NCBI GenBank assembly: GCA_033819885.1
Contig: JAQYUZ010000010.1
Coordinates: forward strand, 62,001-126,000
Direction of reading: 5' to 3'
DNA: 64,000 nt
Source: Microbotryomycetes sp. JL201
Lineage: Eukaryota; Basidiomycota; Microbotryomycetes
In this document: in pieces, positions 1-64,000 of the stretch
How positions within the stretch are numbered: position 1 is the first letter of the stretch
Layout: every line of letters begins with the position of its first letter
The notes under the pieces: generated by a model
Seen by the model: the letters and a program-made list of their open reading frames with translations, nothing else
The model's database searches: none
What the model was told of the DNA's origin: nothing
Program-made: the position numbers and the translations under genes

Positions 1-987
<987 letters not shown>

Positions 988-1473
988 TAGAGCCGCTCGC
1001 CGTCACCTGACTTATTTCTTGTACATAAGGGCCCCCTGCCTCTAAACGGACACCAATCTCGTCTTCTTGCCTGGCGCGCAAACGCGGCACGAGGGTCGCT
1101 CGAGAGTCGTCTTTTGCTCCGTTTACTCATATCGTTTCGTCGCTGGATTGTGTTTCCTCCATGTTGTGTCGTAACTTTTTCTCTTGCCACGCCTCTGGCG
1201 AGCTTTCTAATCTCGCGCTCGTTTCACGAAGCGTTCCTCTTCTGCCTTGTTCGCCTTGTTTGCGCACAGGGTATAGTCTGTCCTTTTTCTGTTTCTATGT
1301 CTCGGCTGAGTTCTCCCTGTTTTCTTTCTTTTCCTGCAATAGAGTGTGCTCGTTAATTTCGAATTTGGGTGGACCGGTCCACCAGGCTCGCTCGTGGGGT
1401 AGTGTTAAGAACAGATGACGAGCAATTGTGCGAGTCAAGATATTGCATAGCATGTCTTGGTACGCATCGAATG
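988..1473. other. Intergenic, convergent 3' ends
   Basis: The stretch lies between the 3' end of the SRPK kinase gene and the 3' end of the SERF gene on the opposite strand. It is pyrimidine-rich on the plus strand and probably holds both 3' UTRs. I see no gene in it. Confidence 0.6.
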
Positions 1474-2098
1474 CTATTTCTTTTTGCCGCCACTGCCACC
1501 TCCTCCGCCTTTGTCTGTGCCGGTGCCAACCCCTGCTGCTTCGTTTGCTTTCTTTGCGAGAGCAAGTGCCTAGGATGATGTACGGTCAGCGTGTCGATTC
1601 GGCATGAGTGTTATTGATGTCAAGGGCGAGTTGATGTCATCAGAAAAGCTCGGGCCCCTCTGGTTGGTTAGACCAGTTCCCCATGTCCACGGCACCGACA
1701 GTCTCTCTTGAGCGGGCCAGAGGGGGGGACACGAATAAGCTACACTGACCTGTTTCTCTCTCATCTTTTGCGCGTCTGCTTCTTTGCGAGCCTGAAGAGT
1801 CGAGCCAGACACTTTCGGCTTGTTCATCGCCTCTAGCTTTTTGCGATTCTGAGGGAAGCGTTGTCGTTTCAGCGTACAGGCAAGATCTAGTTCGGGTTTT
1901 GTGCGGACGCACTCTTTCTCTGTCCTGTGGCGTGTTCGTGAGGACATGTCAGCGCTGTGCTCGTCGACTATCGCAGCTTGGACCGCGGGGTTTGTACATT
2001 CTCGCGCTGGTTGCCCCCTGTTTGGCGTCATTGAGCAGGCGATTGTCAGTTTGAGTGGGGGGGAGGGGAAACGCGTGTTCCGGCAGCTCACGTGTCAT
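1474..2098 (-). CDS. SERF/4F5-family small protein
   Basis: A 73-residue highly charged protein of the SERF/4F5 family, small proteins in other eukaryotes linked to modulation of protein aggregation; its role in fungi is poorly known. It is assembled from four exons: 2092-2098 (7 nt), 1998-2017, 1750-1848 and 1474-1569. Together they give the hallmark start MTRGNQRE, then RKKLEAMNKPK, QARKEADAQKMREKQ and a Gly/Lys-rich tail ending in GGKKK. The exon lengths sum to 222 nt (74 codons). The first exon encodes only Met-Thr and the first base of an Arg codon. The second and third introns are about 149 and 180 nt, longer than the local norm. The gene is divergent to DOT1 with only about 165 bp between start codons. 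The middle junction is the least certain. Confidence 0.75.
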
Positions 2099-2263
2099 CA
2101 GTCAATGCGAAAAGCGCGTGCTCGCGCGGAGCTCTTTCGTCTTTCACTTTTGTGCACATTGTGCCTTGACCTTGGCTTGGCCCCCCTCCGGCCGCCCCAT
2201 TCTTACGATAGCGTGCACGTTCTTCGTCTTCGTACTCGCTACGATCACGTTGGGACGCGCGCC
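2099..2263. promoter_or_regulatory. Compact divergent promoter between SERF and DOT1
   Basis: The start codons of SERF (minus) and DOT1 (plus) are about 165 bp apart, so this segment must serve both promoters and both 5' leaders. No canonical TATA box is obvious. It is inferred from position only. Confidence 0.5.
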
Positions 2264-4722
2264 ATGTTTGCCAAACGTCGCGCGACAACGACAACGGGCA
2301 CGCAGGGCCACCGACCTACCTCAACCGCGCAACCGGCACAGGTCAAAGTCGTACAAGTACACAAAGTTGGAAACCAGGTCAGGAGCGTGTCAAACTTGCC
2401 CGTCTCCAGTCCGAAAACGCTCGAGCAGCAGCAGCCACAGCGGACATCAGAGCCAAAACTCGCCAGCACTACCGCCAGCGGCGCGAATGTGAAATCGAGT
2501 CGTGCACTCGTCGACGCTGGCTTGGCGACTGGGCAATCGACAACACACTCACGCGACAAGGCAAAGCCGGGAACGAGCACGCTGACCCGTCCTGTCATTG
2601 GCACAACCGGTCACGCAACCAAGAATGCAACCTCTCTGTCAGACAACCTCGACTCTAGATCTAAAGCACGCAACGGCAATCACCGCGACAGCTCGAGCTC
2701 GGAAAGGGGCGCGATGAAACAGCTCGGGGTCGACATGGATGGCAGGCACGCAAAGAAGCGTAAAGTTGCCAGTGACGACAAGCCGTTGTCAAGAAAACCT
2801 GCTCCGGTACCGTCGAGGACAACGTCCAGTGAGAAGCGAAGCGTGTCTGGCAAAAAGAGCGCCCGGATCGACAACAGCGGCGACGGACGACAAAAAGGCC
2901 GACGCTCGATCAAAGCTCTGGCATCGCCCCCAGCCAAATCCAGTCCCGTCAACAACGACGACGACAATGACTCGCAGGGCGGCTACCAGTCGGAATCGAG
3001 TGAAGACGGCACACCTGGATTCGCTCAACCGAGACGGGAACCTTCCCCAGTTGTTGAGCGAAACGTGCTCGCGACAGAAGACGGCAATGTGCCTCACGTA
3101 TCTGGCGCGCAACTCGTCGCCGGCAACAGGAGAGCCTACAAAGAATGTCAGTGAATCGAGCGCCAACAAGTAAAGCAGGACAGACAGCTGACATTCATGC
3201 CGTCTCCAGACTTTATTGACCCGACAGACCTAAAAAAGCCGGCGTCCGAGTGGTCCGGAGACGATTTGCCGACAGTGACGCTGGCATATCCGGGCCAAGA
3301 CAGTGGCGAAAGGTTGGTCCCTCTGTCCAATAACAAGCATAACGAGGCCACTTGATTGACTTTCGCGCGTCACAAGATTCATCCTACTAGCTCCAAAGAA
3401 TGCCGACGAATACAATCCCATCACGGACGTGGTAACTGTGAGCCGATCGCCCTATGGCAAAGCTAGAAGAATACCGTTCAAACGCGAGCGTCTGATCTCA
3501 TGATTGCTCAGACTATCCGCCTTGTGATCGATAATTTCTTGACTTCCGGCCAAGCGCAAAGTTTGTTGAACCACACGCAAGGGCCGAGCTCGTTTTCGGC
3601 GTTCCTGTCTGCGCCTGGGTCCCGTTCAGGCACGCCGGGCACTCCGAACGAGCTCGCCAGTCCAGCAGCGACTCCACTTCCACCCCTGATGCGATCGCTC
3701 GAGAAAGCTAGAGCCAAGAAGGACGGTCCGTCATTCCTGGCCCAGGTCGAGCGGTACAATGAGGCGATCCGCCATCTGAAATCCGACGACAACAAGCTCG
3801 TCGACAACATCCGAGATATGAAAGGATTGCGTCGACAAGTATGGGAAAAAATTGCATCTCAAGCGTACGAGAGGGCCGTCGGACCAGAGATTGAAGAGTT
3901 GAGAAACTATCCCGCATTCTCGGACAATGTTTACGGCGAGTTGTTGCCAAAGTTCATGGCAGAGATGTGAGTGTCACGTTCCGGGTTCTCTCGGCACGTC
4001 CGTTGGCTGACCATGCTTTGTTCGGACAGCTTTCAAAAGACGGGTCTCGGTGCGGATTCTGTCTTTGTCGACCTTGGTTCGGGCGTCGGTAATTGCGTCG
4101 TACAGGCTGCCTTGGCGTGAGTTGTCTGGCCTGGCCGTATTGTACAACTTGGGCCGTGCTGATCATGACGCTCGCAGAACCGGTTGCGAAGCTTGGGGCT
4201 TTGAAAACATGAAGCATGCCTCCGCACTCGCACGCAAGCAAGTCATCGAGGCAGAATCGCGCTTCAGGATGTGGGGAATCAAGGCCGGCTCGATGAATGT
4301 CGTCGAGGCCGACTTTTGCGAGCATCCCCAAGCCGGCGAAGTGTTGAAGCGAGCAGATGTCATTCTGGTCAACAATGAAGTGTCAGTCTTACGCGTGGAA
4401 ATCAAGAAAATCCAGCTGATCAAAGTACGCTTGCCTCTCAAGGTTCACGTCATCTCTGAACGAGCGGCTGTCACTCTTGTTTCTCGACTTGCGATCCGGC
4501 ACAAAGATTGTGTCTTTGAAAGCGTTTGCTTCGTCCTTTACCTTGTCCGCCCACAACCGTCACTCGCCCTTGGCCATCATCCGTCAAGGACCAGCGTTGA
4601 CGTACCCTCGCAACTCTGTCTCGTGGAAGAGTGAGAGTGGCACTTATTATATCGGACACATTGACCGGTCCATGCTCGAAAAGTTTGACGAGCAAGAGCA
4701 ACAACGCGCCGGACGTTTATAG
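2264..4722 (+). CDS. DOT1: Histone H3-lysine-79 methyltransferase DOT1
   Basis: A 690-residue DOT1-class enzyme that methylates Lys79 of histone H3 on nucleosomes and acts in telomeric silencing and the DNA-damage response. Exons are 2264-3146, 3210-3312, 3377-3437, 3512-3966, 4030-4116, 4178-4381 and 4443-4722. Residues 1-300 are a low-complexity basic Ser/Thr/Lys-rich region, as in fungal DOT1 where it binds nucleosomes. The catalytic half then begins with ERFILLAPKNADEYNPITD. The SAM-binding motif VFVDLGSGVGN is near residue 513, followed by GFENMKHA, VEADF and the LVNNEVF loop. The C-terminal block with SLKAF and the HIDRSMLE element matches the family end. The second intron acceptor was chosen at 3376 because it alone keeps phase and restores the conserved block. 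Confidence 0.95.
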
Positions 4723-4923
4723 GGACAGAAGGCATTTTCTGTTGTGACAGTGGACGTGATCTCCTTTCCTGAATCTCCCCCGGCGTCCTCCGACTCGTAT
4801 CCATGTGTTCCGAATGTTGTTGTTGTCTCCATATACCTTGCGTATACGGGGTCTCTCTAGCACAGGATTGACGGCTTTGCATTGCATCATTCTTCTGCTC
4901 TGGGTTGTCCAGCAGACGAAAAT

Positions 4924-6272
4924 CTACGGCGACCGCGCCTTGCCCTTGTCTGACAATGCGAGACTGGTCGTCGATCTCGATGCCAAATTAGAGGTACCGA
5001 CAAAAGTCGCTTTCGTTTTGTTTCGAGGATCCAAGATCTGACTCGTCGTCATCATGTTATTTCGACTTGGCGTCTTTCTCATGACGCTGCTGCTGCTGCT
5101 GCTGCCGTTGCTGCTGCCGCTGCTGCTGTGGGTCATCGTCGACGTTGCCGCTCTCGCACTGCTCGACGTTCCAGATCGTAGCGTTCCAGACCGAAGCGTA
5201 GTTTCTAGCCGTGGCGTGGCCGACTTTGTTGAAGTGATGCTCGCTTGAGATGGTTTTGACGCCAATGTTCTCGAGTTGATCATGCTTTTTGGCATCTTTT
5301 CGGTCGTAGACTTGACAGCTTGCTCGATAGATTTCTCTTTGGGGCGCGACGAATTTGTCGCCCTCGTAGACGGTTCGGTCGTCGTCAGGACAACAATGCC
5401 ATCGTCGACGCTCGATTTTGACGATAACTTTGACGACTCTGAAACGAACAAGTCATTCATCCGGGCTGCTTCTTCATTCTTGGCTTGAAGCCATCGCGAG
5501 AGCAACGCGGCATTGTCCTTTTTAAGGTTCTGGTTTTGAATCGACAGCTGGTCCAGTTCGAGCTCGAGCGACTGAATCTCGTCTTGGAGTATCTGATTAC
5601 GTTTTTTTTCCCCCAAACCTTGATCAGTTTAGATCACGGTTTCGTTGAACTTGGAAATATTTTTTTTAAAAAAAAAAAGAACGGAGACTTGCCACAATCT
5701 GCTTTTCCTTTTCGTCGACCGTTTGCCTCCACCACTTTTGTCTCTCCCTCAGACTTTCGACCTCGACTTGCAATTGTAATTCGTTGTGCTTGTCTGTCCG
5801 TTCTCGTCGCTCAAACTCTCTCACTTGGTCCGTCAAGGTCAAGAGTCGTTGAGCGTTGAGAGATTGAACTTTGTACTGCTCGTTAAGTTCTTGCTTTGTT
5901 TCAGACAGCTGACCCTCGAGCGTAGAAATGTATGCAGCGTGTACTGAAGAATTGACGCTGAATGCACACACGATCATTAAATCAGCGTGTCACATGCATC
6001 TTGCGCCCGTCGAGGCAAGGCGACAATGAGACTGACCTAGGCTGAGCGGCCAACGGACCTTCAGAGGCAGACGTCGGCGGTCGAGATTGAGGTACTGTCG
6101 TGCTAGGTGATGCGGACGAGGACGCGGCGAGCAACGCCAGGTTCGTGTGCTTCAGCGCGACCGCGACTTTGATCGCGCGCTCGTACTCTTGTACAAACTC
6201 GCTCATCTGCTGCTGTCGTTCATCACGTTGCTGCAGCCGCGTCAAGATTTCGTGCTGCCATCCGCCACTCAT
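4924..6272 (-). CDS. ATG16: Autophagy protein Atg16
   Basis: A 388-residue Atg16, the dimeric coiled-coil partner of Atg12-Atg5 that directs Atg8 lipidation at the phagophore. Exons are 6037-6272, about 5696-5957 and 4924-5592. The N-terminus carries the Atg5-binding helix, beginning MSGGWQHEILTRLQQRD. The centre is coiled coil (KQELNEQYKVQ...) ending in the diagnostic ILQDEIQSLELELDQ and KKDNAALLSRW heptads. No WD40 domain follows, as is usual in fungi. The tail is Ser-rich and includes a run of serines from an imperfect CAG/CTG repeat at 5095-5128. The second intron can start with GT (5695) or GC (5692); both keep phase, and the GC option has the better GCAAGT donor. It also contains a poly-T/poly-A tract. 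Confidence 0.9.
5095..5128. repeat. Imperfect CTG/CAG trinucleotide repeat inside ATG16
   Basis: About eleven units of CTG with CCG/TTG interruptions. On the coding (minus) strand they are read as a serine run broken by Asn and Gly. This is a likely site of length polymorphism. Confidence 0.8.
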
Positions 6273-6434
6273 CGTTGTCGGCTGAAAGCGAACGAGCAAA
6301 GCGGCCTGAGCGCTCGTCCGAGCATCACGATGATGATGCAAACAATCTCGGTACACGACACTGAACAAAGCGACAAAGGACGAGGGTATCATACGACTGC
6401 TTGTCTACGGGAATGTTGATAAGAAGAAAATAAA

Positions 6435-9400
6435 TCATTGCGTCGTCGAGCGCGACTGCTTGAACAATCTCGGCGCATGTTCGACCATGATCTCGACTAG
6501 TTTGGCTTTGGCGCCCATATCGCTCCATTCTCGCGACGCGACACTCGAACGAAGAACGGTCGCTGCAAGCGAACGGAGTCAATACTTCGCCCTATTCGCC
6601 CTCGTTCAAGGATCGCCCGTGACCAGTCCGGGAACTCACGCCCAAACACGACACCCAGATTCGCAGGCGTCATCTTGTTGTCATTACTCGCCAAGTGGAC
6701 GCTGTCAGACGCAGAGCCAAAAGTCAGCGGTGCGCCGCGCCGTTCCCGCGTTGCATCTTCCTTTCTGGCAAACATGCTCACCGATGCAGGTGCAAGAATA
6801 GTGCACGCGCAGTCTCGTAATGAGCGTCAGGTAATTTGTGCAAGATTTGTTCGATCTTGGTTAGACGGTTGTCACCTTCGGGCATCTCTGCGAACTCGGT
6901 GCGGGCATCAGTCTGTGTCTCTGGCTGCAGACTATCTCACGACTGACCTGCACACGCAACAAAATCTTCGTGCAAGTCGTGCGTGAACAAAGGCACGGGC
7001 ATGCATCTGAAAAAGTTTTTCAAGCAGGACGTGATCGCCGCCAGGTCGTTGAACTTGTCCAAGTCTTCCAAGTCGAAGTCTTGCCCGCGCTCGAAGAATT
7101 GCGTAATGAGTTTTGTTTGGCCCATGCCGCCCGTCTTGCGGTAGATGCCCTCGTAAGCCATGCCTGTTCGAGTTGAAAGTAGCGGTCAGATAAGCTTGCC
7201 TACTGAAAAGACACGACTGATCGCGCTACGAACCGTATGCTTCAACCGCAGCGATACACTTCGAGACGACTAGGGGCACGTCACGGCCTTCGGCCTTGAC
7301 TTGGGCAACCTGTTCCCATCATGCCCGCGTCAGTCACATCGCTTGTGAATTCGCTACTGCCATCTTCTCACCAGATCATTGCCAAACATGACAGGCGCCT
7401 GAGAGATGATAGTCATCGTGTCGTCCTGGTTCAAAGCTGGCTGCCCATTAACGCTGCAAGGCCCTGTCAGGTAGCCTGCGCACTTGGCGTGCGCGTACGA
7501 GCCGCAACCTGAAAGCTCGTGTCAGTCCATTTTCGGTTCACGATCGATAAGTTGGCGACTGACTTGTGCAACGGACTTCATTCAAGCCCCAGATCTTGTC
7601 TCCGCAATAGTCACACCTGACCGGTCTCAAAATGCTGACTTGCTGAAACGAATGAGCCTTGGTCGAGTCGGACAGAGTCGACCTGGCGTTGACGACAGGA
7701 GACTTTGACAAGCTTGACACGAGCGCTTGACGCGGAGCATCGACCGTTGTTTTTGCTTTGCCCCACTTGAACTTTTTGGCGACAGAATGTTCGACGTGTT
7801 CTGGCTTGATGACCCGATGCATCTCTGCCAGGTCTACATTGGACGGCTGAGGTGACGAAATATTCCGAGTCGACAGCGGTACAGAACGAGCAGACATGGC
7901 GATGCTTGAGCTGCTGGCAGAATGTTGGTGTTGCGCGAGACGCTGTTGCGCAAGATTCGTGTTCAACGCCGACGATGAGGATCCAGCCGTTAGTCTCATG
8001 CGCGACATAGAAGCGCGCAGATTTTCGAGCTCGCGACTCGACTCTGCATTCTTGTCCGTCAACTCTGTCTGTCTCGTCGTCAAGCTCGAGATGTCATTCA
8101 CGAGCGTGTCACGATCTTGTTTCAATGTGGCAATCTCGCGAGTGAGCTCGTCGCGCTGTTCGACTAGGCTCTTGATTTCTTGCCGGTGCGCGTCTTTGAC
8201 ATTCTCGAGACGTGCCGTCAAACCCTGCACGAGTTCTGTGCTAGCGGCGGACGACCGATCGGCATCGCCTTGTCTGTATACGGCAAAGAGAATAAGCATC
8301 GTTTGGACGGCTCCATGCTCGCGAGAACTTGCCGTGCAGCTGGCGCAGGCTCCAACGCCGCCAATTGAGCCGCTTGAGCCGTCGACAATTCGACCTCGGC
8401 ACGCAAGAGTGACAAGTGCTTCTCCATGCCCATGACGGAGTTTCTCAAGTCTTTCGACTGTCTTTTAAGTGCCTCGGCCTGTTTCTGCTCTTTGTCGATC
8501 GCGGCCAATCGCTGGGCCTGTTCGACAAACTTGGATCGCAACTGATCCATGCGCGCCTCGGTGTCTCGTCTGGCTGCCAACTCTTTGTCGTACTCTTCTC
8601 TCGCCATGCTGAATCCCTCAAAAGCAGAACGCGACACACGCTGTCCAGGAAAGATTTAAGTGAGCAGCCAAGAAGGGGATGAACAAAGCGCGCACTGACC
8701 CTGAAAGCATTATACTTTTCCTGCAAGTCCTTCATCTCCTTCTTGGTCACCTCCAATTCTCCAAGCAACATTTCGACCAACTCGACGTCCAAGCCGCCTC
8801 CGACAGTCTTGCCTCCGTCTGTCGAAGCGTCTCCACTTGCTTTTGACAATCTTATGGACTCTCTCACTCGTCGAGCAACATCCGTAGGTCTCGCGACTCT
8901 TTTTTGTCGCGACTCGCCAGCTTCATCCTCGTCGTCCGAATACGCTCGTGAACTGCCCAAGTCTGGACTGAGATGTTCGACTTGTTCGGCATCACCTCGG
9001 ACACCGTTTCCAAACATGCCAGAACGCCGTCTCGAGGCGTTATTGGACGTGCCCGTGCCAATTGGCGGTGAACCTGGCAAAGAACCAACGTGATCGAGAA
9101 ACAGTAGAGTGTCGGGTTCGTAGAACGACATTGACCCATGGAGGTCCGTGGCGGCTATCGTTGGAGGAGATGCTGCTGCTGCTGCAGTTGCGATGATAGA
9201 GGCTTGTGTCGGCGGCGGATCATGAGGTGGTGGGGCCGGAGCCGGTGACTCTCTGCCGGTATGATCTTCGCCAAGTCTGCCAGCGTCGAAAGAGCCTTGC
9301 AGACTCATCGCACCGTAAAACCCCGATCGACGATTTGCCGCCTTGTCACTTTGGCCTGGCGCAGAAAGCGACCCTTGGCGACTTCCAAGACCGCCGAAAG

Positions 9401-10989
9401 AAACCGTCGTCGCGTCATCCAATTGACTCGTTTTCGTCGAGTCTGATGTTCCAGGTCGAGGTGGTAGTCTCGCCGATGGCGGCGGTGACGGATCGAGCCT
9501 CAAAGGTTCCGCCGATGGCGGTCGTGGCGGCGGCAACACTGCCTCGCCCGATGGACGTCTGAGGTGACCATCCGCCGTTCTACTGAAGCTCGGACTTGCA
9601 TTTCTTGCTCGGCTGTCATGCGAAAACGCAGGGTGTACCATCGGCGTTCTTGTATCGTCTCCTCGCCGAGGCAGGGGCGACGGCGTGCTACGTCCGAGAT
9701 CGGTTAATGAATTTGAAGACGAAGATGGTCTCACGCTGACAGATGGAATCTTGGGATGCCGAGCGTACGATGAAGAAGATGGTTTGGATGCCGAAGCGAC
9801 CGAAGACGAAGCGAGGTCCGCCAAGCTCATGGTTGACGTTGATGCCGCAGGTCCGCTCCCGTAGGGCGACGGCGGCAATGGCCGCGTGCCACTTGACGAC
9901 GATTCCAACGTTGGAATGTCAAAGTAACCGTTTGTTGACGCAGCGTCTGTTCGGTGCGGTCTGTCCTTGTCTGCAGTTGCCGATCTTGACTTTGTGGCGC
10001 TGGCGCTCGTCGAGCCGCTCGGCCGAACCGAGCCCTCCTTGCGAGATGCCCTGTTGCGCTTTGCTTCTGCGTGCTTTCTTGTGCGTGCTACTCGCTCGTT
10101 GTGACAGCTCATGCACCAGATTCCCGCCGTAGTCTTTGCAAAGATGAGCTCTTCAATCTTGCTGTGGCACGAGCGGCATCTGAAGCAATCTGCGTGGTAC
10201 GACTCGTCGCCTGAAGAAGAAGGGAGAACATAGCATAGAGCTCAGCCATAGAGAGCAAGCGATAATCAACAGGGTTCGTGGAGACTGACCGGTGACGATG
10301 GCCTCGTTGTGAATCGGTTTCTCGCAAACGCTGCAAATGTACGAGCAGTTTTCGCATACGGGACTGCCATCTGACAGCAATAGTAGGTTGGTGTCGTGCT
10401 CGACGAGTGTGTTGCATTTTGCGCATCGACTGCGACATGCGAAGCCTGTCAGTGACCGCTCGGTGCGTGACAGCCATGGTGAATCGGCTTACAAGCTGTC
10501 GCAATGGCAATGGCGAGTTTGAATGGGAGTCAGCAGGTGAACCAAGTTGTCAGCAACCAGTCTGTGCGCACCAGTCGACACTGCAATGCGCGTAGAGTGA
10601 GCAATTGATCGGACCTCGGCAGCTCTTGGACTGACTGGAACAAGTATTTGCCAAACGATACGACAGTGTTGTCGAGGGTTTCCTCAAGTCCTTGCTTGCA
10701 TGCTGGCGATGAATGTGTGAGTGTGTCAGTCGCTGGTGGGCGCGCCATGGTTGCTCAAGTCGAGCGCAGCGCGCGCTCGCGGGGAGGCGCGTCTGCTGAC
10801 GACCAAGCACAGCACAGGCGCAGTCGATCAGCTGAAGCACCACGTACCATTGCATACAACAGGTTCCGAGCCGTTAGTCGGCTGCAGGTGCTCTTGATGT
10901 CGCGTCGCAGCTCGCGAATGACCGTCCGTGGAGCTCTCCACGCCGTCGGCGCCGACCTTGGGTGCGTCAGGTACCTGTGGCGGGTCCAT
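6435..10989 (-). CDS. LIM-LIM-C1-RhoGAP Rho GTPase-activating protein (Rga type)
   Basis: A 1204-residue Rho-family GTPase-activating protein of the fungal Rga architecture, expected to act on Cdc42/Rho at polarity sites. Fourteen exons: 10848-10989, 10636-10702, 10572-10580 (9 nt), 10493-10495 (3 nt), 10290-10429, 8700-10210, 8333-8640, 7564-8273, 7372-7508, 7234-7309, 6948-7163, 6782-6887, 6640-6701 and 6435-6562. LIM1 is at residues 46-103 with ligands C46, C49, H70, C73, C76 and C79, and LIM2 is at about 106-160. A Ser/Pro-rich region and coiled coil follow. A C1 zinc finger lies near 935-985 (H-x12-C-x2-C pattern), and RhoGAP runs from about 1015 to 1190 with arginine finger R1043 in IYRKTGG and the NKMTPANLGVVFGPT block. 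The 8274-8332 intron is GC-AG. The exon sum is 3615 nt. Confidence 0.92.
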
Positions 10990-11323
10990 CCTTGCTTAAC
11001 GAGTCCGCTCGCGGCGATCTGCGTGCTTCCGCGACCAAAGGAACGCGCAGGCGCGAGTGAGACGTCCCAAGTCGCGCGCCGGACGCGCGTTCGGCTCGGC
11101 GATTTGCGACAGGACACTTTGTTTGAAACAACATGCAATGCAGGCCAAACACACCGGAATGAACACAAAAAAGAAAACATGAAAACGAGACCGACTGCAC
11201 AAGAGCGTCGAAAGAAAAAGGTCCAACGAAAATTCCGTCTGCGAGAAATCACACAGCCTGAGAGGGCAGAGTGTGTACGAAGGGGGGAAACGCATATGCA
11301 CACGCAAAGATGAGCGACCGAAA
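10990..11323. promoter_or_regulatory. Upstream region of the RhoGAP gene
   Basis: 334 bp lie between the RhoGAP start codon and the bZIP gene stop, both on the minus strand. The segment is A-rich on the plus strand (pyrimidine-rich on the transcribed sense), as expected of a fungal 5' leader. No gene is seen. Confidence 0.5.
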
Positions 11324-13199
11324 TCATGAATTGCCATTGGCAAACTTTGCAGTCAAGGCGTCCGCATCTTCTTTCATGGCAGCGCGCAGCGATTGTCGTG
11401 CCGCCTCTTGACATGTCGCCTTGAGTTTCATTTCCGAACACAGGCCGTCGACGTCAAACTCAAACTTGCCGCCGCAAGGGAGCGTATTGCTCTGGTTCGG
11501 AGATTGCACCAGCGGCGACTGGCTCGAACGGTGCGATCCGGCTGCTGGCTGCGACGCGGGTGAGCCGCCAGAGCCGACCACAGGCGGAGACGGCGAGCTG
11601 AGGTAGGCCGCCAAAGGATCATCAACTGTCGATGTCGGCACGACGGGGAGGCTCGAACCAAACAGGCTGTCAAAGTCGTTGAGCGACGTGAGTGTCGGCA
11701 CGCCAAAGTTCGGATCGCGATACGCCGAAAACAGATCGTTCGTGGCTGACAAATCAGGTGGTGTCGGCAAAGAGGCAGACGAGCCAGAAAATGACCTGTC
11801 CGCGACACCGTTGCCCGCTGCACTGCCTGCAGGCGACGCCACGAGCGAGTTCAAAAACATGTTCTCGTCGAATTGCGGCGGGCTCGTTGTTTGCGGCAAG
11901 CCATAAGCGTCTGTTGTCGCACCCAAAGCTCCACCTGACGCAACCGAAGCCTGCTTGGCCGGCAGCTCAAACGTAGCTGGACTAGAAACCGAAGGCAGAC
12001 CAAACAAACTCGCGCTCGTTGTGAAGCCAGGTGAGGGTGCAATCGAGGATGCGGCCGTTGTGAGCGAAGACTCTGAAGACAGTGTACGATGCGGACTAGG
12101 CTGTGTTGGCAATCCTGAAATGATAGCGGCAGGGGCGGCGGCGGCAGAGCTCGCGCTAAACTCGTTGGCAGTGGGCATTGTAGACGACTTGCTGACATCC
12201 TTGTCGTACGAGAATGAAAATGCGCTTTCAAACACCTTCAATCGCTCGTTCTCCGTCTTGAGGCTAAAGATGCAAAGGTTCTTTTGTCAGTGGTCTAGTT
12301 TCACGTGACTTCGGCAAAGGCGAAACCGCAAACTCACTGCTCGAGCAGCTGTTTGAGCGCAGAGTTTTCGGTATCTTGTTCTGTGGTCTTTTGCTCGAGC
12401 TGGAGTACCCGGTCTTCGAGCTCGCGCATGTGCTGTTGAGTTCGCGACACGAGGGACGAGCGTCCGTTCGCGGGTCAGGTGCAGTCCAAGGCGAGGAAAA
12501 GAGGGCCGACAAAAGCGCCACTGACCTTTTCTTTGCGCTCCCTAAAGTTGCGCTGAGCCTGCCTGTTTTGGGCTTTTCGCTTTTCGCTGTTCTTTGTGCC
12601 CTTTCTGCCCGAGGATGGGCCTCCCGAGTTCAGGTCGTCGCTGCCGCTGTTGTTGTTCGAGTCGTCGTGCTCGTGCGAGTGATAGGGCACTGTGCCCTGC
12701 ACGTCTGAGGTGCGCCTGGCGTCCTTGATTGCGTGCGCCGTGCCCTGTTGCGGCTTGCGTTTGTCGTGCGAACCTGGCGCTGATCCGCCGGCTGCGGCGC
12801 GCCCCGCACTGGCAGCGTGTGACTCGTTGAGCGACCCCGCCATCGCCGTCTGCGGCATCACTGGCAAGTCAAAGGACGTTGGGCGGGCGTTGGTGTGCTC
12901 GTCTAGTGCGCGCTGGACGGCAGACGAGGTGCGCGGGGCGGCGGCGTCGGCGCTGCTCTCGGGCGATGCAGATGAAGACGTGTTGTCCTCTGGGCTCGAC
13001 GCGCCTTGGATCGTGAACGCTGAAGGGAACCCGCCTTGTGTTTGAGCGTCGAACGACAGCAGCTTTGCGAGGTCTGGCGGCGCCCATGCTCGGCGAGTCA
13101 GCAACCGCAATCGCCCACGCCGTTCGCCGACCCAGCACACTCACAGTCGTCTTGCGGCTGCTGCTGCAAAAAGTCTGGAAACGAAAACTCGGCGGCCAT
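11324..13199 (-). CDS. YAP1/PAP1-type bZIP oxidative-stress transcription factor
   Basis: A 545-residue AP-1-like factor that in other fungi activates thioredoxin, catalase and drug-efflux genes after oxidation traps it in the nucleus. Exons are 13145-13199, 12526-13073, 12338-12432 and 11324-12263. The basic region ends exon 2 with the Pap1-class signature NRQAQRNFRERKEK, near residues 188-201, and a leucine zipper (LEDRVLQLEQK...) follows. The extreme C-terminus holds a cysteine-rich domain with Cys in LPCGGK, GLCSEM and KATCQE, matching the Yap1/Pap1 redox switch that masks a Crm1 export signal. The middle is Ser/Pro/Ala-rich. The first ATG giving MAAEFSFPDF was taken as the start. The gene is divergent from the cytochrome b561 gene. 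Confidence 0.88.
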
Positions 13200-13645
13200 C
13201 AGGTCCAGCGCTCTCACGGTCCCTCGACTCGCTCGTGAGACGGCAGGGACGCTGAGGAGCTCAAATTCCGCAGCTGCTCGGTCAGCACGAGGCCCCCCTC
13301 TCTCACACCCACACCGACGGCCTTGTTCATGCAGGCTTGTCATGAAAAGGGACAGCTCTTTGCGTCCTCGTCTCGAGTGCCATGCATAAAGTACACTCTG
13401 GACCCCCTGTCTTCCACCACGTGCGCTCGTCATTGCGTACTGCGCGACGCGACGCAGCACGGCATACATGCTCTTCTCGAACGTGATTTACATACACCGG
13501 ATCAAGAACGCGGCGCCGTCACCAGGCGTTCTGGTTATATTCGCCGTTGCCAGTCGTGACCCCCTAGCTGCAAAAAGTCCGAGGACTTGGTCGTGAGCCG
13601 CCACTCTCGATTTCCGTTCGTCCTTTGCGCTGCAGCATCAAGACA
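13200..13645. promoter_or_regulatory. Divergent promoter, bZIP factor / cytochrome b561 gene
   Basis: 446 bp separate two start codons on opposite strands. An open frame continues upstream of the bZIP start but shows no conserved protein, so I treat it as leader and promoter. Whether the bZIP factor regulates its neighbour cannot be told from sequence. Confidence 0.45.
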
Positions 13646-15404
13646 ATGACGTACACACAACTGGTACTAGTTGGAATAACAGCGGTCACTGCTGTGCGAG
13701 CTTATGACCATCAGGAAGTGGGTCATCACCTCGAAAGTGGCTTTGAGCAAGACAGACGACGCTATCTGTTGCTCGTAATGATACACAGTCAGTCTGTGAA
13801 ACGCTCAAAGGGCCGTGATGTAGTGCGAAGCAATGGAAAACGTAAATTCCTTTTTGCCAGGTGGCATCCTGCTTGTTGCGTGGCAAATTCTTGCTCCTGT
13901 AGCGGTAGCAGTCGCAACCTTAGGACGATCTTGGAAAGGATGGTCTGTTGTTCATTGGACGGTGCGTAGCCCTTGTACTTGTCGATACTCCCAAGCTGAT
14001 GTCTCACTTGCGACAGATCCAACTAGCAGTCCTCACCTCTACGGTGAGCTATGACCAAGTTCTCGTCCGGAAAACGCTGTCTGCGGAGGCTGAATACAAA
14101 CATCAGGCTATCGGAGCACTCATCGGCGCAGCCATGACCCGCATCAGAGCACAAGATACCGTCCTTCATCCTCCAACGTTTGACAAGCATCGCATCATGG
14201 GCATCTGCGTCATCGGCTTGACATTCTTGCAGGTCGCAATTGGCTATGGCATGCACTTACGTCGTACCAACACCTTGCCGTTCGATCCGCGTCCCGGTAC
14301 CGAATTTGCAGCACGCAGAACGTGGATCAACTGGATACATATCGCGCTAGGCTTGAGTCTACTGACCCTGGCAGGACTGACGGCCACCTGTACGTCAAAG
14401 GGAGGGTCCAGAAGGACAATGCGAGGCTCAGTTTTCTGATTCAGGGGCGTTCGTCGACTTTAAGCTTGAACCCAAACCCATCTGGATCCAAATCGTCAAC
14501 TGGTGGTCCGTTCACTGCTTATTGGTCCATGAGAATTTTCATTTGCTCACAAATGACATCCTACAGTCTTGTCGGACTGCCTCCGATTGTCGTGCTCCCG
14601 CTCGTACTATGGCGAGGCCACGGACGTCTTAAAACCGGTCACACCTTTGCTCAAGCGTTCTTCAACGCGCCAGTACCAAGCGTCGATTTCGTCTCACCGC
14701 GTGCTCCGAGGTCATTCATGAATGAAGCAGACTATCTTGTTGAATCTGCTGTACTCGGTCGACATGCACCAGTTTCAGAGTTTATGAACGAGCAAGGTTT
14801 TGCGTACGCGCCTGACACAGGTGCTGGAGGCAGGCAACTGGTCAGCGGTTCTGGGTATTGTGAGCCAAGCTGGCAAGGCGTTGCGACGAGAGAAGACTAC
14901 GAGCTTCACTTGCGAGCGACGGCAGGTCAGCCACAAGTGTTGTACGACGCGCCACCGATGCAAGACGAAAGAAACGACAAGACAAAAGGCAGCGAATCCC
15001 AAGACGAGTCAATCATATCAAAAACGCACACGTCAAACACTGCATCGCTCGTTCCTACTCTTCCACCGATCGAACCTCTCTTTTCGCCCTCCTCGTCCTC
15101 TCAAAAGCCTCGCAGAGTGCCCGTTCCCGACCTCGTTGAACCCCTTTCACCGGCATCACCACTCAATTTGACGTTACCCACTTCGCCATCGTGCCCAACC
15201 ATTACGTCCCGGGCGCTGTCGCCGCTTGCAGTTTCTGGCAGCTCGATAGCTGTTCCCACTTTGATCGAGCAGACTCCCACTCTGAGCGTTGTAGGTAGTG
15301 ACGGACATAATGACGGTGACGAGAACGAGCAAGAGGCAGTGGCCAAAGATGTGCGCTTGCAGAGAGAAGCGAGTGGACGATGGTTCGGCAATCGCCGGGC
15401 ATAA
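13646..15404 (+). CDS. Cytochrome b561-domain transmembrane protein with long cytosolic tail
   Basis: A 482-residue membrane protein of the cytochrome b561 group, which moves electrons across membranes between two haems, usually for ferric-iron reduction or a similar trans-membrane redox task. Exons are 13646-13787, 13861-13961, 14017-14043 (27 nt), 14107-14389, 14445-14502 and 14567-15404. A signal peptide (MTYTQLVLVGITAVTAVRA) is followed by about five hydrophobic helices. Four histidines in the right places (about H47, H79, H118, H168) are the expected haem ligands. After the last helix comes a roughly 270-residue Ser/Pro/Thr-rich soluble tail with no recognised domain. No DOMON domain is present. 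The 14044-14106 intron is 63 nt and stop-free; its removal joins two parts of one helix. Confidence 0.8.
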
Positions 15405-15573
15405 CTCACGATAATCAAGGGTATTCATGCATTGCAAAGCGAGTTTGGACAACAAAGAAAGAGCACATCATCAAAAAGCTGAGAGAGAGAAAGAAAGAAC
15501 CTAGTAAGATTCAAAATACTCTCACGAAGTAGGTGCTCGCACGTATTTTCTGTAAGCGACTCCACTCCCGTCC

Positions 15574-17715
15574 TCAACGTCGTTTCTGGCCCGTAAACTT
15601 CTGCCTCTTGGCCTCTCTCTCCGCCTCTTTGGCCCTCGCCGTTTCTTCGATCCTGCGACGTTCTGCCTCGAGACGCTGCCTTGTCTCCCGGTCTCTTTGC
15701 AATTGTGCTGCACGTCGACGTTCCTCTTCCTCACGCAAGCGAGCCTGCATGCGTGGGTCCAAAACCGGCGGAGGAGCAGGGACATATTGCCCGTACGCGT
15801 CATAGTAAGGATTCGCAGGCTTCGGAGGCGGTTTCGGCAAGTTGAGCTTTTCCAAGTCGACGTCTTTGATGCGAGGATCTTCTTTTGCAACGACTTTGGC
15901 AGCTTCAATACGAGCGGCTTCAACCTCGTCGTAGTTGCGTTTGACAGAGTCATCCCACAGGTTGCATTTCGAGTTCAGGTCTGGATTTCTGGCGTTGGTT
16001 CCGGCTTGGGCAAAATGGTCATAGCCCGATATAATCTTGCGACAGATATAGCATGAGAGCGTCTGGCAGCTCGGACAGCGCATTTTGTTGCATCCATCCT
16101 CTTTGACGAACGGCTCTGAGCATTGGGGACATTTACGGATCAAAGCGGCAGACATGGCCTCTACGGTAGCACGGGGCGAAGTCAGCAGCTGATTCACACG
16201 AGCAAGCACAGAGCTTGGTCACACCTTCGACCTTGTGGATGCTCGTTATCTTGTCGTCGGCCTCGGCCTCTTCGCAAGTCATGGGCAAGTGATCCTCCTG
16301 CGCGCAATGTCACGTCAGTCTGGCGTTGAGACGGGATGCAACAAGACCTCATACCTTTTTGCATTTGCGACAGGATACGAACCCGCAACTGTCGTTCAAA
16401 CAACGTAACAACCTTTCCAAGTCGTTCTCGATCACAACGGCGAAAGGGCATCGCGGACACTTTTCCAACCCAAGCAACGCAGCCTCGTCCAGCTCCTTTT
16501 CCTGTTTGATTTTGCACAAGGCTGACCACGACGAGGACGAGAGGATGGTACGCATGTCGACGTCGTCAAACGTTGCTTGGCATCCATCAACGCTCATGCA
16601 TGGCAGGATCTGCCCATCCATGTCACCTCGTATTTTCAACGCTTTTGTTTGCTTCAACTCACGTATTTGCGCATGCCAATTTGTGATTCTGCGTTCGCGA
16701 CAGCGCAATCTTTGCAAAACGAGTGACCGGACGAGCACATGACTGATCCGCCAAAGTCAAGCAGAGTGTTTACGCGCTTCGATCAATTCTACTCACCAAG
16801 CGTGCTCAAAGCACAGTCGCCAAAACAGCATCCGCACTCGAAAAACGCACCATCTTTGATCTCTTGCTCGAGCTTTTGAGCAAGCTCCTTCTCCCTCAGC
16901 TCAGCTTGCAGCTTTTCACGTATGTGATCAAGAACCCAGTGACGTTCTTGTTCAAGTGTCGCGAGGAAAGTAGTGTTTTTGCCTTTGGGTCGACGTGGAT
17001 TTCTAATGCACTTCCATCCACGGTCTGCGTCCGTCTGTTGCAGAGCCGAGTCGAGAGCAATGTATGTCGGTGCAAAGTGCTTGTTATTGTCTCTGAACAC
17101 TTGCTCGACCTTGTTGACGGCGACAAAAGGAAAATCGTCGCATAAACGCAAGAGCCTTGTGGACAAAGGACCATGAGCACAATTTCTCATACATCCGATG
17201 AGAGTGACTCACGCGGCAGTTTCGCTCTCCCGGTCGAGGGCGGGCCTGTCCTTGTCGAGGTAATTTCTTCGAGGTCGCGCATCGGTTTCCTCTTCGCGAG
17301 CTCGTTTCTTGCCTTTCGTCGCAACTTTGGGATAATTTTTCGAAGACAGCAGCGCCTCGACCACTGACTCTGCCGAGTTGTTGTGCTTGGCGTCCGACAG
17401 CAGCGTGCGTACGTGCTCGGGATCAATGTCGGGAAAGACAGTGAGCACCGTGTCGAGCGGGCCGAGTGGAGCAGGCTCGTTCGGCCACGACTTGCGCGCC
17501 GTTTTGCGGAACGCTCCACCTGCACGATCAGGTTCAAGGGAAACACCAAAGGCGCGACCGATCTTGGACGAGCTAGCAAAGGGTTGATGCGTTTCGACGT
17601 CTGGATCTTCCTCATCGTCTGCCAAGTCGACGAATTGAACTACTTTTCGGGACTCGGCTGCACTTTTCAAGCTTTTCTTTCTCGTCTTGGTGTCAATTAC
17701 CTCTGTGGCATCCAT
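15574..17715 (-). CDS. RBR-type E3 ubiquitin ligase, RNF216/TRIAD3-like
   Basis: A 618-residue RING-between-RING ligase. Exons are 17213-17715, 16797-17155, 16663-16742, 16355-16609, 16225-16297 and 15574-16160 (sum 1857 nt). After an acidic and basic N-terminus, RING1 begins with FECGCCFGDC and continues VMCSSGHSFCKDCA. The IBR domain follows (LPCMSVDGC, EKCPRCPF, CGFVSCRKCKK). RING2 reads RKCPQCSEPFVKEDGCNKMRCP, and the Cys after GCNKMR is a candidate catalytic cysteine. A helix follows RING2, then a very basic, Glu/Arg-rich coiled-coil tail ending KFTGQKRR. RBR ligases pass ubiquitin through a thioester on RING2. Placement with RNF216 rather than parkin or ARIH rests on the RING1 and post-RING2 sequence. 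Its substrate is unknown. Confidence 0.85.
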
Positions 17716-17820
17716 ATTTTCTGTGTGTCGAACTTTGTCCCTCTCGTGTTCGAGCAATTGATTGAATGCGACTTTTGAAGCGGATGTTGGCGAAAGTCAG
17801 CACTTCGCACCTAATTCAGC

Positions 17821-18375
17821 TCAAATACAGCTCCTTTCACCTGAAAAGCGGTCCTGAAACTGTGGCCTGATGCCGTCGCCATTCAACCAACGCGTGGCGG
17901 CGAAAGCACGGTCGGCAACTTTGCGGTCGAGGCCGATTAAGATGAAGCTCGCGCGGTCAAAGAACTGAGGTACAAGTGTGATCGCGTCGTCAGCGTCCGA
18001 GTTCACGTAGTTGCAACTAGGGACGTATGCGCCGAGCGCACGGGCCCCTCGCCTCATTGGACGCTGCGAGCGTACAAGTACGTGTGATGTAGAGGTCCGC
18101 GGCAGGCAAAAGAGCTCAAATGTAAGCTTACCTGAAATGCCTGACTAGCTTCAAGAGCAGCGTCAGCGTCAATGACGCGCTGCGCCGGCTCGACTGTGAG
18201 CGGCTTGGCGCGCGACGGCCCAGCAACGGGAGCATGGGCCATTTCGGCCCCTGGCACGGCCAGCATTGCTGCCTGCACCAGCCGTATCCAGTCGAGCAAA
18301 GAAGCCGGTGAAAAGCAACGAGACGAGAGCCCCAAAGCGCTTCCGCAGTGCTTTTGGAGCCAGATGTATAGACAT
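17821..18375 (-). CDS. Unrecognised small protein, possibly mitochondrial
   Basis: I do not recognise this family. A model with exons from 18375, an inferred intron using GTCTCG..GTGCAG, and a second intron using GTAAGC..CGCAG gives about 144 residues. The N-terminus (MSIHLAPKALRKRFGAL) is basic and amphipathic with no acidic residue, as in mitochondrial presequences, then Ala/Pro-rich. The C-terminal half contains DDAITLVPQFFDRASFIL and RAFAATRWLNGDG and ends ERSCI. The second intron has strong signals; the first is weaker. The gene sits head-to-tail between the PXA protein stop (88 bp upstream) and the RBR ligase start (105 bp downstream). It could be lineage-restricted. Confidence 0.5.
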
Positions 18376-18462
18376 GCTGATCCACCTCACGTCTCTACGG
18401 CGTAATTGGAACGTCGTACAACATGCCATGAGCCATATATCAATACGACAATTAACAAGAAA

Positions 18463-19855
18463 TCAAACGAGCTCGGGAAACAGGCGGGCGACGACCAGGT
18501 CGACAAGCTGCAACACCAAGTGTATATTGCAGGGATGCGATGACACGCTGCGCAAGAGGTGCCGGGCGAGCGCGAGTTTCCCATCCTCGTCCGGGCCCTG
18601 TAAGCCCAACACTTTGAGGAGCAGGTCTGCGCGACTTGCAAGAATTAGCCCGCGTTTTCGGCAAAGAAGCACTCGTTGAGCACGGGACTTTACCTGGCAT
18701 AGATTCCGCGACCGCCATCTCGCATTCGCGCTCAAGTTCGACCTGCTCGGCTGCGCTTGGATCGCCCTGCTTCGGTGGCGCGTGGCCTTCAGGGAAAAGG
18801 GTCTGCGTCGCACTCTCGAGCACGCTTGATACAGTAGAGACGTTGAAAATGCGACTTCCGACGATGCGATAGATTGTTGCTGAAATAACGGACGAGCACA
18901 GTGACAATGGAATCGCGCCGAGGAGCGCAATCTGCGTGAGCAGGGCGGAGGCCGGAAGCAACTCCAACACGAAGGTTATTGCAGGGTCGAGCGTGACTAT
19001 AGGAGTAGGCTCCGTTGTCGGGCTCGCGACAGTCACGGCTGAGTCGCACAGCGCAATTACGGCTTGCAGAGTTAAGTATGCCGCTCCTGACAAGCGAATG
19101 AAGAGTCTCGTGAGCCGCGCAAGCGCTGAGCTGGGCTGTTTCGCGATGTCCTCGGCGCTGTATGCTGAAGTTGTGCCCCCCGTTCCCAGAAGCTTAATAA
19201 TGACGCCATTGACGAACCACGGCTGAGCCACGCGGTTGAAGACGTTGCCCAATATTGTGTTGACAATGATCTCGCGCACGATGAGCCGTTCCGTGTCGGA
19301 TTGATAGTCGTCCGGCGGCAGCAGTAGCCTGAGCAACTGCTCGACCAGAGTTCGCAAATACGTCTTGTCGATAACAGGTACTCTGGCTCCTGTTGGTTCA
19401 TCTTTGAGAAACTTGATGGCCATGTGCGGCTGCATCGAGTGGAATGTCTCTGCCAGATTCAGGTTTTGCGCCACGCCTGTCTCACTTTTGGCCACCGCTT
19501 GATCAAAGTCAGCGATGTGACGTTCGAGCAAAAGTGGAATGTCGTTGACGAGCAAACTGACGAGGTCTACTTGCGCAAGCCTGACTTCGACTGTCTGGAT
19601 CACGTGCACAAGGAGCATTATGACTTTGTCCATGAAGAGGCGGTCCGGATCGCGCGATATTGATCCGTACCATGATTGTATGTGCTCGCGACACAGAAGC
19701 GCGATGAGATTGAGGATCAGTGGGTCGAGAGTGGCGTGAGCTGGCGAGTGCAGCACGCGCCCCGGTCGTTCGAGATGGACACGACGGTCGGTGGTTGCCG
19801 AGTCTTGTTGAGTATGCTCTTTCTCGCCTGCGGACCGCTGTCTGTCCGCCATCAT
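18463..19855 (-). CDS. PXA (PX-associated) domain protein
   Basis: About 441 residues in two exons, 18694-19855 and 18463-18626, with an acceptor at GCGCAG chosen because it alone restores phase. Residues from about 30 to 210 match a PXA domain: HATLDPLILNLI, HIQSWYGSIS, VDLVSLLVNDIPLLLERH and LLRLLLPPDDY. PXA domains occur in sorting nexins and in membrane-contact proteins such as fission-yeast Pxa1. No PX or RGS domain follows. Instead there is a hydrophobic C-terminal half (LLPASALLTQIALLGAIPL) that may be membrane associated, then an amphipathic end. Two adjacent ATGs (19855, 19852) can serve as start. Confidence 0.82.
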
Positions 19856-20187
19856 TACGTGCAAGGATTGGCGTCTTCTCACCGCACGCAACTACTTCTG
19901 GCAGCCGAAGGCGAAGCAGCGTATCATTGCCTAGGTCGATGAATCAGCAATACATCGGTTGGTCGGAATGTCGAACGAGGTGCTTGTCGTGTGCACGTAG
20001 CCGCTCGGATCCTCCCCCCACTCGAGCACTGATCCGAGGACCGTACAGGATAGCGAGCTCCCGTAGCGATGTTGGTCTGGGTGATTGCGATGAGTGAACT
20101 AGGAGGAGCAAGACATGCGAATGGGGGAAGCAAAGGGCAACGCGCTTTGGCCTCCAACCTCCACCAAGGTCATCTCCAGCTCTCGGC
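19856..20187. promoter_or_regulatory. Divergent promoter, PXA gene / HAD phosphatase
   Basis: 332 bp between two opposed start codons. No coding potential is seen. It is inferred from position. Confidence 0.45.
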
Positions 20188-21101
20188 ATGTCGCACCCAC
20201 ACATCAAGGCTGTCATATTTGATATGGTTCGTTTTCGTGTGCGCGTCCATCATACTGTACACATTTGCTGAATGAGTACGTCGCAGGATGGTCTCATGCT
20301 CGATTCGGAGCGCATTTACACCATCGTAACTAACGAAGTCATCCGCCCTTACGGCAAAGAGATGACGATGGACATCAAAGCTGGTCTGATGGGAAGACCG
20401 GGAGAAGACGCTGCGAGGTAGTGCTTGACAAGACTTGGTCTCACGATGCCGGGACGGCCGTTTCTGAACCTCGTTCCTGCTAGATATCTCATCGAGGCTC
20501 TCAACTTGCCTTTGACAGTAAACGAGATCATGTCTAGCATGGAAGCAGGTCTCGAGGAACGTTTCAAGAGGGTGGCGCCGATGCCTGGCATTATCAAGCT
20601 CGTCAAGCACCTTGACAGGCATGGCGTCCCAATGTGCATTGCAACCGGGTCAAAAAAGCGCAACTTTGAAATTAAGTCGTCCCACCTCGGGCACTTGTTT
20701 GACCCGTTCGAGGGAAAAGTGCTGTGTGGGGATGATCCAATCCTGAAGGGGAAAGGCAAGCCAGATCCCACAATTTTCCTCGAAGCGGCAAGGATACACC
20801 TCGGCATCACCAGTGCCGAAGACCGAGAGCGAGTTCTCGTGTTCGAGGATGGAGCGCCAGGCGTTCGAGCCGCAAAGGCGGCTGGCATGCCAGGTGCGAC
20901 GCGGGCTCGTAATTCTCGCTTTGTCTTGGACTGACGAGCCCTCTTGCCATTCAAGTCGTATGGGTGCCTGACCCGCAAATCCTTGCAACACTGGGCGAGG
21001 ACCACGGTCTCGGCCCAACAGAGCAGCTAGAGACGCTCGAACATTTCCGACCGGAATTATACGGCCTACCGCCATTTGACGATCAATCTGCATCACTATG
21101 A
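20188..21101 (+). CDS. HAD-superfamily phosphatase, pseudouridine-5'-phosphatase/HDHD1-like
   Basis: A 241-residue haloacid-dehalogenase hydrolase that would remove phosphate from a small metabolite through an aspartyl-phosphate. Exons are 20188-20226, 20287-20417, 20484-20893 and 20956-21101 (726 nt). Motif I, DMDGLMLDSE, spans the first intron. Motif II lies in CIATGSKKRNF, motif III lysine in KGKPDPTIF and motif IV in VFEDGAPGVRAAKAAGM. The cap domain is helical, as in the HDHD1/PUDP and DOG-GPP groups. DGLMLDSE with the cap size favours pseudouridine-5'-phosphatase-like, but substrate cannot be read from sequence. Confidence 0.88.
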
Positions 21102-22847
21102 CTGCATAGCCGTATTGTGTTCGTGTACATTGACACCGCTACAAGTGCATATAATCTGTTTGCAAAGACTCGTCCGTAAAAAATTTCGTGGAACGTCGCG
21201 CCGACATGCCGCTAGGGTTCGGCGACAGGCACTTCGAAAACGAACAACGAGATAGCCGTGTGATTTCAGGTGCTGCAGTTTTGTCGACGGAACGCGCTGC
21301 TGGCGCTCTCGAAGTTCCACAAGGTTAGGAGATCGTAGCTAGGACGGGAACGGTTACAATATGACAATAGCCCCTTGCTAGCCAATTTATCTCTTGACGA
21401 GTCTGCAGAAGCCAGGCAAGTCACATGTATCTGACCATGAAGCACTCCGGTCCGGGCCTCATGCGTGAAACCCGAGACCAAGTCTGAGGTCTGAGACAGG
21501 CTTCTTACAGTTTTCAGTGCGACTAATACTCGCCCGCAGACCTGCCGTTATCTGAGCCACGAGCCGCCTGGACGATCTCTTCGACAGAAGACCGGATCGT
21601 CTGCAAGGGGCTCTGACGCTACGCAAGGTGGGGGGCCAAGGTTCGAATTTGGGAGTCACACGGCGGGAAGCTTTTGAAATCGGACACCATCGGACACCTC
21701 GGTGAATGATGAGTTAGTTCTTTTTTCGGTGAGCGGGGCAGGGGTCCTCCCGGGCTTCTAATTGGGCTTGGAAGCTAGGCAAGAGCAAGAGCCCTAAGGC
21801 CTTACGCCATGCTGACGCGCTCCGACCCGACGTGCTTGCATGCACAACAAAATTGTTCATGCGAGAGCGGAGGCAACAGAACGTCTCGCCCTATCTGTGC
21901 ACAGGCCAATGATGCGAGAGTTACATGTCACTATAGATAGCCGTGAATCACAAGGATAGTTGTGCAGCCCAGCGGTTGCCGCGCCACACACTGCACGCAG
22001 TCGTCGCAGCATCCATAAGTCCATAAGAGCGGACATGCGCAGCAGCACTTTGCAAATTCTTGATCGCCTCGCCCGAATCCCGTGACGGGCGAAAGAGCAA
22101 ATCCACGAGCTGAGCAAACAGAGATAAGGCTGTGTGCATCGGACACACACCATGCTATCCCATCTTTTGCCTCATTACCCAGGGTTGTCACCGTACCATG
22201 CTTTGGCTGCGTTTTGCAGCTCGCAGGAGACCGGAAGCGAAGAAGCGACTGCGGATTTTACCTAACTTGGCAGCGTATAATGGGCGTTCGCCCTGCCTGC
22301 TCGCGTGGATGTCCGCCCCGGATGCAAGTAGGAACGTCACAAGCGCCCGAATGTCACAAAAAAGGGGAGCAGCAGGGTCCGCAAGCCATGGTCCATGAGC
22401 TAAATCTTCGGAAGGGCCCGAGGTAAGACGCGTACATTACAGAAGCGGTGGCAACTGTGCGCGACCGAAACGCTCTCCTCGAACGACTGCCAGAATCGAA
22501 CCAGATAGCCATCAGAATCAAGAGGGCTGAATTCATGCCTGTTACGAATTGTGTACACCGAAGGCGTGCTGCGATGGCAGACTTTCGGGCTCTCGCTCTT
22601 TCAATTTTCGGTTTCCTGTGCGGATGAATGTGGTTCATCACGTCAGAAATACAGTAGCTGTTGGTACAAGAATCATAGCATGTTGACAGCAAGGCTTGCC
22701 GTGGCTGTGAAGTGCACGTCCCATGACAATCAGAGATCGGTGCGCAGCACGCACTTGTTCGTTTCGTGAAAGTTGGCCACAACTCTGTTCTTGGCCACCG
22801 AAGAGCCGCATCGACATTCGAGCTCGACCGCACAGCGCGACTCGGAG
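21102..22847. other. Intergenic, 1.75 kb, no gene recognised
   Basis: Upstream region of the cyclin gene plus the 3' end of the HAD gene. Open frames here lack conserved motifs, good codon bias or supporting splice structure. A T-loop-like string occurs near 21635 but no tRNA can be folded around it. This may be an extended promoter for the cyclin; genes for cell-cycle regulators often have long ones. Confidence 0.5.
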
Positions 22848-24936
22848 ATGGTCACCACTGTTGGTGCACCGAGCTGTGGTGACGTGCGTGTATGGTCTGG
22901 CAGCGTGCCGTCATGGCCGTCCAAAGGCGAGCTCGGACTGTGCTCGAGCGCGGGCCTGCTCACGCCTCAGACGCCGTCACGTACGCTCGGGCAGGCACCG
23001 CCAGACGTCACTCGAACTCGCCAGGTGCCGCTCCCGACGCCGTCGCCATGCTTGCCGCCCGCAACCGCAGCTGAAGCAGCAGTAGTGCCCGTCGCAGCAC
23101 CACCAGCCAACGCAGTCGCAGCGCGCTCGGTCCCCTTGGCAAACAACACGACTACAATCTCTCCCCTGGCTGAATTTTTTGCGACAATGTTTGTCTACAC
23201 TTGGTACAACTCGGGCTCGATCGCCACTGCAGACGACGCATCACAAGCAATGGCCCCAGCAGCATCAACATGCTCCAAGCTGCAGGTCAACCCTTCCGAT
23301 CGCTTTCTCAAGTTTATGCACGACGTGTTAACTACGAGTGAGCTTCCCTTTTTGGTGTTTCTTGTTTCTCTCTTTTGTGTTTGCGAAATGCAGCTTCGAG
23401 AGCGCAAGCGCGAACGCGCGTGGCTCTCTGAGCGCCGAGGCCGAGCCCCCCGGCCGGCTCTTCCTGAGACAGCGAACCTCAAAATTCGTCGACCACAGAT
23501 CGTCACACCCTGAGAGTTCACATCATCGAAATCGAATAACGCTAATTGTGCATGCTTCCAATGTGTCACCTGCAGCTCAAGTCAGCCACTCGATCGTCTT
23601 GCTCGCTCTGCTGTTCTGCTCGCGCCTCAAGTCACGCAACGAAATTAGTGGCGCCCCCGGATCAGAGTTTCGCAGCTCGGTGGTCGCGCTCATGATTGCC
23701 AACAAGGTCTTGGACGACAACAGTGAGTACCTGCTCCCCATGTGATGCTGTCGCATGCATTGACACTCAGTCTCGTGGTCTCCAGCCTACACGGCAAAGA
23801 CATGGTGCGACGTGTCCGGCTTGGCCTTGGTGTGCTCGCATCGCTACCTCATCCACAGCGCGATCAGCACTGATACTTCTCGCATCTCTCTCCTTCAGGC
23901 GCCCTTGATTGCGGGCGAACAGGAATTTTTGCGCGGCCTTGACTGGCAGTTGCACGTATCGGACCGCGACTTTCACGCTTGGCGCAGACTTCTCAAAGGT
24001 CATGTGGCGTCAAGAAACGAACAATTCGTCAAAGCTTTGGCGAGGAAACGCAGCTGCCCAACTGATTCCCTGCCCACTGCTGCGCCTCTGAGAGGGCTCG
24101 GCATCGGCGCCGCTACAGAGACGATCGAGCAACGTCCTTCGAAGCGTGTTCGCCCCGACACAAGCGCTGGCGTCCAATGTACCTCGTGGGCCGCCTCCTC
24201 ACACCCTTTTGCCGTCACAACAAAGCTTGAGCCACACTCGACAATGTTGCCTTTGGAATCTTCTTCCCAATCTTTCGGACACTTGCCTATGCATGTGCAC
24301 TCTGCCACGTCTCCACGACCCAGGCCGCCTCACTCTGCCAATCGTCACAAGCACTCTTCGTCTCAGACTTGGAACGCTGGGCAACGCGCGCGAAAGCCAA
24401 TTTCGGTGACAAACAAGCATTTGCATGCAGATCACCTGCAGTCTAGCATGGCGCGCTCTCGAAGCGCTGACTGCTCGCCAGTGATGCCACCTGCCGTTCA
24501 CCTACCGCCAAACACATATACTTGCGCAGTCTCTCAGCCACAAAACCAGCCCCAGTTCGCCGTGCCCGTCTGGTCTCAAATCACACCGCCAGAAGATTTT
24601 GTACCCAGATTCGCATTTGCGCATCCGTCTCCATCTGATGCTGGGCAGTCACTCGCCGACGCCTACTCTCCGCAAACGTATACGAGCATCCAACCTGCGA
24701 CGCTCGGCTTTTACACTCTCGGCGCGGTCAAGGGCTACCTCGATGCCGCTACATCTCAGCGCCCTTACTTGCCTCAGCCGAACTACATACCGAACCCTTT
24801 GCTGCAGCATCAACAGCACTTGGTGGTGCCGTACCAAAGCGCATACTCGAACGCAGGTGTGCCTGGCTCGTTTTGGGACCCTTACTCGGGTTGCTGGCGC
24901 ATCCTGTTTTCGCCTCCGATGCCAACGTACTGTTGA
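22848..24936 (+). CDS. PCL/PAS1-type cyclin (Pho85-family partner)
   Basis: A 572-residue cyclin of the Pho80/PCL group, partner of a Pho85/Cdk5-type kinase in morphogenesis or nutrient signalling. Exons are 22848-23337, 23576-23722, 23786-23829 and 23899-24936. The cyclin box reads SDRFLKFMHDVL, then VSHSIVLLALLF, PGSEFRSSVVALMIANKVLDDN, TYTAKTW and EQEFLRGLDWQLHV, a good match to fission-yeast Pas1 and yeast Pcl1/2. A Pro/Ala-rich N-terminus of about 100 residues precedes it, and a long Ser/Pro/Gln/Tyr-rich tail follows, usual in filamentous and basidiomycete homologues. The first intron is 238 nt, four times the local norm; the third (69 nt) is stop-free and in frame. Confidence 0.85.
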
Positions 24937-25493
24937 GCAGCCTGTTACTCTCCGATCGAGCATACACGACCTCGGCATCCATCCTCTTTCGGCATATCCT
25001 CTCCCGATTCCGGTCTCTGGCCTTTTCGAATACACGCTTGCATCAACTCTCGACTCTCTGTCCCTCTTCAATCTTCTGCTTCAATGTTGTCAATACTTTT
25101 ACTCCAATGACGTCGCATTTGGTTACTTTGTTGTCATCGTTTTTAGCTTTTTCTTCTCTCACGACTACAGATGTTCACCTTGTCCAACCGGATCTTGACG
25201 CGTGTAGTCACGTTTGACGGGTGCTTTCTGTCTAGCTTACAGGGTGCATTTCATTTGACGATGTCACACATCGGTGCTTTCCCTCTTGAAATCGTGAGCG
25301 GACAACGGGGACAAGGAGAAGAGCAAGGAAAAGAAAACAAACAAAGAAAAAAGCCACCCTGATTGCAAAAAGTATACTTCTAGTGGTAAGACTAACGACG
25401 AGAGACGAGACAGACTGAGCGAGAACCGGAATTCTACTCGGAAGATGACGAGAACAGGAAGAAACCAAAAAAATGAGGTGGTGGTTGCTCGTT
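24937..25493. other. Intergenic, convergent 3' UTRs
   Basis: 557 bp between two convergent stop codons. It is A/T-rich in places, including a purine-rich block near 25300-25370. No gene is seen. Confidence 0.55.
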
Positions 25494-28210
25494 CTATGCA
25501 GGTGGTGCCGAGGCAGATGATTCCGTCACACTGGTTGCGGGAGCAGGAGGTTGAGGCACGCAAGGTCTAATGCTAGGGTCGATAGGTCTTGACGCGTCCA
25601 TGAACTGTCTGACGAGGTCATCTGACGTCTGTGCCCGTCTCTGCGTGTCGATGATGATGTGAAGCAGACCCCAGAAATCGAATCAATGGTCAGTTGTTTT
25701 ATACAAAATCTGCTGTCCACGTCTTGTCATGTGTTCAACTAACGTCTTGGAAATTTTTGACAAATGCCTGCAACAGGGCGATTGATTTTTGTTTAAGCTC
25801 GCCCGTCAACAATTGTCCAGAGCGATAGTCCTGCATAAATATACAATCGTCGTCAGTTTGTTTTGTCATCAACTTGGTTCGTTGGGCGAGCGTGACAGCG
25901 TCATGCTCTTTGCGTGACGTTTGAGACCCGTCAGGGCGCCTGAGACACGGACGAGTCGCAAGCGCCAAAGCGCAGTGCGCCGTCCGAGACTCGGTCGATG
26001 TGCGACGAGTCTTAGACACAAACAGACAGGAAACGAATGTCAAGTCTGTCTTATGTGTCACATTGTCGCAAGCGTACAATCGCATGCATGCTTGTAGGAC
26101 AAACGCATTCTGTGTCCCACTAGAATCGATTCACGAAAACACATCGCACGTGTGCGCGACTGACCTTGGCAATCTGCTCGAGCTCGTCCTCGTCATCCAG
26201 GAAGAACGTCATGTACTGGTACGCCACGTCCACGTCGGGGTCTCCACCAAACTCTCTGTGCTCTTCAATAGATGTTCGCCCACCAGAAAACGCGAATTTG
26301 TTAATCTTGTCCTTGATCTGTTTAGGCGTGTCGGTCATGAAAATCGACGTGGTGTCGAGCGAGGCCGACATTTTGGATTGAGCGCCGAGCAAAGACGGAA
26401 TAAACTTGGAATGGATCAACGCCGGTTTCTTGTACTTGAGTCGAGGTGCGACTTCCCGTGTCAGGCGGAAGTATGGGTCCTGGTCGATGGCACACGGAAT
26501 CAGGCATGGCACGTCCGTCTTCGTACCAAAGATCTGAGGGAACGAGTTGGAGAACGATGGGGCCGCTTGAACGGCAACGAAATGCCATTTACCAACGTTG
26601 TCTCTGTTTCCGGAAGTCGCGCATCAGTATCATCCGATCGCAATGTGGAATCAACGCCACACTGACTCGAGCTTGAATCCAAAAGTTTGCTGTGACTGCC
26701 TTGCAGTGATGAGCCGGGCAATACGAACAACGTTACGATAAAATGCGCCGCCGACATAGTCCAAGTTGGAAAAGATGAACGTCTTGTCCAGCTTGAAGCC
26801 GCACGCTATGATATCTTTCGCGTTCTGGAATGCAAACTGTTGGCACTGCTCGAGCTTGAGCTCGGATTTGAACAAAAACTTTTCGTCATCTGTGAACAGA
26901 TACACCGTTTAGTTGACGGGCGCGCGGGCGGTGGCGGTTCGAGGGCTGACCCGTCAATTGAACGACCAGCGGACAATCAAACACGTCCTGAAGCCACTGC
27001 GTAAACACGAATGGGATCATGTGTCCAAGGTGCATACTGCCACTCGATGGTCCACGACCTGTGTAGAGGTAAAACGGCTTGCCCTGCTCGTAGCGGTCCA
27101 AGATTTGGTTCAGTTCGCTGAGTGGCGTGTGCACCAGCAAGTCAGCCTCGAGTGTCGGCGACGACCGGGCCAAGAGAGACAAGTGTAGCGCACCGATGCG
27201 AGAAGAATGTGCCGCGTTTGAGGAGCGAATGAGGTTTTCGTCCTGTTAGGCGCTCAAAGCGCTCGAGCAAATCTTTGTCGATCCGTTTGGTGCCAAAGTC
27301 ATTGATGAGGTGATCGTAGTCGATGGCAATCTAGAGATGAGCAATGCAGACACGTCGTCACACGAGGAGAGGAGTGTACGCAAAAGCAGTCATGGAAATG
27401 AAAAAAAGAAGAAACAGGGTATGAGAAAGGTGTGTGCGAAGAGAGTTTGGTGACGAGCACGAGCAAGAGATTGAAGGTGGGAATGCTAGGTTCAAGAAGA
27501 GGAACGCACTTGCTTGCCGTCAACTACGGCGCCCTGGACGTCCCAAGGGGTGACTGTCTGCTGTTGCTTCTGCGAGTCGTTGCCGTTTGTCGTGGCTGCG
27601 TCTGCGTCTGCGTCTGATGTCGGCGGAAACTTGAATGGAGCAGCCTCGACCGTAGGCGAAGTGACTTCGACGGCGACAGCTTCTGTGCGCTCCCTGCGTG
27701 CAGACAAGAGATCGTTTCAGCGTCGGGTCGTACGGCAAGAGCGCGTGATTTCGAGGACTGACGGTGGCACTGGCGTCTTTGATCCGTCGGCGCGAGCACT
27801 CGCGCGGACGACGCGCTCGGGGATGCCCAGATCCAAGCTCGACATGGCTTCAGTGACGGCGTCCCTGTTGAGTTCGTTCATCCGCCGGCGGTCTGCCATG
27901 CTCAGCGCTGCGCAAGACAAGAGTGCATTTGCCTGATCTTAGTGCGCATGATCGACAACCACCACGCGGCAGCGGCGGGAAAACGCTCGCCACAGCGTGA
28001 CGGACGCCACGCACGGCCGTGCTCACCTTCTGGCTCTTCGAGGTCGAGGTCATCGAGCACCTGCGTCTGTCTGCGCTGCGCCTCTTGGTCCCTGCGCTTC
28101 TGCTCCGTCTCTGTGATCGCGCTCGGCGGCGGCAGGTCGCGCGTGGCCAAGTCGCGGCTGAGGTCGCTCGGCGTGCGCTTGATCGAGTTCTGACGCGCGT
28201 GCAGGCTCAT
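25494..28210 (-). CDS. WRS1: Cytosolic tryptophanyl-tRNA synthetase with N-terminal extension
   Basis: Class I synthetase that charges tRNA-Trp. The core is certain: TVTPWDVQG and [11 protein letters not shown] precede [21 protein letters not shown] (the HIGH-type motif), then [50 protein letters not shown] and the KMSAS loop. The last exon ends PPA before the stop at 25494-25496. Introns are numerous. One of 334 nt (25831-26164) and one of 179 nt (27331-27509) stand out. The core exon has no ATG of its own, so the protein must start in an upstream exon: 28210 (MSLHARQNS), 27899 (MADRRR) or a Met further in. The longest form adds about 120 residues with no recognised domain. Exon joins in that N-terminal part are inferred. 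Confidence 0.85.
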
Positions 28211-28260
28211 GTTCTGGGCAAGCGCGCGAAGTGCAAGCCGCGAGCGAGCGCCGAGTTTTG

Positions 28261-30020
28261 ATGCGCAGCCCTCGCGCGACCCCCACTTTGCCCTCCTCGA
28301 GTCAAACTTGGCCTGTCGCGTCTTCGTCCATGAGCAAGGTCCGGAGCGAGTCACCACACCTCGCAAAAGCCCTCGGTGGCCGCTCGGCGTCTGACGTGCT
28401 TGCGCAGCCAGGCTCGACGCATGCGGGCGGCCAAGGCGGCGGCGGCAGCGGCTTGTTCAACCGGTTCGTTGCGCCGAACGCATCGATCAAGGTGAAACTG
28501 GCAGAACAGATCGTGTACTTGTTCCCGAAGCAGTCGGGCGGCATTCCAGATTGGGACAACTCGATTGATGGAACCGTCGCCTTGTTCCTGCCAAAGCCTC
28601 GGCGCCTCCGCCACTTGACCATCAAACTCGTTGGCAAGACAGACGTCCAGTGGACAAACAAGGCGTACGAGACATTCAAAGTACTAGAAAAAACAATAGA
28701 CCTCGTCACGGACAACCCAGATGACGACGGCATCGCTCTCGAAAAGGGCGAACACGTGTTTGCGTTCAGCATCCTCGTACCTTCAAACTCGCGTGCGTCC
28801 CCTTTGAGCTTGCGAGCCAGGGCGCTTGGGACAGGCAAGCTTACTTTTACTCCGATGGGTGTCTTGACAGCCTCGTACGAACGTTGCCACTACGGACGCA
28901 CGCGCTACTTTGTTCAGGCAACCGCAAAAGGACTCGCCGCATTCGGAGGAGACCTGTCCAATGCTTGCGAAGTGTTCCTCGTCGTTAATCCAGGCTGCGC
29001 CCGGCCAGTCGCATTCCATTCGGAACCACCGCCGCCGCTACACTACAAGATGGTCGGCAACGACGACACACTCGGGCCCTGGTCTGTCGTCCTACAGAGC
29101 CAGCATGTCATGGTCGGAGGATTGTTGCAGCTGAGGTTCAACGTCAGAGCACCTCAAACAGGCCAACATCTCGTCGCGATCCAGTCAATCAGGATCAAGG
29201 TGACGACGCACGCGTTTCTCAACACGCCAGACGCATGCACTTCGCCTTATAGCGAAGTTCCAGCGCCGCTGCATCAAACCGTTTGCCTTTTGAACGCCCA
29301 ACATCCTCCAAACATGGGTCACCTCGATGATCCCGTCAGGCCATCACGGTCGGGTACGAGCACGCCACGCCACGGCCCCTTGACCATCATGTCGGCCGGT
29401 GAACGGTACAGCATCTCGCACGTTACGAGGTTGTTGAACGATGACAATCTACGTCCGTCGACCCAACCTGGAACAAACACCTGCATCAGCCTGAACCATG
29501 ACATTTCAGTCGAGATCGTTCACGAGCGCCTCGAAAGGGAAGACGGAATGACCGCTAAATGCAAGGGCAAACACAAAGCGTCAGAGGCTACCGTGATGAG
29601 GATCACGAAACCTTTGACGTTATGGTCTGTAAGCTGAAGCGGGCGCATTTGTGCACGCTCTTCAAACAAAGAGCGCGATCCTAAAAATTCTCCCTCTTCA
29701 TTGCACAGTGCTGCTGCTGGCTCGATTCTCTAGTCTTACCAGCGTATTCAGAGGAAGATCCAAATCCTGGCTTGCGCGACTCTGTCGTGCCGTGCATGTG
29801 CCACTTGCCCAATTCGACGTCAGTCTCTTCGTCCTCGTTTGTATTCAACTCGTCTCTGACAAGCCCTCCCTCTGCCTTTCTCGAGTTTAGCGTCATGAAG
29901 CATCAGGGCGAGCTTTTTTTGCAGCCAGACAACGATGAAGTGTTCAGTAGCAGTTTGGATGACGCCGTCGTCGTGAAAATCAAAGCCGGCCAAGAAGACT
30001 TTGGACGCGCTCAGGATTGA
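28261..30020 (+). CDS. Alpha-arrestin (ART-like) protein
   Basis: A 559-residue arrestin-fold adaptor, which in fungi links Rsp5/Nedd4-type ubiquitin ligases to plasma-membrane transporters for endocytosis. Exons are 28261-29628 and 29709-30020 (80-nt intron). The arrestin N domain is seen in IKVKLAEQIVYLFP, RLRHLTIKLVGKTDVQW, LEKGEHVFAFSILVP and YFVQATAKG; the C domain follows with WSVVLQSQHVMVGGLLQLRF. Exon 2 gives the usual end region: LVLPAYSEEDPN, then a Cys pair in CMCHLPNS. No clear PPxY is present; LPAYSE may be a weaker substitute. The start could also be the ATG at 28330 (MSKVRSES). It is divergent from the synthetase gene with as little as 50 bp between. Confidence 0.87.
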
Positions 30021-30124
30021 GTTCGACTTCCGTTTTAGATCCTTCATTTTACTAGAGCAAGAGAGCGATCTGTTGTTGTTGTAGTAGTATTCCACGACGA
30101 TCAATGTGTACGCAGAAACGTCAA

Positions 30125-32427
30125 TCATACCTCTTGGACGACGGCTACAATGTCGTCAAAGTGGTGAATCTCACAGTCGATCTTGTCGTCGCCCGTTTCG
30201 TAGACGACGCATGAAAAGTCAGTGGTCTTGTCGAGTGCGATCAAAGGGTGGTGCCAGACGTTTGGTTTGTACGATATGCCTTGCGAGGAGGACGCTATGA
30301 ACGCTCTCAAACTGCCCAGGTCAGGCAAGCCGTCTTGTTGCGAGAATCGAGATCACCGATCAGTACATCAGACAGAGAACATGAATCCGTCAAGAAAATC
30401 TCACCCTTGCCAGGAAGGCACACGAGCACAAGGTACCGATCTGATCCGCCTCCCATCGGAACAAACGCCTGACTGCTAAACTCGTGCCTCTCCAATACTT
30501 TAACGTCCCAACTTTGTTTACCCGATCTCTCGTCAACACATCCGTTCTGCTCGTCACATCGAAACACGCAAAAGTTGAGATCGGGAACGAGATCAGGTCG
30601 AGTAGCAGGTTGGATCCATTCGACCTTGGACAAATGGTTGAACTTTGACGCAGTGCCGAAATTGACCCTTTTGATTTTGATGTCTCTCTTTGCTGAGCGT
30701 TCATCGGGGTACGACTGGAGAACGGAGCCGTATGGTGCGTACGCTTCCCTTGTCAAAGGTAGCGCAGGCACTCGAGGCACGGATCGCTCCGGTGACGCGG
30801 ATGATTCTGAAGAAAATTTCGTCACACGAGACTTGACGGCTGACGCGACTGTTTCCAAGACGGTAGACTGGCTCGGCTTGGGCAGCGGCTTCAAGGCACT
30901 GTAGTCAGGGAACTGTGATGCCCGTCTGCCGTACAATCTCAGCCGCTTCACCCCACCGTCAGGGTAGATGCACAATTTGGCATGCGTCCAAGCTTTTTCA
31001 GGGTGATTCAGCTGAAAGTAGTGATGCTGGTGCGGTCCTGTGGTCGACTTTGCGAGGATCTCGGTCCAAGCGCTATCGTCTGCAGCGGGTTGCGCCTCGG
31101 TCGAGTTTATTCCAAACAGTTGGACACTTGCAGGATAGTTGCCGACAAAATGAAGCGTGTCTATGTCGGTCCATTCGAGGTAACCAGGTTCCGCGCTGAT
31201 GACTGTCGTCAGTTGCGAAAATTGTGATTTGGATGAGACAATGACATCTCACAACTTGACAATGACCCAATCCCCTTTGCCACTCTCCATCCGGCCTCGA
31301 CTGCGCTTTGTTTCCCAGCCGTCTCCCATATCTATCCCACGCCCAGGCAGGAGCAAGTTGCTTCCCTTTCCAAAGTGCTGGTCACTTTCGGCAACGGCGA
31401 CCGCGCCATGCAACACGTAAGCCAGATCAATGGCACTCTCGTCTCCGGGTCTGGGAGGCGCAGGCACGACGGTGCCGTACGCTCTGAATCGGCCAATACC
31501 GCCATCTGGGTGCATCGTCAGCTTGACGTGTGTGATGGGTTTCGACTCTTGTCCGAACTTGAACAAATGCCGTTGAGCGGGACCCAATGGCGTCACAGGG
31601 AGCAGTTGCTCCCACTATTCCGAGCCGACGAGCAGTCATTAGACACAGCGGGTCGTCCTGTACATAGAGTGACTCACCAGTTCGCTACTTTCGCTAATCG
31701 CTTGACCATCGGGGACGTATGCACCCCACACGCCACTTGCGGGAGACCTGCGCCCGATCGATTTCCCATGAGTTCTCTCGCAAGTCACCGGTGGTTTTTT
31801 GGATAGACACACTCGTTGCCATTGAAATGGCCAGTGTCGATATCGCATCCCTGCAGCTTGCCAAGCGCTCCGAGCTTGATGATGACCCTGCCACGAGCCG
31901 GCAGAACAATGAGATGACCGGTACACCTATCCCGCCTTGAGTGAGCTTGTCTACGTACCAGTCATACGTTGGATTGTGTCTTCGTGACTCCCATCCATCG
32001 AACAAGGCTCCGTTTGGACCAAATTGACCTTTGAGCGAGACAGATGGCTGCGTCGCAATCAATGCCAATCATGGATGGTTAGTTGGATACTCCTTCTCGT
32101 CAAACCTCAGTCCAAAGCACGTTTGCACGCCTCCGAGGTTCGCATAAAGCCGAGCCGAGCGATAAGGCTGCGGTTCGCCCAACCTCCGACACTTGATAGT
32201 GTACACAACGAGCGCAACGTACTGGAACACGCAGCAAGCATTTCGCTGACGCGAAAAAGTCGTCGCTGACGTCGACAATGGACGCGCCCAGGGCTTCGGA
32301 TGAGAGCTCTGTGCGAGTTCAGTCAGTCACTCTGTGGTGGGCATCAGGTGCGAGAACTCGATTCACCAGTGAGTTTGCCAAAGTGGGCATCAAACTCATC
32401 GAGCTTGATCTCCTGGAACGATGTCAT
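30125..32427 (-). CDS. Bifunctional allantoicase-ureidoglycolate lyase fusion
   Basis: About 580 residues in eight exons. Residues 1-340 are allantoicase (allantoate to ureidoglycolate plus urea): [50 protein letters not shown], then [55 protein letters not shown] and the repeat motif [15 protein letters not shown]. After a linker of about 45 Ser/Lys-rich residues, residues 388-580 are ureidoglycolate lyase (DAL3/AllA, ureidoglycolate to glyoxylate plus urea): [41 protein letters not shown], then [12 protein letters not shown]. The end of the first domain, the linker and most of the second lie in one uninterrupted exon (about 30415-31207), so the fusion does not depend on a splice guess. An upstream ATG (32526) would add about 33 residues. 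Confidence 0.92.
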
Positions 32428-32577
32428 TGTATTCGGCAAGAGCTCAACAGTCAATGCGTTGGCGCGCGACGCGACGGCCGATGCTGTCGGGCGAGCGGGC
32501 CGGAGTTTCACGGGGCGAAACATCATGTTGACAAGCAAAGATATTGGACTATGTACAATAACATATAACGAACTGCT

Positions 32578-33537
32578 TCAATCTTGTGGCTCGTGAAAGA
32601 CGAGTGCGCGAATCTCGATACTCTGTCGCAGCTCAACACCGGGCTTGCCATAGAATCTCTCGTCAATGAATGCAGAGTGTGGTGTCGGGTTGCCGCCCAG
32701 ACCGTCGCTAGTATTCTCCCAGCACTTGAGCAGAACAGCTGCATAGAAGTGGGTCAGCCGCGGTCACGGACAGCAAAACCCAAGCGCAAGCTTACCTTCG
32801 TCAGGCTGCATATCCGACAAATAGTACCATCGGTGTGCCGAATCGAATTGAACTTGGAGCGTCTCCCCAGTGCGATCCTTATAGAGGAGGTCCGAAGGCA
32901 GAAGAGATTTTTTATCGAGAGTTCGAGCATCGGCAAAAGCTAGCGGAAAGTCTTTGACAGGCCCTCGCAGCGGACGCCACACGTTGATCAGTTGAGCCCG
33001 TCCCTTCAAAAGTCTCTGTCCCTCTTCCTTTCCGGCATGACGCAGAACTCTGTCTGTGCCTGATTGTGGCGTCTGGTCGACGTGGACGAACGGCACCGGG
33101 TGACGGTTTTCGGGCGTGTCCACCGTTTCCTTCCCTTCGGCTTCCGCTCTCCTGATTGTAAAATCAAATACAATCACACGCGAAGCTCCAGTCACCTTTT
33201 TGAGCATCTCTGAAACCTCTTCGTAATACTTTGAGGTGATTGCGTCCTCATTGTCCCAATCTTCGTACTTCATGTCCGTCTTTGCCAGCTGTTTGGGTAC
33301 GATCTGGAATCCTGTCGAGTCTATTGATGTCAAATGCTCCTTGTTTTCGGCGACGAGGGGCCGCAAATCGTGGATGGGCACGGAATGTGGTTTGAACACG
33401 ACGTTCGTCGGGAGTCCTTTGCCGCGCCAGTTGGGATCTGGGTACTGTTTTGTCCAAGGTTTCTTGCCATCGTGCGTGTGGTCGTAGTACGACAGTTGTG
33501 CTGTCACGTCCGAAGTAAGGCCCTCGAATGTCGTCAT
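32578..33537 (-). CDS. CmcJ/AsaB-type (GA4-desaturase family) oxygenase-like protein
   Basis: A 300-residue member of the fungal CmcJ/AsaB 'hydroxylase/desaturase' family. Exons are 32796-33537 and 32578-32738 (903 nt). Family blocks are clear: YYDHTHDGKKPW near the N-terminus, SIDSTGFQIV, RVIVFDFTIRR, PVPFVHVDQTPQSG, LINVWRPLRGPVKDFPLAFAD, HRWYYLSDMQPDEAVLLKCW and a C-terminal HSAFID. The HVDQTP and late His are thought to form the metal/substrate site. Members occur in fungal secondary-metabolite clusters (aspergillic acid AsaB) but also singly. No backbone synthase is near, so a biosynthetic cluster is not supported here. It lies 150 bp upstream of the allantoicase fusion on the same strand. 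Confidence 0.85.
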
Positions 33538-34017
33538 TGTCCTCGCAGTCAATGTATGCAGCGTGAGAGGTAGACTTCGAGTGGTGTTTGTAAGATGTGA
33601 CAGACAGGTTAGACGGAAAGCTTGCGAGCGAGGAATGATGGATTTGTGGGAAAGAGATGGCCAGAGACGATGGCGAATTCCGACAGGCCTCGTCTTGGTC
33701 AGCAACGCGCGGCATTCAACAGTCAGCATGCACGGGTGGCGATGACGACATTCGACAGTCAGCTGTGAGCTCAAAAAATCTCGAGCGCGCCGCGCGTCAT
33801 AGATGCAAGGCAGAGACCGAGTGCCATCAAACAGAGGACGTCACGTGACCCTCTCAATCGTCGCAAACTCAGATCGCCTTGTTGTCACAATGAGACACGA
33901 CAAGTTGAAATTGCCCACGCACAACTCGATCTGCTCACAGACAAACCCTCTTTTTCATTGCATGAATTTACAAGCAAGAGACGCCGCCCACTTCCGCCTC
34001 TGCTTCTGTTGCGCCAC
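33538..34017. other. Intergenic, promoter of the CmcJ-type gene
   Basis: 480 bp upstream of the CmcJ-type gene and downstream of the SDR stop. No gene recognised. Confidence 0.5.
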
Positions 34018-35155
34018 CTACGCCACAAGGTATTGACCCGAATTGGGGTGAAGAGCCTGGCCGGTCAACAGATTAGACTCGGCTGCGTACACATAAGTCG
34101 AACCAAGCTCGGCGGGCTGTCCAACCCTGCCCCACATCGGAATGTCGCCAACTCCCCAGCCGTCCATGTTGTCGGCGGGACGGGAAGCTGGCTGCAGTGG
34201 CGTATAGACCGGACCGGGGCAGACAGCGTTGACGCGAACGCCTTTGGGCATGAGTTGCACGGCAAGCGATCGAGTGAACGCCAGAATGGCGCCTTTCGTT
34301 GAAGAGTAATCAAGCATGGCAGCCGAGCCCTTGTATGCTGTAACGGAGCTGGTATTGATGCAACATGAACCTTTCTTCATGTGCGGCACCGCGAGTTTGG
34401 TCAGGCCGATCATCTGGACAATGTTGGATTTGAAAGTTTCCTCGACTGTCGGCATGTCAATCTCGGCGATGTCTTTGCACGCGATTTGGCGAGACGCATT
34501 GTTGACCAGAATGTCTGCGGAGAAGGAGTCAGGGAAGGGGATTCGTTGAACGGTGCTGGCTCGAAGCCTCGAACAAACCGAGGTACTGGAAGTTGTCAAG
34601 GTGCGTCTTGATCACCTTCTCACGGACTCCTTCTTCGCGCAGGTCGCCAGGGACAAGCACACACTTGCGGCCGGCTTGTTCAACGAGCTTCTTTGTCTGT
34701 TGGGCGCTAGAGAGCCGCAAAGTCAAAAGAGGTGTGAGAGACGACATTGCAAGAGGCTTACTCCTTCTCTTCTTCGGGTAGGTAGCTGACGGTGACATCT
34801 GCGCCCTCCCTGGCAAAGAAAACAGCGACAGTGCGGCCGATTCCCGAATCGCCTGCGGCAGGGAAAAGGAGCGTAGTGAGAGGTTGTATTAGCCTAGACG
34901 GACAAGCTGAGCTCGGGCCTCGCGTTGCGCTCAGGCCCCTCGCTGATTCTCACCTCCGGTGACGATGGCAGCCTTGTCTTTAAGCTTGCCAGAGCCTTCA
35001 TATTCTGTCAAGTACGGTTCGCCTTCTCGAGTCCATTTTTCAATCTTGGTGTGCTCCGCGAGAGGCTCCATGTCCACATCGCGGCCGGGCAGCGACTGCT
35101 CTTGAGCGGCAGGTTTGTAGTTGGGGTACGCAGTAATGACTTTGTCGTCAGACAT
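34018..35155 (-). CDS. Short-chain dehydrogenase/reductase, YghA/glucose-ribitol dehydrogenase-like
   Basis: A 305-residue classical SDR. Exons are 34954-35155, 34762-34852, 34579-34706 and 34018-34514 (918 nt). After an N-terminal arm of about 55 residues typical of the YghA/general-stress group ([13 protein letters not shown]), the cofactor motif is VTGGDSGIGR, followed by DILVNNAS, the SSV and YSSTK catalytic blocks (Ser, Tyr, Lys) and [13 protein letters not shown]. The C-terminus [17 protein letters not shown] fits the family. The ARE after the glycine motif leaves the choice of NADP or NAD open. Such proteins act in stress or polyol metabolism; substrate unknown. Confidence 0.88.
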
Positions 35156-35605
35156 GCTTTCAAATTCTGGAATGGAATCCGACAGGAAAGGAAGAGAAGG
35201 CTTTGGCCGAATCTTTGACAGTTGCTCGCGGGCGAGGCGTGACGTGTGTGCCACTCGGGAAATTTTGCCTGCAATTTCAACCACAAAAAGTCTCACGATT
35301 CCCTTCTTTAGGTTGTTTACTTGCCACCGTGTATCAACTCGTGCCCGCACTGTTACAGAGACTAATTAACGAGCCAATTGCAAGGTTTCAGCCGCGCTCT
35401 GTAGAGTCAACGATAGACTCACGAAACAAGGGAAGACTTTTCATCTTCAACATGTGCGACGTTCAACATTCATGCCAAATGATCGTGCCGGCGAAACAGC
35501 GTCGCCGGAAAGCTTCTTGCAATCACGTCTGACGCACGACGACGACAACACACAAACTACAAACTGCGTCTTTCAAGGTAGGGCCTGCCACGACTGCTGC
35601 ACGTC
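35156..35605. promoter_or_regulatory. Divergent promoter, SDR / IRE1
   Basis: 450 bp between opposed start codons. The frame upstream of the SDR start stays open for about 65 codons but has no ATG, so I leave it out. No specific sites identified. Confidence 0.45.
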
Positions 35606-38600
35606 ATGGTGCGCGCCGGACCGACAACTGCGGGACGGCGCTCGGCAGCGTGGTGGTCACTTGTCGGCTGGCTGTGGCTGTACGTGCTTTGGCCTTCATC
35701 CGTCAATGCATCGAGCGCGGCCGTGCCCGTGTCAACTGTGCCCGCCTCGGTCGCGTATGAGCCGCACGGGACAGCCGCAGAGGCTGCACCGCCAGCGCCA
35801 TATCGGGCTCAGGTACACCGTCCGAAGAAGCCGTCCGAGTCTCGTCAAGTGCCAGACGCGGTCAAGCACTTCCGCTTCAACGCGCCATTGTCGCTCGCTG
35901 CTGCCGACGACACTGCCGAGCACGAGCCCCGGGTCGCCGACTTGTCGCTCGCACCCGTCGTCATTGCAGTCACTCTCGATGGACACGTACATGCCTTGAA
36001 ACGCGACTCGGGACAGTGGATGTGGACGCTACATGACGATGGCGGCGCAGCGCTGAGCGGGGTGACCCAGCGTGAACGCTTAGAACGACTCAAGGCGGGC
36101 GAAGCACTGGGCGGGCATCTCGTCAAAGGCGCAAGCAGGAAAGCTGCGGTTGCCGCAAGACGGCGGGCTGCCAAAGCCAGCAACGGCACGGCCGAGTATG
36201 GCATCGCCGTGCCAGACTCTGCCGACGATGTCGACGACGATCTGCTTGACGAGGAGTTGTACATCGTCGAGCCAGCCGGCGGAGGTGACATTTACTTGTA
36301 CGCCCGCGACGACATGGGCGAGTTCAGCCTCCAAAAACTGCCACTTTCGATGCAAGAGCTCGTCGGACAATCGCCGTTCTCGTTTCCGTCGCTATCGTCC
36401 CGCATCTTTGTCGGCAAGAAGGACGCCAAATTCGTCGGAGTCGATATGCGCAACGGACGGCTCGTAGGCGTCTTTGGAGCAGACGCCGGTTGGTGCGAAT
36501 GGGACGTGCAGCGCGAGGCCAGCATCAAGTCAGAGGCTGACTACGAGGACGACATTTCGAGGAGACCTGAAGACTTGTTGTACATTGCAAAGACGGGCGA
36601 GTTGTTTGAAACGTTGCTACATGGGCGCGATGGCTGACGATCAGCGAACGGCAGACTATCACTTGACGGTGTTTGCTAAAAACTCCGCAGCGCCACTGCA
36701 AACCCTTACTTACACGACCTATTCTTCCTCATCACTTGGCTCGAACTTGCAGTCAAAGTGGACGAGAACACCCGACAATCGATACTTCCAGCCGATGCAT
36801 GATGGTGCGCTACTGTGCTTCACGGCTGGCGTCCCCGGCGTGAGCTGGTCGGTCGATTTCGAGACGCCGGTCGTGTCAATATTCGATGTGGCAATTAATC
36901 CTGAAGACGGCAAGGGCGAGCAAGCGCAGCCGCTGTTGTTTGAGCATCCTCACCCCTTGTTAGTCGAAGAGGATCTACCATTCGATTTCCGTCGACTGCA
37001 ACAGCTTCCAGAGACGACGTATGTAGGGCGCATCGGCAATGATATATTTGCGCTCAACCGCGACAATTTCCCGCTCGTCGCCTTTGCACCCTCTTTCGGC
37101 GAGGCCTCCATCGGCGGGCGATCCAAGGACGACGACGAAGACAATTGGGTCGACAGCGCCCCAAGCGACAGCGACAAGGATGGGCAGCTGGTGCCAAGTA
37201 TTGGCGTTAAATGTCGAGGCATCGATTGTCTGCTGGGGCGCCATCGAACTCGGCAGACCATCCCAGACCACGCCATTGAACCGGCTCCTTCTAGGCCAGC
37301 TATTGACGGACCGACTTCACAAGAGCCTTTGGTCGAATCGACAGCAGCTCCGAACCCGTCAACTCCGCACTTTCCAGGTCGGTCATCCGTCCTAGCTCGG
37401 CTGTCTCGACCCGTGAAACAGATCTCAGATGGCGACGTCAGTCCCACATTGTTTCTGCTCTTTCTGGCGATCATTGGCTACTATTATGTCAAAAGACTGT
37501 CGACAAGAGCCGAAGTTCCTACGAAACCTGCTCAACCGTTCGAGCTGAGCCACTCAGCTCAGGCTGTTGTGTCCGATCCGGCGCCCAAGTCGGCGTCCAA
37601 TTCCAAGCAAGCAGATATTGCAAATCTCATTGACACAGAACGTCCGCCAAGTCGAGCTGTCACTCCTCCTTCAGCTGAGGTTGTCTCCGCAATGGGGTTG
37701 TCCACAGCAAGACCGCGATCAGACTCCTTGACAACAAGCGCCGATCCGTCGCCAGTCATACCTCCTTCGAAAGACTTGCCACCGCTTCCGCAAGCGAACG
37801 GCGATGATGTGGAATTCGACAGCGACGCAGAAGGTGTAGCGGAGAAGGGCGCCGAAGGCACGTATCGAAAGAAGGGCAGGCGTAGACGAGGCAAGAAGGG
37901 GAAACACAAGAACGTGCTGGCCACAGCCGCATCCCTTGCGGCAGGCGAGCCAGTGGCAAATTTGCTGTCTAGTCCCACAATCGTCGCGCCCAGCCCGAAC
38001 GTCCGCCAAGACGAGGGGATCATGCCGATGTCTTCATCAGCAGACGACGGCTTGCGTGGACTGCAGCTTACAGCGGCCGACCTCCAGGAGGAGCGGGAGC
38101 CGGAAAAGTTCGATCCCGTGCCAGTGACTGGCCCTCTCGTTGTCGGTGGACTGTCGGTTTCCGATACCATCCTCGGTGAGCCCCTAATATGTAACCAGAT
38201 CTGGTATCTGACCGTTTATTTCAGGCTACGGCTCTCATGGCACAGTTGTGTTACGCGGCGAATTCCAGGGAAGAGCGGTCGCCGTCAAGCGTTTGCTGAA
38301 AGACTTCGTGACAATCGCGACGCACGAAGTGAGCCTGCTGCAAGAGTCAGATGACCATCCGCACGTCATTCGATACTTTTGCAAAGAGCAGCGCGAGACG
38401 TTCTTGTACATCGCGCTCGAGCTGTGCCCGGCTTCGCTCTTTGACCTTGTCGACCAGCCTTCATCTTTCCGCGACCTGCTGCGTGACTTTGAGCCGAAGC
38501 GGGCTTTAAAGCAGATAACGTCGGGAATCCGACACTTGCATAATCTCAAGATCGTTCATCGAGACATCAAGCCTCAGAACATTCTCGTGTCGACTTCAAC

Positions 38601-39626
38601 GAGAGGCAAAGGCGTTCGTATGCTCATCTCCGACTTTGGACTGTGCAAAAAACTTGACGTCGACGAGTCGTCTTTTCAACAAACTGTAAATCATGCGGCA
38701 GGCTCATTCGGCTACCGCGCACCAGAAGTTTTGCGAGGTCAGGTCGACCCGAACGACGCCATCAACTTGAACGGCTCGACTAGCCAGCTGTCGAACACGA
38801 CAAATAGCACAGGATCAGGCAATGCAGCTGCCGACCCCAGTCTGCGTCTTACGAGATCGATCGACATCTTCTCACTCGGTTGTATCTTTTACTACGTGTT
38901 GACGGGAGGAGAACATCCATTCGGGGGCCGGTACGAGCGCGAGATGAATATATTACAAGGCAAATTCTCGCTCGAGTCACTTGACGGCCTTGGCGAGGAA
39001 GCTATCGAGGTGCAACATCTGATCTCGCGCATGGTCGCGAACGATCCGCGAGAGAGGTACACGAGCGCGACCAAGAGCTGAGAAGACAACGAGCTGACCC
39101 ACACGATCATCATAGGCCTACTGCAGAGGCTGTCCTGCTTCACCCATTCTTCTGGAACGCGCAGAAGCGGCTCCTTTTCATTTGTGACGCCAGCGACCGA
39201 TTCGAAATCATGGAACGGGACCCACCCACGCCAACGTTGCTCACGCTGGAATCACAGAGTCAGAACATAGTCGGCGACGACTGGCAAAAGGCTCTTGATC
39301 GGACCCTGCTCGACAATTTGGGCAAATATCGCAAGTATGACGGCAAATCAGTACGAGACTTGCTTCGCGTCTTGCGCAACAAGGTCAGTTCCCGGTGACA
39401 AGAGGTGAATGAGGGCTGACGGTGTGGTCCGCAGAAACACCACTACCAAGATCTTCCTGAGCCGGTTCGAAGAAATCTCGGCGACTTGCCTGGCGGTTTC
39501 CTATCATACTTTACGACCCGGTTCCCGAACTTGCTCTTGCACGTGTATGCGACGGTAGAGACGCATTTGCGTGACGAGCCCATGTTTGCTTCCACATTTA
39601 AAATCTCGGAGGACGACCACGTGTGA
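35606..39626 (+). CDS. IRE1: Unfolded-protein-response sensor kinase/endoribonuclease IRE1
   Basis: A 1267-residue ER transmembrane sensor that splices HAC1/XBP1-type mRNA when unfolded proteins accumulate. Exons are 35606-36596, 36655-38175, 38225-39056, 39116-39383 and 39435-39626 (3804 nt). An N-terminal signal anchor (WWSLVGWLWLYVLWP) leads a lumenal domain with VIAVTLDGHVHALKRDSGQ, LYIAKTDYHLTVF and DNRYFQPMHDGALL. A single helix near residue 594 (FLLFLAIIGYYYV) crosses the membrane. The kinase has YGSHGTVVLRGEF, AVKRL, HRDIKPQNIL near 948, SDFGLCKKL and GSFGYRAPEV, followed by the KEN RNase domain with DGKSVRDLLRVLRNKKHHY and a short end. The first intron (36597-36654) begins GC, and only that choice rebuilds the IAKTDYHL motif. 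Confidence 0.94.
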
Positions 39627-39916
39627 GGGATCGCTTTCAAATCTTTGTATCGCATTCATTATTATTATTCGCTGTCGCATACCCTTGTCCTGCTTTCATT
39701 GTAGCTTATACGCAATTTCGTCTGATTTTGTGAATCGAGAATCGATCTCAGTTTGCTTGTGGAGGCCCTCCACTCAGTGAGGTGCAAATCTCCCGCACCA
39801 TTGCATTCCATCTTCGCTTCACGTACGTTCAGTCTCCATTGTCTTTCGACGCTCGTGCTTGGACCACATTCGGCCCCACATCCTCTTTGTCCTCTTACTT
39901 CTCGATCACGCAAACA

Positions 39917-41130
39917 ATGAAGGTCCTGGTCCTCGGCGCGACAGGCTTTATCGGCTTTCCCATCTCTACCGAATTTGTTCGCCAAGGTCACACTATCATT
40001 GGAGTCACTCGGTCGGCGGAAAAGGCAAAGATGCTCGAAGCCAATGAAAGTGAGCTCGAAGAAACACAGAGTAACTCCATCAATGCGCTGACGAGTGCTT
40101 CTCGGAACAAAGTCACGCCCGTCGTGGCAGATCCTGCCGATCCAAGCCAATGGCGAAGCGTAATCAAATACGTCGACTGCGTCATTGACGCCGTTGGAGG
40201 TTCAGCGCTCGCAGAAACTAGCGAAACGATCAGAAAGACTGTTGCACATGAAGCTGAGCAGAGCCGGCCGGAAGGACCGGCATTGTCATTTATATGTAAG
40301 CCGAAATTTACTTCAACGAAAGTCTTGAACTGACTCGGGCGCGTTCGATGCACGATAGACTGCTCTGGAACATGGCTCCACGGAGACGTGTCTGATCGTG
40401 AGTGGCCAGATTTGGAAGAGAACTTTGTCGAGCTGGTAAAGGTGACATGCGCCTTTGCAGCACCCTACGGGTCACTTTCAGACTTGTCTCCAATCGATAA
40501 GCCCAATCCAATCACAGAGTTCCGCAAAGCTCACGAACAAAAAGTGCTTGCGACCAAATCCGTTTCATTTGCTCCAAATGTCATTCGACCGTCGCTCCTC
40601 TATGGACGTTCTGGGTCGATCACTGCCAGTTGGTTCGAGACGGCTAAGCAAGGTCACGTACAAATAAAAGGCAGCTCAGAAGCGAGAATTGCTACATGCC
40701 ATGCCGATGATGCAGCCTCGATGTTTGTTCTGGTGGCCGAAAAGGTCAGTCGCCTCGCTCGAGCCAAGTTCGCACAAGCGACTTGACTGACCTCTCGAGA
40801 GCAGGCCCTCGTCGTTCAAGGCATCATCTTTGATGCGTCGAATCCTTACCCCGAGAGTCTAAAAGTCATTCTCGAGCGCCTCGCAAAGGTGGCCAATGCT
40901 CAGGGCCCGACATTTATTGACGCCACGAATGGCAAGTTTTTGAGGCTGACAACACGTACAGCTCGAATGCTGAATGTTTCCGCTTTGCAGATTTTGAGAG
41001 GGCGATTGCATCAAGCGACTTGCTGCGCCCAACGTTGGCGAAGAGCCTGCTCGGATGGCAGGCGAAGCGAGCACCGATGGCCCAAGACATCTCAGTGTAC
41101 TACAAGGCTTGGCTCGCCAGCTCCGTCTAG
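39917..41130 (+). CDS. NAD(P)-binding epimerase/NmrA-like protein
   Basis: A 322-residue Rossmann-fold protein of the extended SDR/NAD-dependent epimerase group. Exons are 39917-40049, 40113-40295, 40359-40744, 40805-40931 and 40991-41130 (969 nt). The nucleotide-binding loop is VLVLGATGFIG at the N-terminus, followed by VTRS; the chain continues DCVIDAVGG, CSGTWLHGD, RPSLLYGRSGS, CHADDAASMFVLVAEK and ends LLGWQAKRAPM...YYKAWLASS. There is no classical YxxxK at the usual place, so catalysis is doubtful and it may be a redox sensor or an atypical enzyme. The last intron (40932-40990) is GC-AG. Confidence 0.85.
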
Positions 41131-41270
41131 GCTTAAACAGTATGCTTGATGTACAATGCAAGGCAAAACAACAGTTACAAGAAAGCCCTCTGTATGTGCA
41201 TGTTCACAAGAAAAGAGCATGAAGTGAGGCACGACAAGTTTGATGCTGATCGAACAAGGGAAGGTCACTG

Positions 41271-43526
41271 TCATTGCTCGAGACGTGCTTTTTTGCGAGA
41301 GATGGCTCCAGAGTCGTCGCCCGCCATAGACGAGCTTGCCGATGCAGATTGAGCACCGTGCGTTGAAGAGGAGGATACAGCTGCGACCGACTTGCGACGC
41401 ATTCCATCAGCTTCTCCAAACAAGGCCGAGATGGGCGGGAGTGTCGTGGTAGGCGAAGCTGGTTTGCTTGTAGGCAAGACTAAAGGGGGAGCAGCGGATA
41501 CACCCGAACCGTTCCAACTCGTCCGCGGAGATGGATATGGAGGCTGTCCTCCGCCTCCTCCGACACTTTGACTGTGCACTTTTCCTCCATTCTCTTGCTT
41601 GCCCGACAAGTGACCCGCAGGAGCTTCCAAGGATGGAGGCGCGCCGGTGGTAGGGCTGTAGCTCGGGTATGGCGATGCAGAATCGTCTCGACTTTCTCTG
41701 CGGTACGCCGGTGGTGGAGCACCGCGCGCGAAGCTCTCGACAGGCCCTGGTCGCGCGTACGCGAATGGCGCGGACGAAGCCGAAATCGGTCGAAGCGAGC
41801 GCGGGTAAGACGTGGAAGGTAAAGGAACCCCGTGCCAGTGTGGAGACGGTCCAAAGGGAGAATATGAGAACTGTCCAGATGATGATGCAGAGGGAGGGGG
41901 CGCGGGCACCTGCGGCTGATCTATCAAGATCCGGGCCACCGCGCTGCCGCATCTTGATACTATGAACGGAGATACAGTTTCAGATAGCGGCCGGGTATGC
42001 GAGCGCGAATGCCGAAACGAGAACTCACTGTCCTCTTTGCGGTCACCGTGAACGTCAAGAGACTCTACAATGCTCAACAAATGCTGCAGTACATTGACGA
42101 TGGTAGATCGCGCTGCTGCGTGATCGTGCTGCATGTAGTTAATTTGGTCGCTCAGTCCGCGGATCTGATTCTCGAGCGCAGCCACCTGTTTTGCTGCGCT
42201 CTCGTCATAGCTCGCTCGTTGCGAGTACGAGGCAGGGTATGTGGGCGACGGTAGCGGATAAGACTGCTGCGTTTGGGTATACTGATACGTTTGTGCGCCT
42301 GACCCGGATGTCGGCGCCATTTGCTGCGTTGTTGGGGAGATTTGGTTGAGAAATTCTATCTCGAAAAAAAGTCAGCGAGCGTTCTGCTCGCCATGTCAGG
42401 CGATAAGCCACCGACCTCCTTCTCCTTTGACTCTAGGTATGCTGTTATTGCTGCTTTCCGCGCTTGCCGAAGTCGATGCACACTGATCTGACACGACGAT
42501 ACCGCCCGCCGACTTTGGCGGCCAGTCATGCCGTTCGCTACCTTCGTCGTCATCGTCTTTGGTATCATGAGCTTGTGATGCTTTGTCTTTGGGTATGCTT
42601 CCGTTGCGCGAGGATGCAGAAGAAATAGACGGCCGCTTGGTTGCCATGTCTCCAGTGAGGTTTGCGCTAGTTCCAGGAACCGGCTTTGACGACTTGCGTT
42701 TGATGCGGGCCAGCAGGTCAGGTCGGTCACGTTGAAATGATGGATGCTGAAACTCCCAAACATTGACGCCATCGAGACCAGCTGCCGCGCCCGTCAGCAT
42801 GTCGTTGACCCTGTGCGACCGATAGAGAAAAAGACATCAGTCTCGCAATGGCGGTTGGTTGTTGCACGAAGCTACTGACTTGGAGAATCCATACATGTTA
42901 CATTGTCGGACGAACGACTGAAAGTTGTTATGTTTGAAGAACTGAGGCAAGACTTGGCGAGCAAACTCTGTCGGGTTGAAAACGTAGAACGACGAGCCCG
43001 TCTCGGACCAAGATATCATCTGCTTGAGAGCAGGATTTTGAACCATTCTGCGGCGGCCATGACATGTGTCAGCGTAAAACGAACAGACGCGAAGGAGCGC
43101 GAGTGTGGCGGCTGATCGTCTGATTCTTCCGACTCACGCAAACAGCTTGTGAGTGAATTGCGCATTCTGGGCTTTACCATTTGCTGCGACGTCCCCAAGC
43201 GACCCAGCCCAATCTAAAGTTGTAGGTTGCTCGTCGGCGTTGTTTGCGGCGTTATTGACAGTTCCGTGCGACTGCCGCTCCTCGTCAGCTGCGTCAGCGG
43301 ATCTCATACGCGCACTGTCCTCTTGAGAGCTCGTCGTGGAGATCGGACCCTTGTCGTCGGCCGTACGAGTGTCATTCGGTGTTCGTTCGGGCGGCGGTTT
43401 GGAGCGAGACGGCCGCGAGGACGACGAGCTTTGGCGAGCGTCGCTCTCGAGTCCCGCCGGGACGTCCCCAGATGCATCTGTCGTCGATTTCAGCGTCGTG
43501 ACCAGTGCTGACACCGGCCCGCGCAT
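41271..43526 (-). CDS. HSF-type DNA-binding transcription factor
   Basis: A 655-residue regulator with a heat-shock-factor fold. Exons are 43138-43526, 42880-43047, 42416-42810, 42029-42355 and 41271-41959 (1968 nt). The DNA-binding domain begins FTHKLFAMVQNPALKQMI, continues SWSETGSSFYVFNPTEFA, then PQFFKHNNFQSFVRQCNMYGF (the recognition helix) and VWEFQHPSFQRDRPDLL. A coiled-coil stretch (AALENQIRGLSDQINYMQ) serves for trimerisation, followed by a Pro/Ser/Tyr-rich tail with a KK-A-R nuclear signal at the end. About 120 Ser/Asp-rich residues precede the domain. It could be the true heat-shock factor or an Sfl1/Mga1-type regulator; the interrupted wing and short heptad region favour the latter mildly. 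Confidence 0.85.
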
Positions 43527-45697
43527 CGCCGCTGACTCGCAGACGGGCCCGCAGTGAGGCCCTGTGCGGCCGCCTCTAGCACGCGGACAATCGGACGGGC
43601 GGGCGCACCTGATGCCCACCGGCTGGCTTGCAAGCAGGCGGTAGCTCCGACACAAGCAGTTCTTACTGCTGCACGCTCGCGCTCGTGACCGCGGGTGCTG
43701 ATCCGGATCGCGTATCCTCTCGGGCCAGCGACGATCGCCAACCCAAGTTCGTGCGAGGTGGACCGATTTATGTGTGGTGCGCCTCGGGAGCGTGGCCTTG
43801 CCGCCAAAGTAGGGCTGTGGCAGCTCGATCGATGGATACGCCAGCCGACGTTTATTGGACGATGATCCCGTGCGTAGGTCGACTGTCTGCTCGGGGTCAA
43901 ACAAGCTCAACGCTCGACTGCGCGAGACGTGCTCCGCAGATTGAATTTAGACTCGCAGCGCGACCAAGACGGCGCGGACCAGTGTATTGTTTGCAGCAAT
44001 GCTCATCGATATGTCATTCGCCTCATCATCTGCTCTCCAATAAAAGGTCCCTTTCAGCTGAAAAGAAGACGACAGTCTGATGACGCATGTTCTCTGTGTG
44101 CCTTGACACGGTCAAATTAACTTCCAAGACCGAAGTCAATTAACGCACGTCGGCCGGAGTTCCGGCAGGCACATAGACAGAAGAGACTCGTCATCGTGCA
44201 CCTTTGTACTCGTGAAACAATATCATTGGCCGAAAGATGGCGACCGACCGGTGGGACTTTCGCTGCGATGCCCGCATTTTTTTCACCTCTTTGAGGAAGA
44301 CTTGCTTGCCGGTGAAAGGCTTCACAGAAACGTAATCGCTTGGCCATGCCTTGCGGATGAGGACTATACGTTGATCCTCACGCCGGGGGAGCGACACGCA
44401 GATCATCAGATCAGCCACACGGCAAAGAGGAAACCGACGCGTGACTTGTCGCAGCAAAAAAAGCTTAAAAGCCGAGGGATCGCTGCTCAGCCCTGTAATG
44501 TTGTCATGTGGCACCTATCTGCAACTTATGCACAGCGATTATAGTTGCACTCCAGGAAGATTGTGCCCAGAGACCTCGAGTGGGACCACCGATAGTCAGA
44601 TCGCCACGTCCTCCCGAGTTGGTGGACCCGCGGGAATGACCGGGTCAGAACCGCAAGGAAGCGAGATTCAGCGCTCAGCAGCAAGCAAGTCGCTACGAAA
44701 ATGACGTGAACACAGTCTTTCCAAAATGTCTCGTCTGCGAGCGTTCTGGCTTGGTATATGCCGACACGTCACAGCCTCCGCATCCATTACTGCCTTCGGG
44801 ATCAGCCCGTCTCGACGAGAGCAAACGTGCTTGCATCTCTTGCTCGCCATATCTCTGCCATCACGTATAGAACAGAGCTTCGGTAACCGCGGGAAGCTCG
44901 GTGTTCTTCGCCCCTCGCGGACTCGAGCTCGCGATCGAAAGGTTTGACGAGGCCAAAAGCAAGGTTTCGCAGAAGTTGTGTACCAATGCCACGTCCTTGG
45001 GTGACCCACATCAATATTTCGGCGCTCGAGCGAGCGAGCGCGCAAGCGAACCCGAAAATTCCCCTTGCGCGTAGCTAGCCTGCGGTTCAAGACGGCTTGC
45101 GCTTGGCGATGTGGAGGGTAAATTATCGCTCAGATTCAAAGCTGGTAGAAAAGTACAGCCCTCGTTGTCTGAGACACATCTTAGCAGGACCCCGTGCTCA
45201 GGCTGGAGAATGGCTGCACTCGTGCTTTACCGAAAATTAACCCTGTCGGACACCAGCCCTAACCACATGAACATGCCTGAGTAATCAAACGTTGATATTG
45301 ACTCGCCAGGGCAAGAGCGAGCCGATGACTTAACGCTGTGTGGTTATCGACAGCATCTCACTGAATGACTTTGAGGGACAAGCACCTCATCGCGGCAATG
45401 CTTGGATGACGGACGAACAGCCATGACACGAGCCATCGAGACACTCTTTACTAGCTCGCTGAACTGTACAATGTATACAGCGTGGGCATTGCCGGGGCCC
45501 CGGACCTGAGCGCCTTGGTCGATGCTCACGCTTCGACCGTCTCAAACACACGAGCACCACATGATTATTACAAAGACAGATCAGAAAGAAGAGTACAGAC
45601 TAGCAGACAAATGAAAAAATCCAGTTGTCGACGGGAAAGGTTTCCGCGTTTGCGAAGCAGGCTCCGTTGACGCCCAAAAGAACGCGCTCGCGGAAGT
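43527..45697. other. Intergenic, 2.2 kb, no gene recognised
   Basis: This is the longest non-coding stretch: upstream of the HSF-type gene and downstream of the CDC50 gene. Several open frames occur (for example minus 44191-44514 and 44668-45090) but none shows a known family, sensible splice structure or a good start. Transcription-factor genes in fungi often have long leaders, which would fit. No repeats or mobile-element ends were noticed. Confidence 0.5.
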
Positions 45698-47684
45698 CTA
45701 AGAAGAATGCGGCTTGTTCCAAGTGAGATATTGCGGATCGCCCTACGTAAAAGCCACGTGTTAGTGAGTGTCGAGCGCGACAGCCAGGCGCAGCGACGTA
45801 CAAGCTTCCTCGGCTTGATCAAGTGGCGCAAGGTCAAAGCGAGGCCAAGCAGAATGCACACCCCGCCCACCGCAAAGTAAGCAATCCCCAAGAACGGATT
45901 ACGACCACCAATGAACGACACTGTCGAAAATACGATTGATTTCGTTCCGCCGAACGGAGCGACAGGGTAGTCTGACGTAAAGCGTTCGATTAGCGCTGAA
46001 ATGTAGGACTGGGATTTCGTTCTCGACTGACTCATGTAGATTTCAATCTCGTATGTTCCAGCTTGCATGTCATCGTTATCGTTGCGGAAGTAGAGTTTCC
46101 TGAACGTCGGCAAGCCCGCCAATCGCATCCATACTTGGAAGTGCTCGTCATTCTTGAGATCCGGGAATCCAGTCTCCGCCGTGTAGCCGTTCGGGTAGCG
46201 CTCAGCCCAGAATGGCGGCGGCAAGACCTGATCGGGCTGATACTTGGTCTGGCCGTATTTGTTGCTCTCGCCGGGCCACGCGATGCCCTTGTCAGTCATG
46301 TTGTAAACGACGCTCGAGTCGCCGCCTGCTGGATTCAGCAACGTTGGCGGTCGGAAGGTGTCTACATAGACAGGGTCAGCAGCCCATTCTTGAAGCCCGC
46401 CATGTGCAAATGGTACTGGACTGACCGTTGAAAACACTGTTCGCAATCAGACCGCACGGATAGAACGGCTTGCCGCTTTCAGTGTCGACGGGCTGACAAT
46501 CGCCACCGTCGATTGTGCTAAAGGAGACTGCATCGCCTAGCAACTGGTCGGCATTGAACGATTTGACGTATCTCCTATGGTTTTGGTAATAATTCGTGAC
46601 TGAGAGCAAGGAACCTGAGCAAAAGTTTCCTTCCGCCGAGTACCGACCATGATCTTACGCTTGTAGTACATGAATACAGGCGCCTCCATGTCTTTTGGCA
46701 ATTGGAATTGGACGCGGCACAAGTTTCGCAACGATGGATCTGTCTCTCCTGCATTTGAAGTAAATTGCCAGGTCGGTGCCGGCGGCGAATCGCTCCCGAC
46801 ATGGTAAGAGTAGGCGGAGGATGGTATCGGTTCGAAAGAGGAGTTTGGTGCCTTAAATTCGCATTGCGTGTAATCGATGGTGAATTCTTTGACCTGCGCA
46901 ATCGGCAACAAGGTCAGGGTCGATTTGTTCACGGTCACGGTCACTCGTGTGTGCCAATGCAGCCGCCGCCCGATCGCTAGTGCCCTGATCTTGCCGAGAG
47001 ATAGAGCGCTAGCCGCATGTCTCGATCGCAAACGCGGACCCGAGCTCCTCTCGGACCCTCGGGCTTGGCGGCAGTGCAGGGGTCCACCTACCTTGTTGCT
47101 ACCCCAGTAGAGGACACCGCCGAGGGGCAAAAAGATGATGCCGACCAAGAAGAAGGTTGGCAAGACGGTTGCTGGTGTTAGAATAGGTTGCCACGCCTTG
47201 AGCCGCTGCTGCTTGAACGCAGTATCTGTGCAATGACAACGCAGACCATAAGCGGAATTCTATGTCGCGTGATGCCATCTGCATCTGCATTGACGTGTGT
47301 CGGATGCTAGGCGTCGAGTCGGGAGTGCGGTGCCACCATGCGGCGAAGCATGACAACACGGCGCTCCAAGCCACTGCCGACACGCAATGCTGTTGATTGA
47401 ACCTGCTATGGACTTACTCGCTGGTCGCTTGCTCCATTTCACCTTCTCTTTCGTTTGCTGCGCGTCGCCGTCCGTCTCGCTCGGCTTGTTGCGCTTGAAC
47501 AAGCCCACTGCACGCCGCTTTAGAGTCAGCGAACGCGTTCAATGTACAACGTAAGGTCCCGAGGCTTGCTTGTAAAGGTCCGACACCGCTCAGAACCGGC
47601 TTGTGCACGCGGTCCGTAGATTGAAACGCCGAAGGTGCGCGACCGAGCTGGCGATGCTCAATCGTGTACACGTTCATATTCACT
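45698..47684 (-). CDS. CDC50: CDC50/LEM3-family phospholipid-flippase subunit
   Basis: Beta subunit of P4-ATPase lipid flippases, needed for their ER exit and activity. After MGLFKRNKP, the family sequence [20 protein letters not shown] runs into the first membrane helix ([21 protein letters not shown]). The exoplasmic loop has [52 protein letters not shown] and [15 protein letters not shown]. The second helix is [21 protein letters not shown], and the C-terminus is [12 protein letters not shown]. Exons recovered include 47418-47507, 47092-47225 and one starting at 46893; introns of 192 and 198 nt are long. The genome reads GTG where the start Met should be, directly after a good acceptor, so the ATG seems to be formed by splicing A (about 47684) to TG. 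Confidence 0.88.
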
Positions 47685-47873
47685 GTAAACACGCCAATGA
47701 CACGTCACACCCTTTGATGAATCAACGGATATTGTCACTGATATTGTCAAAACAATAGATACACAAAAATATCGAGAGGGGCATACATGGAACGGAGAGT
47801 TTGTTCGACTTCGTCTTTGATCTTGTACGTCTTCGTCAATCAGAAAAAAAAGATATCATACCGTGTCCCTTTT

Positions 47874-50800
47874 TCAAGAAAATTTGCCCCAGACGTAAGC
47901 AGCAGCGAGCAAACCGCCCATGACCATGACCTGAGATTTCGTAAAATACAAGTCCTGGCTGATGATGAGCATAGCGTCTTCCGGAATATTGCCACGCTTC
48001 TCGGTCGCGACCTGTGCAGGCGCGACGGGTGATGCGACAGTGCTGGAAGCCGAGCGAGCACGCGAGGCAACCGCGCCGCCAGCAGCGGCGACAGCGCCAC
48101 CAGCAGCAGCCGCTGCGCCAATCAAGCCCTTGCGCTGCGGGAGTGTTCCGAAAGCGTCAGTCACTTCGCATTGCAATACTCGAGTTAAGGAACTCACGCC
48201 ACTGTCTGTTGACTTGGCTTGCTTTTCGCCGTCTTGGTCGTCAACCATCGTCTTCTCAGATCCGTCTGACCTGTCGTCCGGGTTCTGTGATGACTCGCGC
48301 TTGGATTTCTTGCGAGCGGCCATGGCGGCCCCAGAGCCCTTCTCCATCTGCACCGTCTTGTCAAGGAAATCGCCATCGACCAGAACGTCTTCGGCGCCTT
48401 GTCCTCGAGCTCGACTTAAAGTGACGGTGACGCCCTTCTTGACCTTGTCAGACCACACAAATTCGACGGTCCGGTCAAGGCCGTCAACCTTGGCCAGTGT
48501 GACGGCGTCATCAGGTTCGACGGAAATATCGATGCCTCGCTCGTACATCTTGTCAGAGTACTGCAACCAAGCCTTTTGTTGTCCGTCCTTCATGGTGCCT
48601 TTACCCTCGCCACCAACGTTGAAAACAACGCGTCCTTCTGCCAAATCTCCATTCGCGTCGCTGTCGAGCGTGGCGGGACCCTCGCCCCAGCGGAAGAAGC
48701 CAGGGGCGTAGCCAAAATCGTCCACATACTCGGCCAACGCCGATGCCAATTTCGACTGCTCTGAAATGAGAATTCGACGCACATGAGGCTTGAGATCCTC
48801 GCCCTTGATGTCGAGCTGGGAGATGGAAGTGATCTTGACACTCGAATCTGATGCAGGCGAGAGCAGGAACCCTTGGACATCCATCTGGCCCTTGACCGCG
48901 CTTTCATCAGAGGGCTTGGCCTTGTCGGAGGAAGACTTGACTGATCGCGAGACGACGAGGATCTCGCCGTGGGGCGACGAGGGCTCTTCGCGCTCAATGC
49001 CGCGGACGACGGTGTAGTAACGGGGGCTGTGGATCGAACATCATTTGTTAGCGTGCCAATCACCATGGTCGGTGCAGTGCGATGGAGCGCTCACTCAAGC
49101 GAGCCCCAAATGCCTTTGTGCTCCTCGAGATATTCGCCCTGATCAAAGCCGTTGTCCGATGAGAGCAAGGTCGAGTTGAGGAAACGACCATCCCCTGTCG
49201 TAAACCATTCAGAACGTTGTGCGGAATTCACTTAATCGATTGAAAACTTACATTGCTTGCGCCCGACGGTTGACAAGATCGTCGCGAGAACTTGTTCGGT
49301 CGTGACGCCGTTGACTTTGGCTTCACCCTTGACGGCGGGCAGACCCTCGTCTCGCTCTCGGAAGAAGATCTTGTTGCCCTTGTTGTCAACGGCCTGTTTC
49401 CACTTGCCACCGTCGGCAATTTGCTTGAACAGTTTGATAGCCTTCTGGACCTCGCTGTAGTTGTCGGCATCCGTGTTTGGCGAAACATGGGCGATCAAGC
49501 CGGCCATGCTCGCGCCAGAAGCGGCTGATCGGGTCGAGCGCTTTGACGAGACGGAGCTACGACGGCGACGACGGGTGGAAGCGCCGTCACCGGCATCAGT
49601 TGCCTCACGCTCGACGCCAGCCATGGGCACAGGACCATTCTTTTGCAGATAGGCATCAATGCGGGCAATGCAGGTAGGACGACGAGCCAGATATTTCTTG
49701 TGGATCATGGCTGGCACAAACGTTTTGACATTGACGAGCAGACTGCAGTGATTGTTGCGTGCACGTCAGAGCAGGTTTCACGGGTACACTCTGAATAGAC
49801 GCACTAGTAGGAGACTTTCGTTCCGCCATCAATGGGCTCGAGAACCCAGCCGTTAAGGGCAATGCTGGCACGGACGCGGCCGGACACGCGAGGTACTTTC
49901 GGCGTGACGACCGAGGTCGAAACGAACGAGATGGTGCCGGTGGGAGACCCAGCCACCTTTTCTACAAGCGAAAGGTCACGCGTTCTGGTGTTGACTGTGA
50001 GCATTCGTCATCAGGGCGTCGTAGACTTGAGCTTACGAGGAGCCGGCGATTCCTTGCATGCACCTGTACGACAGAGTGTCAGAGTACGGTGACGGGAGTA
50101 GCGTTTCGAAGCTCACATGTATGTCAACGATGATGTGTCGGACAAATTCTCAACGAGATTGCCCTGAAAGGATTATTCAGACGAGTATCGAAGGACTGAA
50201 TATGACTGTTCCTCACCTCCTTATACCACTCGTCCCACAAGTGGCGAGAACCCACTACGCCGAATACCTCGGCCGGGTTGTAGCCGCGAATATCGAGCTC
50301 GCCTTTGTAGACAGGTGCGAGATATTCTTTACCGTTCTTCTTCTGGCCCGCGACGAGCTTGTCTTTCGAGTAATAGACAACGCAACCGCTGCGGTGCTTC
50401 AGAGCACGCTTCCACGAGCTCGACTGCTTCGAGTGCAGGTCGTTGAGTGTGTCCATGGCCTTGTCTGCCTTTGTGAGGTGCGCATCGACATCGTCACCGC
50501 TGGCGTACGAAGTCGTACGGCGTGAGACGGCCTCTCCCGAGTCGTCATCATCGTCACTGGCGTCGTCATCATCTGAAGCGTACTGTTGATGTCCCGCAAG
50601 CAGCACAAACAAGTCAGCTGCGATACAACGAGGGCTGATAAGGTTTGTCCAGAAAAGTGCGAGTACCGGCGTCCGTTAGAGAATCGCCGCGCCGACCCCC
50701 ACAGACGCCGTACAGCGATTGAGGAGCTTCCAACAACAAATGAGCACCACAGCGGGTGACATAGATATATGTACAGCTTGTCCGTGCCCAACATAACTGT

Positions 50801-50948
50801 GTTGCAGCCGCGGAATACACAATGCGGTCTGTCTCTCGAAACTCACAGCACTCGTAGCGTCATCGCGAAATGAGCTCTCGTAGTTGTACGCAGAGTCGCT
50901 GTCCCTGAATGACTTGAGCGACTTTGCCTTTGACTTGACGTAGTTCAT
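47874..50948 (-). CDS. Double-START-domain lipid-binding protein with C-terminal membrane anchor
   Basis: A large fungal protein with two lipid-transfer (START-type) folds. It starts MNYVKSKAKSLKSF at 50948, then has a 263-nt intron (50583-50845) and an Asp/Ser-rich segment. START 1 includes SSWKRALKHRSGCVVYYSKD, YKGELDIRGYNPAEVFGVV and HLWDEWYKE, then the exon with SIALNGWVLEPIDGGTKVSY and IHKKYLARRPTCIARIDAY. START 2 includes NYSEVQKAIKLFKQIADGGK, DLKPHVRRILISEQ and GYAPGFFRWGEGPAT. The C-terminus is an Ala-rich linker and one hydrophobic helix (VMVMGGLLAAAYVWG), consistent with tail anchoring. Both folds are likely to shuttle lipid at a membrane contact; ligand unknown. Several short introns lie between 49000 and 50300. 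Confidence 0.8.
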
Positions 50949-51274
50949 CTCGACCGGTGTGAAGGAGATGAAACGGTGAGTGAGCTCGGCGGCCGTCCCA
51001 AAAGAGGCGACCTCTCACCGGCGATCTGTTTCCCCGCTCAGGCAGCCTGCTGCGCGTTCCCAATCTCCCGTTGCCATTGACCGTTGGAGCTCCCTAGACG
51101 CCGGACAATGATGGTTAGACCAAGCTTGCATTCGGACCACACTCGAGTCTCTCATTCACCAGTCAGGACAGGAGGAACCATCGGTCGAATATTCGAGTTG
51201 TAAAAAATCTGCCATCTGCACTATTCAATAGCTCCTCGAGCCTCGTGACTTTTCAAAACTGGTAACTCGCTTGC
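50949..51274. promoter_or_regulatory. Divergent promoter, START protein / DUF938 methyltransferase
   Basis: 326 bp between opposed start codons. No specific sites identified. Confidence 0.45.
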
Positions 51275-52274
51275 ATGTCTCTCTCATCATCCGGTGAAAC
51301 CAGGTGCAGCGACGTCATCGGCGCACCACTTGTTCAACCCCTGGTCTTCGTCGAGCAACACCGTCAAAGGACCTCGTCAATGTCACAAGGTCCCAAGTAT
51401 CCTTCGACAGTCGCACCTGAAGGATACTATGATGGCTTGATCGACCGCGTTCGCTCCAACTTGATGCCGACGCTGCAACCATACCTCGAACGAGCAACTC
51501 ACGTGCTCGAGCTAGGTTCGGGCACAGGTATCCATGCTGGCGTGTATGCCGAAGCGTTCGACAATATTCAATCACTGCAACCTACCGAGGCAGACGCGTT
51601 CCTCGTGGGTCAATGCCGTGACAACGCTGGCCCAGTCAATGAGCGCTTGACCGTAAAATCTAGTCAACCGACGACGAAATTACTGCACGCTCAAGTTTTA
51701 GATGTTTTGGAAGACCCAGACTGGAGAAATTTGGCGAAACATTTGCCGAGTCGTTCGAAATGGGACACTGTATTGATCAACAACTGTTTGCATATGATAC
51801 CTTGTGAGATCGTACAGCCTTTCTTCCCTTTTACCAAGCAGCTTACCCAAGCCGAGACTGCCAACAGTCCCGCAAGGCGCTACTGCAATCTTTAGGTCCC
51901 TCGAGCGATTGACCACTCCAGATGCGACTTTTCTTGCTTCAGGGCCATTCAAGCGAGTCCATCAGCGTATCCGCTTACAAGGACGAGAGTGGGCTGACGG
52001 TCACGTCTTTTAGATCGGACAAGGGTTACTTTTCAAGATCTGACGAGGAGGTGAGCGTCTCTGTTCATCAAGCCGTTGCATCATGACTGAGCCTCTCCCT
52101 ACACGGCAGTTTGATGCAATGATACGAGCTCGACCGCAGGCCAAAGAGCTAGGAATAGGGTTGCGTTCGATTGACGCGCTTGACAATTTAGCCCGCGAAC
52201 ATGGCTGGCAGTTAGATGCCCGGCACAGCATTCCTAAAGGCAATTTTGTTCTTGTATTCAAGAAGGTAGCATAA
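51275..52274 (+). CDS. DUF938/METTL26-like SAM-dependent methyltransferase
   Basis: A 268-residue protein of the DUF938 (UPF0585, METTL26) family; its substrate is not known. Exons are 51275-51803, 51877-51952, 52014-52050 and 52110-52274 (807 nt). The SAM-binding motif is THVLELGSGTGIHAGVYA; then LQPTEAD, the block INNCLHMIP, FLASGPFK and a C-terminal part with FDAMIRARPQAKELGI and WQLDARHSIPKGNFVLVF. The 51804-51876 intron removes what looks at first like a frame break and gives exactly the spacing of animal homologues between the HMIP and GPF blocks. The next intron (51953-52013) begins GC. A later ATG at 51380 is an alternative start. It converges on the acetyl-CoA synthetase gene. Confidence 0.85.
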
Positions 52275-52395
52275 CGTATAGGATCGAATAGGCACTGCAA
52301 TTTCACGAAAACTTTCAAGGCACAGTTCCACTCGGGAAAATCATTTGTACATGCTTTGATAGATAGCACACAGGTGGGCACAGCATTCGGTCACT

Positions 52396-55300
52396 TCACT
52401 CCTTCTTGGCGGTCGCCGGCACGCCTCCAACTTCTTCAAACTTGGACTTGATCTGATCAACGACGCCAGGGTCGGCTAAGGTTGAGAGATCGCCGAGCTG
52501 GTCGGCTGTATATATCGATACACTTTGACGTCAGCCGAGATCGCTTCGGATATCTGCTAGGTTGTCAACGCACCTTCTCCAGATGAGATCTTGCGCAGGA
52601 CGCGGCGCATGATCTTGCCTGACCGGGTCTTGGGAAGATCATTGACAAGCACGAGGCGCTTTGGACTTGCGAAAGGTCCAATGGTCTTCCTGACCTGGAG
52701 CGTCAACTCCTTAAGTAGAGACTGCTCGTCTGATGGATCGAAACTGAAATCGGGCTTGAGCGTGACATAAGCGACAACCGCTTGTCCAGTAAGCTCATCA
52801 GGAATCTGAAAAACCACCAACGTCAGTTTGATGATTTTTCTTTTCTCCAGCCAATTTGCGGCTTACACCGATAACAGCAGTCTCCGCGACACCGTTGTGT
52901 TGAATCAAGGCCGACTCAATCTCTGCGGTTGAAAGACGGTGACCAGAGACATTGATGACGTCGTCAACGCGGCCACGAATCCAATAGTAACCATCCTGGT
53001 CACGGCCGGCGCCATCGCCTGTGAAGTAGTAACCAGGATATGGCTGTGGAACGAGAGTCAGTTCCGAGAAGGTGAGAAGTCCTTGGATTTCGCCACTAAC
53101 CTTCATGTACGTCTCGAGGAATCGCTTGTGATCGCCGTAGACTGTTCGTGCAATAGAGGGCCATGGCTTCTTAATCGCCAACACGCCTTCCTTCTGGTTG
53201 CCCTCGACGACCTTGCCAGTTGTCGGATCAAGCAACACGGGTTCAATGCCAAAGAACGGCAACGTTGCGGCTCCTGGCTTGGTCTTTGTTGCTCCGGGGA
53301 GAGGTGTGATGATGATTGAGCCCGTTTCGGTTTGCCAGTAAGTATCGACAACGGCGCACTCTTTCTTGCCAACGTGCTCCCAGTACCATTCCCAGGCCTC
53401 GGGGTTGATGGGTTCTCCGACAGAGCCAATTGTCCGCAGAGTTGACAAGTCGTGGCCCTCAGTGTGCTGCTCGCCCAAGCGGCGGAGCAAACGGATGGCA
53501 GTGGGGGCAGTGTAGAACTGTTCGAGGAATTTCAGGTCAGCGACACTTTCGGAAGGACTGCATTAGGTCGTCTTACCTGCGTAAGCTTGTGCTTCGCGAC
53601 GACCTCCCAAAAGCGACTGGCGGTTGGGTATACCGGCGTAGATTCAAAGATGGTGGTCGTCACACCGTCTAGAAGATGGTGTCAGAGCAGTGCAAGCTCG
53701 CGTGCAGGGCACCCAAACTCACTAGCCAAAGGGCCGTAGACGATGTACGTGTGGCCGGTGATCCAGCCAACGTCTGCCATGCAGGCGTAGCGATCATCCT
53801 GGAGTGAGGATGCCGTAAGACAAAGCAAAAAAAATCGCAAGATGGTCTTCGAGACTTACTGGGTGCACATCAAAGACATATTTCAATGTCATGAAAGCTC
53901 CGAGCAGGTAGCCGGCCGAACTGTGCACGACACCCTTCGGCTAGAGGCGCAACTTGATCAAAAACGGCACGCACAACCTATCGTCTGATCCGAATCTTAC
54001 CTTGCCGGTCGATCCAGAAGTGTACAGAATGAACAACGGGTCTTCGGAATTGACAATTTCCGGAGGGCAGTAAGGCTGAACAGTCTCCTTGGCCTCGTGC
54101 CACCACGTGTCGCGCTTCTCATCCCAGTTGATCTTGCCACCGGTGCGCTTCAGAACCAGGACGTGTTCCACGAGGGGACACTCCTTTAGAGCAGCGTCAA
54201 CGATAGACTTTGTGGCAATGGTCTTGCCACCGCGTTTGCCCTCGTCGGTTGTGATGACTACGCGAGACTTGGCGTCCACGACACGGTCACGGAGCGACTC
54301 GGCCGAGAATCCGGCAAATACAACAGAGTGCACCGCGCCTAGGCGGGCGCAAGCGAGGAAAGCGATTGCAGCTTCGGGAACCCTGTGAAGCATTGGAAAG
54401 TGAGCCCTTGACTCGTCCCTACCAAACGTGCAGATTTCAGCTTACATCGGCAGATAGATGGCAACCGTCTGATTTTGATAGAATTGTCAATGTCTGGAAG
54501 AATGCGCGCCGCGCCGCGATGCTAGATACTTACATCGCCCTTCTTGACACCAAAGGACTTGAGAATGTTGGCCGTGCGGCACACTTCTTGGAAGAGTTGC
54601 TCATAAGTCAACTCGACATGGTTTCCTGGTTCATCAGCCTCCCAGATGATGGCGGTCTGAGGGCGTTGAAGATGGAAAGCCGCAGAAAGCCGCTCGCACG
54701 TCAGCTCGTCCTGAAAAGTCCCGTAGCATTCAGCATCGCGGACTGACCTTGTTGGGATGCTTGTATGCCCATCGGTCAACGCAGTTGTAAGATACGTTCA
54801 GACCGCCTTCTGGGAACCATTGGACGTCGCCAGCCTCGAAAGAACCGGCTTGAACGGTCGAATACGGTCGGTGCCAATACAAGTGCTCCTTGGCCATCTA
54901 CAAGGTTGCAATTAAGCCCGGCCGTCAGCTACAAGGTTCTGAAGTACAATTTCAATTTGTACTGCACGTTTACGCGGCGCGGACGCGGCGAGGCGCGCCA
55001 CGCGGGCTGATGACGTTGCACCCGAGGCCAGCCCCAAGGCCAGGTGGGGCGGACACGGCGACCCCCGAAAACCCGCTCTCATGGCACGAGCGCGGCAGGT
55101 TGCGCATCACGCAGGTTACAGAATGGTGCTCGGAGCTGCCAAGATCAAGACGGCGCCGTTCTTGACGCGGAAAGCGCAGAACTATGCCATGCAAGATCGA
55201 TTTAACGTGCTCGAGCACGACAGAGAGCGCCAATTCGCCCATTTTAACTGCAAGCAACTCGAAGGAAACATGCTCACCTTGTCCCAGAAGTCATGAGTGT

Positions 55301-55433
55301 TCTCAATAGATTCTTTGTACATGCGTTGATATTCCTCCGTGTGCGCATGAGGCTTCGGACGAGAACTGTCCTTGCCAGATGTGCGGTGAGCGATTTCATG
55401 TGAAGGTGCGTCGTATGAGTGTTCAGCCGACAT
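52396..55433 (-). CDS. Acetyl-CoA synthetase (AMP-forming)
   Basis: ANL-superfamily ligase that makes acetyl-CoA from acetate, ATP and CoA for lipid synthesis and histone acetylation. It starts [13 protein letters not shown] (55433), then [53 protein letters not shown], the phosphate-binding loop [21 protein letters not shown]-region sequence on the 53.7-kb exons, [37 protein letters not shown] and [20 protein letters not shown], then [17 protein letters not shown] carrying the lysine acetylated in other species. The stop is at 52396-52398. Most introns are short, but intron 1 (54898-55277) is 380 nt with a GC-rich block. Length and order are normal for the family. Confidence 0.93.
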
Positions 55434-56419
55434 GATGAGGTATCGGTTGAATAGATTAACGAGTGTAGAACAAGGTGGAAAGAGGAAGAGAGAGCCGCGA
55501 GCCGCAGCCGAAGAGACAGGCGTTTCGGAAGCTCTCGTGCGAAGCAGCCATTTGCGCGCGGGGCAGGCGTCAAGTTCCCGACCGAGGTCCTGACCGATCA
55601 GGATGATAATATTCTACAGCAGCTTGGTATTGAACGTCAAGGGATAACCTGCTGGAAGCAATTCGCACACTCTCGCACGGAGAGGCATGCATTCAGAAAG
55701 TTCCGGGGCGCCACTCGGCGCTCCGATGGTATTATGCTCGAGCTGCTACCATTCCGTAGCTCTGCGGATTGCTAGTCCGGGTTTCTCATGCAGTCATCTC
55801 TCTCAGAGACAACTAGCCTACTTGCGTTCTGGGCAGACGCTACGTCACCCATCACAATCCTTGTCAGGCTTGGCTGTGACGCCTTTCGTCATTCCCGCAA
55901 CCGGTCGAACCTCCCACACAGCCATGAGCATGAAGCACCGTTCCGCAAAGCTTTGTTTGCTCGAAGGCGGCTCATGGTTCATCTGCTCATGATTCATCTA
56001 ATACAACAGAGTGGAGCTTTGTCATTCGGCGCGCCTCGGATGCATTCCGCCCGCGCAAAACGATTGCTTTCTCAAAGCTATTTGCTCGAGAACGAACACT
56101 TTCTAAAGGACCTATTGCTGCAGGCGGCAGCGCCGCCTTGATTTACATCAGCTGACTTGCCTGGTGCCATTATAACTCCACGTTTATTGGGATGTGGTCC
56201 GGATCCGGTTCTGCTAAGATTGAGAAATGGCGCTGTTTTACATAAAACACTACGGACACAAGAGCGAACAGACAAATCGTTTGTGCGTCGCACGATACTA
56301 CTGAGCGAAAAGCAGCAAACAGCGAACAGAACATTGCCGGGGCAGCTCAATCTGCTAGGCTTCAGTCTGTGAGGCGCGTACATTCGGCTGGAGGAGCACC
56401 AGCCGAGATAGGACAGGAA
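55434..56419. promoter_or_regulatory. Upstream region of acetyl-CoA synthetase
   Basis: 986 bp between the acetyl-CoA synthetase start and the YPT7 stop, both on the minus strand. Open frames here show no family features. Probable promoter and long leader of the synthetase gene. Confidence 0.5.
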
Positions 56420-57980
<1,561 letters not shown>

Positions 57981-59203
57981 ATGAGCGACTTTTTGCCCGC
58001 GTCGGCGGCGACGGCCAAAAGTCGCAAAGCGGCGCTCAAACATTCGAACAAGCCCTCACAAAAGGCCAAGGGCAAGCAAAAAGCTAGTTCAACATTACTC
58101 CCCACCCAGCCGCAGCAGGTCGCCAACGGTGCAGGCCAGTTCGGCGATGAGAACGACGACGCCGACATGGGATTCGAGCGCCTGCCTCTCGACACGCGGT
58201 CTGAAGAGCAGAAACGGCTTGCAAAAGAGCGCAAAGGGCAAGCGGTGACGGCAGAACAAGCCCAGGCCGCTATGGACATGGACGACGACACTGCCGCCGG
58301 AAACGAAGAGGACGACGATGCAGTCATGATTGACCCCAGCTCCTTGGCAATGCCGACGCCAGCACCCTCATCCACTGTACCGCCTGCACTCGCGTCAAGC
58401 AACCCTCTTTCATTCCCAGCCGTGTCTCACGCGTCAAACACAAACTTGACGCAGCGTCGCAAGATCACCATTCCGCCGCACAGAATGACGCCCTTGAAGC
58501 GAGACTGGATCAAGATTTATACACCACTTGTTGAAGAGTGTGGACTGCAAGTCAGGATGAACGTGCACAAGCGACAGATCGAAATGAAGGTGCGGACCTA
58601 GTGGCGAAGCATTTCAGCGAGAATGCTCGGAGATTGCGGATACTGACCTGAGCTCGTTCACGTTGACAGACTTCGAAACATACGCCTGGTCCGTCTTCAT
58701 TGACTCGCGCGGCCGACTTTCTTGCAGCTTTCAACCTGGGTTTCGCCGTGGAAGATGCTATTGCTATGCTGCGGCTAGAGGAACTGTATATCGAGTCTTT
58801 CGAGATCAAGGACATCAAGATGCTTCATGGAGACCACTTGAGCCGTGCCATCGGTCGACTGGCTGGGCATCAAGGCAAAACCCGACATGTGATTGAGAAC
58901 GCGTCCCGAACCCGTATTGTTTTGGCGGATACGTAAGCTGTTCCACCAGGCTGCAATGCTTGAAGATAATCTGACTGACTCTTGTTCGCCGACTTTCAGT
59001 AAAATTCACATACTTGGCTCTTTCGCAAACATCAAGATTGCTCGCGATTCCATATCTGCTCTCGTGCTTGGCTCGTCAGTATTTGCTCTCATCGAATGTT
59101 GTCGCTTTTTGCCAATTGCTGAGCGTTTCATGTTTTCAGACCTCCTGGGAAGGTGTACGCCAACCTGCGGCGAGTAGCTGCTCGCCAGCGTGAGAGATTT
59201 TGA
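57981..59203 (+). CDS. PNO1: KH-domain ribosome-assembly factor Pno1/Dim2
   Basis: A 336-residue partner of Nob1 in 40S pre-ribosomes that binds the 3' end of 18S rRNA. Exons are 57981-58589, 58670-58932, 59000-59074 and 59140-59203 (1011 nt). A charged N-terminus of about 150 residues is followed by RRKITIPPHRMTPLKRDW, the first KH-like fold with KRQIEMKTSKHT, AADFLAAFNLGFAVEDAIAM, then the KH domain with IKMLHGDHLSRAIGRLAGHQ, NASRTRIVLADTKIHILGSF and IARDSISALVLGSPPGKVY. It ends RQRERF, as in other fungi. The acceptor at 58669 was chosen because it restores TSKHT in frame. Confidence 0.95.
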
Positions 59204-59658
59204 GGGTGTTGTTCTTTCTTGTTGTTTCTCGTATTGGGGTTCATTTTGCATTGTGTAACGTACTCGTGTGCACAGTTAATTGATATGATTTTCTGGCGGG
59301 ATCCGAATAGTTCGTGCCGACGCGGCACGGCGCTACTGCGGAAAGCGATCGCCTTGTTCTGCCTTGTACGGTGCGCATGTCCACAGTCTGAGCAGCTTGC
59401 CACAGGATCCGTGGAATCCAGCTATCGAAACAGAATCCCAGCTGGCCACGCACGCAGGGACTGTTTAGATTGTCCGAGGAGTTGCGGCGCCGGTCAATTA
59501 ACGAGCGGCTCGACCGACAAGCGACAGCGACTGCGTGACAGTGCAAGACAGTTGGGCCGGCCTTCCAAACTCTTCAGCATGAGGTGAGAACAAGATCTAC
59601 TTTTTTGAGCGCGCTGGCGGAGTATACAGCCAGGCAAGAGCGGCGCCCGCGAAAACCT
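59204..59658. other. Intergenic, PNO1 3' end and transporter promoter
   Basis: 455 bp with no recognised gene between two genes on the same strand. Confidence 0.45.
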
Positions 59659-61883
59659 ATGACAGAGAGTGCACCACTGGTCCATTCGAACGTCGATAGC
59701 CGTCAGCAGTCGAAGGAAGCATGTCGTGCCTCACCTGAGCGTAAACGCGTCTGCGGGCACGCCGTCAAAACCCGAATTCTTGGTGGCGAAAGTTGTATTT
59801 CTGACGCTTTTGCTCCGCATTCCATCAGCTCAACGTTCGAACAACCCACGATCAATCAGCTGATATGGATGTCCGTCAAGCCTCTCATCAAGCTCTTCAT
59901 TCCCTGCAGTATGGGCTTCTGGATGTCGAGAAGCGGGCTGTTGCCACCGGCAGGATCTAGAGCAGCGTCGCAAATCATCCTCAACGTGCGTTTGTGGTTA
60001 TCACTCTTTCGAAGAAACAACCGCTGACACACATTTGCGCCCTTTGCAGGTCACGCTGCCATCGCTTTTATTTGCCAAAATCCTGCCATCTTTTACGCCA
60101 GACAATGTCAAAGCAATCGGACCCATCGTGCTAGTCGATATTTTCTACATGGTTTTGTCCGGCCTATTTGCGCTGCTCATCCGACTGTGCTTGCCCGTAC
60201 CTCGCAACTTTCGTTGGGGTTTGTTCGCGGCGTCAATGTGGAGCAATCAAGGTGATTTGCCGATTAACGTCGTCGCTACAATATGTTCGGCTGCACCGTT
60301 CCAAGGTCAACGTGACGCTGATCTGGCCGTCGCTTACGTGTCAATTTTCATTCTCGTCTTTTACGTGACAATGTTTCCCCTCAAGGGTACGCTTTTCATC
60401 TCGCGGGACTATACGCATTCGCCGAGGAAGATTCCAGCGGACCAGGAAGCAAGCGCGATGGACAAGACTCCATTCAACAAATTGGCAAAGGCGGCGCGGA
60501 CCGGTCTGAGGCAAAGGCGGCGGCAGACCAACGTCGATGCAGAAAACGCGGTTGAAGAAGACAATGCGGCGGCAACAGTGGGTACAGAACAGAATTTGAG
60601 CAATCAAATGGTGGTGCTGCCGACTGGTTTCACCCCACTCAGGTCAGTCTTCATCTTTGACAGCCGACTACAGTAACTTTGACAACTGACCTCGCAATGC
60701 AGACGAACATCAACTTCCAGATCAAGCCAACCGTCTATTCGTGAGCTAGCTGGAACGGCAGCAGCCGCGTCTGTCGAAGAAGGCAACAGAGGACGCAGGC
60801 CAAGCTTGAGCAAACGGCATGAGCAATTCAGGCAAGCCCTGCGAGCCCAAGACCAATTGAGAACTATTGTTGGCTCGCCCGCACATTCTGTGTTTGACGA
60901 TACCGGCGAAGAGACTGTGACGGCCGTCGAAACGAACGACAGTCGAAACCAACCCGGTTCGAAGCTCGCTCAAAGTCGGCTCGATCCTGTTTCGCAAGAG
61001 GATGGCGATGAAAAAATCGAAGTGGACAACACGCAGGGCGGTTCTGTTCTCTCGGAAGCGGCGAGGGAAGAACCGATGTGGAAGCGACTTTTGCGCGGTG
61101 TCCGCGACTTTGTTTCGTCGCTGGCGACCCCGCCAACCTTGTCGTTACTCACTGCACTCGTGTGTGCGCTCGTGTCCAAGCTTAAAGCTGTAAGTATGAC
61201 TGCTAATGTCTCGCTGTCGCTACCGGATTGACCTGATCCGATCCGCCGACAGTTGTTCGTGTTCGTGCCGGACCAAGCTTTCAACCCTGTCGCGCCCGAT
61301 GGCAAACCTCCTTTGGCGATCTTGCTCGAGACTGCAAGCTTTGTCGGTGCTGCATCCGTGCCTCTCGGTCTGATGGTTCTCGGATCGGCGTTGGAGCGTA
61401 TGCGACTGCCTCGACCGTTGTCAAACTTGCCGTTCTCTTCCATCACGGCGCTCGCTCTTGCAAAGCTCGTCCTGCTACCGATTATCGGATACCTGTTTGT
61501 GCAAGCTCTGACGATGCATACGAGCCTGGTAGCCGAAGACAACAAGGTTCTTCGATTTGGTGAGCTTGTCGTGTTTGATCAACGTGAGCGCTCTTGGTGA
61601 CAATTGGATCCCTGTACAGTCTTGATCTACTTCAGTTGTCTGCCGACCGCGACAACACAGGTCGCCCTGACCCAGGTAACGCCTCGTCTCGTCGTGCACA
61701 GCAGCCGCTTCTCGCATTCCTGACGCTGATTCTCCCCTCCGTTTGATTTGTACACAGATCTTTGCTCCAGAGGACGGCGAATCCAATTCGGACACATTGG
61801 CGTCATACATTGTCTTGCAGTACATCATTTTCGTGTTTTCATCGGTCGTGTTGACGGCCATTACGCTGTCCAACATATTCTAG
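59659..61883 (+). CDS. Auxin-efflux-carrier (AEC/PIN-like) family membrane transporter
   Basis: A multi-span protein of the AEC family (yeast Ecm3, fission-yeast SPAC5D6.04), probably in the ER. N-terminal helices include LIWMSVKPLIKLFIPCSMGF, LNVTLPSLLFAKILPSF, GPIVLVDIFYMVLSGLFALL and the family block GLFAASMWSNQGDLPINVV, then AVAYVSIFILVFYVTMF. A long cytosolic loop of about 200 charged residues follows. The C-terminal half-bundle restarts with PPTLSLLTALVCALVSKLKA, PLAILLETASFVGAASVPLGL and ALALAKLVLLPIIGYLFV, ending LTAITLSNIF. Introns at about 59991-60050, then in the loop and between the last helices, are all GT-AG. The 5' end is uncertain: the ATG at 59659 is in frame, but an acceptor near 59831 suggests a spliced leader exon; an ATG at 59869 is another choice. 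Confidence 0.85.
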
Positions 61884-62756
61884 TGGCAAGAGTTTGCGTT
61901 GTATTGGTATCGTGTAGCATGGTAGATACATCTTTCAAAGTCATTAGAGCCGTCTATCGTATGTCGCTATGTACTGCTGCATAGTTTATCCCGTTTTTCA
62001 CAATCACTCGGCGATTGATAGCGCCAGAGGCCTGAGCGCGCCCATTTGAATGTGATGAACGCGTCGCGACGCGTCCATTTGTTCAGAAGCAGACGGCGCT
62101 CTCCTACCTGTACGAGCCTTGCAGGGCGTGCCGTATGATTGCAACAAATATGCTCTGTGACTTTGCGTGTTTGCCAGCAACCGGCTTAGGAGCCAAATCG
62201 AGGTGAAAAGCCGACGCGGCTCGGATTGAACAAGGGCGAGCTCGTGTTGGCGTGTGGGTCAAATGGGTGCAAGACGCGCAGATGTGGTACAACAGGTAGA
62301 CGGTTGTGCGATGGGTGTGTGAATGCAAGAATGACGTCGTTCAAAGAGTTGAAAACCCGGACGGGGAATTTCGACCCTCGAGCCGGGCGGGTTCCAAGGT
62401 GGATCTGTACCTGATCGCGGCTAAAAAGTTGATGATGGGGAAGCGAGCGAACAAGACAAGATGTTGGTGCTTGTTGAGTGTTGATTTTGCTGCTGCACTT
62501 GATGCGTTGCCGTTGCTTTTCTGGGTTTGAAACGAGCTTCGATCACAAACGAGCTCTCGCCCGTTGCTGTTTTGCTCACGCATACGTTCCGGCCTGTTTC
62601 GTTTCAACCGACTCTCGCGAATCCTTGTCGAGACCACGTTTGCACAGACCTTGCTTGGGTGTTTCGGTTTAGTCGTTTGTCTGTCAAGCGCAGGGTTCGA
62701 GGTTGGTTGTCCCACGCACGCTACGCTACGCTCGGCCGCTTTCCTCGTGCACGCCA
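61884..62756. promoter_or_regulatory. Upstream region of the Gln-rich protein gene
   Basis: 873 bp without a recognised gene. T-rich near 62460-62530, as in a fungal core promoter or leader. Confidence 0.45.
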
Positions 62757-64000
62757 ATGCGCGCGACCGGATCGACATTGCTCGAGACATGGGCGACGTC
62801 ACCTTCAAGTCCTCAGCAGCGCCGTGACGTGCTGACGCCGCTCGCCGTCCCTGGCGCCCAACAGCTGCCACGACAGACTGCAGCGGCGGCGAGCCCGGCG
62901 GGTGCGGGTGCGCTGCCTGCGAGCGACAGCGCGCTTGGCGAGCTCAAATTGGCCTTGCAACGACAGCAAGCTCGCCAGCAGCAGCAACAGCAGCAGCATC
63001 AACAGCAGCAGCAGAAATACCATCACCACCAACATTATTGGCAACAAGAAACGACATCTCCTACACCACGGTCTCGGCGAACGAGGCAGACTCGGCTGCA
63101 CGAGCATTTGAAGGTGGTCAAGCGTAGTGTTTCACCTGCGATCACAAAGCAGCCAGCGCCCGCGAGCAGCTCGACGACGGCCGCACCTTTTCCTGCCATC
63201 CCTCTCGCACTCGCAGCTACACCGGCACCTTTGGACGCAGAACAGTCGGCCGACTTTGTAGCGCAGTCGTCGGGCACGCTCGTCAGCCCAGTGCACGGCC
63301 CTGGTGGTGCAGGTGGCAGCAGCGGCGTGGCCGCGACAACGCCAGCGGTGGGGACGGCCTCGTCGACGTCACCACGCAAGCAACGGCAATCAACGACGCC
63401 CCAGGCAGACTCGATGAGGCAGTCTCGTGCATCGCCACGCTCCACGACGGCTGGCACTGGCGCCGGAGCTGAAGCAGGCCACTCGTCAGCCGGCGCCAGC
63501 GACGCTTCGTCCGTGTTGCGCACCGAACTCGCCGCACTCGGGTACGCGCACGCCCTACTCGACATTGTTGATCCATTGACTGATCATTCATACCACCAAA
63601 ACAGCATGATGCCCGCAGTTGAACTGTTCCAGGCAACTGTCGACGATTTGCAAGCGCGCAACAGCGACTTGACACTACCCAACTTTTTGCAAGCGCTTGC
63701 TACGCGGCATTCCTCAAACACACGCACGCCCTCTATCAACACTCGAGCCGCATCGACAAGCTCACAAGCGAGCATGGTGCAAAACGGCGCATTTTCAGCC
63801 CTCGAATCGCCTACGGCGCCACAATCGGAACTGCCTCAGCAGTCACAGCAGTCGCTGCAACCGTCGCCCCCCATGCGCGCAAATAGCTCGGAGCAGCTGT
63901 ACTCGCCGAGACCGATTCCGCCACTGCTGCCGCCGCTTGAACCGACAACGCCTAGATCGCAACGACTTCAGGCCTTTGCCAACATTCACACGCCGCCTGC
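62757..64000 (+). CDS. Gln/His/Ser-rich protein of unknown function (3' end outside window)
   Basis: I do not recognise this protein. The frame is open from an ATG at 62757 (MRATGSTLLETW) to the end of the window, about 415 codons. It is low in complexity: a Gln/His tract read from a CAG repeat (62976-63014), Ala/Pro/Ser/Thr-rich stretches, and a possibly folded segment VELFQATVDDLQARNSDLTL...FLQALATRH. A 63-nt stop-free candidate intron at 63542-63604 has GT..AG ends and a CTGAT branch; removing it joins ELAALG directly to MMPAVELF, which reads more like a helix. Composition fits a transcriptional regulator or scaffold, but this is inference. Confidence 0.6.
   Translation, partial: MRATGSTLLETWATSPSSPQQRRDVLTPLAVPGAQQLPRQTAAAASPAGAGALPASDSALGELKLALQRQQARQQQQQQQHQQQQQKYHHHQHYWQQETTSPTPRSRRTRQTRLHEHLKVVKRSVSPAITKQPAPASSSTTAAPFPAIPLALAATPAPLDAEQSADFVAQSSGTLVSPVHGPGGAGGSSGVAATTPAVGTASSTSPRKQRQSTTPQADSMRQSRASPRSTTAGTGAGAEAGHSSAGASDASSVLRTELAALGYAHALLDIVDPLTDHSYHQNSMMPAVELFQATVDDLQARNSDLTLPNFLQALATRHSSNTRTPSINTRAASTSSQASMVQNGAFSALESPTAPQSELPQQSQQSLQPSPPMRANSSEQLYSPRPIPPLLPPLEPTTPRSQRLQAFANIHTPP
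62976..63014. repeat. CAG/CAA repeat encoding a Gln/His tract
   Basis: Thirteen codons of CAG, CAA and one CAT in the unknown Gln-rich protein. A His/Tyr/Gln-rich stretch follows. Confidence 0.85.

Follow-up and report, generated by a model that had tools for sequence, protein, structure and literature searches.

We identified two consecutive candidate microexons, of 9 and 3 nt, in the first LIM domain (LIM1) of a RhoGAP gene of Microbotryomycetes sp. JL201. From its sequence, LIM1 is very probably cut by three consecutive short phase-2 introns (A to C), which would be recognised as units (intron definition) and removed one after another, the microexons being most likely included constitutively. 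A first-pass annotation of the 64,000 nt of DNA that we analysed (contig JAQYUZ010000010.1, positions 62,001 to 126,000; hereafter the window) had described the pair as rebuilding the zinc knuckle of LIM1. This stands in so far as the microexons would supply Cys73, which closes the ligand set of the first zinc site, but the term is loose, as they would also supply Phe74, one of the two residues of the link to the second zinc site.

The gene lies on the minus strand, running from the ATG at 10989 down to the stop codon at 6437-6435 (Table 1). Coordinates, exon and intron lengths and GT..AG dinucleotides of the first-pass annotation proved exact on re-reading, and its numbering of the LIM1 ligands (C46, C49, H70, C73, C76, C79, C99 and C102) is right with exon 1 running from the ATG at 10989 to 10848. 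The predicted spliced order within 10702-10290 is ..TTGTTCCA-TGTCGACTG-CTT-TCGATGCGC.., and the joined exons translate as SFGKYLF-HVDCFRCAKCN. The codons of His70 (CA/T), Cys73 (TG/C) and Phe74 (TT/T) are each interrupted by an intron, A, B and C respectively. Given that CTT spans the last base of the Cys73 codon and two bases of Phe74, the 3-nt exon encodes no whole codon. Both small exons fall within the definition of a microexon, that is, an internal exon no longer than some 30 nt that has an acceptor and a donor of its own. In intron B the branch-like heptamer TGCTGAC is present twice, with the A falling on nucleotides 22 and 42 of the 76, the first copy being near the donor. We also considered introns A to C as copies of each other and rejected this, since in sets of 500 shuffles 24%, 80% and 29% scored as high as the real pairs; as copies of other DNA in the window they were likewise rejected (best match 12 nt, E 0.14).

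Table 1. Predicted features of the LIM-LIM-C1-RhoGAP gene (positions in the window; sequences read on the sense strand)
Feature	Position	Strand	Remarks
Exon 1	10848..10989	-	ATG to C46-N47 and one base of A48
Exon 1 donor	10847	-	GTACGT; donor score 5.21
Exon 2	10636..10702	-	part of A48, C49 to H70; ends with CA of the His codon
Intron A	10581..10635	-	55 nt, phase 2; GTCAGT .. TGCTCAC .. GCAG
Microexon 1	10572..10580	-	9 nt, TGTCGACTG; end of H70, V71, D72, start of C73
Intron B	10496..10571	-	76 nt, phase 2; GTGCGC .. TGCTGAC .. ACAG
Microexon 2	10493..10495	-	3 nt, CTT; end of C73, start of F74
Intron C	10430..10492	-	63 nt, phase 2; GTAAGC .. CACTGAC .. GCAG
Exon after intron C	10290..10429	-	opens TCGATGC; from F74: R75, C76, C79, C99, C102, start of LIM2
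Next exon	8700..10210	-	remainder of LIM2 (HADCFRCRSC unbroken) and linker
C1 and RhoGAP region	6435..7720	-	Pfam matches; start approximate; probable stop codon 6437-6435

LIM domains follow the pattern C-x2-C-x(16-23)-H-x2-C-x2-C-x2-C-x(16-21)-C-x2-C/H/D, and LIM1 fits it with all eight ligands. With both microexons the Pfam LIM family (PF00412) scores 40.1 bits, or 43.1 bits when the exon-1 cysteine is included, above the cut-off of 22.9; the score falls to 25.1 bits without the 9-nt exon and to 20.6 bits without both. Skipping the 3-nt exon costs one residue between zinc ligands, as the first-pass annotation had held, and the Pfam search then reports no family at all, the HMMER filters probably hiding a weak match. 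A solved Lhx4-ISL2 LIM construct aligns without gaps through FHVDCFRCAKCN (E only 0.0011 for the LIM1 stretch alone), and LIM2 of the same gene carries the parallel HADCFRCRSC within one exon. Further along the product, Pfam finds C1_1 (34.2 bits) and RhoGAP (142.3 bits). The predicted product, about 1,204 residues long in the translated reading, belongs with the LIM-LIM-C1-RhoGAP proteins of the Lrg1/Rga1 kind known from fungi. Lrg1 of Neurospora has three LIM domains (PMC3914944, in excerpt), whereas the JL201 protein differs from Lrg1 proper in having two LIM stretches, both in its N-terminal 223 residues; no third LIM was found in the C1-RhoGAP part or in exons 10208-8700, 8640-8254 and 8191-7565. 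According to the same excerpt, Lrg1 of the rice blast fungus depends on LIM2 and the RhoGAP domain for its function (PMC3914944).

Relatives were sought with two protein queries. The 133-residue LIM1-LIM2 query gave 17 pattern matches in prokaryote genomes, none of them a relative, and no match in viral contigs. With the 132-residue RhoGAP query there were 24 pattern matches in prokaryote genomes, again without a relative, and three in viral contigs, one of which (L001) passed as a 15-residue match (E 3e-5 in one search and 6e-4 in another). L001 was rejected as a relative (ORFs phage-like by eye, and E 7 or worse with the LIM query), and we take its match to the RhoGAP query as chance.

The junction set is unique among GT-AG paths. 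We enumerated the open in-frame paths that run between Cys49 and Cys76, both fixed, and asked which of them keep the LIM ligand spacing H-x2-C-x2-C-x2-C. With GT-AG borders and one to three introns of at least 40 nt each, a single path out of 158 keeps it, and this is the two-microexon path, as first proposed; a gene finder retrained without the gene agrees (see below). The same path is the only one to fit when up to three GT-AG introns may be as short as 20 nt (1 of 711) and when up to four of at least 40 nt are allowed (1 of 160). The first-pass annotation had named ligand-keeping junctions without the microexons as what would refute its proposal; none of the 2,513 paths with up to two introns (GT/GC-AG and AT-AC/AG, at least 20 nt) keeps the LIM ligands. 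Adding GC donors (three introns, at least 40 nt) lets 3 of 1,211 paths fit the bare spacing. We rejected the two GC-donor alternatives among them, which insert unrelated residues and reach splice scores of 3.8 and 4.2 versus 33.9 for the two-microexon path. When introns may also be as short as 30 nt, GC donors still being allowed, seven of 2,822 paths fit the bare spacing, and the six others were rejected at splice scores of 4.4 or less; all these scores come from matrices trained with the RhoGAP gene included. Of the GT-AG solutions enumerated, only the two-microexon model preserves the ligands of the Cys49-Cys76 stretch.

The splice signals were weighed with a custom gene finder that combines codon usage, donor, branch and acceptor matrices and intron length, sets no minimum exon length and has no knowledge of LIM domains. 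It was trained on the 64,000-nt window from seven long ORFs as seeds, one of them within the RhoGAP gene, and returned 20 genes with 130 introns, including exons of exactly 9 and 3 nt at this site. Retrained without the RhoGAP gene (114 introns left; the retraining started from the first-run models minus the gene's own), it called the same two microexons in all three rounds. Varying the gene penalty over three values and the intron prior between 1/50 and 1/1500 left the call unchanged; with a prior of 1/5000 or 1/20000 the finder places no intron whatever at 10400-10705. Local scores from the leave-gene-out matrices are 8.17 nats with both exons, 4.65 nats when the 9-nt exon is skipped, -0.36 nats when the 3-nt exon is skipped and -0.33 nats when both are. 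The individual signals are typical of the window. The donors rank only average among the training donors, at percentiles 47, 31 and 43 for introns A, B and C, and outscore 95.5 to 97.3% of all GT in the window. Acceptor plus branch of the three introns stand at the 48th, 91st and 88th percentile of the training introns and, with both strands of the window counted, outscore between 97.2 and 99.7% of all AG (intron B above 99.7%, intron C above 99.6%).

The finder also makes errors. For exon 1 it chose a donor at 10922 (score 3.18), with which Cys46 would be lost, over the better-scoring one at 10847 (5.21), and it fused the RhoGAP gene with an ATG16-like gene directly downstream (6305-4924, minus strand; three exons with Pfam ATG16 scores of 32.3, 21.9 and 42.8 bits, cut-off 33.7), although the RhoGAP frame ends before it, with a separate stop at 6437-6435. 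A decoy run on the reversed window returned no genes, and for that reason says little on false microexons. Among the other predictions, an acetyl-CoA synthetase gene (54897-52396, minus strand) has 12 residues, around 54692, that are missing from its best solved relative, 5ifi, a Cryptococcus structure that would suggest a basidiomycete source; the extra residues are probably a wrong acceptor choice of the finder. The prediction at 35606-41130 (plus strand) resembles, as judged by eye, an Ire1-type kinase-nuclease joined to a short NAD-binding-type protein, and is probably two genes fused by the finder. At 33537-29780 (minus strand), two allantoicase-like halves are followed by a ureidoglycolate-lyase-like stretch (by eye), possibly several genes joined together. 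Small exons are also predicted in a SERF-like gene (2098-1474, minus strand), which begins with a 7-nt coding start exon followed by internal exons of 20 and 12 nt with a weak donor (1.38) between them; Pfam SERF-like_N reaches 20.0 bits (cut-off 22.3), and without the 12-nt exon nothing is reported.

Could the agreement between splice sites and LIM spacing be fortuitous? LIM1 might be degenerate, or spliced without microexons, and indeed a direct intron of 206 nt from 10635 to 10430 leaves the frame open. Keeping 6 nt fixed at either end, we made 10,000 dinucleotide-preserving shuffles of 10635-10430, and counted as LIM-restoring any path with one 12-nt exon or two exons summing to 12 nt. Such a path was present in 108 of the 10,000 shuffles, but in none at the observed splice score, nor did any shuffle hold an in-frame microexon path with the real margin over direct splicing; shuffling also erases branch sites, so that the null stands for unstructured sequence and not for real introns. 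Moreover, the leave-gene-out splice signals favour inclusion, and ligands or their spacing are lost in the skipped forms. We therefore consider a chance match highly improbable.

Regulation might be suspected from the exon lengths, which are both divisible by three, and from the phase-2 position of all three introns, so that the frame is kept in every skipped form. One or both microexons could be alternatively skipped, breaking the zinc sites of LIM1: the three skipped forms are all frame-neutral, each loses a ligand or the ligand spacing, and the Pfam LIM score drops or disappears. A fungal analogue is the Trichoderma Xlr2 zinc-cluster microexon, whose inclusion depends on glucose (PMC11121469, in excerpt). 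If LIM1 were switched in this way, localisation or partner binding of the RhoGAP protein would change. On the other hand, inclusion scores better than skipping at the splice sites, by 3.5 to 8.5 nats, and most plant coding microexons show inclusion above 0.5 (PMC8831610, in excerpt). Regulated skipping thus seems unlikely to us, and there is accordingly only a slim chance that omission of the 3-nt exon, by deleting one residue between the zinc sites, serves to disable one protein-binding finger and leave the rest of the protein untouched. Constitutive inclusion is the reading we prefer, because Cys73 and Phe74 would come from the microexons.

Another question regards how a 3-nt exon might be recognised. 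Introns A to C are short (55-76 nt, against a window median of 65 nt) and a donor, a branch-like site and an acceptor are present in every one of them, which argues for intron definition. The first-pass annotation held that recognition must be of this kind; from the intron lengths it can fairly be inferred. Stepwise removal is suggested by the geometry of the 3-nt exon, whose acceptor and donor are so close that simultaneous binding of both is hardly conceivable. For plant microexons, too, successive removal of the flanking introns has been deduced (PMC8831610, in excerpt). We infer the route of splicing in the RNA, its order and the constitutive use of both exons. Alternatively, a single long intron might be spliced recursively, with the 3-nt exon as ratchet point, since CAG/CTT/GTAAGC (slashes at the exon borders) resembles an acceptor and then a donor at once, and after removal of intron B the donor stands at the same place. 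However, the zero-nucleotide sites described so far in the excerpt of PMC13149111 are AG directly followed by GU, whereas here 3 nt lie between AG and GT and are needed in the protein; recursive sites are also described mainly in very long introns (PMC13149111, in excerpt), and the span here (10571-10430) is 142 nt. Recursive splicing is, in our estimate, extremely improbable, and successive removal of three defined introns is the likely mechanism.

How unusual such exons are is a separate matter. A geometric model built on the 110 predicted internal exons (mean 233 nt), a set not free of finder errors, the fused RhoGAP and ATG16-like genes among them, expects 1.4 exons of up to 3 nt and 4.2 of up to 9 nt; one and two were seen, so that the window holds no excess of microexons. 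Introns placed at random would be expected to leave no fewer exons of this size in the window. The rarity implied by the first-pass annotation was overstated, as microexons down to 1 nt have been published, in fungi as well (PMC12940212 and PMC8831610, in excerpt). Indeed, plants, animals or fungi have already yielded published exons of 1-12 nt, some of them adjacent, and the kind is not new. Among the matches listed from a partial literature, judged by title and opening of the abstract, none is an account of the microexons of this RhoGAP gene; the excerpt of PMC3990503 mentions microexons only in its mapping settings. If RNA confirms the junctions, the completion of a zinc site by adjacent 9- and 3-nt exons would illustrate the kind clearly, and exon length would appear almost without a lower limit where short introns act as units. 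Standard annotation would probably drop the conserved LIM domain at the LIM1 site. The locus of the 3-nt exon also lends itself to a test of the sequence in which flanking introns are removed.

Published microexons, as described in the excerpts cited here, offer several points of comparison. Exons of 3 nt are found in Drosophila homothorax, where the microexon is alternatively spliced (PMC7392893), and in mouse Ncam and Drosophila TnT, the latter alternatively spliced (PMC8042270); they share their length with the JL201 exon, and all are animal genes. In plants, 1-nt exons occur in APC11 and VPS55, and rice Os08t0562700 has adjacent microexons of 5 and 12 nt (PMC8831610). The rice gene resembles ours in having two microexons in a row and differs in being a plant gene; the plant 5-nt and 1-nt exons had been absent from annotation, and the plant microexons were validated by RT-PCR sequencing (PMC8831610). 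Among basidiomycetes, P450 genes of Phanerochaete chrysosporium likewise combine small introns with microexons, the shortest exon being 6 bp, and the excerpt of that paper describes no 3-nt exon (PMC1184071). The 1-nt exon of Fusarium CYP621A (PMC12940212) is close in logic: as in our gene, an ultra-small fungal exon with AG/GT borders and short introns lies in a conserved motif that is otherwise impossible to assemble. The CYP621A exon is single, makes no zinc site and is backed by 20 orthologues and RNA reads, whereas the JL201 pair is predicted from DNA. Finally, Xlr2 of Trichoderma virens has one microexon described, with glucose-dependent inclusion and in a Zn(II)2Cys6 domain rather than a LIM domain (PMC11121469); like the pair in LIM1, it is a fungal microexon that a zinc-binding domain requires.
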